Shown: positions 1 to 49,120 of the stretch, piece by piece
How positions within the stretch are numbered: the stretch's first letter is position 1
Layout of the letters: every line of letters starts with the position of its first letter
DNA from: an uncultured Crocinitomix sp.
GTDB lineage: Bacteria > Bacteroidota > Bacteroidia > Flavobacteriales_D > Crocinitomicaceae
NCBI GenBank assembly: GCA_905478225.1
Contig: CAJQHR010000015.1
Span: 1-49,120, forward strand
Length of the DNA stretch: 49,120 nt
Direction: 5' to 3'
Made by a program: the position numbers and the translations under genes
The notes under the pieces: model-generated
Databases searched by the model: none
What the model saw: the letters and a program-made list of their open reading frames with translations, nothing else
What the model was told of the DNA's origin: nothing

Positions 1-1914
1 GCAGGAAGAAGAGGTTCGTATATTACTGGGGCAAGATATCGCGCTAACAGTTATCTATTGAATAGTTTACCTACGCAGGGGGATTATAATCCAACATTTT
101 TTGATTATCAATTCTTGACCAACTTTTATTTAGATTGGGATAGTCCTGGTGACTATTCTAAATGGTTTACGCTGGGCCATTTTTCTACGAATAATTACCG
201 CTTTGAACCGCAAACACGAAATACATCTTGGGGAACCGTAAATGAAGCGTATCAACTCCGTGTATTTTTTGAAGGTCAAGAAGAAACAAAATTCCAAACA
301 TTTACTGCCGCCACGGGGGTAGAAAACATGTACAATGACAACCTGAAATTGAAATTTACAACCTCTGTTTTCCGATCTGTTGAAAGTGAGTATTTTGATA
401 TATTGGGTGAATATTGGATCAACGAATTGGAAACAGATCCATCCAAAGAAAGCTTTGGTGATTCAACCAGTAACGTTGGTGTAGGTGGATTATTGGATCA
501 TGCCAGAAATGATTTAGACGTTTGGATTGGAAATGTTTACCATGATGGTAAATTTACCTTTTCGCGAAAAGTGGATTCGGTTAGTAGAAATACAAAAACC
601 GCCGAGTTGTATTGGGGCGCCAAGTTGCAATACGAACAATTTAATGACTACTTAAGCGAATGGAGTTTAATAGACTCTGCAGGTTATTCAATTCCGCAAG
701 GTTCTCCGGAGTTGGTTGAAGTGAAAGAATTGATCAAACAAGATAATTTTGTGGAGAGTTTTAGAACAACATCTTACGTTCAATTTAACCGCGGTATCAT
801 TAAATACAAACCGGTTTACTTAGATTTAAAACGCAAAGTAAAAACAGATTCTGGCAAAACGTATATTGTAGTTCAAGACACCTTGGATAGAAGTCCTGCC
901 AAGTTATCATTCAACCTGGGGACAAGAGCAGGATACCGGTCGTTTAACGACGAATGGTGGTTAACACCTCGCGCGAGTATTACATTTACGCCCCGTAAAT
1001 ATTTTGTTACAGAAGATTCAACAATCTTGCGCCGTAACATGAAATTGCGTTTGGCAAGTGGTCTTTATTACCAACCACCACTCTATCGAACAATGCGTGG
1101 AATCACAGGTGAAATTAATCCCGATATTGTTTCACAAAAGTCATGGCATAACGTTATTGGAGCTGATGTATATTTCCAACTTTGGGGACGCGATTTTAAA
1201 TTTATTTCTGAAGCGTATTATAAACGCATGTGGGATGTGGTCCCTTATGAAATTGACAATGTTAGAATAAGATATTATGGTGAAAACAGTGCAATTGCCT
1301 ATTCATATGGAGTAGATGCAAAAATAAACGGACAATTTGTACCTGGCGTTGAGTCCTTTTTTAGAGTGGGTTACCTGAACACAAAAGAGGATATCTTAGA
1401 CGACTTCTACTACAGGTATATGAATGAAGAAGGCGACACTATTGTTCCAGGATTCACTTTTGATGACGAGGCGGTTGATTCTTTTAGAATTGAACCGGGA
1501 TATTTACCGCGACCATCTGACCAACGCATGACATTTTCTGTGTTTTTTCAAGACAAAATGCCTCGCTTTGAAAACTTAAAAGTATCCGCCAATTTAATAA
1601 TGGGAACTCCCCTACCATACGGTCCACCTACCTATGAGCGTTACAAAGATGTACTGCGCACAAAATCATACTTAAGACTTGATTTAGGATTTATGTATGA
1701 CATTATCAATCCAGACAGTTTGCATTTATATGAAGAGAAGAGAGTCTTGAAACATTTTAACCAAATGACGGTTAGTTTAGACGCTTTTAACCTGCTCGGC
1801 GTTAACAATATTATTTCGTACCAATGGCTGCAAGACATAGCAGGCCGTTACTACGCCATTCCTAATCATTTGACAGGACGAAGAATAAATGTGCGATTAA
1901 TTGTTAAGTTTTAA
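1..1914 (+). CDS. TonB-dependent receptor, C-terminal part (5' end outside window)
   Basis: The reading frame is already open at base 1 and runs 637 codons to TAA, so the N-terminal plug and the start lie outside the window; the in-frame TTG at 58 is not a real start. What is seen is a long chain of alternating aromatic and polar beta-strands, for example around the SGLYYQPPLYRTMRG and YSYGVDAKINGQF stretches, and a last residue Phe in VRLIVKF, the usual end of an outer-membrane barrel. Such receptors bring large substrates across the outer membrane using TonB-ExbBD energy. The substrate cannot be told. The late DAFNLLGVNNIISYQWL segment is typical of the last barrel strands in Bacteroidota receptors. 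No SusD-like partner follows; the next gene is a small lipoprotein 60 bases downstream. Confidence 0.85.
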   Translation, partial: AGRRGSYITGARYRANSYLLNSLPTQGDYNPTFFDYQFLTNFYLDWDSPGDYSKWFTLGHFSTNNYRFEPQTRNTSWGTVNEAYQLRVFFEGQEETKFQTFTAATGVENMYNDNLKLKFTTSVFRSVESEYFDILGEYWINELETDPSKESFGDSTSNVGVGGLLDHARNDLDVWIGNVYHDGKFTFSRKVDSVSRNTKTAELYWGAKLQYEQFNDYLSEWSLIDSAGYSIPQGSPELVEVKELIKQDNFVESFRTTSYVQFNRGIIKYKPVYLDLKRKVKTDSGKTYIVVQDTLDRSPAKLSFNLGTRAGYRSFNDEWWLTPRASITFTPRKYFVTEDSTILRRNMKLRLASGLYYQPPLYRTMRGITGEINPDIVSQKSWHNVIGADVYFQLWGRDFKFISEAYYKRMWDVVPYEIDNVRIRYYGENSAIAYSYGVDAKINGQFVPGVESFFRVGYLNTKEDILDDFYYRYMNEEGDTIVPGFTFDDEAVDSFRIEPGYLPRPSDQRMTFSVFFQDKMPRFENLKVSANLIMGTPLPYGPPTYERYKDVLRTKSYLRLDLGFMYDIINPDSLHLYEEKRVLKHFNQMTVSLDAFNLLGVNNIISYQWLQDIAGRYYAIPNHLTGRRINVRLIVKF

Positions 1915-1974
1915 TCGCAGTTTATAAAGATAATCGTGCCTTTTGCTTACATTTAGAGACAGAAAATTTGAATC

Positions 1975-2358
1975 ATGAAAAAAAACATCATCTATAGTTT
2001 CGCAATTTTTGCTTTCGGCTTTGTAGTTTTAACAAGTTGCACTAAGGACAAAGAGCCAGCTGTCACCATGTCTGGAATCTTTACAGGATCGTTTGAGGGC
2101 GAATATGAAGAGAACACAGTTTTAGAATCAGACGGCTATCAAGTTTTAGTTACAGCGCTAAATGATAACAAGGTAACTATTGCAGGTCCCGATTTTGAGA
2201 ATTTTGATGTATTAGTGACATCTAATGGAATCAATGTAGAACCTGTTTCACAAGCTGATCCTTATTTGTTGGATTTCATTTTCATTTCAGATGAAAACAA
2301 GCTGAAATTCACTTACAACAAAGGCATCAATACGGCTGAGTTCATTGGAGTAAGATAA
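1975..2358 (+). CDS. small lipoprotein, unknown function
   Basis: A 127-residue protein with a clear lipoprotein signal: MKKN, a hydrophobic stretch, then LTSC with Cys at about residue 22, so it should be lipid-anchored in the envelope. The mature part is acidic and beta-rich (TMSGIFTGSFEGEYEENTV), resembling small Bacteroidota lipocalin-like or immunoglobulin-like lipoproteins, but I do not recognise a family. It sits 60 bases after the TonB-dependent receptor on the same strand and may share its transcript; a TACATTTA near 1948 is one base off a TAnnTTTG box and could be a weak promoter of its own. Confidence 0.75.
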   Translation: MKKNIIYSFAIFAFGFVVLTSCTKDKEPAVTMSGIFTGSFEGEYEENTVLESDGYQVLVTALNDNKVTIAGPDFENFDVLVTSNGINVEPVSQADPYLLDFIFISDENKLKFTYNKGINTAEFIGVR

Positions 2359-2376
2359 TATTGACTCTTTCATAAA

Positions 2377-3061
2377 ATGAATTTAAAAGCAATCTTCAAT
2401 TCTTTTGCTTTTATAATTCTGTGCTACATTCTTGCGAAAATTCAACCTATGTTGAAGTTGCTAGCTTTTCTCCTGGTAAGGCAGACACCGTCTTTTGTGA
2501 CACCCCTTTCCTACCCGTTTAGCTAATTCTTTAGACAAAGACAGTGCATTTTGGTGCGAATTGAAGCCATTTAAAAGTTTTGAATCTGGTTTCTTATTAA
2601 TGGATTCAATCAAACATGCTTTTTTTGTTCGAGAAGATGAGACCCATGATTCACTCTGTCATCTTTTCTTATATGAGCAGCTAGATACTGAGTGGGTCAT
2701 GATTGATTATCAAATCGCTATTCCATTTAACTCTGTTTCATTTAGTTTAGAATATTTAGATTTTAATTTTGATGGAATCAATGACCTTTTTATTCAAACA
2801 ACATGTTCTAACGGCTACACAATTTGTCGCGGAGATCTTTTTGAATGCTCTTCTTTCGGAAAGTTCTTGATTAGGCATTCAGAAGTTAGGGACTTAGGCA
2901 ATTTTAGGATAGACACTGCAAGAAACCTATTAATTGCAGAAGAATTGGAAGAGTGCAACCGAGCATTTAAAGCTGTACCTGTTCAAATTTATTTTGAGAT
3001 TCAAAATGGAATCTTGGTTGAAGTCGACCGCATTCATAAATTGCAATTGAAAAAATTATGA
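2377..3061 (+). pseudogene. lipoprotein gene with two apparent single-base deletions
   Basis: An ATG at 2377 begins a lipoprotein-like signal (MNLKAIFNSFAFIILCYI) in frame 1. The sequence then makes sense only in frame 3 from about 2430 (SCENSTYVEVASFSPG, with the expected lipobox Cys) and in frame 2 from about 2505 to the TGA at 3059-3061. Both switches have the same sense, as if one base were missing each time; the second is in or beside a CACCCC run. The longest intact part has only a TTG (2561) as start. The body holds LDFNFDGINDLFI, a Ca-loop/FG-GAP-like motif seen in surface lipoproteins. The stop overlaps the ATG of the next gene (ATGA), so the two were probably an operon. Either the gene is decaying or these are sequencing errors. 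Confidence 0.6.
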
Positions 3062-3483
3062 GCAAACAAACTTCCAATAAAAAGAAATTGAAACGTACAA
3101 ATAATTGGCGTATTAAGAGTTTAAACATACTCAAAAATCAATCAAACGAGGATGATAGCGATCATGCTGGACTTATCGCAAATTGTATTCGTCTCCGTAA
3201 AAAAGTGTTGAACGACTTTACTGTTGAAGATTTGCGATTAATGATTGGTCAAAACGAAACTTTGATTTACTTGATCCCCCTTGCCTTAGAAGAACTCGAT
3301 AAAAATACATTGGCAGAAGGCGATTTATTTGAAGGAGATTTGTTGACGAATGTTTTAAATTGTGATGCAGATTATTGGAAGAAGGACCCTGATAGCTTAA
3401 GAAAGCTAAAAGTACTTTTAGCCCGAGACAAAACACGCTTAGATCAAGCTGGCTTGGCAAAAGACTGGTTCAGAAGGAAATAA
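3058..3483 (+). CDS. CdiI-type contact-dependent growth inhibition immunity protein
   Basis: A 141-residue soluble protein with no signal. Residues 46-115 hold the signature of the large contact-dependent-inhibition immunity family: RLRKKVLNDFTVEDLRLMIG, then YLIPLALEELDKN, then LAEGDLFEGDLL and a YWK. Members bind and neutralise a toxin delivered by a neighbouring cell, or serve in polymorphic-toxin islands. The basic first 25 residues (KKKLKRTNNWRIK) lie outside the core. It starts at the ATG overlapping the previous stop. No toxin gene, two-partner secretion gene or RHS repeat is in the window, so it looks like an orphan immunity gene. The family call rests on recalled motif similarity. 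Confidence 0.75.
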   Translation: MSKQTSNKKKLKRTNNWRIKSLNILKNQSNEDDSDHAGLIANCIRLRKKVLNDFTVEDLRLMIGQNETLIYLIPLALEELDKNTLAEGDLFEGDLLTNVLNCDADYWKKDPDSLRKLKVLLARDKTRLDQAGLAKDWFRRK

Positions 3484-3494
3484 TTGGTAAAGAC

Positions 3495-3605
3495 ATGAGT
3501 TCTCTGATTGAGATGAGTGCTTTCGAAAAAATATTTATACTAGTGGTGAGTATTCCGCTTATTCTTTTCTTTCTTCTTATTTTTTGGTTTGGAATATTTG
3601 AATAA
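3495..3605 (+). CDS. 36-residue single-span membrane peptide
   Basis: A short frame (ATG 3495, TAA 3603-3605) 11 bases after the immunity gene. It encodes MSSLIEMSAFEKIF followed by an unbroken hydrophobic run (ILVVSIPLILFFLLIFWFGIF) long enough to span the membrane once, ending in Glu. Short helical membrane peptides of this kind often go unannotated. The close spacing on the same strand suggests translation from the same mRNA as the immunity gene. Function unknown; it could be chance, but the clean transmembrane segment favours a real product. Confidence 0.45.
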   Translation: MSSLIEMSAFEKIFILVVSIPLILFFLLIFWFGIFE

Positions 3606-3652
3606 TCAATGCTAGAGATACAGATTTCGTTCCTCAAAGATTGCAGTCCAAG

Positions 3653-4609
3653 CTATTTATTCGGTTCTGTCAACCCCTTTACGATAGCACTAATTGGCTG
3701 AATAGCATTCACATGCTCAATCGTTGGCCCTGCGCACCAAACGGTTTTATAAGTTGCGCTAAATGCCGATTTCTCCAAGGCTTTCATTCCTTTAGCAAAA
3801 GTCAACATCTTCACCCATTTCTTCAGCTTCTTATTTTTACTCAAAATACGTTCAAACCAGTTTTGTTTGGTTCCAATTTTTTGAACGTAAGGTGTATTAA
3901 TAACAGTACAAGGAGTGCCGGATACTTTCGTGCTCATCACAATATCCTTTGCGCCATAATCAACACAGGCTTGCTTGTAGTCATCAGAAACATCCGACTC
4001 GTCACTCGCAATAAAAACACTTCCTATTGATGCGCCACAGGCTCCTAAGTCTAAAATATTTTGCAATTCTGCATAATTTCCAACTCCTCCGGCCGAAATA
4101 ACCGGAATCGTGCATTTTTCAACCAACAAAGGAATTAACTCTTCCCGCGACATTGGGCCCGCATGTCCGCCAGCCTCTTTGTTCACCGCTATAACTGCAT
4201 CCGCACCTAATTCTTGCACAATCAAAGCGAATTTTAAATCCACCACATCACAAAATACTTTAATTCCCTTTGGTTTACATTGTTTAATAACTTCTCGCGG
4301 ACTGCCTAATGATGTAATGATATAGTCCACCCCCATTTCAACAGATGTTTTCAATTGTTGCGGCACTTTTGGGTTGGATTTATTTACGATTAAGTTGACG
4401 CCAATTGGTCCTTTTGTATTAGCACGTACTTCTTTAATCGCCTCACGAAAAGCTTCATCCGTTCTGTAATTCAAAGCAGGTACTGCTCCTGTAATTCCGC
4501 TGTTGCCAGCTGCAATTAACATTTTAGCATTCGAAACTAGGAACATGGGCGCCATAATTATGGGATGTTCAATGTTTAATATGTCACTCAAAAGAATCCG
4601 ATCAGCCAT
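3653..4609 (-). CDS. NAD(P)H-dependent flavin oxidoreductase, nitronate monooxygenase type
   Basis: A 318-residue TIM-barrel flavoenzyme of the nitronate monooxygenase/2-nitropropane dioxygenase group, which also includes FabK enoyl-ACP reductases. The start is taken at MADRILLSDILNIEHPIIMAP; the 32 residues possible upstream are not family-like. Visible motifs: IIMAPMFLVSNAKM at the N-terminus (FMN binding), GPIGVNLIVN, AGGHAG with His149 near the flavin, VISAGGVGN, and the phosphate-binding GACGASIGSVFIASDES. The length fits the family. These enzymes oxidise nitronates or reduce enoyl substrates with FMN in the cytoplasm; which one applies here is undecided. A TATTTTTG -7 box lies 20 bases upstream on the same strand. 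It converges with the preceding plus-strand genes. Confidence 0.85.
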   Translation of the reverse strand: MADRILLSDILNIEHPIIMAPMFLVSNAKMLIAAGNSGITGAVPALNYRTDEAFREAIKEVRANTKGPIGVNLIVNKSNPKVPQQLKTSVEMGVDYIITSLGSPREVIKQCKPKGIKVFCDVVDLKFALIVQELGADAVIAVNKEAGGHAGPMSREELIPLLVEKCTIPVISAGGVGNYAELQNILDLGACGASIGSVFIASDESDVSDDYKQACVDYGAKDIVMSTKVSGTPCTVINTPYVQKIGTKQNWFERILSKNKKLKKWVKMLTFAKGMKALEKSAFSATYKTVWCAGPTIEHVNAIQPISAIVKGLTEPNK

Positions 4610-4937
4610 TGTGTTGTTTGGTTCATAACAAAAATAAAGGAAAAATTTGAAGCATATTGTGTTTAGTTGAATTATTTTATGCGTGCATAGGAAAATTGTA
4701 TTCAACTGTCAGTTGGATAATAATCCATATGCAATTGATTTTTTGGGCTTTTAATGCGTTTTTTGTTTAATGTCTTGCAAGGGGTTAAATTAGAATTCCA
4801 TCAATAGAACACTGATGACGCCGATTGAAATGATTTAAAAATGATTTTTTTTGTTTTAGTTTTCCTAAAGCGGATGCAAAAAGTAAGATCAGTGATTATT
4901 GGCTTGATCAGCAAAATCTGAGCGCAATGAACTAACT
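4610..4937. other. intergenic, between two minus-strand genes
   Basis: About 330 bases with no credible gene. Apart from the -7 box of the flavin oxidoreductase I see only AT-rich sequence, including a TGATTTAAAAATGATTTTTT stretch. No strong hairpin terminator for the upstream lipoprotein gene was found. Confidence 0.5.
4629..4636 (-). promoter_or_regulatory. candidate -7 box (TATTTTTG) for the flavin oxidoreductase
   Basis: Read on the minus strand this is TATTTTTG, matching the Bacteroidota consensus TAnnTTTG, and it ends 20 bases before the ATG. No clear TTG -33 element at 19 bases spacing is seen, so it is a weak call in AT-rich DNA. Confidence 0.35.
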
Positions 4938-5696
4938 TTAATTAAGTAATAGAGCAACATCAACCGCCTCAATTCTAGAAAGCTCATCCAATTCGCCTTG
5001 CTCAAATAAACCGGGTAAGTTCTCTAATGGCGTGCCAACTGGGGCGCCATAATTCACATAGTCTTGAAAACGCATGCCTGCAACCATTCTAGAGTTGTAG
5101 GCAGATCTGAAGCGAACTCCCCCTCCATTTACATTGTAGCTATAGGCCATATAATCCATGATGTGGGTTTCTTTATTGAACCAATAGTAAAAAACATCAT
5201 CATGATCGGTTCCTCCTCCCTCGGCGTCAAATCTCACTTCAATTACATCATAACCTTGCGCTTTGATTGTAACGTCTGGTTTTAGAACTATGTTCACAGC
5301 TGGGTCACTTAAATTAAGTGGTGAACAAGTAAAATATATGACGGAGTTTAAGGACTTGGAATATTTATCACTTTCTAATTGATCAAGTGCTTGCGGTACT
5401 CCATTCGTTGAGCGTTCAAATAAATCGTTGGTCAAAACGTCAACCGTAAGCGTTGAATCCGTTATTACCGTTTTGGAATAGGTATATTCATTAGCATTAT
5501 TATAGGAAAATGTATAAGAATTGTCACGAAAATCGAATGAATAATTACCTAATTCACCGTGAGCCTCGAAAACATTGTTCATTAAAGCATCAATCGGGGT
5601 TTGTTCAGGATGAATTGTCTCTTGCTCAAATTCTGAACCGCACGCGAAAATAAATAACAATAAAATGAGGGGAGAAAAGTTATTGCGTAAAATCAT
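4938..5696 (-). CDS. lipoprotein of the DUF6503 kind
   Basis: A 252-residue lipoprotein: the signal segment SPLILLLFIFACGS gives a lipobox with Cys at residue 19. The mature protein has paired beta-strands (NYSFDFRDNSYTFSYNN, EVRFDAEGGGTDHDDVFYYW) and the segment FNKETHIMDYMAY, which I associate with Bacteroidota DUF6503 outer-membrane-sorting-like lipoproteins of LolA-like fold. The family is recalled, not checked. It should be anchored in the periplasm or outer membrane; function unknown. The cold-shock-domain gene lies 39 bases upstream on the same strand, so the two could be cotranscribed. Confidence 0.7.
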   Translation of the reverse strand: MILRNNFSPLILLLFIFACGSEFEQETIHPEQTPIDALMNNVFEAHGELGNYSFDFRDNSYTFSYNNANEYTYSKTVITDSTLTVDVLTNDLFERSTNGVPQALDQLESDKYSKSLNSVIYFTCSPLNLSDPAVNIVLKPDVTIKAQGYDVIEVRFDAEGGGTDHDDVFYYWFNKETHIMDYMAYSYNVNGGGVRFRSAYNSRMVAGMRFQDYVNYGAPVGTPLENLPGLFEQGELDELSRIEAVDVALLLN

Positions 5697-5735
5697 ATTG
5701 GATGATTTACCCTAAATCAGAAAGAGTCTTTTCAG

Positions 5736-6257
5736 TTACTCTTCTTCTTCTGAAGTATCTGCTTCTGAATCTTTAACTTCTGCTTTAGGAGCTGGTTTAG
5801 GTTCGTTCTTAACAATAGATACTTTTACAGCAACTGGCCCTTTAGGTCCTGACTCTAACTCAAAAGAAACTTTATTCCCTTCAGAAATAGGTTCTTTTGT
5901 ATTGTTAATATGAACAAAATAACTGTCTTGAGATTCTAAATCTTTAATAAAGCCATATCCTTTTTCGTCATTAAAAAAGGAAACAATTCCTTGGTGCACA
6001 GGATCAATATAAACATCCTCACGCTTTGGAATTCCAATTTCGATAGAACTCGCTTTAATTACTTTCTTCTTTTTTGTCGGATCCGGCGGAGTATCAGTGA
6101 TGACACCGTTTTCATCCACATAAGCGATCATATCATCTAAGCTTCCACTAGTCGCATTTTCTTTTCTTGCTTCTTTTTTAGCCGCTTTTTCTTTTCGCTT
6201 TTGAATCTTCTTCTTCTCTTTTTCTTTTTTACTAAAGGTTTCGTTCGATCTTCCCAT
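5736..6257 (-). CDS. cold-shock-domain protein with basic N-terminal and acidic C-terminal tails
   Basis: A 173-residue RNA/ssDNA-binding protein. Residues 1-36 are a strongly basic helix rich in Lys/Arg/Glu; residues 88-151 form one cold shock domain with RNP1 KGYGFI (99-104) and RNP2 YFVHI (113-117); residues 152-173 are a Pro-Lys then Glu-rich acidic tail. Bacterial CspA proteins are about 70 residues, so the tails are extra; long forms like this occur in Bacteroidota. They likely act as RNA chaperones. A good promoter at 6404-6433 predicts a leader of about 140 bases, reminiscent of the structured leaders of cspA genes and compatible with temperature- or structure-dependent translation. 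Confidence 0.85.
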   Translation of the reverse strand: MGRSNETFSKKEKEKKKIQKRKEKAAKKEARKENATSGSLDDMIAYVDENGVITDTPPDPTKKKKVIKASSIEIGIPKREDVYIDPVHQGIVSFFNDEKGYGFIKDLESQDSYFVHINNTKEPISEGNKVSFELESGPKGPVAVKVSIVKNEPKPAPKAEVKDSEADTSEEEE

Positions 6258-6693
6258 TAATTTGTTTTCGTTTATAAATTATAATCGCTGTAGGCGTTTT
6301 AGCCATTGAAGAAGGAAAAACAATCAGAGAATGAAACGGAAAAACGTTTCTTTTTAGGATTAACCTGGAACAATAACTAGTGTCTTAACCCCTTAAGACG
6401 GGACAAAGATACGTTCTTATTCTCAGATTTCAATGTATTTATGGTAATAACTTGTGAACAATGCTTTCTTTATTGAATAGAAGTTCATTATTTTTAGGCC
6501 ATAAGATGTGCCAAAACAAATATATCCCATTAAGGTGTTCATGAATTCAAGAGTGGTTTCTGACACTTGTTTTTAAGATTGATGTGAAAATAGCAATTAA
6601 TTTCTTACGAACAATTTTGTTTGAATAGAATCTAATTTAAAACAAAAAACATTCTTTTATTGATTGTAAATTTGGAAGAGCGATTAGAATACA
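6258..6693. other. divergent intergenic region with csp leader
   Basis: This 436-base gap separates the divergent cold-shock and helicase genes. The left third is the predicted leader of the cold-shock mRNA. The right end holds TAAATTTG at 6667-6674, 19 bases before the helicase ATG and a fair -7 box. The middle is AT-rich with no convincing gene. Confidence 0.55.
6404..6433 (-). promoter_or_regulatory. promoter of the cold-shock-domain gene, long leader downstream
   Basis: On the minus strand TTG at 6433-6431, a 19-base spacer and TATCTTTG at 6411-6404 match the Bacteroidota promoter consensus TTG-N19-TAnnTTTG exactly. Transcription should start near 6396, leaving about 140 untranslated bases before the ATG at 6257. 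This is the best complete promoter in the window. Confidence 0.7.
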
Positions 6694-8031
6694 ATGACAC
6701 AAGAAAAAGCACTAGAGTTTCTCAAATCAGGCAGGAATATATTTTTGACAGGATCCGCAGGAACAGGAAAAACCTACGTACTAAATCAATTTATTCAGCA
6801 TTTAAAAGATGCGAAAGTTGAAGTTGCAGTAACTGCCTCAACAGGTATTGCCGCGACCCATATATTGGGTGTTACCATACATTCTTGGGCAGGAATTGGA
6901 ATTAAACAAAAGATTACTGAGAAAGAATTGGCTTATTTAAAGAAACAAAAAGCCATTCGGGCGAAGTTTAACAAAACCAAGGTGCTTATTATAGATGAAA
7001 TTTCTATGTTGCACAAAGATCAGTTAAACTCCATTCACCACGTGCTTTCCTATTGTATGGATTCAAATGCGGCATTTGGTGGGGTTCAAATTGTTCTGTG
7101 TGGTGATTTTTTCCAGCTACCCCCAATTGGAGATAATACTGAAAAAAGTCGAGACAAATTTGCTTTTATGAGCGACGCTTGGCAGTTTGGAGACATGTTG
7201 ATTTGCTATTTAACGGAGCAATTCCGTCAACAAAAAAACACACTAAATTTAATATTAGAAGAAATTCGTTCTGGCAAAGTTAATCAAAAATCCATTGACG
7301 CTTTGCATGCTGCAAAATCCACAAAATTTTCTGAAGGAATAGAACCAACAATGCTTTACACGCACAATAAGGATGTTGATTTTATAAACAACGAGTATTT
7401 GGCTAAACTACCAGGTAAAAGTCGCTATTTTAAAGCAAAAACTAAAGGTGAAAAAGCGTTAACAGATTTATTAAAACGATCGGTCTTAACACAGGACGAT
7501 ATGGCTTTAAAGATTGGAGCCAAGGTGATGTTTGTAAAAAACAATCCGGAGCGCGATTTTATAAATGGTACACTCGGCGAAATAATAGACTACACGTCAC
7601 TCGGCTTTCCCCTAGTAAAAACACTTGACGGGAATAAAATTACGGCAAGTACAGAAGAATGGACCATTACCAACGAAAACGGACAATCTATAGCTTCTTA
7701 CCAGCAGATTCCATTGCGACTAGCCTGGGCAATTACTGTTCATAAAAGTCAAGGTATGACATTAGACGCGGCTGAACTTGATTTAAGCAAAACATTTGAG
7801 CGTGGTCAAGGATACGTGGCTTTATCCCGATTAAGAAGTTTAGAAAGGCTTCGATTACTTGGATTTAACAATACAGCCTTACAGGTTGATCCGTTAGCCT
7901 TAAAAGCAGATCTTCGTTTTCAAGAATTATCAGAGTTGAATGATGAAAAATTCACATCAGAAGAACTGTTACTAGAGCGTAAAGATTTTATAAGAAAGAG
8001 TGGCGGAAGAGTTTTAAACAAGGCCGATTAA
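6694..8031 (+). CDS. Pif1-like ATP-dependent DNA helicase
   Basis: A 445-residue superfamily 1B helicase. Walker A is GSAGTGKT at residues 20-27, Walker B is LIIDEISML with Asp101-Glu102, motif III is GDFFQLPPIG, followed by EQFRQ; the C-terminal motifs are ITVHKSQGMTLD and GQGYVALSRLRSLERL, which place it with Pif1/RecD2-type 5'-3' helicases. It carries no extra accessory domain, which is usual for the short bacterial Pif1-like proteins. Such enzymes unwind DNA, including G-quadruplexes and R-loops, during replication and repair. It is transcribed alone and overlaps the tail of a pseudogene on the other strand by four bases. Confidence 0.9.
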   Translation: MTQEKALEFLKSGRNIFLTGSAGTGKTYVLNQFIQHLKDAKVEVAVTASTGIAATHILGVTIHSWAGIGIKQKITEKELAYLKKQKAIRAKFNKTKVLIIDEISMLHKDQLNSIHHVLSYCMDSNAAFGGVQIVLCGDFFQLPPIGDNTEKSRDKFAFMSDAWQFGDMLICYLTEQFRQQKNTLNLILEEIRSGKVNQKSIDALHAAKSTKFSEGIEPTMLYTHNKDVDFINNEYLAKLPGKSRYFKAKTKGEKALTDLLKRSVLTQDDMALKIGAKVMFVKNNPERDFINGTLGEIIDYTSLGFPLVKTLDGNKITASTEEWTITNENGQSIASYQQIPLRLAWAITVHKSQGMTLDAAELDLSKTFERGQGYVALSRLRSLERLRLLGFNNTALQVDPLALKADLRFQELSELNDEKFTSEELLLERKDFIRKSGGRVLNKAD

Positions 8032-8933
8032 ACATCCAGTTTAAAACCTACACAGACAATGTCGTCTGTTTGTTCCGCACTACCTTGCAATTCTTCCAAT
8101 GCATTTTCAATAATTGCTTTATTTTGATCCATTGAATGAAAGGCTCCATTAACAATAAGCTTGAGCAATCTTTTTGTAGTAAATTTCTTATTCCTTTTGC
8201 CACCAAATTGATCTGTAACGCCGTCTGAAAACAAGTAAAAAATATCACCATTCGCTTCTTGAAGACTTATCGATTTTTCGAAATAATCTTTGGCGGTTAA
8301 GTACTGTTTACGACCCAACGCCACCTCTCCCAAATTGTTATAAGCAAAGGCGTCTGCACTCCCATCTCCCTCCATAGATTCCATGTAATACTTTTCGGCA
8401 AGATCATGATATTCCAACTCGTGATATGCGGCACCAATGTTTAGATAAACTGCTTTAACAGTATTGGTATCTCCCATTTCCTCAAAAAGATCTACTGCTG
8501 CCTCAAACTTGCTCAGTGCCTCATATTCATATCCCGTTTGGATATAAACGCGCACCATCCAATTATAAATATTGTACAGTTCTCTTTTGTACTCTATTTT
8601 TTAAAGTAAGCCTCTGCAAGCAAGAGGCTCTCCATGGCTAACTTATATTGCTAACTAGCAAAATATTGGAGCCCTAACTGTTTATGAGAGAAACCAATAA
8701 ACTTTTCATTTCCTATTTTTAAGGATAGCTCTAGCGCCGACTTGAGATACTCAAACGCCTTATCTGTATCTGCGAAAAAAACACGTCAGCCAATGACAAT
8801 AATGTAGAAATTTTTAGGGTGTCTTCCTTTGATTGGAAAGCTCGTTTTGAAGGCTGTCAACAACAGAATTTGTCCAACCGATTGATGAAAAGTAGAATAG
8901 AAAAGCGAGAAGGAAATAAAACTTCTTTTTCAT
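8028..8933 (-). pseudogene. TPR-SpoIIE (PP2C-type) phosphatase, decayed with internal deletion
   Basis: The original start is visible as an ATG at 8933 with a signal-like MKKKFYFLLAFLFYFSS. The remnant continues as VVDSLQNELSNQ, changes frame, reads EDTLKISTLLSLADVFF, changes frame again, reads KAFEYLKSALELSLKIGNEK and QLGLQYFAS, then meets two in-frame TAG stops before a further shift into an open 176-codon stretch (8558-8028). That stretch has two to three TPR repeats joined, at about 8250, directly to the last 65 residues of a SpoIIE phosphatase (IFYLFSDGVTDQFGG and TDDIVCVGFKL). Normal members are 600-750 residues, with a membrane span, coiled coil and whole phosphatase domain in between; all that is gone. 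It cannot be a working phosphatase. Confidence 0.85.
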
Positions 8934-9036
8934 TGGAATCAAAAGTAAGAATATCTCTTTATAAAACAGCTAAAATTAGACCGTTGATATGGTTCTTTCG
9001 ACGAATCACACATTCTGACCGTGTAGGTATTTATAC

Positions 9037-9996
9037 TTAGAAGTTGTCAAAAATAAAATGTCTGACTTTTAGCATACAAGAATCACAATAGAAGCGCGCT
9101 TCATGACCTAAACCTGGAACTGTTAAAAGCTGGTTTGTGAGTCCTATCTCATTGGCTTTCTGATGAATCAATCCTGAACCTTCTGTTACGACCTCTGTTT
9201 CACCAGTTGTTCCAGATAGATACGGTACGACAATGTCCATGTCTCCGTGAATGCTAATTACGATAGGTTCATTTTTATCGATTAATTGAACAGAATGGAT
9301 AGAACCGGCCATATTAATTACGCCCTTTATCTTTGTTGAATACCCAGGATTGCCACTTTCGCCTTGAATTCCGCCATTTTCAGTGACATATTCTAATAAT
9401 TCTTTACCTCCCATTTTCATAACATCCTCAGGAGTATTGGCATAAGCGTAATGCAAGCTTGAAACCGCCCCTGCTGAATAACCCCCAATATAAATTTGGT
9501 CAGTATTAATGCGATACTTATTTTTTGTTTCAAGATCTTTGTTAAAAAAACGAACGGCGGCTTTTTGGTCATTTACCGCATCAATAACTGCACGTTTTGA
9601 CACTTGCTCTGTTTCATCAATATCAATTAACCTATAATTTATAGAGGCCACAACATAACCCGATTCTGCTAAAAATTGACATTCTTCCGCAAATCCCGAT
9701 TTATCTCCAAACAGAAAATATCCGCCGTGCGCAAAAATTATCAAGGGCCGATTAGAAAGGGTATCATTCTTTGGGTAATAGACATCCATGAATAAATCTT
9801 CCTCTATCCCTCTCTGGGTAGTAGACCGTCCGTATTTCACATTTTGGTTGATTGTAATCTCCTCAAAGATAGTTGCGTTATAACGCTCAACATTATCAGA
9901 AAAAATGCCTGTACTCTGCGCCTTGCCATTGAAAAAAAAGACTACGAATAGTATTGAAATAAATACATGCAACACATGGTTCTTTTTTGTTTTCAT
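9037..9996 (-). CDS. secreted carboxylesterase, alpha/beta hydrolase
   Basis: A 319-residue enzyme with a cleavable signal peptide (about residues 1-26, ending GKAQ). The alpha/beta-hydrolase parts are complete: HGG oxyanion motif at 90-92, nucleophile elbow GYSAG with Ser174, acid Asp254 in GDMDIVVP and His298 in GLGHEA. This is the arrangement of the BD-FAE/carboxylesterase group that hydrolyses short acyl esters, including acetylated sugars and phenolic esters, outside the cytoplasm. The Cys304-Cys307 pair near the end could form a disulfide. It has no partner in the neighbourhood: both flanks are decayed signalling genes, so it is an intact gene in a decaying stretch. Confidence 0.85.
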   Translation of the reverse strand: MKTKKNHVLHVFISILFVVFFFNGKAQSTGIFSDNVERYNATIFEEITINQNVKYGRSTTQRGIEEDLFMDVYYPKNDTLSNRPLIIFAHGGYFLFGDKSGFAEECQFLAESGYVVASINYRLIDIDETEQVSKRAVIDAVNDQKAAVRFFNKDLETKNKYRINTDQIYIGGYSAGAVSSLHYAYANTPEDVMKMGGKELLEYVTENGGIQGESGNPGYSTKIKGVINMAGSIHSVQLIDKNEPIVISIHGDMDIVVPYLSGTTGETEVVTEGSGLIHQKANEIGLTNQLLTVPGLGHEARFYCDSCMLKVRHFIFDNF

Positions 9997-10075
9997 AACG
10001 GTTTAAACGAGGGTTTATGGGAATTATTTCCCCTTGCTTTGATCGAATATACTTCAAAAAACGAAATAATTTGCG

Positions 10076-10083
10076 TAAATTTG
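10076..10083 (+). promoter_or_regulatory. candidate -7 box (TAAATTTG) of the sensor gene
   Basis: Matches TAnnTTTG; the start would fall near 10090, about 30 bases before the CTG at 10122 that replaces the expected ATG. A -33 TTG at the usual distance is not seen. Confidence 0.35.
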
Positions 10084-10121
10084 AATTGATTGTTACGAAT
10101 TACATTTAAACCACACCTACT

Positions 10122-12116
10122 CTGAAAACTTGGATTTCCTATTCTTTACGAGCAACATTCGTATGCGCACTTGGTTTGTTTAGCCATTGGCTAATTACCG
10201 ATAGTTATGAAAAAAAGCAAGAATCGCTGACGTTTGAAGCGGCGGAAAATGCCATGAAATATGCGCGTGAATTATTAGATAATAGCGGTGAAATAACAAA
10301 GACAACTAATGGTTTAGTCGCAGGTACAACTCCTTTGCAAAATTCCACATTTATTGTGAATAAGGTCAAAGATCTAACTGGTTTTGGATGCACAATTTTT
10401 GAAGGTGATATTCGAATCAGCACAACAGCCTCTGCCATTGGGTCGGATGAAATTGCGATTGGAACAAGCTCAAGCAAAACAATTGCCAAACAGGTGTATG
10501 GATTAGGAGAAACCTTTAAAGGGGTGACCGAAACAATTGGTAAAGATTGGTTAATCATTTATGAACCACTGAGAGATGACACTGGAAAGTTAGTTGGAAT
10601 GATTGCTGTTTTTAAAGAGTATAAAAACTTTTTAAGCGATCTGTCCGATTTTAAAATATTAGTGACAATTACAATTTTTGTATTTGTTTTATTGGTGTTT
10701 ATCTTGATTTGGAGAACTGTATCACGAACCAATAAATTGGAACTGGCGCGTAAAAGTTGTGCCTTAAAAAACTCACAATTAAAGGATCAGAAAAAAGATT
10801 TGGAAAATCTCATTTTTGTTGTTGGGGAGATTGAACAAACCATTGCTATTATTGATAAAAATGATCGAATAGTTTGGGTAAACAAATCTTTCGAAAAAAC
10901 ATTACAATATAGAAGTGACGAAGTAATTGGTAAAAAAGCAAGTGACATGCTGAGTGGCCCCGAAACAGATCGGGTTGAATTTCAGAAAATGGATGAAGCC
11001 ATTTTTACTTGGGGCCGAGCAATTGATTCAACAATTCGGCAATACCGAAAGGATGGCTCCTCATACTGGGCAAAACTATATTTAACCCCTTTACTTGATG
11101 AAGATGAAGAAGTAGATCGTTACGTGGCGATTAGTTTAGATATTTCTGAAGAAAAATTGGCACGTGAGCAATTGCAAGAAAGCGAAAGGAATATCCGCAA
11201 AATTGGAGAAACTATTGACGATACGGTTTATTTATACAATCTGATTTATGATCGTTTTGAATATATTAGTCCTAAGTGTAATGCCGTATTAGGAGCTAAC
11301 CAAAACTTTTTTTACTCAGGTCAGAATTACGAGAACTTGTTTGTTTTAGACAAATACAAATCAATTATTAAAAAAGCGAGAGAAGCGGTTGGTGAAGGAA
11401 AATCATTTGACATTGAGTATGAAATTGAATTCGAGAATTCAACAAGATGGATTCGAGAAAGGTCCCACCCGATACATGATGATAATGGCAGAGTTGTTAA
11501 AAATTCGGGCGTCTTTTCAGACATTACAGAAAGTAAAAACTTACAGTCAGAATTAACGCGAAAAAATGAACATTTCAAATTATTAACAGAAATTGGAATG
11601 GATTTGACACAAGACTTATCTATTGTTCAAATTATAGAAACTGTACATGCCTGTGTTTCCAATATTATGGAGTCACATTCATTTGCGATTGGTATCCTAG
11701 ACAAAGAAAATAACCGCCTACACTTCCCTAAATTCATAGAAAACAACAAGATATACAACGATATCTATCATTCATTAGACGAACATATCTTAGCGACCAT
11801 TTGCGTGAAAGACAAAGCTGAGATTGTCATGAATGATGTGGCGAATGAAATGAGGCATTTTAGCGAAAAAAAATTGACTCATACCAACGGTCACTACCCC
11901 TCTTCAGTTTTATGCATGCGCCTCATCTCAAACGGTGAAATAATTGGCGTAATAACTGTCCAGAGCTTATATAAATACGCCTATAAAAAGGGGCAAATCG
12001 AATTTTTACGAACCATTTCAATCTATGTATCCAGCGCATTGGCCAACGCACTTTTGCATGAATCTTTGCAAGTTAACTCAACAAAAAAGTTCAAAGACTC
12101 AGAGGATAAAGCCTGA
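10122..12116 (+). CDS. Cache-PAS-PAS-GAF sensor protein lacking any output domain
   Basis: The frame is open from 10110. I place the start at CTG 10122 because the following residues (KTWISYSLRATFVCALGLFSHWLI) form the first membrane span; the next usable codon, TTG 10176, would cut it off. Domains from that start: periplasmic Cache-like domain about 30-170, second membrane span 179-199, short coiled coil, PAS/PAC about 229-350 (ends ISLDISEEKL), PAS about 353-475 (ends FSDITESKNL), GAF 485-650. Relatives continue into a histidine kinase or similar output; here the protein stops 20 residues after GAF, followed by a good terminator. With a non-ATG start and no kinase it is probably a defective sensor, or works through a partner. 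A response regulator remnant lies downstream. Confidence 0.7.
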   Translation: MKTWISYSLRATFVCALGLFSHWLITDSYEKKQESLTFEAAENAMKYARELLDNSGEITKTTNGLVAGTTPLQNSTFIVNKVKDLTGFGCTIFEGDIRISTTASAIGSDEIAIGTSSSKTIAKQVYGLGETFKGVTETIGKDWLIIYEPLRDDTGKLVGMIAVFKEYKNFLSDLSDFKILVTITIFVFVLLVFILIWRTVSRTNKLELARKSCALKNSQLKDQKKDLENLIFVVGEIEQTIAIIDKNDRIVWVNKSFEKTLQYRSDEVIGKKASDMLSGPETDRVEFQKMDEAIFTWGRAIDSTIRQYRKDGSSYWAKLYLTPLLDEDEEVDRYVAISLDISEEKLAREQLQESERNIRKIGETIDDTVYLYNLIYDRFEYISPKCNAVLGANQNFFYSGQNYENLFVLDKYKSIIKKAREAVGEGKSFDIEYEIEFENSTRWIRERSHPIHDDNGRVVKNSGVFSDITESKNLQSELTRKNEHFKLLTEIGMDLTQDLSIVQIIETVHACVSNIMESHSFAIGILDKENNRLHFPKFIENNKIYNDIYHSLDEHILATICVKDKAEIVMNDVANEMRHFSEKKLTHTNGHYPSSVLCMRLISNGEIIGVITVQSLYKYAYKKGQIEFLRTISIYVSSALANALLHESLQVNSTKKFKDSEDKA

Positions 12117-12131
12117 TTAATTCAAAAAATT

Positions 12132-12169
12132 AAAACCGGAACGCACGCCCCCACCATTGTTCCGATTTT
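12132..12169 (+). terminator. hairpin terminator after the sensor gene
   Basis: Arms AAAACCGGAAC (12132-12142) and GTTCCGATTTT (12159-12169) pair over 11 bases with one mismatch around a 16-base loop, ending in a short T run, 16 bases after the stop. It shows that the transcript ends at the GAF domain. Confidence 0.6.
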
Positions 12170-12226
12170 AACTTGTTACTCTAGATCTTGACCGTATAGA
12201 AAAATTGTTCGCTCACAATTTTCTCA

Positions 12227-12544
12227 TTAATTACATTGTATACGCAAATCTTTGATCGCTGATCGTGGAGCCTCCTTAAACGTTATATCCATTTTCATAG
12301 AACGCGAAAAAAAGTTTTCAGCCACAATTCGATCTGAAATTCCGGTTTTATGAAAGGTTTCTGCCATTTCATAAAACTGTTGCCCTTTTTTAATTATATG
12401 TGGAAGTCCTCTTACTTCCTTTATTATTGCGCTGTTTGGTTCAAGGCTTATAACATCTTCGGTGTCCAACTTTTCTAATTCTTCTTCCATTTGACCTAAT
12501 CGACAATAATTGACTAAGGCGTTTGCTGCGATTTGGGTTGTCAT
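12227..12544 (-). CDS. small helical protein, unknown
   Basis: A 105-residue soluble protein that I do not recognise. It is predicted mostly helical with mixed charge: residues 1-30 (MTTQIAANALVNYCRLGQME) form an amphipathic helix, followed by EELEKLDTEDV and the segment GLPHIIKKGQQFYEMAETFH, and it ends KDLRIQCN. No signal, membrane span or DNA-binding motif is evident. The ATG at 12544 is preceded by a possible -7 box (TATATTTG at 12582-12575) lying inside a perfect 12-base inverted repeat, so its expression may be under a repressor. It stands alone between two signalling genes on the opposite strand. Confidence 0.55.
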   Translation of the reverse strand: MTTQIAANALVNYCRLGQMEEELEKLDTEDVISLEPNSAIIKEVRGLPHIIKKGQQFYEMAETFHKTGISDRIVAENFFSRSMKMDITFKEAPRSAIKDLRIQCN

Positions 12545-12569
12545 TTTCTCATTTCTATTTGATTATTAT

Positions 12570-12598
12570 ATCGTCAAATATAATAAATATTTGACGAT
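12570..12598. promoter_or_regulatory. 12-base inverted repeat overlapping a -7 box: operator candidate
   Basis: Arms ATCGTCAAATAT (12570-12581) and ATATTTGACGAT (12587-12598) are perfectly complementary with a 5-base spacer AATAA. On the minus strand the left arm contains TATATTTG, a TAnnTTTG -7 element for the small gene starting at 12544. A dimeric regulator bound here would cover the promoter. Confidence 0.55.
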
Positions 12599-12788
12599 TA
12601 TTTAACCTTTTTTGTAAATAATGTGACCAATTATTAATCAAAACTAGATTCCTCATACCTTTAAAGAATAAATCATTTTTTGCACACGCTCATCAATCCA
12701 ATACATTAGGAACTGCTAATTAATCGCTGACAACTTAATTGCAAAGCTTCCGGCGATATGAGTAAAATGCGCAGCAATAAATATATTC

Positions 12789-13438
12789 ATGATAGACAAT
12801 CAAGGGAAGATTAAAATTGGAGTTATTGATGACCATCAGTTATTTATACAAGGTTTAATTCAACTCATCCAATTTTTGGGTTCAGAATATGATGTAATCA
12901 TCTCGGCATCACGCGGAGAAGATTTTTTAAAAAAAATTAAGGCTAATGAAACCCCTGACCTTGTTTTACTTGATATAGAAATGCCCCAAATGAATGGATA
13001 CGAAACGGCAACACTACTTCGGGAGCAGCATTCCTGTATAAAAGTAATTGTAATTTCCATGAACGAAGAAGAGACCGACCTCATTAAAATGTTAAAATTA
13101 GGCGTGCGCGGATTTTTAAATAAAGACGTTGATCCCAATGAGTTAAAAAGAGCAATTGATTCGGTTATTACAAAAGGATACCATTATACTGATCGATTAG
13201 CTGGGCGCCTTATTTCAATTTTGCAGAATGATGACGAAGAACCCACCATATCGAACAATGAGCTCATATATATTAAATTGGCGTGTTCAGAAGACCTTAT
13301 AAAGTTATTGCCGATAAAATGTGTTTAAGCGTTAAGACGATTGATGGTTACCGGGCAAAATTATTCGAAAAATTGAATGTTAAGTCGAGGATTGGCTTAG
13401 TAATGTATGCGATTAAACATAAGATAGTTGAGCTTTAG
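12789..13438 (+). pseudogene. NarL/LuxR-type response regulator split by a frameshift
   Basis: The first 170 residues are a complete receiver: acidic pair Asp14-Asp15, phosphoacceptor Asp62 in LLDIEMPQMNG, the conserved switch Ser in VISMN, and Lys in GFLNKD. Close to 13296 the frame is lost and the intact reading closes at a TAA in 13326-13328. In the frame one base earlier the expected LuxR helix-turn-helix follows exactly on: YKVIADKMCLSVKTIDGYRA, then KLFEKLNVKSRIGLVMYAIK, stopping at TAG 13436-13438. A single missing base next to GACCTTAT explains it. If real, the product keeps the receiver without DNA binding. It would have been the partner of the upstream sensor. No slippery heptamer is seen at the junction, so programmed frameshifting is unlikely. 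Confidence 0.8.
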
Positions 13439-13588
13439 CCGCGTTCCGAGCGCCTCATTTCGACAATACTCAATGCGGCAAAATCATAGCTCACCACAAC
13501 TATTAATTGGTCGGCTCAGTTTTTTCAGACTACTTTGGATAAAATTTAGTCTCTAGTATGAAGTAATTGATAATTGCCCATTGCACTA

Positions 13589-14801
13589 TTAATTTCTTGA
13601 AACGAACTCATGCGGATTATCTCTTGCTATTATATCGAACTCCTCTTCCGTCAAAAAAGATTGAATTTCAGCAAAAATATCTTTATCCGATTTTTGGCTG
13701 CGCACCACGTAAAAATCAGATCCAAAAAGAACGCGACTTCTCAATTTTTCCCGGCTTTCATACTTCAGGTTATCCGTTAAGCAGTTCTCAAAATTCCCGC
13801 CGTGACTACTTGTACTGCGCAAAACAGGATATAAAGATGTGTCACCGACTATGTAACTGATATCTGCGTAAAAATTCTCATATTGAATCATCATGCTACT
13901 CACAATTGAATACCAATCTGTATTTTTCCACAGTTTTTCATACTTCACCCAAGGAATTGAACCATCAGCGTTTGAACCTAGTTCAATTCCCGTTTTAGGT
14001 TTTGACATTAAATGCTGACTGTAATAATCACGATCGGTCTCTAAAAACTTGTTCCATTCCTCTGCTCCTCCATAATGTGCAAAACAAACCTTAAGTTTGG
14101 ACAAATCATATTTTAATGGCGTGTCCATATTGGTAAAGCCGAACAACTGCTTATTCTTTTTAGAATTCCCCAAGCCTACTAATTTTCGCAACAAAGGTTC
14201 CTCCAATAAACAGAGGTAATTTAATGGATGCGTAAAATTGGACTGAAACTCCTCGTTTTTTAATAACATTATGCACCTTAATTGTTTTTTGCTGCTTTTT
14301 TGATTCAGATGAGATAAAGCATTTGTAAAAACTAATAGGGCTACATTAAACCTGTGCTTAAAAGTTAATGATCTAATAGTTTGGGTAACATCATTTTCAC
14401 CAAACAAAACAGCCAAACTGTGGAAAGCGCGAAAAATAACTCTATTATGTTCACCCATTTCTTTTTTAAGAATAGATACAATCTCTGCCTGCTTTGATTC
14501 TTCCTCCGTTAACCAATTGTCCTTTTAGTTCACCACAAGCTTGCAGAATTGCGGAATAAGGCAGGTTATTTCTATTTAAGTCTAACTTGCCTTGAACGAA
14601 ATAGGTATCATGACTTTCAACTTGAGTTGAAAAATTTAATATGAAACTGGTTTTGTCGACTCCAGAAACACCTTTAACCAGCACTAAACCAATGCAATTG
14701 GTATCCATAGCATTATGACAAGCTTTTAGTTCGTTCAATTTATCTTGACGACCGTAAAGGAGGTCTTTGAATCTTATTTTGTGTGTGTTTTGTGGGATCA
14801 A
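13589..14801 (-). pseudogene. chimeric remnant: AAA_16 domain of a sensor kinase joined to an amidohydrolase C-terminus
   Basis: From 14801 the frame reads FKDLLYGRQDKLNELK, then VKGVSGVDKTSFIL (a Walker A with Asp where Gly/Lys context is expected) and YFVQGKLDLNRNNLPYSA, the start of the AAA ATPase module of large multi-sensor kinases. It stops at 14466. With a shift near 14515 the same module continues as LTEEESKQAEIVSILKKEM and FNVALLVFTNALSHLNQKS. At about 14290 this runs into an unrelated protein: the last 200 or so residues of a metal-dependent amidohydrolase (VCFAHYGGAEEWNKFL, YADISYIVG, RVLFGSDFYVV, IARDNPHEF). The amidohydrolase lacks its N-terminal HxH metal site. A large deletion has fused two broken genes; the 289-codon open part (14458-13589) is thus misleading. 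Confidence 0.75.
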
Positions 14802-15044
14802 AGTATAATATTTTCTTTAAAAAAAGTGCGGTACCGTTAAATAATATCGCTCAGAAAGATAAGGACATTTGCAAACTTTGTGGAGTTATGATAAGGCTAC
14901 CTTCACGTTATTCGACCAATCCACAAAGGCAACCATACAACCTACAATAAATAATGGATAACTGCGCAATCAGTGAAAACTGAAGGCATGTGATTTTCCA
15001 TAAAACATAAGACGTCAATGCCGAATAAAATTCAATTGTTGAGG

Positions 15045-15626
15045 CTAACCGTGTATGGTTTCTCTTTTCCCATATTTCGTAATGATTGATGCTTCAAAAT
15101 CCAGCCATTCCTTCCAGCGTGCATCCACATCTACTTTTTCAGCGTATTGACGTGCAAATTTCAAGAACAATGTATAATGACCAGCTTCACTCACCATTAG
15201 TTCATGATAGAATTGGGCTAATTCTGGATCAGGTATATTCTCTGACAGCACTCGGAAACGTTCACAACTTCTAGCTTCTATAATAGCGGAGAACAATAAT
15301 CGATCAATAAAAGAGGTGTTTCTATCCATACCTCGGCGCATAAATTTGAATAATTCGCCTACGTAGGGATCTTTTCGTTCGGGACCTAAAACGTTACCCC
15401 GTTTTTTAATGTGCTCATGCACTAATTCAAAATGCTCTAATTCTTCACGCACAACTTCAAGCAGCGCATCTACAAGTTCAGTTCGTTCCGGATTTTGAGT
15501 AATAATACTAATACCATTAGTTGCCGCTTTTTGCTCGCACCAGGCATGGTCTGTTAAAATCTCATCAATATTTTCTTCAACTATGGTAACCCAACGCGGG
15601 TCAGTTGCTAATTTTAATCCTAACAT
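15045..15626 (-). CDS. miaE: tRNA-(ms2io6A)-hydroxylase
   Basis: A 193-residue non-haem di-iron enzyme that hydroxylates the isopentenyl side chain of 2-methylthio-isopentenyladenosine at position 37 of tRNAs, using O2. The ferritin-like ligands are all visible: Glu31 in HAWCEQKAA, Glu62-x-x-His65 in EELEHF, Glu117 in IIEARSCERF, and Glu147-x-x-His150 in SEAGHY. Length matches the family. The start MLGLKLATDPRW is the usual N-terminus. It is a single-gene unit, divergent from the divisome gene at 15742. The presence of the enzyme implies MiaA/MiaB elsewhere. Confidence 0.9.
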   Translation of the reverse strand: MLGLKLATDPRWVTIVEENIDEILTDHAWCEQKAATNGISIITQNPERTELVDALLEVVREELEHFELVHEHIKKRGNVLGPERKDPYVGELFKFMRRGMDRNTSFIDRLLFSAIIEARSCERFRVLSENIPDPELAQFYHELMVSEAGHYTLFLKFARQYAEKVDVDARWKEWLDFEASIITKYGKRETIHG

Positions 15627-15732
15627 ATGCGCTTAATTCATGAATATATGATAAAATTAATTAAAAATGTTTTTCAAATTCTACATGTGAATAAGTAATC
15701 TTACTTGCAATTAACTGAAAGGAATTGCATTC

Positions 15733-15740
15733 TACCTTTG
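15733..15740 (+). promoter_or_regulatory. -7 box (TACCTTTG) directly abutting a GTG start
   Basis: A perfect TAnnTTTG ends two bases before the first GTG of the FtsB/DivIC-like gene. The predicted start of transcription, 5-8 bases downstream, falls on the second GTG (15745), so the message would be leaderless. A TTG at 15705-15707 is at a 25-base spacing, longer than usual. Confidence 0.35.
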
Positions 15741-15741
15741 T

Positions 15742-16029
15742 GTGGTGAAGAAGTTTCTAAATATCATCCGAAATAAATACATTCTTTCGTCTGCATTTGT
15801 GCTGTTGTATATACTTATATTACATGAGACAGATATTGTAACACTTATTAAAAGAAATGAACGAGTATCATTACTTGAAGAGGAGATAGATCGTAAAAAA
15901 CAAGGTGTTGAAGACTTGAAAATATCCATTAATCAATTGGAAGATTTGAGATCATTAGAGAAATATGCACGCGAAAATCACTACTTTAAAAAAGAGGATG
16001 AAGATTTATTTATCCTCTCTTTTGAGTAA
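15742..16029 (+). CDS. FtsB/DivIC-like septum formation initiator
   Basis: A 95-residue bitopic protein: basic N-terminus (KKFLNIIRNK), one membrane span at about 13-29 (ILSSAFVLLYILIL), then a coiled coil at about 38-72 (RVSLLEEEIDRKKQGVEDLK) and the typical LRSLEKYARENHYFKK end, where the LEKYARE motif is the DivIC/FtsB signature. Family members link FtsL and FtsQ in the divisome and help recruit septal wall synthases. The start is GTG at 15742 or GTG at 15745; the promoter box abutting it favours the second. No other cell-division gene is close. Confidence 0.85.
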   Translation: MVKKFLNIIRNKYILSSAFVLLYILILHETDIVTLIKRNERVSLLEEEIDRKKQGVEDLKISINQLEDLRSLEKYARENHYFKKEDEDLFILSFE

Positions 16030-16100
16030 TTCTAATTGGAAAATCTAAAATAAATTCTACTAAAAACTGTTAAATGATTAACTCAAATTAATCAAATGAC

Positions 16101-16108
16101 TACTTTTG
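16101..16108 (+). promoter_or_regulatory. candidate -7 box (TACTTTTG) for the T9SS protein
   Basis: Matches TAnnTTTG and lies 18 bases before the ATG at 16127, giving a leader of about 12 bases. No TTG at the usual upstream distance. Confidence 0.4.
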
Positions 16109-16126
16109 ACCATATTATAAGAAGAA

Positions 16127-16921
16127 ATGATTAAATACTTAACAATTGCATTGCTTGGGGTATCATTAACTACACAAGCACAAACAGTAATTTTAGAAGA
16201 AGACTTCACAAGTGGAATTCCAACCACGTGGGCCACTTTTGATGAAGATGGATTAATACCCAATACGGATGTTGCCGAGTTCACATCTGCGTGGATTGGC
16301 GCCATATTTGGATCGGATACAGCCGCAGCAAGCACTTCATACTACGAAAACGACTCAACCGCAGCAAACGACTTCTTAGTCACATCAAAAATAAGTTTAG
16401 GAAATTTCTCAAGACTTTTATGGTCAGCACGCTCGGTAGACGCTTCTTACCCTGACGGATATCAAGTATTGATTTCTACAACGGATAGTTTGCCTGGTAG
16501 CTTTACAGACACTTTAATGACGATTGTTGCTGAAACTTCATACTTCTCTGACAGAGGAATTGAGTTAGACGCAGCAGGATATGAGAATCAAGATGTTTAT
16601 ATTGCATTTAGAAACAACACAGTAAACGGTTATGTATTATTAATAGATGATGTAAAAGTATTAGGTGCTGAAATCGCTGGGACTATTTGCACAATAAAAC
16701 CAAATATTACAACAACGGTTTATCCAAATCCTACCGCAGACATTTTAAACATTTACACAGAAGAAGAAATAATTTCTGCAACTGTTTACAACACCAGTGG
16801 CCATGTTCTAATCACAGCACAAAGCAACCGTATAGATGTTTCAGAGCTTAAGACTGGATTGTATTTTGTCCAAATTGAGACGATTGACGGAATTGAAACA
16901 AGTCAATTTGTTAAACTATAA
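16127..16921 (+). CDS. secreted T9SS type A cargo protein with choice-of-anchor-like domain
   Basis: A 264-residue exported protein. Residues 1-18 are a signal peptide ending TTQAQ. Residues 20-180 form a jelly-roll of the choice-of-anchor J kind (ILEEDFTSGIPTTWATFDEDG at the start, VLLIDDVKVLG at the end). Residues 195-264 are a type A T9SS sorting domain: VYPNPTADILNI, then LKTGLYFVQIETIDG and the terminal SQFVKL. The sorting domain directs passage through the outer membrane and is normally cleaved, with attachment to A-LPS or release. No catalytic motif is visible, so a binding or matrix role is likely. It stands before, but has a promoter separate from, the S46 peptidase gene. Confidence 0.85.
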   Translation: MIKYLTIALLGVSLTTQAQTVILEEDFTSGIPTTWATFDEDGLIPNTDVAEFTSAWIGAIFGSDTAAASTSYYENDSTAANDFLVTSKISLGNFSRLLWSARSVDASYPDGYQVLISTTDSLPGSFTDTLMTIVAETSYFSDRGIELDAAGYENQDVYIAFRNNTVNGYVLLIDDVKVLGAEIAGTICTIKPNITTTVYPNPTADILNIYTEEEIISATVYNTSGHVLITAQSNRIDVSELKTGLYFVQIETIDGIETSQFVKL

Positions 16922-16966
16922 CTAATACCACTTCTCCATAAGCTTTTCCCTCCTGCCACTTCCCCT

Positions 16967-16987
16967 GTTTTACCACTCGTGTAAAAC
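16967..16987 (+). terminator. weak hairpin after the T9SS gene
   Basis: GTTTTAC (16967-16973) and GTAAAAC (16981-16987) are perfect complements around a 7-base loop, 46 bases after the stop, but without a T run. Possibly an attenuator or a weak terminator. Confidence 0.35.
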
Positions 16988-17022
16988 ATAATATTTAATG
17001 CCCTTAATTAGAATCTTAGTTA

Positions 17023-17030
17023 TATTTTTG
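17023..17030 (+). promoter_or_regulatory. -7 box (TATTTTTG) of the S46 peptidase gene
   Basis: A TAnnTTTG match 21 bases before the ATG at 17052. Being downstream of the in-frame ATG at 16998, it supports the later start for the peptidase. Confidence 0.5.
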
Positions 17031-17051
17031 TGTCCTTACAAATTTTACACT

Positions 17052-19193
17052 ATGAAATATCTACTGTTCATTGCGTTATTTTCAATCTCATTTTTTGGAA
17101 AAGCAGATGAAGGAATGTACTTACCATTCCAATTAAAAAACAACAAAAAAGACATGAAAGCAGCCGGCTTAGAATTGTCTATCAAAGAAATTTACAATCC
17201 TAAAAAACCGAGTGTTAAAGACGCGATAGTTTCATTAGGAGGGTTTTGTACAGGAGAGATTATCTCTTCAAAAGGTTTAGTGCTTACTAACCATCATTGT
17301 GGTTATGATGCCATTCGTGAAAACGCAACCCCAGACAATGATATTTTAACTGATGGATTTTGGGCTCAGAATTATGGAGAAGAAAAACCAATTCCGGGTT
17401 TAACAATTTCAATTGTTATGCGAATTGATGATGTTTCTAAAACCATCAACAAAGCCTTGAACGACGATATAACGCCAGCTCAAAGGCAAGCTACGATCAG
17501 AGAACTTTCTGATAAACTGACTGAAGAAGAAGTTGACGGCACTCATTATTCTGCAGAAGTAAAATCATTTTATGGCGGAAGCGAATTTTACCTTTTCGTT
17601 TATGAGATTTTTAAAGACATTAGATTAGTTGGCGCTCCGCCATCTGCAATTGGAAAATACGGAGGAAATACAGACAACTGGATGTGGGAAAGACACACGG
17701 GAGATTTTTCAATGTTCAGAATCTATGCAAATGCAAACAATCAACCTGCAGAATTTGCAATGGACAACAAGCCATATTTGCCTAAGCATCACTTACCGAT
17801 TTCTTTAAACGGAGTTGAAAAAGATGATTTCTCTATGACCATGGGGTTTCCTGGGTCTACAGACCGCTTTTTAACTTCTTACGGTACTGAATTAGCAACG
17901 GAAAAGGAACAACCCGCACGTGTTAAAATTAGAGGAGAAAAATTACGCATCATGAAAGAAGATATGGATGCAAGTGACGCCGTTCGTCTCCAATACGCTT
18001 CAACCTACGCCCAAGTGAGTAATTACTGGAAATATTTTATTGGTCAAACAGAGCAATTGAATAAAAACAAAGTTGGTGATAGAAAAAAGGGAATTGAAAA
18101 AGCCTTTACTGATTGGGTAAATGCAAAAAGCAGACGCCAACAACGCTACGGTAACGTATTGAAAGATATAGAAGACGCTTATATTGAATTAGAAAAAATT
18201 AATGCCATCCAGGTTTATTTTTACGAGGCTATTTATAGTGTTGCCATCAACAAGTTTATGATTTCACACATGAGTTTATTCGGTATGCTAAAAACAGCTG
18301 ATGCGGATGATCCAGCTGTTCAAAAAGAAATTGAAAAACTAAAAGCTTCGAAAGATGAATTTTACGAATCAATTAATAGAGATACGGAAGTAAAACTTTT
18401 GGCGAGCCTTTTAGATATGTACATGGACAATGTGCCAAGAGACCAACGTTCAATAAAGGTCAATCAAATTTACGCCACATACGACAATGCAATGGGCATG
18501 CTAGTTGCAGAAATTAATGGTGGAATGTTTTCTCGAAAAGAGAGTTACGAAAATTTTTTAGAAAACCCTACATATGACGCATTGGCAAATGATGATCTTT
18601 TTATTGTCACTACCTCTTTAATGACAGATTACATGGACAATGTGAGAGGACCAATAGCAAATGATGCTAAAGTAAAATTGAATAAGGCAAACCGTTTATT
18701 CATGGAAGCTTTGCGAAAAATGAATCCTAAACATAAATATTACCCAGATGCTAACTTCAGTTTGAGATTGTCATACGGTAATGTTCTGCCTTACACATCA
18801 AACGACGGTAAAAACTTTAAGTATTACACCACTATGACTGGTTTAATGTCGAAAGAAGATCCGAACAACGAAGACTTTATTGTTCCTAAACAATTGAAAA
18901 CATTGTATGAGAAAAAGGATTATGGCAGATATGCTAAAGATGGCGAATTATGGGTGAACTTTATTACTAATAATGATATAACTGGCGGTAACTCTGGAAG
19001 TCCTGTAATGAACTCAAAAGGTGAGTTGATTGGTTGCGCATTTGATGGGAATTGGGAAGCAATGAGTGGCGATATTTCTTTTGAGAAAGATTTCCAACGT
19101 ACAATATGCGTGGATATTCGTTATATATTATTTGTTATTGACAAGTATGCAGGTGCTTCGCACTTGATTGATGAAATGACGATTGCTGATTAG
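17052..19193 (+). CDS. S46 family dipeptidyl-peptidase, DPP7-like
   Basis: A 713-residue periplasmic serine peptidase that removes dipeptides from peptide N-termini, feeding amino-acid catabolism. The start at 17052 gives a signal peptide (MKYLLFIALFSISFFGKA); an ATG 18 codons earlier precedes the promoter box and is rejected. The chymotrypsin-like triad is visible: His81/82 in LTNHHCGY, Asp218 in RHTGDFSMF, Ser648 in GGNSGSPV. The residue 18 after the catalytic Ser, which is Arg in Asp/Glu-specific DPP11 and Gly in DPP7, is Gly666 (FDGNW), so preference for hydrophobic P1 residues is inferred. Length matches DPP7 (about 712). A strong terminator follows. Confidence 0.9.
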   Translation: MKYLLFIALFSISFFGKADEGMYLPFQLKNNKKDMKAAGLELSIKEIYNPKKPSVKDAIVSLGGFCTGEIISSKGLVLTNHHCGYDAIRENATPDNDILTDGFWAQNYGEEKPIPGLTISIVMRIDDVSKTINKALNDDITPAQRQATIRELSDKLTEEEVDGTHYSAEVKSFYGGSEFYLFVYEIFKDIRLVGAPPSAIGKYGGNTDNWMWERHTGDFSMFRIYANANNQPAEFAMDNKPYLPKHHLPISLNGVEKDDFSMTMGFPGSTDRFLTSYGTELATEKEQPARVKIRGEKLRIMKEDMDASDAVRLQYASTYAQVSNYWKYFIGQTEQLNKNKVGDRKKGIEKAFTDWVNAKSRRQQRYGNVLKDIEDAYIELEKINAIQVYFYEAIYSVAINKFMISHMSLFGMLKTADADDPAVQKEIEKLKASKDEFYESINRDTEVKLLASLLDMYMDNVPRDQRSIKVNQIYATYDNAMGMLVAEINGGMFSRKESYENFLENPTYDALANDDLFIVTTSLMTDYMDNVRGPIANDAKVKLNKANRLFMEALRKMNPKHKYYPDANFSLRLSYGNVLPYTSNDGKNFKYYTTMTGLMSKEDPNNEDFIVPKQLKTLYEKKDYGRYAKDGELWVNFITNNDITGGNSGSPVMNSKGELIGCAFDGNWEAMSGDISFEKDFQRTICVDIRYILFVIDKYAGASHLIDEMTIAD

Positions 19194-19218
19194 TTGGCAA
19201 TTACCACTAGAAAAATTT

Positions 19219-19255
19219 AAAGTCACCACCTGTTTTTGGGTGGTGACTTTTTTTT
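19219..19255 (+). terminator. strong intrinsic terminator after the S46 peptidase
   Basis: A perfect 12-base stem, AAAGTCACCACC (19219-19230) with GGTGGTGACTTT (19239-19250), an 8-base loop, and a run of eight T to 19255. Placed 26 bases after the stop. Confidence 0.9.
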
Positions 19256-19329
19256 ATATTCAAATGGTGTTTGAAATTTTATTCGAGTTTGGCTTGCTAT
19301 CCAATCACTAGCCTACTGGGATTGGCTCA

Positions 19330-19539
19330 CTAATGACAGGTGGTTGTTTTGGTGTCAGTCGTCCCTCTTGCTTCATGAGCCAACATTTGTTCGTAGGTGC
19401 CTCTATAAGTATGCTCAGTGGTAATTAGAACTCCTGCTCCAAGCCCTGTATTCGTAACTACAACGCAATTGTATTTTGTTTTTTTCGTGCAAGAAAAGAG
19501 TAATAAATGAATAAAGACAATCATCACAATCTTTTTCAT
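19330..19539 (-). CDS. small lipoprotein, unknown
   Basis: A 69-residue protein from the ATG at 19539: MKKIVMIVFIHLLLFSC is a compact lipoprotein signal with Cys at residue 17. The mature 50 residues (CTKKTKYNCVVVTNTGLGAG...) are Thr-rich with two further Cys. An ATG three codons upstream is also possible. Short lipoproteins of this sort are frequent in Bacteroidota and have no known function. It lies 24 bases downstream of the DUF6155 gene on the same strand, so probably in one transcript. Confidence 0.65.
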   Translation of the reverse strand: MKKIVMIVFIHLLLFSCTKKTKYNCVVVTNTGLGAGVLITTEHTYRGTYEQMLAHEARGTTDTKTTTCH

Positions 19540-19563
19540 AGGTAACATTTTAACCAGTTATTA

Positions 19564-20076
19564 TCAGAATCGCTTATCTAAAACCATTTCAAAGGCATAT
19601 TTATTCAACCAATCCTGCTTAACCACTTCATCCGTAATTTTTTCAATGCGCTCGTTCATAAGCACTTCTAAACCACTTTGATCAATATACACAACCGCAT
19701 CCTTAAACGATCTTAGCATACTTTTATAAAATGCCTCTGCGTTAATGGTGTGACTTGCGCTATAAGTTTGAGCAATTTCAATATTGTAAAGCATCAAATC
19801 AGCTATTTTTAAGGGCTCTACCCCTAACTTTATGAAATTCTTAATAAAATTTTGAGCTACCGAACGTCTTTTCTTTGCACGGCGCTTACCTGGAGGGAAA
19901 TATTCTTTTGACACTTTGAACTTGGCCTCATCTAACATTTTGTCTTCTTTTGGGTTGAAAACAAAATTGTAAAACTCTTTCACTTCTTTTAGGCGATCAT
20001 AGAGTTCAGTAATTTGCTCTTCAAGCTCATCCTTACTTAAATCAGTTAAATATTTTTTTAAGGCGCGTTTACTCAT
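19564..20076 (-). CDS. DUF6155 family protein
   Basis: A 170-residue cytoplasmic protein that matches the pattern I know as DUF6155: MSKRALKKYLTDLSKDELEE at the start, VKEFYNFVFNPKEDKMLDEA, a highly basic KEYFPPGKRRAKKRRSVAQ block, and GVEPLKIADLMLYNIEIAQT. It is all-helical with a basic middle that could bind nucleic acid, but no function is established. Found widely in Bacteroidota. Followed on the same strand by a small lipoprotein gene. Confidence 0.75.
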   Translation of the reverse strand: MSKRALKKYLTDLSKDELEEQITELYDRLKEVKEFYNFVFNPKEDKMLDEAKFKVSKEYFPPGKRRAKKRRSVAQNFIKNFIKLGVEPLKIADLMLYNIEIAQTYSASHTINAEAFYKSMLRSFKDAVVYIDQSGLEVLMNERIEKITDEVVKQDWLNKYAFEMVLDKRF

Positions 20077-20144
20077 GCTGTAAATATAATTTTTAGTTTT
20101 TAAATTGCAGGGAACGAATATGAATTTGCTTCAGTTTATTGCAT

Positions 20145-20181
20145 AAAAAAAGGGTTCTTCCACATAAGTATAAGAACCCTT
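20145..20181 (-). terminator. intrinsic terminator, minus strand
   Basis: AAGGGTTCTT (20150-20159) and AAGAACCCTT (20172-20181) form a perfect 10-base stem with a 12-base loop. On the minus strand a run of seven T (20151-20145) follows, so it ends minus-strand transcripts, probably those of the TPR lipoprotein gene that stops at 20434. Confidence 0.75.
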
Positions 20182-20209
20182 CTAAAAACCGTATAAATAA
20201 ATGCAATCC

Positions 20210-20275
20210 AAAAGCATAGGATATACACTCTTTTTGTTAGTTAACGCAGAAGTGACCAAAAAGTTATGCTTTTTT
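20210..20275 (+). ncRNA. possible small structured RNA or 3' element
   Basis: AAAAGCATA (20210-20218) pairs perfectly with TATGCTTTT (20265-20273). Inside it TTTTTG pairs with CAAAAA. The outer stem is followed by T to 20275. This looks like a folded transcript ending in a terminator, but no promoter was identified, and AT-rich pairing can arise by chance. Confidence 0.25.
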
Positions 20276-20433
20276 AAGAGGGAATTTTTATTTTTAACTT
20301 AAATTAAGATTAGATTTTTTTTGTAAAATTCAGAATATCAACTAATTAACGCCTCCAATTATTTTCTTAATTGAAAATTTAATCCAGGCATCTGTTTCTA
20401 AAATCAGTAGTTTTTGTTGAAATAATCATTTTT

Positions 20434-21348
20434 TTATTTTCTAACCACCTCAATTTCACACCAATTAGAGTAATACGTTTGCTTTAACTCATCAAGCCTT
20501 CCAGAATGACGAAGTCCTAGTCGGATGCGGTAATTTCCAGGATACGCAAAATGATGGTGAGCAAGGACATTTAATTCCTTAACATATACAAATGTTGTTT
20601 TTAGGGTATCATTGGGATTATTGCTGCTTGCAGAATAATGCCCCTCCTGTAAAAAGTGAAATTTATTACCATTACTATCAGCAGCTTCAAGAAAGAGGCT
20701 ATTCGAACTTCCAACCTCATGTCCCAAATCTAATAGCCCTTCTCTTATGACGATATCTGGATGAGAATTATTGACAATTGCCAAATTGCCCTGACAACGA
20801 GATAATGCCGCGGACTTTTGGGGAGATTTTATGTAAACAATTGAATCAATTATGGTTAAATTCAATTCAAGTTGATCATCAGGATTAGAATTCAAGGAAT
20901 TATCAAAATCGCGCTTACAGTATTTATCCAAATAATTTTCTGCATCCCCCGCTCTTTTCCAATCTTCGCAGGCAGTGCAGACATCACCAATGCCAATAAA
21001 ATCCAATGCTCGATTGTAATACCTGCTCTTTAAATTGAACGAATCGACTGAATATTTTATCGCATCAGCATGATCTTGAAAGCCCCCTTCAATATCAAAC
21101 TCAGACAAAATTTTAAATTGACCACGGGCATGCAGGATTATCGGGTTTTCGGGCTCCAATTCATTCGCTCGATTATATAAATCCAAAACTTTATCCCAGC
21201 TACCTGTGCCTCCTTTTTTATATTCTTTTTGCGCTTGAGAATATAAATCACTGGCCTCAGGATTTAAAATTGCCTCACTATTCCCAACTTGGACTTGACT
21301 GCAGGCAAGCATACAACAAGTAATAAAAAGCGCGTACAACCCCCTCAT
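20434..21348 (-). CDS. lipoprotein with TPR-like repeats
   Basis: A 304-residue lipoprotein (signal MRGLYALFITCCMLACS, lipobox LAC). Residues 35-135 contain helical TPR-like repeats (LYSQAQKEYKKGGTGSWDKV, LDLYNRANELEPENPIILHA, YYNRALDFIGIGDVCTACED with W and paired Cys). The C-terminal half is beta-rich (TLKTTFVYVKELNVLAHHHF, GNYRIRLGLRHSG, NWCEIEVVRK), resembling an immunoglobulin-like fold. Probable role: envelope protein binding; no enzyme motif seen. The thioesterase gene lies 44 bases upstream on the same strand, so they may share a transcript that ends at the 20145-20181 terminator. Confidence 0.7.
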   Translation of the reverse strand: MRGLYALFITCCMLACSQVQVGNSEAILNPEASDLYSQAQKEYKKGGTGSWDKVLDLYNRANELEPENPIILHARGQFKILSEFDIEGGFQDHADAIKYSVDSFNLKSRYYNRALDFIGIGDVCTACEDWKRAGDAENYLDKYCKRDFDNSLNSNPDDQLELNLTIIDSIVYIKSPQKSAALSRCQGNLAIVNNSHPDIVIREGLLDLGHEVGSSNSLFLEAADSNGNKFHFLQEGHYSASSNNPNDTLKTTFVYVKELNVLAHHHFAYPGNYRIRLGLRHSGRLDELKQTYYSNWCEIEVVRK

Positions 21349-21392
21349 AAAACCTTATTAAATAACGTGTAAGTATTTTCTCAATTATTGTC

Positions 21393-21947
21393 CTAATCCT
21401 CAACAATCCGAATAACGCACCTGTTGTCAACCAAATCACCAGCAATCTGATCATCCGTCATATCTTTAATTTCGCGGTGAAGCATATTCATGATCTCCCT
21501 TCGCTTTTCTTTCAATCGCTTTGCATCATGAAAACGCCGAACATCTACATGAGATTCTAGAATCAATTCAGGAACCGTCATTAATGTGCCATCCTCATTT
21601 TTAGCAACCATTGTGAAATAACAAGAGTTAGTATGTTTAGTTTCTCCTGTTTTTGGTTTTAAAGACTCTACTCGAATCCCAATTATCATTGAGGAATTAC
21701 CAACATAATTGATAGATGCGGAAAGTGAAACTAACTCCCCCACTTCAACCGGTTCGCGAAATTCAACCCCGTCAACAGAGACCGTAACACAATAAGCACC
21801 CGAATGCTTTGCAGCACAAACATATGCCACTTTATCCATTAAAGAAAGTAACGTTCCCCCATGTACTTTACCCGAGAAATTGGCGAAAGAAGGAATCATT
21901 AATTCGGTAATTACGGTTCTCGAATCATCAACAGTTTTTGCACTCAT
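21393..21947 (-). CDS. acyl-CoA thioesterase, hotdog fold
   Basis: A 184-residue cytoplasmic hydrolase of acyl-CoA esters. The hotdog signature is clear at residues 26-46: GKVHGGTLLSLMDKVAYVCA, where the Asp in LMDK is the usual catalytic acid, followed by VTVSVDGVEFREPVEVGELV and the third strand SMIIGIRVES. The resemblance is to the YciA/BACH-type thioesterases. Residues 135-184 are a charged helical extension not needed for the fold. It is 9 bases downstream of the WD40-caspase gene on the same strand, so likely in one operon, although no functional link is obvious. Confidence 0.85.
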   Translation of the reverse strand: MSAKTVDDSRTVITELMIPSFANFSGKVHGGTLLSLMDKVAYVCAAKHSGAYCVTVSVDGVEFREPVEVGELVSLSASINYVGNSSMIIGIRVESLKPKTGETKHTNSCYFTMVAKNEDGTLMTVPELILESHVDVRRFHDAKRLKEKRREIMNMLHREIKDMTDDQIAGDLVDNRCVIRIVED

Positions 21948-21956
21948 ATCAAATAA

Positions 21957-24269
21957 TTATTTTAAAATTACGATTGGGAAATCCCGACCAAAACTATAAC
22001 CTGTGGGGTATTGCGGACTGCCGTGATACTCTTCTGAAAGTTCAGGAACCCGTTCTTCAACATAGGCCTTCAATTCACTCACGGTAATTTTCGTATCTCC
22101 ATCAATTCTCACAGTGCCTTGCAAAACTTCTAGCAAAGCATAGGTAAAAAGACCATGATTCAATTCCCCAACTTCATTAGCGAATTCGGCGTCCTGTGCG
22201 GCAGTTAAAAAGAAGGTGCCGGTATTACGCGCTAGTTGCGCTAAAGCCTTCTCTCGTTCGCTACCGCGCACCGCAAAAGACTCAATGGCGCCAACAGAAT
22301 GACAAGCATCTAAAATGAATAATTGTTTTTCGGCGATTATATTCTTAGAAATTTGCATTAAATCGCTAGCGAAAATAGCCTTTTCGCGGATAACTTCTGG
22401 CGTATAATACAAATTTGTCACATCATGTGTCACAATAAAAAACTCAGGTTCCTTCGGCGCAACTTCATTGCTCATAACCCCGAGACCTGCATAGTAGAAC
22501 ATAAACACGTCCTCGCTTCCAATTTCTCCTTTGATTTCAGCAATAGTTTCTAGAATATTTGCTTTTGTAGCCTTCGAATTCAAAAGACTATAGGTTTTTA
22601 CGCTATTAAACAAAGAGTCTGCGCCATCCTCTAAGCTTTTCACAATAGCTTTAGAGTCGTTTACTGCGTAATCTAAATTATAAGCCGGGTTCTTATATGA
22701 ATTAATGCCTATAGAAAGAATGTACAAGTCAGTTTTAGCAAGCTCACCGTTATATTCAACTATAACTGTAGTTGGTTCAGATTCGGTGCGCTCACTATTG
22801 ACAACAATACTTGTTAGTTCGTTAAGGCCATTTGACAAGGGCACTTCGTACAAGCGTTTATTCTTGCTTCCGCCTCTGAAAGTGATATTTTCCTCTAAAC
22901 TTTCTTGAATGACTAATTTGCCATTGTTATAGATTCGAATTTCATCTAATGGTGTTTCGTGTTCGCCAATTGAAATTTCTAAAGGAATAGTTATAGTTGC
23001 GGATGTAAAAACGGAATCACGATCAACAACTACACTTCGTTTTCCGCCACCCCCAATTGCCACTACTAGTTCTGGCAAATCACTCATTTGAGACTCTAAT
23101 AAGCCACTTCTATCGTTCAATCCTTTATCTTCATTATGGATCCGACCAATGAGGCCAGGAGTATAATACTTCTCGAATAAATTACTTACGTTAACCACCT
23201 GATTACCTTTTACATAATTAACCCATTGTAAAGCATTATATGAGCCATGAAAATAACCAGATGGATTCGTAGCTAACCACTCATCCTTACTCATTTGAAT
23301 CCGAGAAAACACCTCTTTAAAAGTATTTAAATCCCACACCTTCATTAATCCATCTACGCTCATTGAAATTAAGAATTGACCGTTGGTAGTTATGTCAATA
23401 CTTGTGACCGAGGAGGAATGACCAATTAATTTTGACACTACCTTATTGGTCTCAGGATCCCATAAAACAATTTGATTATCGGCTCCACCTGAAGCTACAA
23501 ACCTACTTTTAGGATCATACTTAATCGCATAAACATCACCTTGATGCAAATCCATTTTACCAACAAGCATACCCGTTAACAAGTTCCAAACTTTAACATT
23601 ACCATCCCAAGAACAAGTGACCATATTCTCTCCATTGGGGCTAAATGACATAGAATGAACTTTATCAAAAGGAATGGAGAGCAACGTATCATCCGTCGCC
23701 ATTGAGAGCACAACCGCACCTTCATACCCATTAACCGAAAGCGCTTTATCCTCGTCAAGATGAATTAAAGCTGGCTCGTTATGTGCCGAATATTCAGATT
23801 TCAGGCTAGCAACCTCATTGCCTGTAGCTATTTCCCAAATGTAAACTTCATCCCGATTGTCAATGGCATAAAAATATCTTCCTGTTGCACTATAATACGC
23901 CTTATACAAATCATTATTCTGAACATCAACGGAGAGCAATTGCTGCCCCGTTTCTACTTCAAAAACCTTCACCTTATTGTCAGCACCTAATGTGAGAATG
24001 GACTTTTGGTCAAGGCTAAACTCAACCGTTCTAATTCTTTCTGTATGACCAGAATAGGTCCTTATTTGCTTGCCGGACTTCAAATCCCACAACAGAACCA
24101 CATTATCAAAACCACCCGTTGCTATAAATTGATTATCTGGACTAAAGTCATAAGCCCGCACATAATCAGTATGCCCCTTTTGGAGCACAGTATCCAATGG
24201 GAAGTCTGTTTGAGCGGACACTCCTAAATGCGTAAGGAGCAATATTAGGGCAAAAAAGGCTATTTTCAT
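21957..24269 (-). CDS. exported WD40-caspase protein with catalytic His replaced by Leu
   Basis: A 770-residue protein with a signal peptide (MKIAFFALILLLTHLGVSAQ). Residues 28-330 hold about seven WD40 repeats (SPDNQFIATGGFDNVVLLWD, PNGENMVTCSWDGNVKVW, KSRFVASGGADNQIVLWD) forming a propeller. A linker with a beta-sandwich follows, and residues 510-770 form a caspase/metacaspase-like (C14) domain: LYILSIGINSYKNPAYNLDY, then FMFYYAGLGVM, then LFILDACHSVG. The Cys (Cys656) is present, but the His of the normal AGHG motif is Leu596 (codon CTC; His would be CAC). The dyad is thus broken, so it may be a non-proteolytic scaffold. The thioesterase gene follows 9 bases later. Confidence 0.85.
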   Translation of the reverse strand: MKIAFFALILLLTHLGVSAQTDFPLDTVLQKGHTDYVRAYDFSPDNQFIATGGFDNVVLLWDLKSGKQIRTYSGHTERIRTVEFSLDQKSILTLGADNKVKVFEVETGQQLLSVDVQNNDLYKAYYSATGRYFYAIDNRDEVYIWEIATGNEVASLKSEYSAHNEPALIHLDEDKALSVNGYEGAVVLSMATDDTLLSIPFDKVHSMSFSPNGENMVTCSWDGNVKVWNLLTGMLVGKMDLHQGDVYAIKYDPKSRFVASGGADNQIVLWDPETNKVVSKLIGHSSSVTSIDITTNGQFLISMSVDGLMKVWDLNTFKEVFSRIQMSKDEWLATNPSGYFHGSYNALQWVNYVKGNQVVNVSNLFEKYYTPGLIGRIHNEDKGLNDRSGLLESQMSDLPELVVAIGGGGKRSVVVDRDSVFTSATITIPLEISIGEHETPLDEIRIYNNGKLVIQESLEENITFRGGSKNKRLYEVPLSNGLNELTSIVVNSERTESEPTTVIVEYNGELAKTDLYILSIGINSYKNPAYNLDYAVNDSKAIVKSLEDGADSLFNSVKTYSLLNSKATKANILETIAEIKGEIGSEDVFMFYYAGLGVMSNEVAPKEPEFFIVTHDVTNLYYTPEVIREKAIFASDLMQISKNIIAEKQLFILDACHSVGAIESFAVRGSEREKALAQLARNTGTFFLTAAQDAEFANEVGELNHGLFTYALLEVLQGTVRIDGDTKITVSELKAYVEERVPELSEEYHGSPQYPTGYSFGRDFPIVILK

Positions 24270-24325
24270 TGGATTTGCTATTGACTAACGAAGATAGCAA
24301 TTTTAGTCAATCCAGTTTCTACATA

Positions 24326-24357
24326 AAAAAGGGCGGAATTGTACTCCCGCCCTTTTT
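24326..24357 (-). terminator. bidirectional hairpin terminator
   Basis: AAAAAGGGCGG (24326-24336) and CCGCCCTTTTT (24347-24357) form a perfect 11-base, G+C-cored stem with a 10-base loop. It has T runs on both strands, and lies 22 bases after the stop of the FMN reductase, ending the MarR-reductase transcript before the WD40-caspase gene. Confidence 0.85.
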
Positions 24358-24379
24358 ATCATGATATTTGAATAAACCT

Positions 24380-24898
24380 TTACAAATTCGACAAGTGTCC
24401 CTTCAATTCATGAATCAAATCTGCATTCGTAATTTTACCTGTTTCTGCATTAAAATTCTCACCGTATCTAGGAACAATGATTCGTCCAACAACATTCGCC
24501 CCGGCATAACCAATGATTTTCTGCACATAATCACCCGCATTTTGGCCACCTCCGTTACCCGGCGCCACACTCATTACAAGCACATTCTTATCCTCCAAAT
24601 ACTTCACACCGGTGCGCGAAAGCCAATCGAGCACATTTTTAAAAAATGCGGGCATCAAACTGTTGTGTTCTGGGGTAGATACTATAACCGCGTCCGCAGA
24701 CATGATTTTATCTTGCAAGGATTTCACTCCATCAGGAATTCCTCCAGAGATTTCCATATCCACGTTATACATTGGGATATCATAATCCGTTAATTTTATC
24801 ATTTCAACCCCATCAGCCAATGTAGCAGCATAATTTAATACGTGTTGGTTTATGGATTGACTGCTATTACTTCCTGAAAATGCGATTATATTTTTCAT
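24380..24898 (-). CDS. NADPH-dependent FMN reductase family protein
   Basis: A 172-residue flavodoxin-like protein. The FMN-phosphate loop is SGSNSSQSINQHVL near the N-terminus (residues 8-21), and STPEHNSLMPAFFKNVLDWL (about 74-93) is the conserved flavin-contacting segment of the NADPH-dependent FMN reductase/azoreductase group; SVAPGNGGGQNAG is the next loop. It reduces free or bound FMN or quinone-like substrates in the cytoplasm. It follows the MarR-family gene by 45 bases on the same strand, suggesting that MarR controls it, as in many quinone or aromatic stress operons. The substrate is not predictable. Confidence 0.85.
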   Translation of the reverse strand: MKNIIAFSGSNSSQSINQHVLNYAATLADGVEMIKLTDYDIPMYNVDMEISGGIPDGVKSLQDKIMSADAVIVSTPEHNSLMPAFFKNVLDWLSRTGVKYLEDKNVLVMSVAPGNGGGQNAGDYVQKIIGYAGANVVGRIIVPRYGENFNAETGKITNADLIHELKGHLSNL

Positions 24899-24943
24899 AA
24901 TTTATTTTTTATTTGCCCTTTCAACTTTAAGGGAGAGTTAGTT

Positions 24944-25396
24944 TTACCCTCTTAGTTTGTCTAGGAGAATATTTAGTTGTTTTGCTTCTTGTTCTGTTAA
25001 TTGAAAATCATATACTTGGTTTGCATCAAAATCTTTCGCAATTACCGCGAGGATACCTGCACCTTGATTAGTTATAAGTAACTCTACACTCCTTCTATCA
25101 TGTGGGCTATGACCACGGCTTACAAATTCCATCTTAACTAGCTTATCCACTAGGCGGGTGAGGTCTCCACGTGAATTCAGCAGCACTTCTTTCACCTGTC
25201 CGGGTGTTGCGGGTTCTCCATTTCTCCCTTTTAGAATTCGTAAAATATTGTAATGTTGATCATTGATTTTATAGGGTTTAAGCAACTCTACCATCTGCTC
25301 CTGCTGCTTATTCGCGGTGTACACAACATTGAGCATAGCTTTAATTCGCTCATTGTTAAATGGTTTTGTTTGATTGATTTCTTTGCTAAATTCCAT
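24944..25396 (-). CDS. MarR family transcriptional regulator
   Basis: A 150-residue winged-helix repressor: the helix-turn-helix and wing run through YNILRILKGRNGEPATPGQV, LLNSRGDLTRLVDKLVKM and the wing RGHSPHDRRSVELLITNQG, with Asp-Arg-Arg in the usual DxRS/DRR wing motif. It binds DNA as a dimer. It is the first gene of a two-gene unit with the FMN reductase. A perfect inverted repeat at 25409-25426, 13 bases before its ATG and covering a -7 box, is the probable operator, which suggests autoregulation with ligand- or oxidation-dependent release. Only Met, no Cys, is near the usual redox site, so a small-molecule ligand is more likely than thiol sensing. Confidence 0.85.
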   Translation of the reverse strand: MEFSKEINQTKPFNNERIKAMLNVVYTANKQQEQMVELLKPYKINDQHYNILRILKGRNGEPATPGQVKEVLLNSRGDLTRLVDKLVKMEFVSRGHSPHDRRSVELLITNQGAGILAVIAKDFDANQVYDFQLTEQEAKQLNILLDKLRG

Positions 25397-25408
25397 TCGT
25401 AATTACTT

Positions 25409-25428
25409 TATTTGTATTTACAAATATA
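25409..25428 (-). promoter_or_regulatory. MarR operator over a -7 box
   Basis: TATTTGTATTTACAAATA (25409-25426) is an inverted repeat with perfect 8-base arms around TT. Its right arm and the next bases read TATATTTG on the minus strand (25428-25421), a TAnnTTTG promoter element for the MarR-FMN reductase unit. The size and symmetry fit a MarR dimer site. Confidence 0.6.
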
Positions 25429-25496
25429 TAAAACATTTTTTAATTCACATAATCCAAACTAGAATCCCTATTATTGTTCCGCTAATTAAAACAGAT

Positions 25497-26315
25497 ATGG
25501 TTCATAGACTAAGACGCTTTTTTTTGATTGTAAACCTGCAGACCTTAATTATCTCCATTTTGGCTGTAATATCTACTGCGCTTTGCATTCACTACGAGAT
25601 ATATGCAGACTTCCCCTTCTCTCTTATCGCCATGTCCGTCGTATTTCCAATCGTTTTTTCAATTGGAGGAGCATATAAAAGACGAGAAGCAGCACTTAAG
25701 GAATACGCAGCTATTAAAGGCTATTTAAGAGCTATCTTTTTTGCTTCAAGAGATTGGCTAGACAAGCCTAAAAAGGAAAACGTAGATAAAATGGTTGGAA
25801 TTATCGAACGATTCTTTTCAAATTTTAGAACAATGTTCACCGGTCCAATCGAATACTTAGAAGAGAACGAAGAAAAGATTTACGATAATTTTTCAGAGGT
25901 ATCGCTTTATATAAAACATGAATTAAGAGGAGAAGGCCTTTCGTCGGGAGAGTGTTCCAGAACGAATCAGTATTTACAAAAAATGATGATTTCGTTTGAA
26001 ACAATCAAACACATTTACCAATACCGCACACCTCGCACGCTAAGAGCTTTCAGTAATTTATTCATAAAAATTCTACCGATTCTTTACGGACCATTTTTCG
26101 CACACATGGATAGCGAATTCACATTTGGAGGTGAAAACGCAGTAGGATTTTGGCAAACTTATGGATTAGAATATTTGATTCCTGTTTTATTAACTATGAT
26201 TTTAGTGAGCTTAGACAATATTCAGGAGCACTTAGAAAACCCATTTGATCAGGTTGGAGAGGATGACATCACCATTAATGTGGAGAAGTTTGTTGATTAC
26301 TTAGATCATGAATAG
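25497..26315 (+). CDS. bestrophin-like integral membrane protein
   Basis: A 272-residue membrane protein. The start is put at ATG 25497 (MVHRLRRFFLIV); the longer frame upstream overlaps the MarR gene and its operator. Two membrane spans at about 13-35 (LQTLIISILAVISTALCIHY) and 42-60 are followed by a helical cytoplasmic region with a basic start (KRREAALKEYAAIKGYLRA), then two spans near residues 185-240 and the end LDNIQEHLENPFDQVGEDDI, very like the C-terminal motif of bestrophin/UPF0187 anion channels (order and ENPF motif match). Bestrophins form pentameric chloride channels. The assignment is by pattern only. It diverges from the MarR gene, with about 100 bases between. Confidence 0.6.
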   Translation: MVHRLRRFFLIVNLQTLIISILAVISTALCIHYEIYADFPFSLIAMSVVFPIVFSIGGAYKRREAALKEYAAIKGYLRAIFFASRDWLDKPKKENVDKMVGIIERFFSNFRTMFTGPIEYLEENEEKIYDNFSEVSLYIKHELRGEGLSSGECSRTNQYLQKMMISFETIKHIYQYRTPRTLRAFSNLFIKILPILYGPFFAHMDSEFTFGGENAVGFWQTYGLEYLIPVLLTMILVSLDNIQEHLENPFDQVGEDDITINVEKFVDYLDHE

Positions 26316-26507
26316 ATAGTCGTTAGTCTCAAATCATTCGTCCTTAGATTTGTGGAAATATGAAAGATTTACCTTGAAAACGAGACGTTATTCACCCTAT
26401 ATTTTGTTTTTTTCAATCAATTTACTGCCTTAACCAAATAAACTATTATTAATCTTTTCGTGCGCATACTGGCGACTAAATACTAATAACTATTGACTAT
26501 AATTCTC

Positions 26508-26515
26508 TATCTTTG
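26508..26515 (+). promoter_or_regulatory. -7 box (TATCTTTG) of mnmA
   Basis: A perfect TAnnTTTG 18 bases before the ATG at 26533, giving a leader of about 12 bases. The nearest TTG (26493-26495) is too close to be the -33 element. Confidence 0.5.
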
Positions 26516-26532
26516 CACCAGAAAAAAATGTC

Positions 26533-27708
26533 ATGCAAACAGTAGTTGTAGGTTTATCGGGAGGTGTAGATTCAAGCGTAGCGGCTTATTTATTAAAAGA
26601 GCAAGGCTATAATGTCATTGCTATTTTTATGAAAAACTGGCATGATGAATCTGTAACAATCTCTGACGATTGCCCTTGGGTTGATGACAGTCAAGACGCA
26701 CTTTTGGTGGCTGAAAAATTGGGAATTTCTTTTCAAACGCTTGATTTAAGCATGGAGTACAAAGAACGTATTGTAGACTATATGTTTTCAGAATACGAGG
26801 CTGGACGCACGCCAAATCCAGATATCTTATGCAATCGTGAGATTAAATTTGATGTATTTTTAAAAGCCGCGGGAAAATTAGGTGCCGATTTTGTCGCCAC
26901 AGGTCATTATTGCAGAAAAGCACAGGCTGAAAGTGGAGAATATCGCTTGCTCTCTGGAATTGACGGAAATAAGGATCAAAGCTATTTTTTGTGTCAATTA
27001 ACCCAAGCCCAGATTTCAAAAGCACTTTTTCCAATTGGTGATTTAGAAAAACCAGCAGTGCGAGAAATTGCAGCAGCACAAGATCTAATTACAGCAGAAA
27101 AAAAAGATTCGCAAGGCCTTTGTTTTATAGGAAAAGTGAAGCTACCGACCTTTTTACAGCAACAACTTCTTCCAAAAGAAGGGAATATTGTAGAATTACC
27201 TGAAGATTTGCCTGCTTACGATTATTATGCAGAATTATTGGAGACAGGAGACCACATAGCGTTGGCGGAACCGTTTTCATATCGTCCAAATATGGGACAT
27301 GTTGTTGGAGCGCACCAAGGCGCGCATTATTTTACAATTGGACAACGAAAAGGACTGGGAGTTGGTGGAACACCTTTACCTCTGTTTGTAGTCGACACAG
27401 ATGTGGAGACCAATACCATTTATACCGGTCAGGGTGATGCCCATCCTGGACTAAATCGGAAAGCCTTATTCATAAAAGCGAAGGAAATTCATTGGATACG
27501 AAGTGATTTCAAACTAGAAATTGGAGAAACTGCCAATTATGGTGTACGAATTCGTTATCGACAACCTTTAGTTACGGCCAAATTAATTCGAGAAGAAGAA
27601 GGATTGTATATTCTATTTTCAGAAAAGGTGTCAGGAATAAGTCCAGGACAATTTGCCGCCTGGTATCAAGCTGAAGAATTGGTTGGATCAGGAATTATCA
27701 CTCATTAG
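26533..27708 (+). CDS. mnmA: tRNA 2-thiouridine(34) synthase
   Basis: A 391-residue tRNA thiolase that converts U34 of Lys, Glu and Gln tRNAs to s2U, taking sulfur from a persulfide carrier and activating the base with ATP. The PP-loop is SGGVDSS at residues 9-15; catalytic Cys100 lies in ILCNREIKF and Cys197 in [13 protein letters not shown] and DQSYFL follow the known order. The C-terminal beta-barrel ends [17 protein letters not shown]. Length is slightly above the usual 360-370. The start at 26533 leaves [11 protein letters not shown], the normal N-terminus. It is the sole gene of its transcript. Confidence 0.95.
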
Positions 27709-27733
27709 CAATGATCCCCGTCCACATATTTAT

Positions 27734-27753
27734 CGTTTAGTTTAAGCTAAACG
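27734..27753. terminator. convergent hairpin after mnmA
   Basis: CGTTTAG (27734-27740) and CTAAACG (27747-27753) pair perfectly around TTTAAG, between the mnmA stop and the stop of the small minus-strand gene. There is no long T run, so it may be a weak bidirectional terminator. Confidence 0.4.
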
Positions 27754-27931
27754 TATTGTTAAAAAAGACGTTCGAGTTCACAGTAGACGGCTCATTATTA
27801 CCAGAAACAATATCTAATAATTCAGCCACTTGTATAACCGACAATGATGAGTGTTGTCCCAAATTTTTGTGACGCGCTAATTTCTCCTTAGCTGACTTAA
27901 TCATTAATTTTTTCATACTTCCTAAATTCAT
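27737..27931 (-). CDS. 64-residue peptide, unknown; leader-like layout
   Basis: A short frame from ATG 27931: MNLGSMKKLMIKSAKEKLAR, then HSSLSVIQVAELLDIVSG, then an Asn-rich end (NNEPSTVNSNVFFNNTFSLN). The basic first part, an amphipathic LxxIQVxELLDIVSG stretch and a polar tail give it the look of small ribosomal-peptide precursors in Bacteroidota, where leader helices often end near SG/GG. No modification enzyme, transporter or radical-SAM protein is nearby, so this is only a resemblance. It may equally be an unannotated small cytoplasmic protein. Start choice: a TTG 11 codons upstream is possible but poorer. Confidence 0.35.
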   Translation of the reverse strand: MNLGSMKKLMIKSAKEKLARHKNLGQHSSLSVIQVAELLDIVSGNNEPSTVNSNVFFNNTFSLN

Positions 27932-28086
27932 AGTAATCGTATTTAATTCAACTTGCAATGGCAAATCTTACGGTAGCCTTTTAAAAAAGGTTTTATAAAA
28001 ATTGAACCATTTGACAATTATTTTATTTCAAAAGCTGTGCCACAGCCGATCGAATCTTTTAGAAACCCTATTAATCAGCAACTTAA

Positions 28087-28485
28087 CTATTCTGGCGCGT
28101 GGTAAACGTTCATTCGTTTTTTTTTGCTTTTTTTACGCCAATTCGATACTTCTTGCACGAATTTCTGTCCACTATTATGCCCAGACTTCTTTCTTTTAAG
28201 ACGATATTTATAGTTGAAAGGTTTGTTCCGGCGTTTAAATTTTCTTTGCTTCTCTTCTAATTCGATTCCGAAAAATTGAGCGGCTTTCTTCATTAAATGC
28301 GCTGTTATGTTCTCTTTGTTGTAATTGAATTCACGCAAAAAGTGAAATTGTTTTTTAGCATATTGGAATAATATTAGACTAATTTGCCTGATCTTATTTC
28401 CAATAAACTTTCCTTTACTTTTAAGCCAGTCGCTTAACAACTGCTTGTAATCACTTAATTCTAATTTAAATTCTATTTCTACCAT
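28087..28485 (-). CDS. basic 132-residue protein, unknown
   Basis: A hypothetical protein that I do not recognise. The N-terminal third (MVEIEFKLELSDYKQLLSDW) is mixed, then it is strongly basic: KKQFHFLREFNYNKENITAH, and a Lys/Arg-rich tail (KFKRRNKPFNYKYRLKRKKS, WRKKSKKKRMNVYHAPE). The charge suggests nucleic-acid binding. It diverges from the regulator-like gene at 28626 with 140 bases between, and the shared region is full of TTAAGT boxes, so the two may be co-regulated. No membrane span or signal. Confidence 0.5.
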   Translation of the reverse strand: MVEIEFKLELSDYKQLLSDWLKSKGKFIGNKIRQISLILFQYAKKQFHFLREFNYNKENITAHLMKKAAQFFGIELEEKQRKFKRRNKPFNYKYRLKRKKSGHNSGQKFVQEVSNWRKKSKKKRMNVYHAPE

Positions 28486-28541
28486 TTTTATAGTTTTTTA
28501 TGACACAAACAACGATAGTATTCACGGATGAACGAAATAAA

Positions 28542-28621
28542 TTAAGTAAATTAGCGTTTATTTATTGGAGTTAACCTTAATTTAAGTGAATCGCTTAAAC
28601 TTAATTAAGTTTAGATTAAGT
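28542..28621. promoter_or_regulatory. cluster of TTAAGT boxes with an 18-base palindrome
   Basis: In the divergent intergenic region TTAAGT occurs at 28542, 28582, 28605 and 28616, and its complement ACTTAA at 28599. The 28596-28613 stretch, TAAACTTAATTAAGTTTA, is a perfect palindrome. The last two direct copies are 11 bases apart, one DNA turn. This looks like a multi-site operator for the two flanking genes. Confidence 0.5.
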
Positions 28622-28625
28622 AGAC

Positions 28626-29750
28626 ATGAATATTTTATCTTCATATCACCCCGCCTTACTTTGTATGCAATCTTTGCACGATCAGTTTCCTGCTGCACTA
28701 GCTTTTTATGTCTTTTGTAATGACAATGGATTGAAAGTGTATTATTCAAAAGGTAAGAATGACGGAATATTAATTCCGAAGGATATTGGCGAACTAGAAA
28801 ACAATCCAATTGTTATTAAATTCAGAAAAACGAAGAAGGAAGTCATGTGGGCAGATTTGGATGACCTACCCATAAATCCAGTAAAAGAAAGTCGAAAGCT
28901 TGAAATCAAACAACTATCAATTCAAGATGAAATTGAGCAGAACGTTCTGATTTTCCGAATCCCCAGTTTAAATGATGACAGTTTTGACGTTTTTGCCCTA
29001 TCATTCGCAAAGACCTTTAGTAATTTCTATATTCCATCCGGAAGGAATGTATTATCATCTGAGTTAAAAACAACGATTGGCAAAACAGTCCGTAGTCAAA
29101 TTCAATGGTTATATGAATTCCATGCAAAGCAAAGTACGAGTATCAATAGAATACAACATGCTTATCAGCAAAACATTGATGAATTAGACGAATCAAATGA
29201 GATACTGGCACGAGAACAAGCTACTAATCGAGATTTATTGGAGAAATACTTAACACAACTCATTCGCAACCAAGAAATCACGTTGAATTGTAAAATAGTC
29301 TTAAAAAACGGCTTTTTAGACCGAATAAAAAATTCCGGCTTTGGAATAGAGTCCATTAAAATGATTGTAGAAACAGCTGTTAATACAGCCTATGACCTCG
29401 CATTGAACAAATCGATCATCTACCTCACTCCTAACCTTATTCAGCATAAAAAACAAACTTTTCAAGCCGTGCATCAAACATCCCAATTAGCGGCACTAAA
29501 CAAAACTGTTGCCTTACTCGATCGTTATGAGCAAGCTGCGCGACAAATTGAACTAAGAAGTGAACGTATTAATGGCAGAAACTTGGCGGCTGAATTGCAG
29601 ATTAGCGCTCCAGCAATTACAGATGCCATTAAAAAGCATAATTCAAAAATTAAACGCTTGTTAGAGAAATACCCATCCAAATGGCCATTGATCTGTGACT
29701 TTATTCGCCCTATACGAGAAATTAAATGGAATTTGGCTGCTAGTGAATAA
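28626..29750 (+). CDS. putative GAF/HTH-type regulator, unknown family
   Basis: A 374-residue soluble protein. Residues 10-170 look like a GAF-type sensory fold (ALAFYVFCNDNGLKVYYSKG, VLIFRIPSLNDDSFDVFALS). Residues 175-220 are a charged helix, likely a coiled coil (QNIDELDESNEILAREQATN). Residues 325-374 contain a possible helix-turn-helix (NGRNLAAELQISAPAITDAI) where the second helix would read SAPAITDAIKKH, as in Fis-type C-termini. So a DNA-binding regulator is plausible, and the palindromic TTAAGT boxes before it would be candidate sites for autoregulation. No named family is recognised; the domain reading is inference. Confidence 0.55.
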   Translation: MNILSSYHPALLCMQSLHDQFPAALAFYVFCNDNGLKVYYSKGKNDGILIPKDIGELENNPIVIKFRKTKKEVMWADLDDLPINPVKESRKLEIKQLSIQDEIEQNVLIFRIPSLNDDSFDVFALSFAKTFSNFYIPSGRNVLSSELKTTIGKTVRSQIQWLYEFHAKQSTSINRIQHAYQQNIDELDESNEILAREQATNRDLLEKYLTQLIRNQEITLNCKIVLKNGFLDRIKNSGFGIESIKMIVETAVNTAYDLALNKSIIYLTPNLIQHKKQTFQAVHQTSQLAALNKTVALLDRYEQAARQIELRSERINGRNLAAELQISAPAITDAIKKHNSKIKRLLEKYPSKWPLICDFIRPIREIKWNLAASE

Positions 29751-29845
29751 ATTCGCCTTTGTTCTCGATACAATTTTGGCTGCGCCAAAACCACTCGGAA
29801 TGAAAGCTTAGGCTGCGCTTGTTGTTTCAACTATATCTTTCAGCA

Positions 29846-30808
29846 TTAATAAACCTTTGTGCCTTTCTTTAGCCAACGCCCCCATTCTATATCAAACGCA
29901 TGAACGTTTGTCGTTTCATTTCCCTCTAGATCATAGACCGGGCGACCTTGATTCACCCATTCGAAAATACTGCCGTACATATTTGAAACATTGTTATAGT
30001 TTGCTTTTATGAGTTTTTCAGAAACCTTTTCACTACGGTATCCAACGGAGCAATACACGATAATTTTATCCGATTTTGCAATCGAATCTAGGCGGCTCAT
30101 ATCAAAGTCATCATAACCTACCCAAATTGCACCCTCAATATGGCTGACTTTGAATTCATTATATTCTCGCGCGTCTAGATATGTAATTGTGCTGTCAGGT
30201 GAGTCGATTTCTTCAACTAAGACCTCTGTAACAGAATGATCTAGCAAATCAGTCAACATAATGTCATATGCCTTGCTCTTAACTTTTGCATGGCTTAACA
30301 CTTCAGCATATTCTATCGCCAGCTTCTGGTGATTATCCGCACTAATTGAATCTGAGATCACCTCCACATTAAAAGACTCTCCTTTTAATTTGGCCTCAAT
30401 CAATGCTCCGTTGGCATAATAATACCGCGCTTCAAACAATACCTGAATAGAATCACGGTGCCATTTGTCCTGCATTGCATCATAATAATATTGTTTTTCA
30501 ACTTCAAAGGCAAAAAACAATTTGTTATTCCAATAATAATATTCTGTATAATAAACCCCGTTCGATTTTCCAATCCCCAAAAAAGCTTTCTTCAATTCAT
30601 CATCTTCAAAAGAGCCAATCAATTCTGAACCATTGCATGATTGCAATGCTAATTGCTCTCCATTCAAACGTCTTAGCTGATATGTACTATTCGTGTCAAT
30701 TTCCTTGAATTGCTCGCGAATAGTAAGAATTTGCTCTTCCTTTGTTTGACTGTAACCCAGCTGAATCGTTATTGCAGCAACTAATAAAAAGATTTGTTTT
30801 AATTTCAT
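29846..30808 (-). CDS. exported protein with C-terminal rhodanese domain
   Basis: A 320-residue protein: signal peptide MKLKQIFLLVAAITIQLGYSQ, an N-terminal 190-residue part of unknown fold rich in Tyr and Glu (YYTEYYYWNNKLFFAFEV), and a rhodanese domain at about 195-300 (TYLDAREYNEFKVSHIEGAI, then the active loop VYCSVGYRS with Cys253). Rhodaneses move sulfane sulfur or act as sulfur-handling redox domains; an exported one probably faces the periplasm. The start at 30808 is chosen because the preceding gene's TAA shares its A with this ATG, and the upstream Met would lack the signal. Acts in an operon with the gene before it. Confidence 0.75.
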   Translation of the reverse strand: MKLKQIFLLVAAITIQLGYSQTKEEQILTIREQFKEIDTNSTYQLRRLNGEQLALQSCNGSELIGSFEDDELKKAFLGIGKSNGVYYTEYYYWNNKLFFAFEVEKQYYYDAMQDKWHRDSIQVLFEARYYYANGALIEAKLKGESFNVEVISDSISADNHQKLAIEYAEVLSHAKVKSKAYDIMLTDLLDHSVTEVLVEEIDSPDSTITYLDAREYNEFKVSHIEGAIWVGYDDFDMSRLDSIAKSDKIIVYCSVGYRSEKVSEKLIKANYNNVSNMYGSIFEWVNQGRPVYDLEGNETTNVHAFDIEWGRWLKKGTKVY

Positions 30809-31197
30809 TACGCTCTTCCCCATGTTGCTTGACTTTTAGATTTTGCATCTTTTGGAATGACCTGGTAATGTAATTCAAGTAACACCCCTCCCTTTTTTTT
30901 AATAATATGCACTTTTTCAATTTCCCATTTTTTATATCGACAAACAGTTGAAAGTGCCTTTTGAAGAGACAGCATATTCACAGTGGTGTTGATCAATGCA
31001 GGATAATCCAACAGTGTCATTAATTTTTCTTTATGTTTTAATTTTAGGTTTTCAAAGCCCATACCTGTCATTTTATAGGTTGAATCCATTTCAACTCCTT
31101 CCCCCAATTCCAACAAAAAATTACAGAAACTATTCCTTTCGGTCGCTTTGACGGAGAAAGATGAGAATACTAACAAGATTATTAGGATATTTTTCAT
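30808..31197 (-). CDS. exported protein of 129 residues, partner of the rhodanese
   Basis: Signal peptide MKNILIILLVFSSFSVKA; the mature protein is mixed alpha/beta with two Cys (SFCNFLLELGEGVEMDSTYK and STVCRYKKWEIEKVHIIKKK). I do not recognise a family. Its stop overlaps the ATG of the exported rhodanese protein by one base, a strong sign of translational coupling, so a periplasmic role together with that protein is likely. Upstream there is a long region without a gene, where its promoter must lie. Confidence 0.65.
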   Translation of the reverse strand: MKNILIILLVFSSFSVKATERNSFCNFLLELGEGVEMDSTYKMTGMGFENLKLKHKEKLMTLLDYPALINTTVNMLSLQKALSTVCRYKKWEIEKVHIIKKKGGVLLELHYQVIPKDAKSKSQATWGRA

Positions 31198-31468
31198 TTC
31201 AATATTTTGTTTTCAAGTAAGAAATATATTTATTGTCATAAGATAATTAAAACTACTAAGGTTAACCTATTCATCAGACCATTTATCGCCGATCATTTAC
31301 CGTAAGTTCCTCATATTCTAAAACAAAAACACCGTTTTTACGTTGTAATTGTTAAGTTCACATTCTTTCTATTCTTTTTGGTAATTAATCCGCTTACATA
31401 AAACCGTTCTTTTTTAATCAAAGGACTAAGATGTTTAGCTAGTCTTGAATTAAAAAAAAAGAACAGTT

Positions 31469-31715
31469 ATGATTAGAAAGAAGGAAAATTTAATGAATAC
31501 ATACAAGCCAAGATTAAGTGAAATTATAAATTCATAAGGAATAAATGAGGCTTTTGATAAACTAGAGATTTCCCTGAAGATTTATGCCAATTCCAAATTG
31601 GTTAAAAATAACAGATACGGATTCAAACATGAGCTTTGCGCGCTTCAAAATAAAATCATTTAATAACCAGTTGAATGACCAAATTTACCGATCTAAAGAA
31701 TGGGAGACTGACTAA
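31469..31715 (+). pseudogene. broken small gene
   Basis: From ATG 31469 the frame reads MNTYKPRLSEIINS after a short basic start, hits TAA at 31535-31537, and continues in the same frame with coding-like residues GINEAFDKLEISLKIY and NRYGFKHELCAL up to TAA 31661. One frame over it continues FNNQLNDQIYRSKEWETD to TAA 31713-31715. The continuity across a stop and a shift suggests a decayed gene of about 80 codons. No family is recognised. It follows a large hairpin. Confidence 0.35.
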
Positions 31716-31731
31716 TTGGGGTGCTTCGATA

Positions 31732-31764
31732 TTGACCGTTTGAAAAATTAATTCGAACGGTCAA
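31732..31764. repeat. 13-base inverted repeat before the acyltransferase
   Basis: TTGACCGTTTGAA (31732-31744) and TTCGAACGGTCAA (31752-31764) are complementary except for one T-G wobble, with a 7-base loop. It lies 27 bases before the ATG at 31791. It could be an operator or a hairpin in the mRNA leader; there is little T run to make it a terminator. Confidence 0.5.
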
Positions 31765-31790
31765 TTTAAACTTCTTATTATATTCACGAC

Positions 31791-33146
31791 ATGATCTACG
31801 CCATTCTTAAAATACTTTCGCGGTTAACCATTTGGGGTTATTTTCGAAAAGTGAAGATAGTTGGGCGAGAACGGATACCAAAAAGTGGTCCTTATTTATT
31901 TGTAGCAAACCACCCAAGCGCTTTTATGGACCCAATCGTTGTTGCTTCCTCTATTCGACCGCCGGTCTATTTTATTGCCGCTGGAGAATACGTAGGAACT
32001 GGATTAAAAGGCTGGTTTTTCAATAAAGCCTTGCACACTATTCCTGTGTACAGGCCAAGTACTCGGCCTGAAGATGCGCATAAAAACAAAGATATGTTTG
32101 TAAAGTGTTACGAACATTTATCAAAGAAAGGAGCGTTGCTAATTTTCCCAGAAGGGTTAAGCTTAACCGAAAAAAAACTAAAACCACTTAAAACAGGGAC
32201 AGTAAGAATAGCAATCGGAGCAGAAGAACAACACGCATTTGAACTCGGTGTGCCAATAATTCCAATAGGTTTGAACTATAGCGACCCGCATTCCTTCCGA
32301 AGCGATTTATTCGTGAAAATTGGAAAGCCTATCTATGTAAACGAATTACTAGAACAAGATCAACGCACCGACAAAGATTACCAAATTGCTCAAACACGCG
32401 AAATAACGGAATTGATTCAAGAAAAAATGCAAGCCACAATTCTGCATTTAGATTCTGAGGAAGAAGAAGAATTATTGGACAAGCTCGAAACCATATTTTA
32501 CCGGGAAGTAAAAAAACAATTGGGTTTCGATTACGGCGACAAAGAAGGAGAGTTCAAGATCCAGAAAGACTTTATTTCTGCGATTAAGTACTTTAAAGAA
32601 AATGACGCTGAATTATTTGAAACAACCGAGCAAAAGGTAGACGACTATATCGCCAACCTGGAAAAACAGGGAGTTTCAGACAAAGATATTGGAGAATTTG
32701 GTAAACGATATAGATTTAGGAGAGTGGGCACTTTCATCCTAGGCTTACCATTTTTTATTTTCGGATTGATTCACAATATATTGCCTTACAAATTGGTGGG
32801 AGTATTAACTGGTAAAATTAAAATGGAGGTGACCTTTGCAGGATCAATGTCATTAGCAATTGGGTTGTTCTCTTTTTTACTTTGGTATATCGGAGTATCC
32901 ATTTTTATTGGCAAAATGTTTCTAGGTTGGTGGGCTGTGTTTTACCCCGTATTAATTTATACAACCGGATTGTACGCTCTTATATATACGACGGCAATTA
33001 GAAATAGTAAACAAAGAAAAATCTTGCGAACGCTTGCAAAAACAGACAGAAGCTTACTGAGCGATTTAATGAGTCAACGAAGTATGATTATTACCATATT
33101 TATGGATTGGCAAAAAGAATATTCTGAAAAAGTACTAGGCATATAG
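31791..33146 (+). CDS. lysophospholipid/glycerol-phosphate acyltransferase with C-terminal membrane spans
   Basis: A 451-residue membrane enzyme. Residues 25-215 form a PlsC-type acyltransferase: NHPSAFMDPIV (His41 and Asp47, the catalytic pair of the NHPxxxxD subgroup), a substrate segment around AAGEYVGTGLKGWF, and IFPEGLSL. Residues 220-305 are a helical linker (LDSEEEEELLDKLETIFYRE), and hydrophobic stretches at about 309-330, 345-370 and 375-400 form membrane spans. It transfers acyl chains to lysophosphatidic acid or a related glycerolipid at the membrane. Such long PlsC proteins are common in Bacteroidota. An inverted repeat lies just before its start. Confidence 0.85.
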   Translation: MIYAILKILSRLTIWGYFRKVKIVGRERIPKSGPYLFVANHPSAFMDPIVVASSIRPPVYFIAAGEYVGTGLKGWFFNKALHTIPVYRPSTRPEDAHKNKDMFVKCYEHLSKKGALLIFPEGLSLTEKKLKPLKTGTVRIAIGAEEQHAFELGVPIIPIGLNYSDPHSFRSDLFVKIGKPIYVNELLEQDQRTDKDYQIAQTREITELIQEKMQATILHLDSEEEEELLDKLETIFYREVKKQLGFDYGDKEGEFKIQKDFISAIKYFKENDAELFETTEQKVDDYIANLEKQGVSDKDIGEFGKRYRFRRVGTFILGLPFFIFGLIHNILPYKLVGVLTGKIKMEVTFAGSMSLAIGLFSFLLWYIGVSIFIGKMFLGWWAVFYPVLIYTTGLYALIYTTAIRNSKQRKILRTLAKTDRSLLSDLMSQRSMIITIFMDWQKEYSEKVLGI

Positions 33147-33302
33147 ATGGCTAAAAATTCTCCTCATCAATAATTGCTTGTCGAACCCGATCCGCCCAGA
33201 CAACAGATATATAGCATTAGTTATTGGTGAACGATTCCTTGATATTGGAAGATGATTAGATGTACTTTTGATTCATTTTGTATATACGTCAAACATAAGA
33301 AT

Positions 33303-35693
33303 TTACCGCAGCAATTGAATGGTTCCTTGCCCTTTGAATGATTCGCTCAAAAACGTTTCACCTGAATATTTATAGAAATAGACGCCTGCGTTCGCTGCGG
33401 TTCCGTTTTGCAAATCCCCATTCCAAACATCAGTAATGCTGTTGAATTCTGCCACAACACTCCCCCAACGATTGAGAATTATACATTCAAAAGATTCGAC
33501 TGAATGTGCATAATTTTGGAAAGTGAACCCATCATTTATTCCGTCATTATTTGGTGTAAAGATGTTGACAGATTCAAAAGCGAACGGCTCAAAGACTTCA
33601 ATTAACCTGCACAATGAATCACGGCAACCATTTTTATTAACTACGGTTAAACAAACCTCGTATTGACCGGGATTGTACGTTAGATCAAAAGTTTCAGAAA
33701 GATCATCACTCAATACATTTCCGCCAATTCCGAAATTCCAAATAAAGTTGGTATCGGCCGAGGGATTATTGGGGTTGGCAAAATTCTCAGACGTATTTAC
33801 AAAATTGACATCCAACGGAGAGTTTCCTTCCCAATCTGCCGAAAAACCTTCAGAGGTTAACTCAAAATTCGCAATAGGGTTTAAAGAATCTAATCGAATA
33901 TCTTGACTCAATTGGCAATCATTATCATCTGTCATGGTAATTCGATAGTTACCAGGATTAAGCCCGCCCCATGTTGTATTATCCGTTGTTTCTCCATTGT
34001 CTAAATTCTCCCACAAATAACCAAAATCCCCAACACCACCGGCACCTGAAGCAAAGACAACCCCATTCCCACTCTGATAACCGAACAAACGACAATATGC
34101 AGGAAATGATCCAAACTCACTAAAAAATAAAGAATCTGGATAGATCAACTCAAAGATTTCAGAAACAGAGCAGCCATTTTCATCATTAATGGTGATGTTG
34201 TATTCACCTGCACCAACATTTAATAAAGAGTCTTCCCCAATTCCATTGTCCCCACTTGGATTTGGAGTCCAAAAATAACTGACAACTGTTGGGTCGCCCG
34301 TAGCATTTTCAACATTTTCAACAAATGTAAAACCTGACTCATCTCCATAACATTGCGGATGAGAAATAACTAAGTCAAATGTCATCTGATCAGGGTCGTT
34401 AATAAATACCGAATCAATAATCTCACAAGGAAATTCATCCGAAACGTTAAAATAATACCAATCTTCCGATAACGAATTTGCGGTATTGCTATTATCCTCG
34501 TTAATAACAGTTCCATCTTCATTTGTGATGACGAAAGTAATATCACCAGTTGCATCAGTCACATTAATTGTAACCGAGCCATCTGAAAACCCAAAACAAG
34601 TAGGTGGATTAGAAGTTATTATTCCATCCAATAAACACTCACCGCTTGTTACTAAAATTGTGATACAATTCTCATCAATACAAGGATCTACACCAACTTC
34701 ATAACAAATTGTCCATGTACCAACACCTGCCGCACCTGGATCAAATTCACCCGAAACTGGATCAATACAACCTATGCAATCTGCAGACCAAGTTCCACCA
34801 TCAGGGGTTCCGGTTAAAACCTCGGTTGGATCCGTAATTAAATAAGGCCCCGCAGGATCAACAAAAGCAGCTTCAGCTGCAACCACAGTAACTGAAATCT
34901 CATCTGTAGCCGTACATTCTCCAGAAGTTGCTGTAACCGTATAGATAACCGTCCCAGGATCCTGTTCAAACCCAACGCCATCAATTACGCCATCACTCCA
35001 AGATAAATCAGCCCCGCCAGGATTATCGGCTTCTAAGACAATAAAAGTTCCTTCACAAACGACCACATCATCACCCGCATCTAATTCAGGTCCGTCGCTA
35101 CATGAAACTTGCAAATCATCAATGATCCAGCGTTCGCTCGCCGCCCAAGCTTGAACAGTAATTCTCAGCTGCAATTCAGAACCTCCGTCAATGCAACCGG
35201 TAGAATAATGCATAAATCCTCCGTCAATATCATCAGATTGAATGACTAGAACATCCGCACATGCTCCGGCGCAAAAAGTTGCATCCGCTGGATCAACCCA
35301 TCCTGCGCCATCAATATTATACTCCAAACGCACATAATCCACCGAATTGCATCCTGTGCCGCATGCTTCCATTGTTCCTTCCTCAAACAAATCAAATTCA
35401 ATCTCGATAAAATCACAGTCGCTGATATCAATCACCTCAGATTCGACCGTTGCGGGTCCATTCGTATCCTGCCCCACTAATTGATCGCCCTGTACTTTAA
35501 AAAAGTCACCTTCATCAATACACTCTGGGCAGTCTGTCACCCAGGTAATGCCACCTAGATCATCCGTTCCGGTAGTTGCATCCTCGGCTTCGTCAAACGC
35601 TTCATCAAAAACTAATTGAGAAAAACTCGGAAATGCAGCCCCAAAAATGACGGCAAAAAAGAAAAAGAGTTTAATAAAAGATGATTTCAACAT
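33303..35693 (-). CDS. large secreted T9SS type B protein with PKD-like domains
   Basis: A 796-residue exported protein, Asp/Glu/Gly/Cys-rich as usual for marine surface proteins. Signal peptide residues 1-26 (FGAAFPSFSQ). Residues 27-200 form a beta-sandwich with seven or more Cys and WIIDDLQVSC at its end. Then SprB-like/immunoglobulin-like repeats (TYTVTA-type strands, CFGFSDGSVTINVTDATGDI, CYGDESGFTFV), a PKD-like domain at about 635-710 (FIWNFGIGG, YEVCLTVVNKNGC) and a C-terminal gliding-motility-associated type B sorting domain (VNIFTPNNDGINDGFTF, ILNRWGSVV, AGVYFYKYS). It should be exported by T9SS and stay on the surface, perhaps as an adhesin. A TATCTTTG -7 box precedes it. Confidence 0.85.
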   Translation of the reverse strand: MLKSSFIKLFFFFAVIFGAAFPSFSQLVFDEAFDEAEDATTGTDDLGGITWVTDCPECIDEGDFFKVQGDQLVGQDTNGPATVESEVIDISDCDFIEIEFDLFEEGTMEACGTGCNSVDYVRLEYNIDGAGWVDPADATFCAGACADVLVIQSDDIDGGFMHYSTGCIDGGSELQLRITVQAWAASERWIIDDLQVSCSDGPELDAGDDVVVCEGTFIVLEADNPGGADLSWSDGVIDGVGFEQDPGTVIYTVTATSGECTATDEISVTVVAAEAAFVDPAGPYLITDPTEVLTGTPDGGTWSADCIGCIDPVSGEFDPGAAGVGTWTICYEVGVDPCIDENCITILVTSGECLLDGIITSNPPTCFGFSDGSVTINVTDATGDITFVITNEDGTVINEDNSNTANSLSEDWYYFNVSDEFPCEIIDSVFINDPDQMTFDLVISHPQCYGDESGFTFVENVENATGDPTVVSYFWTPNPSGDNGIGEDSLLNVGAGEYNITINDENGCSVSEIFELIYPDSLFFSEFGSFPAYCRLFGYQSGNGVVFASGAGGVGDFGYLWENLDNGETTDNTTWGGLNPGNYRITMTDDNDCQLSQDIRLDSLNPIANFELTSEGFSADWEGNSPLDVNFVNTSENFANPNNPSADTNFIWNFGIGGNVLSDDLSETFDLTYNPGQYEVCLTVVNKNGCRDSLCRLIEVFEPFAFESVNIFTPNNDGINDGFTFQNYAHSVESFECIILNRWGSVVAEFNSITDVWNGDLQNGTAANAGVYFYKYSGETFLSESFKGQGTIQLLR

Positions 35694-35716
35694 AGTTCAT
35701 GCAATAATGATTCATA

Positions 35717-35724
35717 CAAAGATA
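35717..35724 (-). promoter_or_regulatory. -7 box (TATCTTTG) of the T9SS type B gene
   Basis: On the minus strand a perfect TAnnTTTG ends 24 bases before the ATG at 35693. No TTG at 19 bases upstream. Confidence 0.4.
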
Positions 35725-35798
35725 GTGCAGATGTATGGTATTTAGTAAGGATTTAAGATCAATTTTGCGTTATTTTCGATAAAAGAAGTGAAGCCGTA

Positions 35799-36060
35799 TG
35801 TCTTGAAGCTTTTCGAGACATGGATTATTATGCCTTAGAACATTGTGACTTGCCCATTGAATTAATGATGGAAAACACTGGCCTACATCTCGCGCGTTTA
35901 ATTGTTGAGTTTGTATCAAATTCCAAAGCGAAAATACTCATTGGAATTGGTCTCGGTTATAATACAGGTGGCGGTTTATTTGCAGCAAGGCGCTTGGCGA
36001 TTATCCATATTTTGCGAGCAATTTTTCGCAAAGTGCATTCAGCATCAAAAATTAAGTTTA
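35799..36060 (+). pseudogene. remnant of an NAD(P)H-hydrate epimerase (YjeF N-domain)
   Basis: The frame reads EAFRDMDYYALEHCDLPIEL, MMENTGLHLARLIVEFVS and ILIGIGLGYNTGGGLFAARR, matching the start of NnrE/YjeF proteins, where the pattern is D-AI---GIPS-VLMENAG and GxGNNGGDGL--AR-L. The diagnostic NNGGDG has become YNTGGG, losing the Asp, and after ARRLA the similarity ends. Full epimerases are about 230 residues and the fused epimerase-dehydratase about 500, so less than a third remains. It is interrupted before the convergent acyltransferase gene. The exact borders are uncertain. Confidence 0.6.
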
Positions 36061-36078
36061 ATTGCTTCCTTTCAAGAC

Positions 36079-36912
36079 TTAGTCTGATACTAACTGATTC
36101 TTTTCTTGTGCGGCTTTAGCCATAAACTTTTCAGTCTTCTTTACCACATTTACCGGTAATTTTCTTTTGGATTTTGGAAAAAAGAAGAAATGCTTGATAA
36201 AGGAAGGCTCCTCTATTCCGTTTATATTGTAAAACGAATCGAGATAATTGTTAAATGTAATGCGATCATTCTTCGATTGCGCCAAAGCTTCCTCTGTGAT
36301 ATCAACCAATTCAAAAGTGACCTCCCGTTTTGGAGCAAGGAAAATAAGATTAGCGAAGAAGTAAAAAAATCCTTTTAAAAACACGGGTAAAAATGGAGGC
36401 TGTTCTCCTGTCCATGCTTTTGAAAATGTAGAACCCCAAAGACCCGTGATTCGCACGCCGATAATTCTAATTTTATCATCTTCTAAACTAGATATCACGG
36501 CATGAGTGGCCTGTTTATTTCTGACATGCTCTACCCCAATATCCTGTAATTGACCTGCAGGGAAAATGATTACAGATTTCCCTTCATCTAAGGCTATATT
36601 CACCTTGGAGAAAATGTTTTTAAGCACATTTGGATCACGATTTCCTTTTTTGAAATTAGCTACCGGAATTGCTCCCCAACGCTTTAAAAAGAAGCTAATA
36701 AATGGAATTTTAAAAAAATTCTCATTGACAACGGGTACTATATGTGTGTACTTGTAAAAGAAAACACCTACAAGCTGTGGATCAACGTGTGACTGATGAT
36801 TTGGCAAAACCAATTTACCGCCCTCCTTCTGCAAAAGCTCCATTCCTTTGAACGAAATTCTGTATCTCCTCCTTAGAATAAAACCATAGAAGATCCTATA
36901 AAACTTCATCAT
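36079..36912 (-). CDS. 1-acyl-glycerol-3-phosphate acyltransferase-like protein
   Basis: A 277-residue PlsC-type acyltransferase. Block I is NHQSHVDP with His39 and Asp44; block III, usually FPEG, is FPAGQLQD, a variant found in acyltransferases related to Aas and other acyl-ACP-linked enzymes. The N-terminus is basic (FILRRRYRISFKG) and a hydrophobic stretch at about 180-200 (FFYFFANLIFLA) could sit in the membrane. It lies 23 bases downstream of the acyl-CoA ligase gene, same strand, so the two probably work in sequence: activate a fatty acid, then attach it to a glycerolipid or another acceptor. The acceptor is not predictable. Confidence 0.8.
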   Translation of the reverse strand: MMKFYRIFYGFILRRRYRISFKGMELLQKEGGKLVLPNHQSHVDPQLVGVFFYKYTHIVPVVNENFFKIPFISFFLKRWGAIPVANFKKGNRDPNVLKNIFSKVNIALDEGKSVIIFPAGQLQDIGVEHVRNKQATHAVISSLEDDKIRIIGVRITGLWGSTFSKAWTGEQPPFLPVFLKGFFYFFANLIFLAPKREVTFELVDITEEALAQSKNDRITFNNYLDSFYNINGIEEPSFIKHFFFFPKSKRKLPVNVVKKTEKFMAKAAQEKNQLVSD

Positions 36913-36935
36913 AACATTCGCTGTTTTATAGTCTT

Positions 36936-38735
36936 TTATTTATCTACTGAACTCTCCACCTCATGATTGAAAATTTCGGCAATAATACCTTTGTATTTTT
37001 CTGCCAGCACTCTTCTTTTAAGCTTGAGTGTAGGCGATAAATCTCCATTTTCAGGTGTCCATTCATCAGCAACCAGTCTAAATCGCTTTAATTGCTCGTC
37101 TTTCGATACTTTTGGATTGATTTCTTTAACAACAGCATTATAGAGCGCCTTGACCTCCTCATTCGCCAACATAGCTTTCTTGTCTGATCGGTCAATGCCT
37201 TTTTCTTTGCACCACGTATCCAAAGCCTCAAAATTTGGTGAAATAATCGCCGAAGCAAATTTTTCACCCTCCCCAATCGCCATAAGTTGGTCAATGTAAA
37301 CGGATTCTTTGAACGCATTTTCAACGACTTGCGGTGAAACATATTTTCCGTTGGATAATTTAAAAATTTCTTTCTTTCTGTCAGTAATTCGTAAAAATTT
37401 GCCTTGATCTAACACTCCGATATCTCCTGTATGAAACCAACCTTCCGAATCAATAGCCGCCTTGGTCGCTTCCTCGTTGTCGTAATATCCGATCATTACA
37501 TTGTGACCTTTACACAAGATTTCTCCGTCAGGTGCAATTTTAATATCCACCCCTTCTATTCCCGCGCCAACTGAACCTAGCTGAACTAAGGGAGAAGTCG
37601 CTCTATTAATCGTTATGATTGGAGACGTTTCGGTCAAGCCATACATATTGAGCAATCTTATTTTCGCTGACCAGAATACTTTCTCTAGGCGAGGTTGCAA
37701 AGCTGCACCACCTACTCCAATTGAGATAACGTTGCCGCCCATGGCTTCTCTCCACTTGCTAAAAATGATTTTATTGGCAATTGCCAACTTCATTTCATAC
37801 CAGGCGCCATTCTTTTTATCTATTTCGTATTCAAGCCCCAAATCCAAGGCCCAGAAAAACAATTTCTTTTTAACACCAGTTAGTTTTTCACCTTTGCTAA
37901 TAATTTTGTCGTACACTTTTTCAAGAATCCGCGGAACCGCCCCGAATCCATGCGGCTTAACATCTTTTAAATCATCCGCTATGGTTCCTAAATTCTGGGC
38001 ATAATAAATACTACAGCCTGAATATTGTGTTTGATAATTTCCCATTCGTTCACCAACATGACAAATTGGGAGGATGCCTAAATACCTGTGGTTTGATTGT
38101 AATTTAAATACACCCGCAGCTACCTTTGCATTGTTTACTAAATTTTTATGCGACAACATCACCCCTTTCGGAGTTCCCGTTGTTCCTGAGGTATAAATTA
38201 ACGTTACCCAATCTTCTTCTGTAATTCCTTTTTTAATTTCTTCTACTTCGGCAGCATGTTTGTTCGCATTTGCTTCGCCTAATTCAAGTACTTCTTTCCA
38301 ACTCGAAACACCCTCAACTTCATCAAATGCATAAATCTTTTCAAGGGTTGAAATTTCAGCAACAAGTGGTAAAATTTTATTGGCAATTGCCTGATCAGAA
38401 ATGAATACACATTTCACCTTTGAATGGGTTAAAATGTCACGATATCCGTCTGCACTTAGCGTGGTAAAAATTGGAACATGTACAATTCCTAATTGCGCCA
38501 TTCCCATATCCACGAAATTCCATTCTGGCCGATTATTGGTGATTGTGGCGATTTTATCATCTGAATTATAACCTAACTCCTTTAATCCGTAACTTATATT
38601 GTTCGAATTTTTGATATACTCATGGGAGCTGTATTTCACCCATTGTTTATTGACTTTGCCCGCTAAGGCATCATCTTTATCAAGGAATTTTTCTTTATAA
38701 CGTTGAAGAAAATCAAATGTTCTTTTTACTTCCAT
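36936..38735 (-). CDS. long-chain acyl-CoA synthetase (AMP-forming)
   Basis: A 599-residue adenylate-forming ligase of the FadD15/ACSL type. The ATP loop is YTSGTTGTPKGVMLSH at residues 181-196; the later motifs MYGLTETSP, GWFHTGDIG, DRKKEIFKLSNGKYVSP are complete. The length and the FKLSNGKYVSPQ motif are those of long-chain acyl-CoA ligases. It converts fatty acids with ATP and CoA to acyl-CoA. It is transcribed with the acyltransferase gene downstream. A TACATTTG -7 box (38765-38758) precedes the start by about 22 bases. The PKS and PPTase lie upstream on the same strand, so its substrate might be the PKS product; this is inference. Confidence 0.9.
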   Translation of the reverse strand: MEVKRTFDFLQRYKEKFLDKDDALAGKVNKQWVKYSSHEYIKNSNNISYGLKELGYNSDDKIATITNNRPEWNFVDMGMAQLGIVHVPIFTTLSADGYRDILTHSKVKCVFISDQAIANKILPLVAEISTLEKIYAFDEVEGVSSWKEVLELGEANANKHAAEVEEIKKGITEEDWVTLIYTSGTTGTPKGVMLSHKNLVNNAKVAAGVFKLQSNHRYLGILPICHVGERMGNYQTQYSGCSIYYAQNLGTIADDLKDVKPHGFGAVPRILEKVYDKIISKGEKLTGVKKKLFFWALDLGLEYEIDKKNGAWYEMKLAIANKIIFSKWREAMGGNVISIGVGGAALQPRLEKVFWSAKIRLLNMYGLTETSPIITINRATSPLVQLGSVGAGIEGVDIKIAPDGEILCKGHNVMIGYYDNEEATKAAIDSEGWFHTGDIGVLDQGKFLRITDRKKEIFKLSNGKYVSPQVVENAFKESVYIDQLMAIGEGEKFASAIISPNFEALDTWCKEKGIDRSDKKAMLANEEVKALYNAVVKEINPKVSKDEQLKRFRLVADEWTPENGDLSPTLKLKRRVLAEKYKGIIAEIFNHEVESSVDK

Positions 38736-38757
38736 AGCGATTGGCTTTCAGTTCACC

Positions 38758-38765
38758 CAAATGTA
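38758..38765 (-). promoter_or_regulatory. -7 box (TACATTTG) of the ligase-acyltransferase unit
   Basis: A TAnnTTTG match on the minus strand, 22 bases before the ATG at 38735; a -33 TTG at the usual distance is not found. Confidence 0.4.
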
Positions 38766-38886
38766 ACCATTAATTTACTAATCAGTTCATTCTAGTTTAA
38801 CGATTTATTTAGCTTAAATTAGATTTTTTCAAGTCACCTCCATAATTAATAAATTTTATGCAAAGCGCTGCAAGAGTGCTTTTAAA

Positions 38887-39817
38887 ATGATCAAAGAACT
38901 AGGCATATTCCTCATATTGATTTTTTCCACACAATTTATTTCGTGTAGTAAATATGCTTTTGTTAAAAACGAGACTAGCTCTTCCTCATTTACCTGTCAG
39001 GATCACGAGCGATCTTAACTTCTTCATCTACCCCCCAATTACTCCCCTCAAAAAAAGTATCCAATTGTTTTTGTTTTGCACGGAATTACAAGCAGAGCAA
39101 AAGCTATAGCGGGTTTTTCTGGATTTAATGAACAAGCAGATCAAAAAGATTTTATAGTTTGTTATCCGCAAGGATACAAAAGGTCATGGGCGATTCAAAT
39201 TCCAGTTGGTGGTGCAAACAGAAAAGGTGTTGATGACGTTATTTTTTTTAATCAACTCATAGATACGCTGACAACAGATTATTCAATAGATACTATTAAA
39301 ATCTTTGCCTGCGGGATTTCTAACGGTGGATTTATGACTGCACTATTGGCGAGCAAATTACCCCATAAATTTTCTGCCATAGCCTTGGTTTGTTCAAATT
39401 TATTCAATCCGATAGATGAGTATAACTGAAGTGGAAAGACCCTTCCACTATTATTAATTGGCGCGACAGACGATCCACTTTTACAATTTGAAGGCGGAAA
39501 AGTGAAAGCAAATAGGAAGTTTTCAACCGCTGGTTTTGAAGCGGCGACTGAATATTGGGTTGAAAAGAATAATTGTAGCTATCCGAAAGATTCTCTCATA
39601 ATCGAGAATGATCCGAAGGATAAAACAACCGTGATAAAATATTATTCAAATTCGGAGACGTCTGATAACAGAGTGGTTTTGTATAAAGTCAAGGGAGGTG
39701 GACATGGTTGGGCAGGAAGAAAAAAAGGATTTTAAATCAATTTTTTTAGGGAAAATATCTCAAGAAATTAATACTGCCGAAGTTATTTCAGATTTCTTTT
39801 TAGGGAAAGAGAAATGA
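38887..39817 (+). pseudogene. PHB-depolymerase-like (LpqC-type) lipoprotein esterase, two stops and a frameshift
   Basis: One frame runs from ATG 38887 through a lipoprotein signal (FLILIFSTQFISCS) to TAA at 39016-39018, where relatives read RSYLLHLPPNY and the Tyr codon has become a stop. It then runs on in the same frame (LHLPPNYSPQKKYPIVFVLHG, GISNGGFM with the nucleophile Ser) to TGA at 39427-39429, and again on, same frame, through IGATDDPLLQFEGGKV and GGGHGWAGRKKG. An A7 run at 39720-39726 then shifts the frame; one base fewer gives the expected ending SQEINTAEVISDFFLGKEK and TGA 39815-39817. The active-site elbow is intact but translation must fail. Three separate lesions argue for real decay. 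Confidence 0.85.
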
Positions 39818-39887
39818 GGTGTTTATAATTTGCTCCTTTCATTGGCCTTCATTCATTTTTGTCTTTATACAAAAAATCACTTATTCG

Positions 39888-40640
39888 CTAAAGTACTGTC
39901 CTTAATGAAATATTTGCCTTCTCATTTTTAATCGTCAAGGTCCCTACATATTCTCCATCCTCGAGTTCAAAATCTTTAAAAATCCAATCCTCTGTATCTA
40001 CTTCTCCTCTAATTGACTCTAATTTGTACACACCATTCTGTACCGAAAAATCTAAATCTTCAGGTGGAATTCTCATTCCGACACCTATTGCTTTTAGATA
40101 GGCCTCCTTAATGGTCCAAAATTTAAAAAAACGATTTAAGCGTTGCTCAGGCACTTTATTAATATAACCTTGCTCGTAAGCGTTATAGTTCTTTTTGATC
40201 AATTCATCCAAATCAGACATAGCTCTAAGGCGCTCTATATCAATACCTAGCTCTTCATCCATTGAAAAAGCATAAACTACCCTTCTACCTGAATTAGACA
40301 TGTTAAAACGCAAATTTGGATTATCTATAGAAAAAGGCTTGCCTTTGCTCATTCTGCCTACTGCAACTTTATCAGTATTGATTCCTAAATAATAAGCCAG
40401 CAATAAGCGCAAACCGCCCTGACTAATGATATAGCTTTCTTGAACTTGTTTGAGTTTGAAAAATGCGATTCGTTCACGACCACTTTCGCCTAAAGCATTC
40501 AAACAGGAAGCTCTCATTGTTTCATCCGCATCTAGAGAAACACTCCAAATTTGGATATCACCTCTTTTTAAAGAAGAAATCCCATCTCGACCTTTGATGA
40601 TATCATCAGACGAAATGGGATTATTTATCTTAATTTCCAT
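39888..40640 (-). CDS. Sfp-type 4'-phosphopantetheinyl transferase
   Basis: A 250-residue enzyme that moves phosphopantetheine from CoA onto the conserved Ser of carrier proteins. The Sfp motifs are visible: GIDIERLR in the middle (metal-binding Asp and Glu), KFWTIKEAYLKAIGVGM at about 170-186 (the W-x-x-KEAxxK signature), and an N-terminal GKPFSIDN that matches the KPxF-type substrate motif. The length fits the Sfp group rather than the 120-residue AcpS group, so it should accept PKS/NRPS-type carrier domains. It starts 48 bases after the megasynthase stop, without an obvious promoter, and so is probably made from the same mRNA to activate that ACP. Confidence 0.9.
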   Translation of the reverse strand: MEIKINNPISSDDIIKGRDGISSLKRGDIQIWSVSLDADETMRASCLNALGESGRERIAFFKLKQVQESYIISQGGLRLLLAYYLGINTDKVAVGRMSKGKPFSIDNPNLRFNMSNSGRRVVYAFSMDEELGIDIERLRAMSDLDELIKKNYNAYEQGYINKVPEQRLNRFFKFWTIKEAYLKAIGVGMRIPPEDLDFSVQNGVYKLESIRGEVDTEDWIFKDFELEDGEYVGTLTIKNEKANISLRTVL

Positions 40641-40688
40641 ATTGGTTATGCAAACACTAAAATTACTTTAGCGTTCTCACAGCAAAAA

Positions 40689-43600
40689 TTAATCTAGAAC
40701 TGCTTCTTTCAATTCTTCAGTTACAATCTCCAATAAATCTTCCTTATTATCTCTACAGAATAAGTGTCCACCAGGAACAACCTTGAACTTAAATTCAGAG
40801 TTGGTATGTTGATCCCATCCTTGAACCTGATCAACGGTAAATACATTATCATCTGCTCCTGCGAATGCCGTTAGTGGGCAATTCAACGGTTCATCTTCAA
40901 TATATTTATATTTCTTACCTAATAAGATATCAGCTCTAAGTGCAGGAAGCATTTCATTGAACACCGCATCATTGTCGATTACCGCATCTGGAATCTCTAA
41001 CGAACGTAGGTGACCTTTGATATTCGGAATATTCTTTTCCTTGTACACTTCATCATCAGCAATTGCTTCTAAGAATTTAAACGGACTCACTAAATGCGGA
41101 GCTCTCCATCCACCAACCATAAATTTGGTTGGTTGAACGTCTAATTCTCTATTCAAATGTCTGGTTAATTCTAAAGCAACACCTGCTCCTGAACTGTGAC
41201 TGTAGAATGCACATGGAGTAGTTAATAATGGCTCCATAACCTCTGCCATTTTAGCCACTAAGTCTGCAACATCATCATACGCTCTTTCATCACCTCTTTC
41301 CTCTCTACCTGGGAATTGGATTGCACATACCTCAATATCGTCTGGCAAAAACTCGTGCCAAGTTGAGAAGATAGATGCTCCACCCGCGAAGTAAGGAAGA
41401 CAGAATAATCTTAATCTAGGGCTATCTACTTTCTTATAACGAATGACCCATTTATCTAATTCAGATTTAGCTTCACCTTCCATTAATCCAGCTCCGCCTG
41501 CACCGTTCAACTCATCAAGAATCTGCTCGGTCATCTCTTCCATAGTTGGTCCTCTCATGATTTTCATCATTGAGTAATCAATACTTACGTTAGATTGCAC
41601 CCAGTTTCTAATTTGATTCGCCATCAAGGAATCCAGTCCATATTTCGTTACAGGCTCAGCCGTATCCACTTTTTCAGATGTTGTACCCAATACTCTCGCA
41701 AAGGTGTCTTTCAACTGATCTAAGAAGATTTCAGTTTGTTCCTCCGGTTTAGATTCCAGTAATGTTGCTTTTAAAGCGCCATCTCCAGTTCCTGCTCCAG
41801 ACCCTGCGTTTAAGTCTCCTTCAGTCACTAAGTGAGCAAAACGACTTGACTTAGCAGTATGCGGATAGAATCCACCAATTGTTTCCCAATCAGAATCTGT
41901 TCCAACTCTTTGAATTGGATTATTTAATAACATTTGTTCTAAGATCCAACATGCTTGATGGATAGAGAACGTTTTCCATCCTTGTTTATAAAGAAGATCT
42001 ATAACAACTCCATTTTCTTCGACATTTCTTGCTACGAATCCAACATCTCCAATTACACCCCAATTCACAGTTGTTGCCGGTAAGCCTTGAGCCCTCCTCC
42101 AATGAGAGAAGTTGTCTAGGAAACTATTTGCACCAACATAACTTACTTGACCTGGATTACCGTATATGGCAGAGATAGATGAATAAGATAAGAAATGATC
42201 TAAATCCATATCCTTCGTTGCCTCATGCAGCATCCAACAACCAACGGCCTTTGGATTAAACACTTTCATGTACTTATCATAATCAATTTCTGGAATAGAA
42301 ACATCATCTAAAACCATGGCTGCGTGCTGAATTCCTTTAATCGGAGGCATTGTATCTGCCACTTCTTTAAAGATTCTGTCAACGTCTGCTTGGTCGTTTA
42401 CACTTCCTTTAGCAATCATAACGTTCACGTCGTCATCTTCCATGCTCTTAACAATAGCTCTTTCAAAGTCAGTTTTAACACCACTTCTACTCATTAGAAC
42501 TAAGTTTCTCGCCCCTTTAGTTGTCATCCACTGAGCTACCGATAATCCAAATCCTGAAGCTCCACCAGTTAATAGGTAAGTTCCGTCTGCTTTGAATTTA
42601 ATCTCAGTTGCTGGAGCGATATCTACTTCGCCTTCCATTGCTACTATTACTTTACCAATGTGTCTTGCTCCACCCATGAATTGGAATGCATCCGCTAGTT
42701 TACCTATCGGGAATGTCGTTACTGGGTGGGGCTTGAATTTATTTTCAACGAAGTAATCAATTGATTCTTGGAATAATTTACCTCCGAAACCTTTCTTTTG
42801 CTCAAACAATCTGTCAACATCCACACCGAAGTAGGTTAAGTTGTTTCCAAATGGTTGAAGCCCTAATTTAGAGTTTCGATAAATATCTGTTTTACCAATT
42901 TCAATAAATCGACCATATGCGGCTAAACATCTCACCGATTTAAAAATAGCTTCTCCCGAAAGTGAATTCAACACTACGTCTACACCTCTCCCATTGGTTT
43001 TCTCCATGATTTCATCAGCAAAATCTAATGTTCTGGAGTTCATGATGTTTTCAGGTTTAACACCTAAACTGATAATGTGATCTCTTTTGACTTGTGTACT
43101 TACAGTTGCGTATATCTCAGCTCCTACCGCATTTGCGATATTTATTGCAGCGATTCCTACACCACCTGCTGCTGCATGAATCAATACCGTTTCACCAGCC
43201 TCTAGTCTACAGTGATGGATTAAAGAGAAGTAAGCTGTGGTATATACTACCGGTAAACTTGCTGCTTCATGCCAGTTAATGTTCGCTGGTTTCTTCACAC
43301 AGTGAACCCCATAAGCATAAGCAAAGCCACCTAAACAAGAAGGTGCAGTTGCCATCACTTCGTCACCAACTTTAACGTTAGTCACATCAGCTCCTACTTT
43401 AGTAATTATACCAGCACATTCTAGTCCGAATGTTTTACCGAATAATCCACCGTTTACAGCTTCATCAGATAAAAGACCCATTGCAATCATGATATCTCTA
43501 AAGTTTAGAGCAGATGCTTTAATTTGAATCTCAACTTGATTAGCTTCTGGTGTTCTTCTTTCGCTTTCTCTTAATACAACATTATCTAGTACTCCGAATT

Positions 43601-46600
43601 CTTCAATTGTACCAGTATAAGCAGAACCTTCAGCAGGAACAGACTTCATAGCTTGTTTCGCTATGTTATCCATTGATAATCTTTCTAACTTATTAATGTA
43701 TCTTCTTCTTCCTCTAAATGCGATCTCATCCGTTTTATCACCGGCGAACATTTCGTCTACCAATACTTCGATTTCAACATCTTGAACTGGTGAACTTAAA
43801 TCAACAACCGTAGTTGCGTAATTAGGGAACTCATTTACGATAACTCTTGCAACACCTCTTAATCCTTCTTGACCAAGATTTAAAAATTCAGGTGATCCAG
43901 CAACAGTTTGTGATCCACTCAATACAACCCAAATACTAGGATTTACTTTGAAAGAGGTGGTGTTCAGTTTTCTCATGATGTTCATCATCATAATACTTCC
44001 TAAACCTTCCGCTTGTTCAATAGATTCTGCAGTAAGATCTTCATTACTTACTAAATCAATTCCCCAACCAAATACAATCCCCTCTAGTTTACCACTTGAA
44101 TTAACATGATCGATCACTTTATCACAATCTTCTTGTGACATGGCGCCCACCTCAAATTCAGTATCTGAAATTTGTTTAAATTCAGAGCCAATAGTAACAT
44201 TGATAGATGCCTTATTCAAATCACCTAACTGTGCAGCTAGTTTATCTGTAACTCCTTTATGATCACCAAATATTAAGTAATCAGCAACAGCTGTTTTAGT
44301 TTCGTTAACAACAACCTTATCCGTAAAGTCAATTTTCTCAGCTCTCGCCATGATAATTGATTGACAAGAAATTGAGTTATCAGGAACATCACTAAAGTAA
44401 GCCGTGTTATTATATCCGTTATCTGTCAATACTTTCTCCCACATTTCAGGAGCCATAGTGGCATGTTCAGTTCTGAAATCTTCAAATAACCACCATCCTT
44501 CAGTCATACCAAAGATGAAATCTAGATATACCGGCGAGTTAGTCACCTCTAACATCATCAACACACCTTCAGAAGCTAATAATTTTCTAGCATTTCCTAA
44601 AGAAACACTTAAGTCTCTTGTAGCGTGAATCACATCAGATGCAATGATTAAATCAAATGAGTTCAAATCAACACCTTGTTCAGCTGGATCTTGTTCGATA
44701 TCCATAATTTTGTACTGTACAAAAGGATATTTAGCAAAACGCTGTTGTGCTTTGATCATGAACATGTGAGATAAATCTGTAAAGACATACTCTGTTCGAT
44801 CAGCCGGTAACATTGGAAGAATAGCTTGTGTCATACCTCCTGTGCCCGCACCAATTTCTAACACTCTGATTGTTTGATCTGCCGGGATGTTCTTAATCAA
44901 TTCTGCAATTGATCGCCCAGCAATATCGTTATATTTCTTAAATGCGAATCCTTCAACATAATATTGAACAATAGCATCCCACTTATCTTCTGGGAAGATT
45001 AATTGAATTGGATCAACAGTTCCTTGCAATACACCTGTAATTTCTGGTCCACATCTGCCTAATAAAGTAGATTCGTGGTGAAATTGACGATATCTGCTAT
45101 TCAAACTCTCCATCCAAGCTCTCAAATCCTTGAAGTCTGGTTTCTTAACCACTTCATAATTTGAACCTGCGCCTTTAAGAATACCTCCTATTTGAATTAG
45201 CTTGAACATGTGATAGAACAAACGTTTCTGAACTTCAATTACCTCAAAATCTTTATAAAGTTGATCTACATCAATTTTAGTTCCTGCCTCAAAAGACATT
45301 CCCATTTCTTGCAGCGACTCACAGATATACGCCAATGTTAAATCATATTGTTCCGGCTCGTAATCATTATAGTATTCTTTTTGAACTCCTCTCGCATTTA
45401 CTTCATCAATTGTCTCTTGAACTCCAGGTCTCAATGTTTCAGGATCTGGAAGGTATTCCCCTGGATTTCTCAATAACTCTTGATCAGCCCGCGACTTCAT
45501 GTTCCAGTTATACTCATAGAACCATCTATCAGCTTCTCCGCCAGACTCACCTCTAGAACCTTTTAAGTACTGAGATTTAAATCCGTGGAATTCGGCCACT
45601 AAACTGCCATCAGCATTGAAGATCCATAATTCACCAACTGCATATTCATCCGTCCATTCTCTTAATGTTCCATGTACAAATAACTTAGTTGAGTTTACAT
45701 CACCATGCCATTTGATTCTATCAATGTGACGCGGTACATATACTCCCATTTTTTTAGAATGATCTTCTCTCTCGTTAAAGATTCCGAAAACTGTTTGAAA
45801 ACAGCTATCTAATACACCTGGGTGAATGTTAAACTGGAAAAATTCTGATTTTACACTTTCGTGAACATCAATTTCACTCAAAGACTCCCAGTTCCCATCA
45901 CTTCTCCAAAGATTTGTGATTCCTCTAAAGCTTGGCCCTAAATAAAGACCACTCTCTAAAAGTTCATCATGCATTGGTTTAACTGCGACAGGAATAGTAA
46001 TTCTTTTCTTGATCGCTTCTAAGTCTACTGGTTTAGCAACGAACTTATCTGAGATATGATTAATCTTTCCGTTTGAGCACATGGTCCATTGCTCATCTCT
46101 ACCTTTTGGTTTGGTATAAATAAAATAATCTCCACTATCATGCGAAATGTCAATTTGAATGTGCGGCGGTTCACCATTATCTGGCAAGAACAAGGCATTA
46201 TCAAAGTTTACATCTTCAATAAACCCAAAGTTTTCTCCAAAAGATGCTTTGGCAGCACCAATCATCAAATCTACGTGACCAGCACCCGGGAAAACAATTG
46301 GCCCTTGCACTTTATGATCTTCAATATACGGGTATGTTCTTTTATCTAAGTCTACTTCCCAAAGAATATTATTACTCTCACGAGCAGAAACTGCTTTTCT
46401 TTTCAAGTGCGGATGCTCATACTGTAGAGAACCTAAACGCAATCTCTTTCCTTCATCACTCTCTAACCAATACGTATCTTTTTGCCATGGATATGCTGGA
46501 AGTTTCACAAAGTTATTGTCATCTCCGTAAAATGCTTTCCAATCTATTTTCACACCCCAAGCGTGTAACTTAGCTGCATTTGATAAGAATGTTCTTTTCT

Positions 46601-49115
46601 CGTCTTCTTTTCTTCTAATGGATCCTATCGATAATCCTTTTTTCTTGTTAATTTCCAATAAAGCTTGCACTCCGATTGCATGAATTGGGTGCGGCCCTAG
46701 TTCAATGAACGTATCAAAACCATCTTTTATTTGCGCATCAATAGCATCTGTAAACAATACCGCTTCTCTTACATTTTGGAACCAGTACATTGGATTCAAA
46801 TCTTCTCCTTTAACAATTCCACCTTTTACAGTAGAATAAAAAGGAATATCAGTTGCCTTTGTTTTGAACTCACCAAGCGAAGTCAATAATTCCTCTTTAA
46901 GCGGCTCCATGTGATGCGAATGGAAAGGTACTCTTACCACTAATAGTTTGTGGAAAATATCTTTTGAATCACAATCCGCAGCAATTTCTTCTATTAGATC
47001 AGTATCTCCAGATAAAGCCACCATTTCTGGTCCGTTAACTGCACCAATAGAAACTCTATCTTCTTTTCCTTTAATTAATTCTTTAGCAACTTCATGAGAA
47101 ATTCCCACGGCCAACATTTTACCTTTATCAGTTGCTTTAAATTGAACTCTAGATCTATTGAAGATTAATAGCACGGCTTGTTCTAAAGTTAAAGCTCCAG
47201 AAACATATCCTGCTGCAACTTCACCAATACTATGCCCAACAACAGCTTTAGGATAAACACCCATTGCTTTCCACATTTCATACAATGCAATCTGAATTGC
47301 AAAAATGGCAGGTTGTGCTATGTTTGTTTCACTAATTCTTGACGTTTCTTCATCTTTCGATAACTCCTTGATTAATGACCAATCTGCATGAACCAATAGC
47401 ATTTGTTCAAGCTTCTCAATTTGTTCTCTAAATAATGGTTCATCAGCAAGTAGCTGTCTACCCATCGCAAACCATTGAGGTCCTTGACCTGAGAATATAA
47501 ATACAATCTTATCTTTTTCTTCAAGCGCTCTTCCATCAGCTATTTCATTTAATGTTTCACCATTTAAATAAACCTGAAGGCTTTCTGATAATTCTTCTTT
47601 AGATTCTGCAACAACAGATAATCTGAAATCATGAGCGGTATTTCTAACAGCTGTTGAATAACAGATATCACTAAACGTCGCTTTATTGTCTTTATCCTTT
47701 AACCAATTAATGTATGATTGTGTCATTTCTTGCAAAGCATCAAGATTTCTTGTTGAGATATTACAAACTTGCAATCCTTTTTTATCGTGAGATGCAGGTG
47801 CCTGACCGTTTTGTTTATGTCCTTGTAATACGACGTGTACGTTAGATCCTCCAAAACCAAATGAATTCACTCCCGCAAACGCGTCTTCTCCACTTTTTGA
47901 AGGCCAAGGATGTGCATCGACAGGTACTTTTAATTTTAGATCCTCAAACGGAATATTTCGATTTCCATTTTTAAAATGGATGTTTGGAGGAATAGTTCTA
48001 TGCTTCATTCCTAAAAGCAACTTGCTAATTCCTGCAATACCCGAAGCTGGTTCAAGGTGACCAATATTAGACTTAATAGATCCGATAAAACAATCATTCT
48101 TTCTATCCGTACCAATTACTTTACCAATTGAATTTGTTTCAATCGGGTCACCTACAAATGTTCCAGTTCCATGCGCCTCAACATACTGGACAGCATGCGG
48201 ATCTACTTGAGCATCAATATAAGCATCTCTTAATAAAGCTTGTTGTGCAAGCGGATTTGGAACAGAAATACCTTTCGTTGCGCCATCTTGATTCACAGCA
48301 GAACCACGAATTACACCATAAATGCTATCGCCATCAGCCTCAGCTTGTGATAATGGTTTTAATAAAACCAAACCAGCACCTTCACTTCTTATATATCCGT
48401 TTCCTCTTTCATCAAAAGAAAAACAGGTTCCGTCAGGAGAAAGGAATCCACCTTTACTGAATCCCATTTGAGGTTCAGGCTTTAAAATTGAATTTACTCC
48501 ACCGGCAAATGCAGCAGTTGCATCCCCTTCCCAAATAGCACGACAGGCCATATGAACAGCATTCAACGAAGACGAACAAGCCGTATCAATAGCAAATGAA
48601 GGTCCTTTTAAATCGTACGAATATGAAATTCTGTTTGCGTTTATACAAAGTGCTGCACCAACGTTGGTATGCGACCCAATATTTACACGTTCTTCATATG
48701 AATTTTGAAGATCACCATAATCATGCGCAGAAATCCCAATAAATACAGCTGTTTTTGAGTCTTTTAAATCATTAAGACTTAAACCTGCATCTTGAACAGC
48801 TTCATAAGACACTTCCAACAGCATCCTTTGTTGCGGGTCCATTCTTTTGGCTTCTAAGGGAGAAATTCCAAAAAAAGCCGCATCAAATTTATCGATCTCT
48901 TTAATGAAGCCTCCGCGGTTCACACTAATTTTTCCAGCTCTTCTCCATACAGGCGCATACAACGCATCAACATCCCAACGATCAGCTGGAATTGGCCCCA
49001 AGGCATCTTTTTTATCACAAATCAACTTCCAAAATTCCTCTGGTGAATTCACATTTCCAGGAAATCTACATCCCATTCCAATAATTGCGATAGGTTCCTT
49101 TAATTCTTTTTTCAT
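40689..49115 (-). CDS. single-module reducing polyketide/fatty acid megasynthase, KS-AT-DH-MT-ER-KR-ACP-TE
   Basis: A 2808-residue iterative-type synthase, complete from KELKEPIAIIGMGCRFPG to its stop. KS about 7-425 with Cys180 (DTACSSSL), His315 (VEAHGTGT), His353 (NIGHLEPASG). AT 535-850 with Ser629 (GHSIGE) and His732 (VPFHSHHM; malonyl-type pattern). DH 905-1190 with His934 (HKVQGPIVFP) and Asp1103 (LDSCFQ). MT about 1400-1590 with LEIGAGTGG at 1419-1427. A structural KR-like region 1600-1825, ER 1830-2165 (HAAAGGVG near 1980), KR 2180-2385 (Ser2313, Tyr2326, Asn2330), ACP with Ser2496 (GLDSLM), TE 2558-2805 with Ser2641 (SHSSGAG) and His2784. All domains keep their active residues, so a fully reduced, optionally methylated chain released by the TE is expected. 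The PPTase follows. Confidence 0.92.
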   Translation of the reverse strand: MKKELKEPIAIIGMGCRFPGNVNSPEEFWKLICDKKDALGPIPADRWDVDALYAPVWRRAGKISVNRGGFIKEIDKFDAAFFGISPLEAKRMDPQQRMLLEVSYEAVQDAGLSLNDLKDSKTAVFIGISAHDYGDLQNSYEERVNIGSHTNVGAALCINANRISYSYDLKGPSFAIDTACSSSLNAVHMACRAIWEGDATAAFAGGVNSILKPEPQMGFSKGGFLSPDGTCFSFDERGNGYIRSEGAGLVLLKPLSQAEADGDSIYGVIRGSAVNQDGATKGISVPNPLAQQALLRDAYIDAQVDPHAVQYVEAHGTGTFVGDPIETNSIGKVIGTDRKNDCFIGSIKSNIGHLEPASGIAGISKLLLGMKHRTIPPNIHFKNGNRNIPFEDLKLKVPVDAHPWPSKSGEDAFAGVNSFGFGGSNVHVVLQGHKQNGQAPASHDKKGLQVCNISTRNLDALQEMTQSYINWLKDKDNKATFSDICYSTAVRNTAHDFRLSVVAESKEELSESLQVYLNGETLNEIADGRALEEKDKIVFIFSGQGPQWFAMGRQLLADEPLFREQIEKLEQMLLVHADWSLIKELSKDEETSRISETNIAQPAIFAIQIALYEMWKAMGVYPKAVVGHSIGEVAAGYVSGALTLEQAVLLIFNRSRVQFKATDKGKMLAVGISHEVAKELIKGKEDRVSIGAVNGPEMVALSGDTDLIEEIAADCDSKDIFHKLLVVRVPFHSHHMEPLKEELLTSLGEFKTKATDIPFYSTVKGGIVKGEDLNPMYWFQNVREAVLFTDAIDAQIKDGFDTFIELGPHPIHAIGVQALLEINKKKGLSIGSIRRKEDEKRTFLSNAAKLHAWGVKIDWKAFYGDDNNFVKLPAYPWQKDTYWLESDEGKRLRLGSLQYEHPHLKRKAVSARESNNILWEVDLDKRTYPYIEDHKVQGPIVFPGAGHVDLMIGAAKASFGENFGFIEDVNFDNALFLPDNGEPPHIQIDISHDSGDYFIYTKPKGRDEQWTMCSNGKINHISDKFVAKPVDLEAIKKRITIPVAVKPMHDELLESGLYLGPSFRGITNLWRSDGNWESLSEIDVHESVKSEFFQFNIHPGVLDSCFQTVFGIFNEREDHSKKMGVYVPRHIDRIKWHGDVNSTKLFVHGTLREWTDEYAVGELWIFNADGSLVAEFHGFKSQYLKGSRGESGGEADRWFYEYNWNMKSRADQELLRNPGEYLPDPETLRPGVQETIDEVNARGVQKEYYNDYEPEQYDLTLAYICESLQEMGMSFEAGTKIDVDQLYKDFEVIEVQKRLFYHMFKLIQIGGILKGAGSNYEVVKKPDFKDLRAWMESLNSRYRQFHHESTLLGRCGPEITGVLQGTVDPIQLIFPEDKWDAIVQYYVEGFAFKKYNDIAGRSIAELIKNIPADQTIRVLEIGAGTGGMTQAILPMLPADRTEYVFTDLSHMFMIKAQQRFAKYPFVQYKIMDIEQDPAEQGVDLNSFDLIIASDVIHATRDLSVSLGNARKLLASEGVLMMLEVTNSPVYLDFIFGMTEGWWLFEDFRTEHATMAPEMWEKVLTDNGYNNTAYFSDVPDNSISCQSIIMARAEKIDFTDKVVVNETKTAVADYLIFGDHKGVTDKLAAQLGDLNKASINVTIGSEFKQISDTEFEVGAMSQEDCDKVIDHVNSSGKLEGIVFGWGIDLVSNEDLTAESIEQAEGLGSIMMMNIMRKLNTTSFKVNPSIWVVLSGSQTVAGSPEFLNLGQEGLRGVARVIVNEFPNYATTVVDLSSPVQDVEIEVLVDEMFAGDKTDEIAFRGRRRYINKLERLSMDNIAKQAMKSVPAEGSAYTGTIEEFGVLDNVVLRESERRTPEANQVEIQIKASALNFRDIMIAMGLLSDEAVNGGLFGKTFGLECAGIITKVGADVTNVKVGDEVMATAPSCLGGFAYAYGVHCVKKPANINWHEAASLPVVYTTAYFSLIHHCRLEAGETVLIHAAAGGVGIAAINIANAVGAEIYATVSTQVKRDHIISLGVKPENIMNSRTLDFADEIMEKTNGRGVDVVLNSLSGEAIFKSVRCLAAYGRFIEIGKTDIYRNSKLGLQPFGNNLTYFGVDVDRLFEQKKGFGGKLFQESIDYFVENKFKPHPVTTFPIGKLADAFQFMGGARHIGKVIVAMEGEVDIAPATEIKFKADGTYLLTGGASGFGLSVAQWMTTKGARNLVLMSRSGVKTDFERAIVKSMEDDDVNVMIAKGSVNDQADVDRIFKEVADTMPPIKGIQHAAMVLDDVSIPEIDYDKYMKVFNPKAVGCWMLHEATKDMDLDHFLSYSSISAIYGNPGQVSYVGANSFLDNFSHWRRAQGLPATTVNWGVIGDVGFVARNVEENGVVIDLLYKQGWKTFSIHQACWILEQMLLNNPIQRVGTDSDWETIGGFYPHTAKSSRFAHLVTEGDLNAGSGAGTGDGALKATLLESKPEEQTEIFLDQLKDTFARVLGTTSEKVDTAEPVTKYGLDSLMANQIRNWVQSNVSIDYSMMKIMRGPTMEEMTEQILDELNGAGGAGLMEGEAKSELDKWVIRYKKVDSPRLRLFCLPYFAGGASIFSTWHEFLPDDIEVCAIQFPGREERGDERAYDDVADLVAKMAEVMEPLLTTPCAFYSHSSGAGVALELTRHLNRELDVQPTKFMVGGWRAPHLVSPFKFLEAIADDEVYKEKNIPNIKGHLRSLEIPDAVIDNDAVFNEMLPALRADILLGKKYKYIEDEPLNCPLTAFAGADDNVFTVDQVQGWDQHTNSEFKFKVVPGGHLFCRDNKEDLLEIVTEELKEAVLD

Positions 49116-49120
49116 AGGTA

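What the first reader, a model, noticed from the sequence alone, without database searches (positions are those of the whole stretch)
40689..49115. Bacterial megasynthase with the exact domain order of animal fatty acid synthase, all domains apparently active
Seen: one polypeptide KS-AT-DH-MT-ER-KR-ACP-TE with intact catalytic residues in every domain. Known: this order defines metazoan FAS (where the MT is dead) and, without TE, fungal highly reducing iterative PKS; bacterial PKS are usually multi-module or lack this full set in one module. Inference: a free-standing iterative synthase in a Flavobacteriia-type organism making a reduced, methyl-branched acid, possibly a new lipid or secondary-metabolite scaffold, with relevance for the origin of animal-type FAS/PKS.
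Basis: partly seen in the sequence, partly recalled or inferred. Interest (0 to 1): 0.85.

Follow-up and report, generated by a model that had tools for sequence, protein, structure and literature searches.

The report
Bacterial one-protein branched-fatty-acid synthase
A bacterium of the Bacteroidota carries one giant protein whose parts lie in the same order as in the animal fat-making enzyme, but with a methyl-adding part that looks functional; it belongs to a small family known so far from uncultured bacteria, probably makes branched fatty acids, and its nearest relatives appear to be other bacterial enzymes rather than ours.

Summary
In detail: ORF 40689-49115(-), 2808 aa, reads KS-AT-DH-MT-psiKR-ER-KR-ACP-TE with intact catalytic motifs. 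The contig ends 5 nt before the ATG, but 15 of 15 relatives with upstream sequence have an in-frame stop within 46 codons of the same start, so the gene is free-standing. It is a patchy Bacteroidota family: 23 of 24 loci at 60-93% identity, all MAGs. A phosphopantetheinyl transferase gene follows in 18 of 22 loci; a fatty-acid-ligase-like gene lies near in 11 of 22. Best reading, inferred: an iterative synthase of alpha-methyl-branched saturated acids, released by its RifR-like TE. The animal-FAS tie is weak: the family groups with MT-less synthases of Persicobacteraceae, while animal FAS groups with bacterial WcbR/RkpA-like, SgaA-like and Thioclava synthases (KS 99/98; ER-KR only 77/79), which carry an altered, probably dead MT. 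Family+FAS is rejected in one of four trees, marginally (AU p 0.047; otherwise 0.055-0.167). Monomodular bacterial lipid PKSs (Sup, Swf, WcbR, SgaA) are known; this is a new variant. A Sup relationship could not be tested.

The parts
40689..49115 (-). 2808-aa monomodular type I PKS/FAS-like synthase gene
   Evidence: start supported by relatives
47622..49097 (-). KS with C-terminal extension (residues 7-498)
   Evidence: Pfam PF00109, PF02801, PF16197; Cys and both His motifs
46551..47504 (-). AT (538-855), GHSIGE and xxFH motif, malonyl type predicted
   Evidence: Pfam PF00698; motif; rule for the xAFH motif read in PMC3908369
45564..46415 (-). DH, double hot-dog (901-1184)
   Evidence: Pfam PF21089, PF14765; His and Asp motifs
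44340..45353 (-). C-methyltransferase (1255-1592), SAM motif and His/Glu motifs intact
   Evidence: CurJ 240 bits; Pfam PF08242, PF13489
43749..44276 (-). structural pseudo-KR (1614-1789)
   Evidence: Pfam PF21394, 26.1 bits against a cut-off of 26.9
42642..43544 (-). ER (1858-2158)
   Evidence: Pfam PF08240, PF00107, PF13602; NADPH motif
42051..42584 (-). KR (2178-2355), LDD motif
   Evidence: Pfam PF08659; motifs
41526..41720 (-). ACP (2466-2530), GLDSL
   Evidence: Pfam PF00550
40719..41411 (-). thioesterase (2569-2799), type II (RifR) like
   Evidence: Pfam PF00975; RifR 124 bits
39888..40640 (-). phosphopantetheinyl transferase gene, 49 nt after the PKS stop
   Evidence: Pfam PF01648, PF22624; a cluster member follows the PKS in 18 of 22 loci
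36936..38735 (-). AMP-binding, fatty-acid-ligase-like enzyme
   Evidence: Pfam PF00501; NCBIfam fatty-acid ligase models hit but below cut-off; cluster member nearby in 11 of 22 loci
36079..36912 (-). PlsC-like acyltransferase
   Evidence: Pfam PF01553; cluster of 7 members

Best explanation
A free-standing, iterative, highly reducing type I synthase that builds a saturated acid with alpha-methyl branches. SHOWN from sequence: one module with motif-intact KS, AT, DH, MT, ER, KR, ACP and TE, a PPTase gene next door, and separate FabF genes in the same genome. INFERRED: the PPTase primes the ACP; the AT loads malonyl (xxFH motif); the KS extends repeatedly; in at least some rounds the MT adds a SAM-derived methyl to the beta-keto intermediate; KR, DH and ER reduce it; the RifR-like TE frees the acid; the ligase-like neighbour activates it and a PlsC-, GNAT- or LpxL-like acyltransferase places it in a membrane or outer lipid. 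Chain length, number of methyls and the final lipid are not predicted.
For: Domains and motifs. Same length and start in relatives from several Bacteroidota orders by record title. PPTase cluster member next door in 18 of 22 loci, ligase-like in 11 of 22; acyltransferase-like clusters of 7, 5 and 3 members. The MT aligns with CurJ, a C-methyltransferase, including the VIHAT and LE motifs. The TE aligns with RifR over its Ser, Asp and His motifs. Two FabF genes above cut-off elsewhere in the genome, so ordinary fatty acids have their own KS. Sister synthases in Persicobacter and Aureibacter lack the MT but keep the rest, and Aureibacter has an annotated PPTase gene next door. A monomodular bacterial iterative PKS cluster, SgaAB, is reported to make sphingolipids (PMC12134224, abstract passage and one section).
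Against: No product, no expression, no structure. Iteration cannot be read from sequence. The ligase-like gene is not seen in 11 of 22 loci (some of these hold under 3 kb downstream) and the PPTase in 4 of 22 (L018, L023, L025, L034); the loci are not independent (L023/L025 and L029/L030 are near-twins). The nearest named relative, L018 (93%), has no adjacent PPTase in its 1.7 kb downstream. In the window the ligase-like gene lies 1.95 kb from the PKS stop with an opposite-strand ORF between, so co-transcription is not assured. The GNAT-like label rests on one weak Pfam hit (L029); L032 gave none. RifR-like thioesterases often edit stalled chains (recalled), so the TE could proofread rather than release.
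Confidence: 0.6

Rival explanations
1. Secondary-metabolite enzyme: a partly reduced, methylated polyketide is made, with MT, DH and ER used only in some rounds as in fungal HR-PKS, and released as a signal or antibiotic rather than as a membrane lipid.
For: Domain set equals that of fungal HR-PKS plus TE. Patchy presence: long matches of 70% or more in 6 of 200 genomes of the family sample, matches in 3 of 299 of the order sample, and only the window itself among 395 of the phylum sample.
Against: The conserved neighbours found are lipid-type (ligase-like, PlsC, LpxL-like); no other conserved cluster was found, though most singleton neighbours were not annotated.
Confidence: 0.25
2. Bacteroidota arm of the Sup family (sponge symbiont ubiquitous PKS), already proposed to make mid-chain-branched fatty acids.
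For: Sup enzymes are small monomodular PKSs proposed for mid-chain-branched acids (PMC4245539, passages).
Against: No Sup sequence was at hand, so neither homology nor shared neighbours could be tested.
Confidence: 0.15
3. Direct bacterial sister of animal FAS, so that the shared order reflects common descent.
For: Identical order including psi-KR. In blastp the human FAS KS scores the family (305 bits for the window, up to 311) not far below the best bacterial row (335). Pig FAS ranks fourth among solved structures for ER-KR (287 bits; MAS 341). The AU test does not reject family+FAS in the first KS tree (p 0.167) nor in the ER-KR trees (p 0.076; p 0.055).
Against: In both KS trees FAS groups with the WcbR/SgaA-like rows (97/91; 99/98); the AU test rejects family+FAS marginally in the tree (p 0.047). 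Among solved structures MT and TE are nearest other enzymes.
Confidence: 0.07

Closest known systems
Persicobacteraceae synthases (Persicobacter psychrovividus, Aureibacter tunicatorum plasmids)
   Same: Sister group in the KS tree and the ER-KR trees; KS-AT-DH-ER-KR-ACP-TE in one protein; PPTase annotated next door in Aureibacter
   Different: No MT; 42-44% identity; function unknown; listed only as an SDR family oxidoreductase, or not at all in this gene table
PfSgaA of Pseudomonas fluorescens MYb115 (sphingolipid iterative type I PKS)
   Same: Monomodular bacterial synthase feeding lipid synthesis (PMC12134224)
   Different: Chain is taken by a serine palmitoyltransferase (SgaB); the SgaA-like row L093 has an altered MT-like stretch and no room for a TE; no such neighbour in 25 family targets
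WcbR/RkpA-type capsule synthases
   Same: Monomodular, KS-AT-DH-(MT-like)-ER-KR-ACP
   Different: Capsule neighbourhood, altered MT, no TE, other KS clade
Swf and Sup of sponge symbionts
   Same: Monomodular type I PKS/FAS; Sup proposed for methyl-branched acids (PMC3908369, PMC4245539)
   Different: SwfA has no MT or TE and carries HATGT and DPQ(I/V)R (PMC3908369); here EAHGTGT and DPQQR. Sup sequences not compared
Mycocerosic acid synthase (MAS)
   Same: Best solved-structure hit over the whole chain, 993 bits; makes methyl-branched lipids (recalled)
   Different: Branches from methylmalonyl-CoA, no MT (recalled); separate KS branch
Animal FAS
   Same: Domain order including the psi-KR
   Different: Inactive MT in FAS (PMC10764717, passage), different TE type, separate KS and ER-KR position, not firmly resolved
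LovB-type fungal HR-PKS
   Same: KS-AT-DH-MT-(ER)-KR-ACP with active MT (recalled)
   Different: ER of LovB inactive and no TE (recalled); KS 337 bits and MT 105 bits only

Membership tests
Animal type I FAS | KS-AT-DH-MT-psiKR-ER-KR-ACP-TE order in one chain | tested here: met
   (order in FAS recalled)
Animal type I FAS | catalytically dead MT | tested here: not met
   SAM motif and His/Glu motifs intact and conserved; activity itself not assayed
Animal type I FAS | KS groups with animal FAS | tested here: inconclusive
   FAS groups elsewhere (97/91; 99/98); AU p 0.167 and 0.047
Animal type I FAS | TE nearest the FAS TE | tested here: not met
   nearest RifR; of 14 hits the only FAS-named one is the separate medium-chain thioesterase
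Fungal HR-PKS | KS in the LovB lineage | tested here: not met
   separate branches; the larger grouping that holds both has only 80/87
Bacterial monomodular iterative type I PKS | single complete module, free-standing gene | tested here: met
Bacterial monomodular iterative type I PKS | iterative use of the module | not testable with these tools
   needs enzyme assay
Swf (SwfA) | HATGT and DPQ(I/V)R KS motifs | tested here: not met
   EAHGTGT and MDPQQR in the window protein
Sup (SupA) | KS homology to SupA | not tested
   no Sup sequence available here
WcbR/RkpA | KS clade and capsule gene neighbourhood | tested here: not met
   other KS clade; four neighbours of the Paraburkholderia gene give no hit in the window and 24 loci, while three of the four hit Caballeronia as control
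SgaA | adjacent alpha-oxoamine synthase (SPT-like) | tested here: not met
   two such proteins give no hit in 25 targets; controls hit. The window's own upstream side is not held
PTM-like monomodular PKS | KS-AT-DH-KR-ACP-C-A-PCP-TE | tested here: not met
   no C or A domain among the 25 of 29 Pfam families shown, and no room left for them

The most novel reading that the evidence does not exclude
Free-standing bacterial lipid synthases are the stock from which animal FAS arose. Within that stock this family keeps the older state, an active MT, while the branch holding WcbR/RkpA-like, SgaA-like and Thioclava enzymes had already lost MT activity. The dead MT of animal FAS would then be inherited from a bacterial ancestor, not lost in animals. 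The published view that it may derive from the active MT of fungal type I PKS (PMC10764717, passage) is the alternative.
Probability: 0.25. Interest if true: 0.88.

Novelty: new variant of a known kind. Interest (0 to 1): 0.55.

Why it matters
If right, it adds a family of one-protein synthases with a working methyltransferase and a built-in release domain to Bacteroidota, and offers a compact tool for making branched fatty acids. The comparison it prompted also turned up bacterial enzymes that share both the domain slot and an altered, probably dead MT with animal FAS, which makes the origin of that enzyme directly testable.

Tried and rejected
Contig-edge artefact or fragment of a multimodular gene: rejected, because 15 of 15 relatives with sequence upstream of the start have an in-frame stop 0-46 codons before the matched start and 14 near-full-length frames begin with a short leader before the KS. 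Foreign island in this genome: not supported by composition, GC 0.381 against 0.365 for the rest of the window. Pks2, Pks13 or PfaA equivalogs: below the NCBIfam cut-offs. A first AU test on the ER-KR tree (p 0.014) is discarded, because one family row, L038, was left out of the named group; the corrected run gives p 0.076. In that corrected run L034, L041 and the 8g7w row were also dropped. For the KS tree, 8 of 85 rows were skipped as redundant; 2 further short rows, L024 and L037, were never used; the bootstrap of that tree had not settled. The tree used 36 of those 85 rows, 5 of the 17 family rows among them, plus four new ones; the tree used 18 rows. The structure job for the GNAT-like neighbour was still unfinished at my last look, and a second job for the MT domain was not accepted because the machine was busy, so no structure or fold search supports anything here. 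The GNAT-like neighbour is not found in the window's own genome. The library lacks most subscription papers, so absence is weak.

Full report
WHAT IS THERE. The ORF at 40689-49115 on the minus strand starts with ATG and codes for 2808 aa. Pfam finds KS, AT, DH, methyltransferase, a structural pseudo-KR (just below its curated cut-off), ER, KR, ACP and thioesterase in that order. Every catalytic motif that I checked in the window protein is intact, and the key residues are conserved in the 16 aligned family rows except in L034 and at one ambiguous TE base in L020 (L024 lacks the start of the KS).

IS THE GENE WHOLE. The contig ends at 49120, five bases beyond the ATG, so a lost upstream module had to be considered. 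In 15 of 15 relatives with sequence upstream, an in-frame stop lies 0-46 codons before the matched start; the 14 near-full-length frames begin with a short leader before the KS. The gene is free-standing.

HOW WIDESPREAD. A peptide-pattern scan of 84,980 species genomes gave 24 loci; 23 are Bacteroidota at 60-93% identity (best segment) and one is a Rhodospirillaceae at 43%. All 24 record titles begin with MAG, so no cultured owner of the MT-bearing form was found; the scan uses six peptides and is not exhaustive. In whole-genome samples, long matches of 70% or more occur in 6 of 200 genomes of the same family (window included), matches at E 1e-200 or better in 3 of 299 of the order, and in 395 genomes of the phylum only the window itself passes 38% identity. 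The distribution is patchy.

NEIGHBOURS. A member of the window's phosphopantetheinyl transferase cluster follows the PKS in 18 of the 22 loci whose 3' end and some downstream DNA are held; a member of the ligase-like cluster lies within 3 kb in 11 of 22. PlsC-like, GNAT-like and LpxL-like clusters have 7, 5 and 3 members; the GNAT label rests on one weak hit. Misses for the PPTase are L018, L023, L025 and L034. The loci are not independent. The window genome has a second PPTase gene elsewhere and two FabF genes above cut-off, so ordinary fatty acids have their own KS.

WHAT IT PROBABLY DOES. Inference from the above: an iterative, reducing, methylating synthase of branched acids, primed by its PPTase, released by its TE, activated by the ligase-like enzyme and esterified. 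Among solved structures the MT is nearest CurJ (240 bits; LovB 105 bits) and the TE nearest the type II thioesterase RifR (124 bits), matching its Ser, Asp and His motifs. The AT motif VPFH fits a malonyl enzyme by the rule cited in PMC3908369. Iteration, chain length and the final lipid are not shown.

WHERE IT SITS. In a KS tree of 77 rows the family (17 rows) is one clade (100/100), sister to Persicobacter and Aureibacter (97/86), with Deinococcus (91/72) and then Rhodospirillaceae and Paenibacillus rows (96/88) next. Those Persicobacteraceae proteins are KS-AT-DH-ER-KR-ACP-TE without MT. ER-KR trees agree on the sister group (97/75, 100/97 and 98/99). In the KS tree the order among family, Persicobacteraceae and Deinococcus is unresolved (89/93 for the three together).

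THE ANIMAL FAS QUESTION. Animal FAS does not join the family in any tree. In the KS tree it joins a WcbR/RkpA-like row of Paraburkholderia and an SgaA-like row of Pseudomonas (97/91). With Caballeronia and Thioclava added, the six rows form a clade at 99/98; that clade and the family's own clade lie together with LovB and Pks16 at 80/87. In ER-KR the FAS grouping has 94/78, 96/73 or 77/79, which is weak. The AU test against family+FAS gives p 0.167 (KS), 0.047 (KS), 0.076 and 0.055 (ER-KR); against family+Persicobacteraceae+FAS it gives 0.39 and 0.22. So the data lean against a direct tie but do not close it; animal FAS has a long branch, and only two KS and one ER-KR sequence of it were used. 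A search of 72,556 plasmid records with the human KS hit 350 records; Burkholderiales, Thioclava and Deinococcus rows are near the top. For ER-KR, pig FAS ranks fourth among solved structures (287 bits) behind three MAS entries, a point in favour of some closeness.

A SIDE RESULT. The four bacterial rows that group with FAS (L092, L093, L098, L099), and Deinococcus L073, carry an MT-like stretch between DH and ER in which the SAM motif is altered in 5 of 5 (L098 least so) and the catalytic histidine is missing in 4 of 5; Thioclava L099 has a histidine at that column but a stretch about 220 residues shorter. Gloeocapsa L091, aligned with some of them, keeps both motifs. This resembles the inactive MT of animal FAS. 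That these stretches are dead is inference. The labels WcbR/RkpA-like and SgaA-like rest on gene neighbourhood and on recalled knowledge, not on a direct comparison with the named proteins.

WHAT IS KNOWN. Monomodular bacterial type I PKS/FAS are in print: Swf and WcbR/RkpA (PMC3908369, first two of five parts and passages read), Sup, proposed for mid-chain-branched acids (PMC4245539, passages; PMC9864124, passages), and SgaAB, reported to make sphingolipids (PMC12134224, one section and passages). A metagenome survey reports an uncharacterised monomodular KS clade, but of PTM-like layout (PMC10308959, one section and passages). The animal FAS and AFPK survey (PMC10764717, passages) calls the origin of animal FAS unclear, and says its inactive MT may derive from the active MT of fungal type I PKS, which is the rival of my novel case. 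I found no paper on the present family in the listings named under Tried and rejected.

VERDICT. Observation confirmed; interpretation partly supported; a new variant of a known kind.

Noticed in passing
L092, L093, L098, L099 (KS tree) and L073: Bacterial WcbR/RkpA-like, SgaA-like and Thioclava synthases group with animal FAS in the KS tree (99/98) and, like Deinococcus L073, carry an MT-like stretch with an altered SAM motif; the catalytic His is missing in 4 of these 5.
   Followed up: partly
L034:1371-8789: A copy of the family with an open frame of 2472 aa but KS DTAGSSA, HGAGN, altered KR motif and no ACP or TE found downstream: a decayed or repurposed synthase, or an assembly error.
   Followed up: partly
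window 21957-24269 (-): 770-aa protein with WD40 repeats and a caspase-like (Peptidase C14) domain.
   Followed up: no
L029, L030, L032, L038, L040: Conserved protein of about 390 aa, weakly GNAT-like, of unknown role near the PKS; a 41% paralogue lies elsewhere in genome G146.
   Followed up: partly
L041:9950-20588: Rhodospirillaceae relative whose TE is a separate gene, with two related ORFs of 542-544 aa on the other strand between synthase and TE, and further PKS matches upstream on the contig.
   Followed up: no
window 33303-35693 (-): Protein with a type IX secretion (CHU_C) signal domain close to the PKS locus.
   Followed up: no
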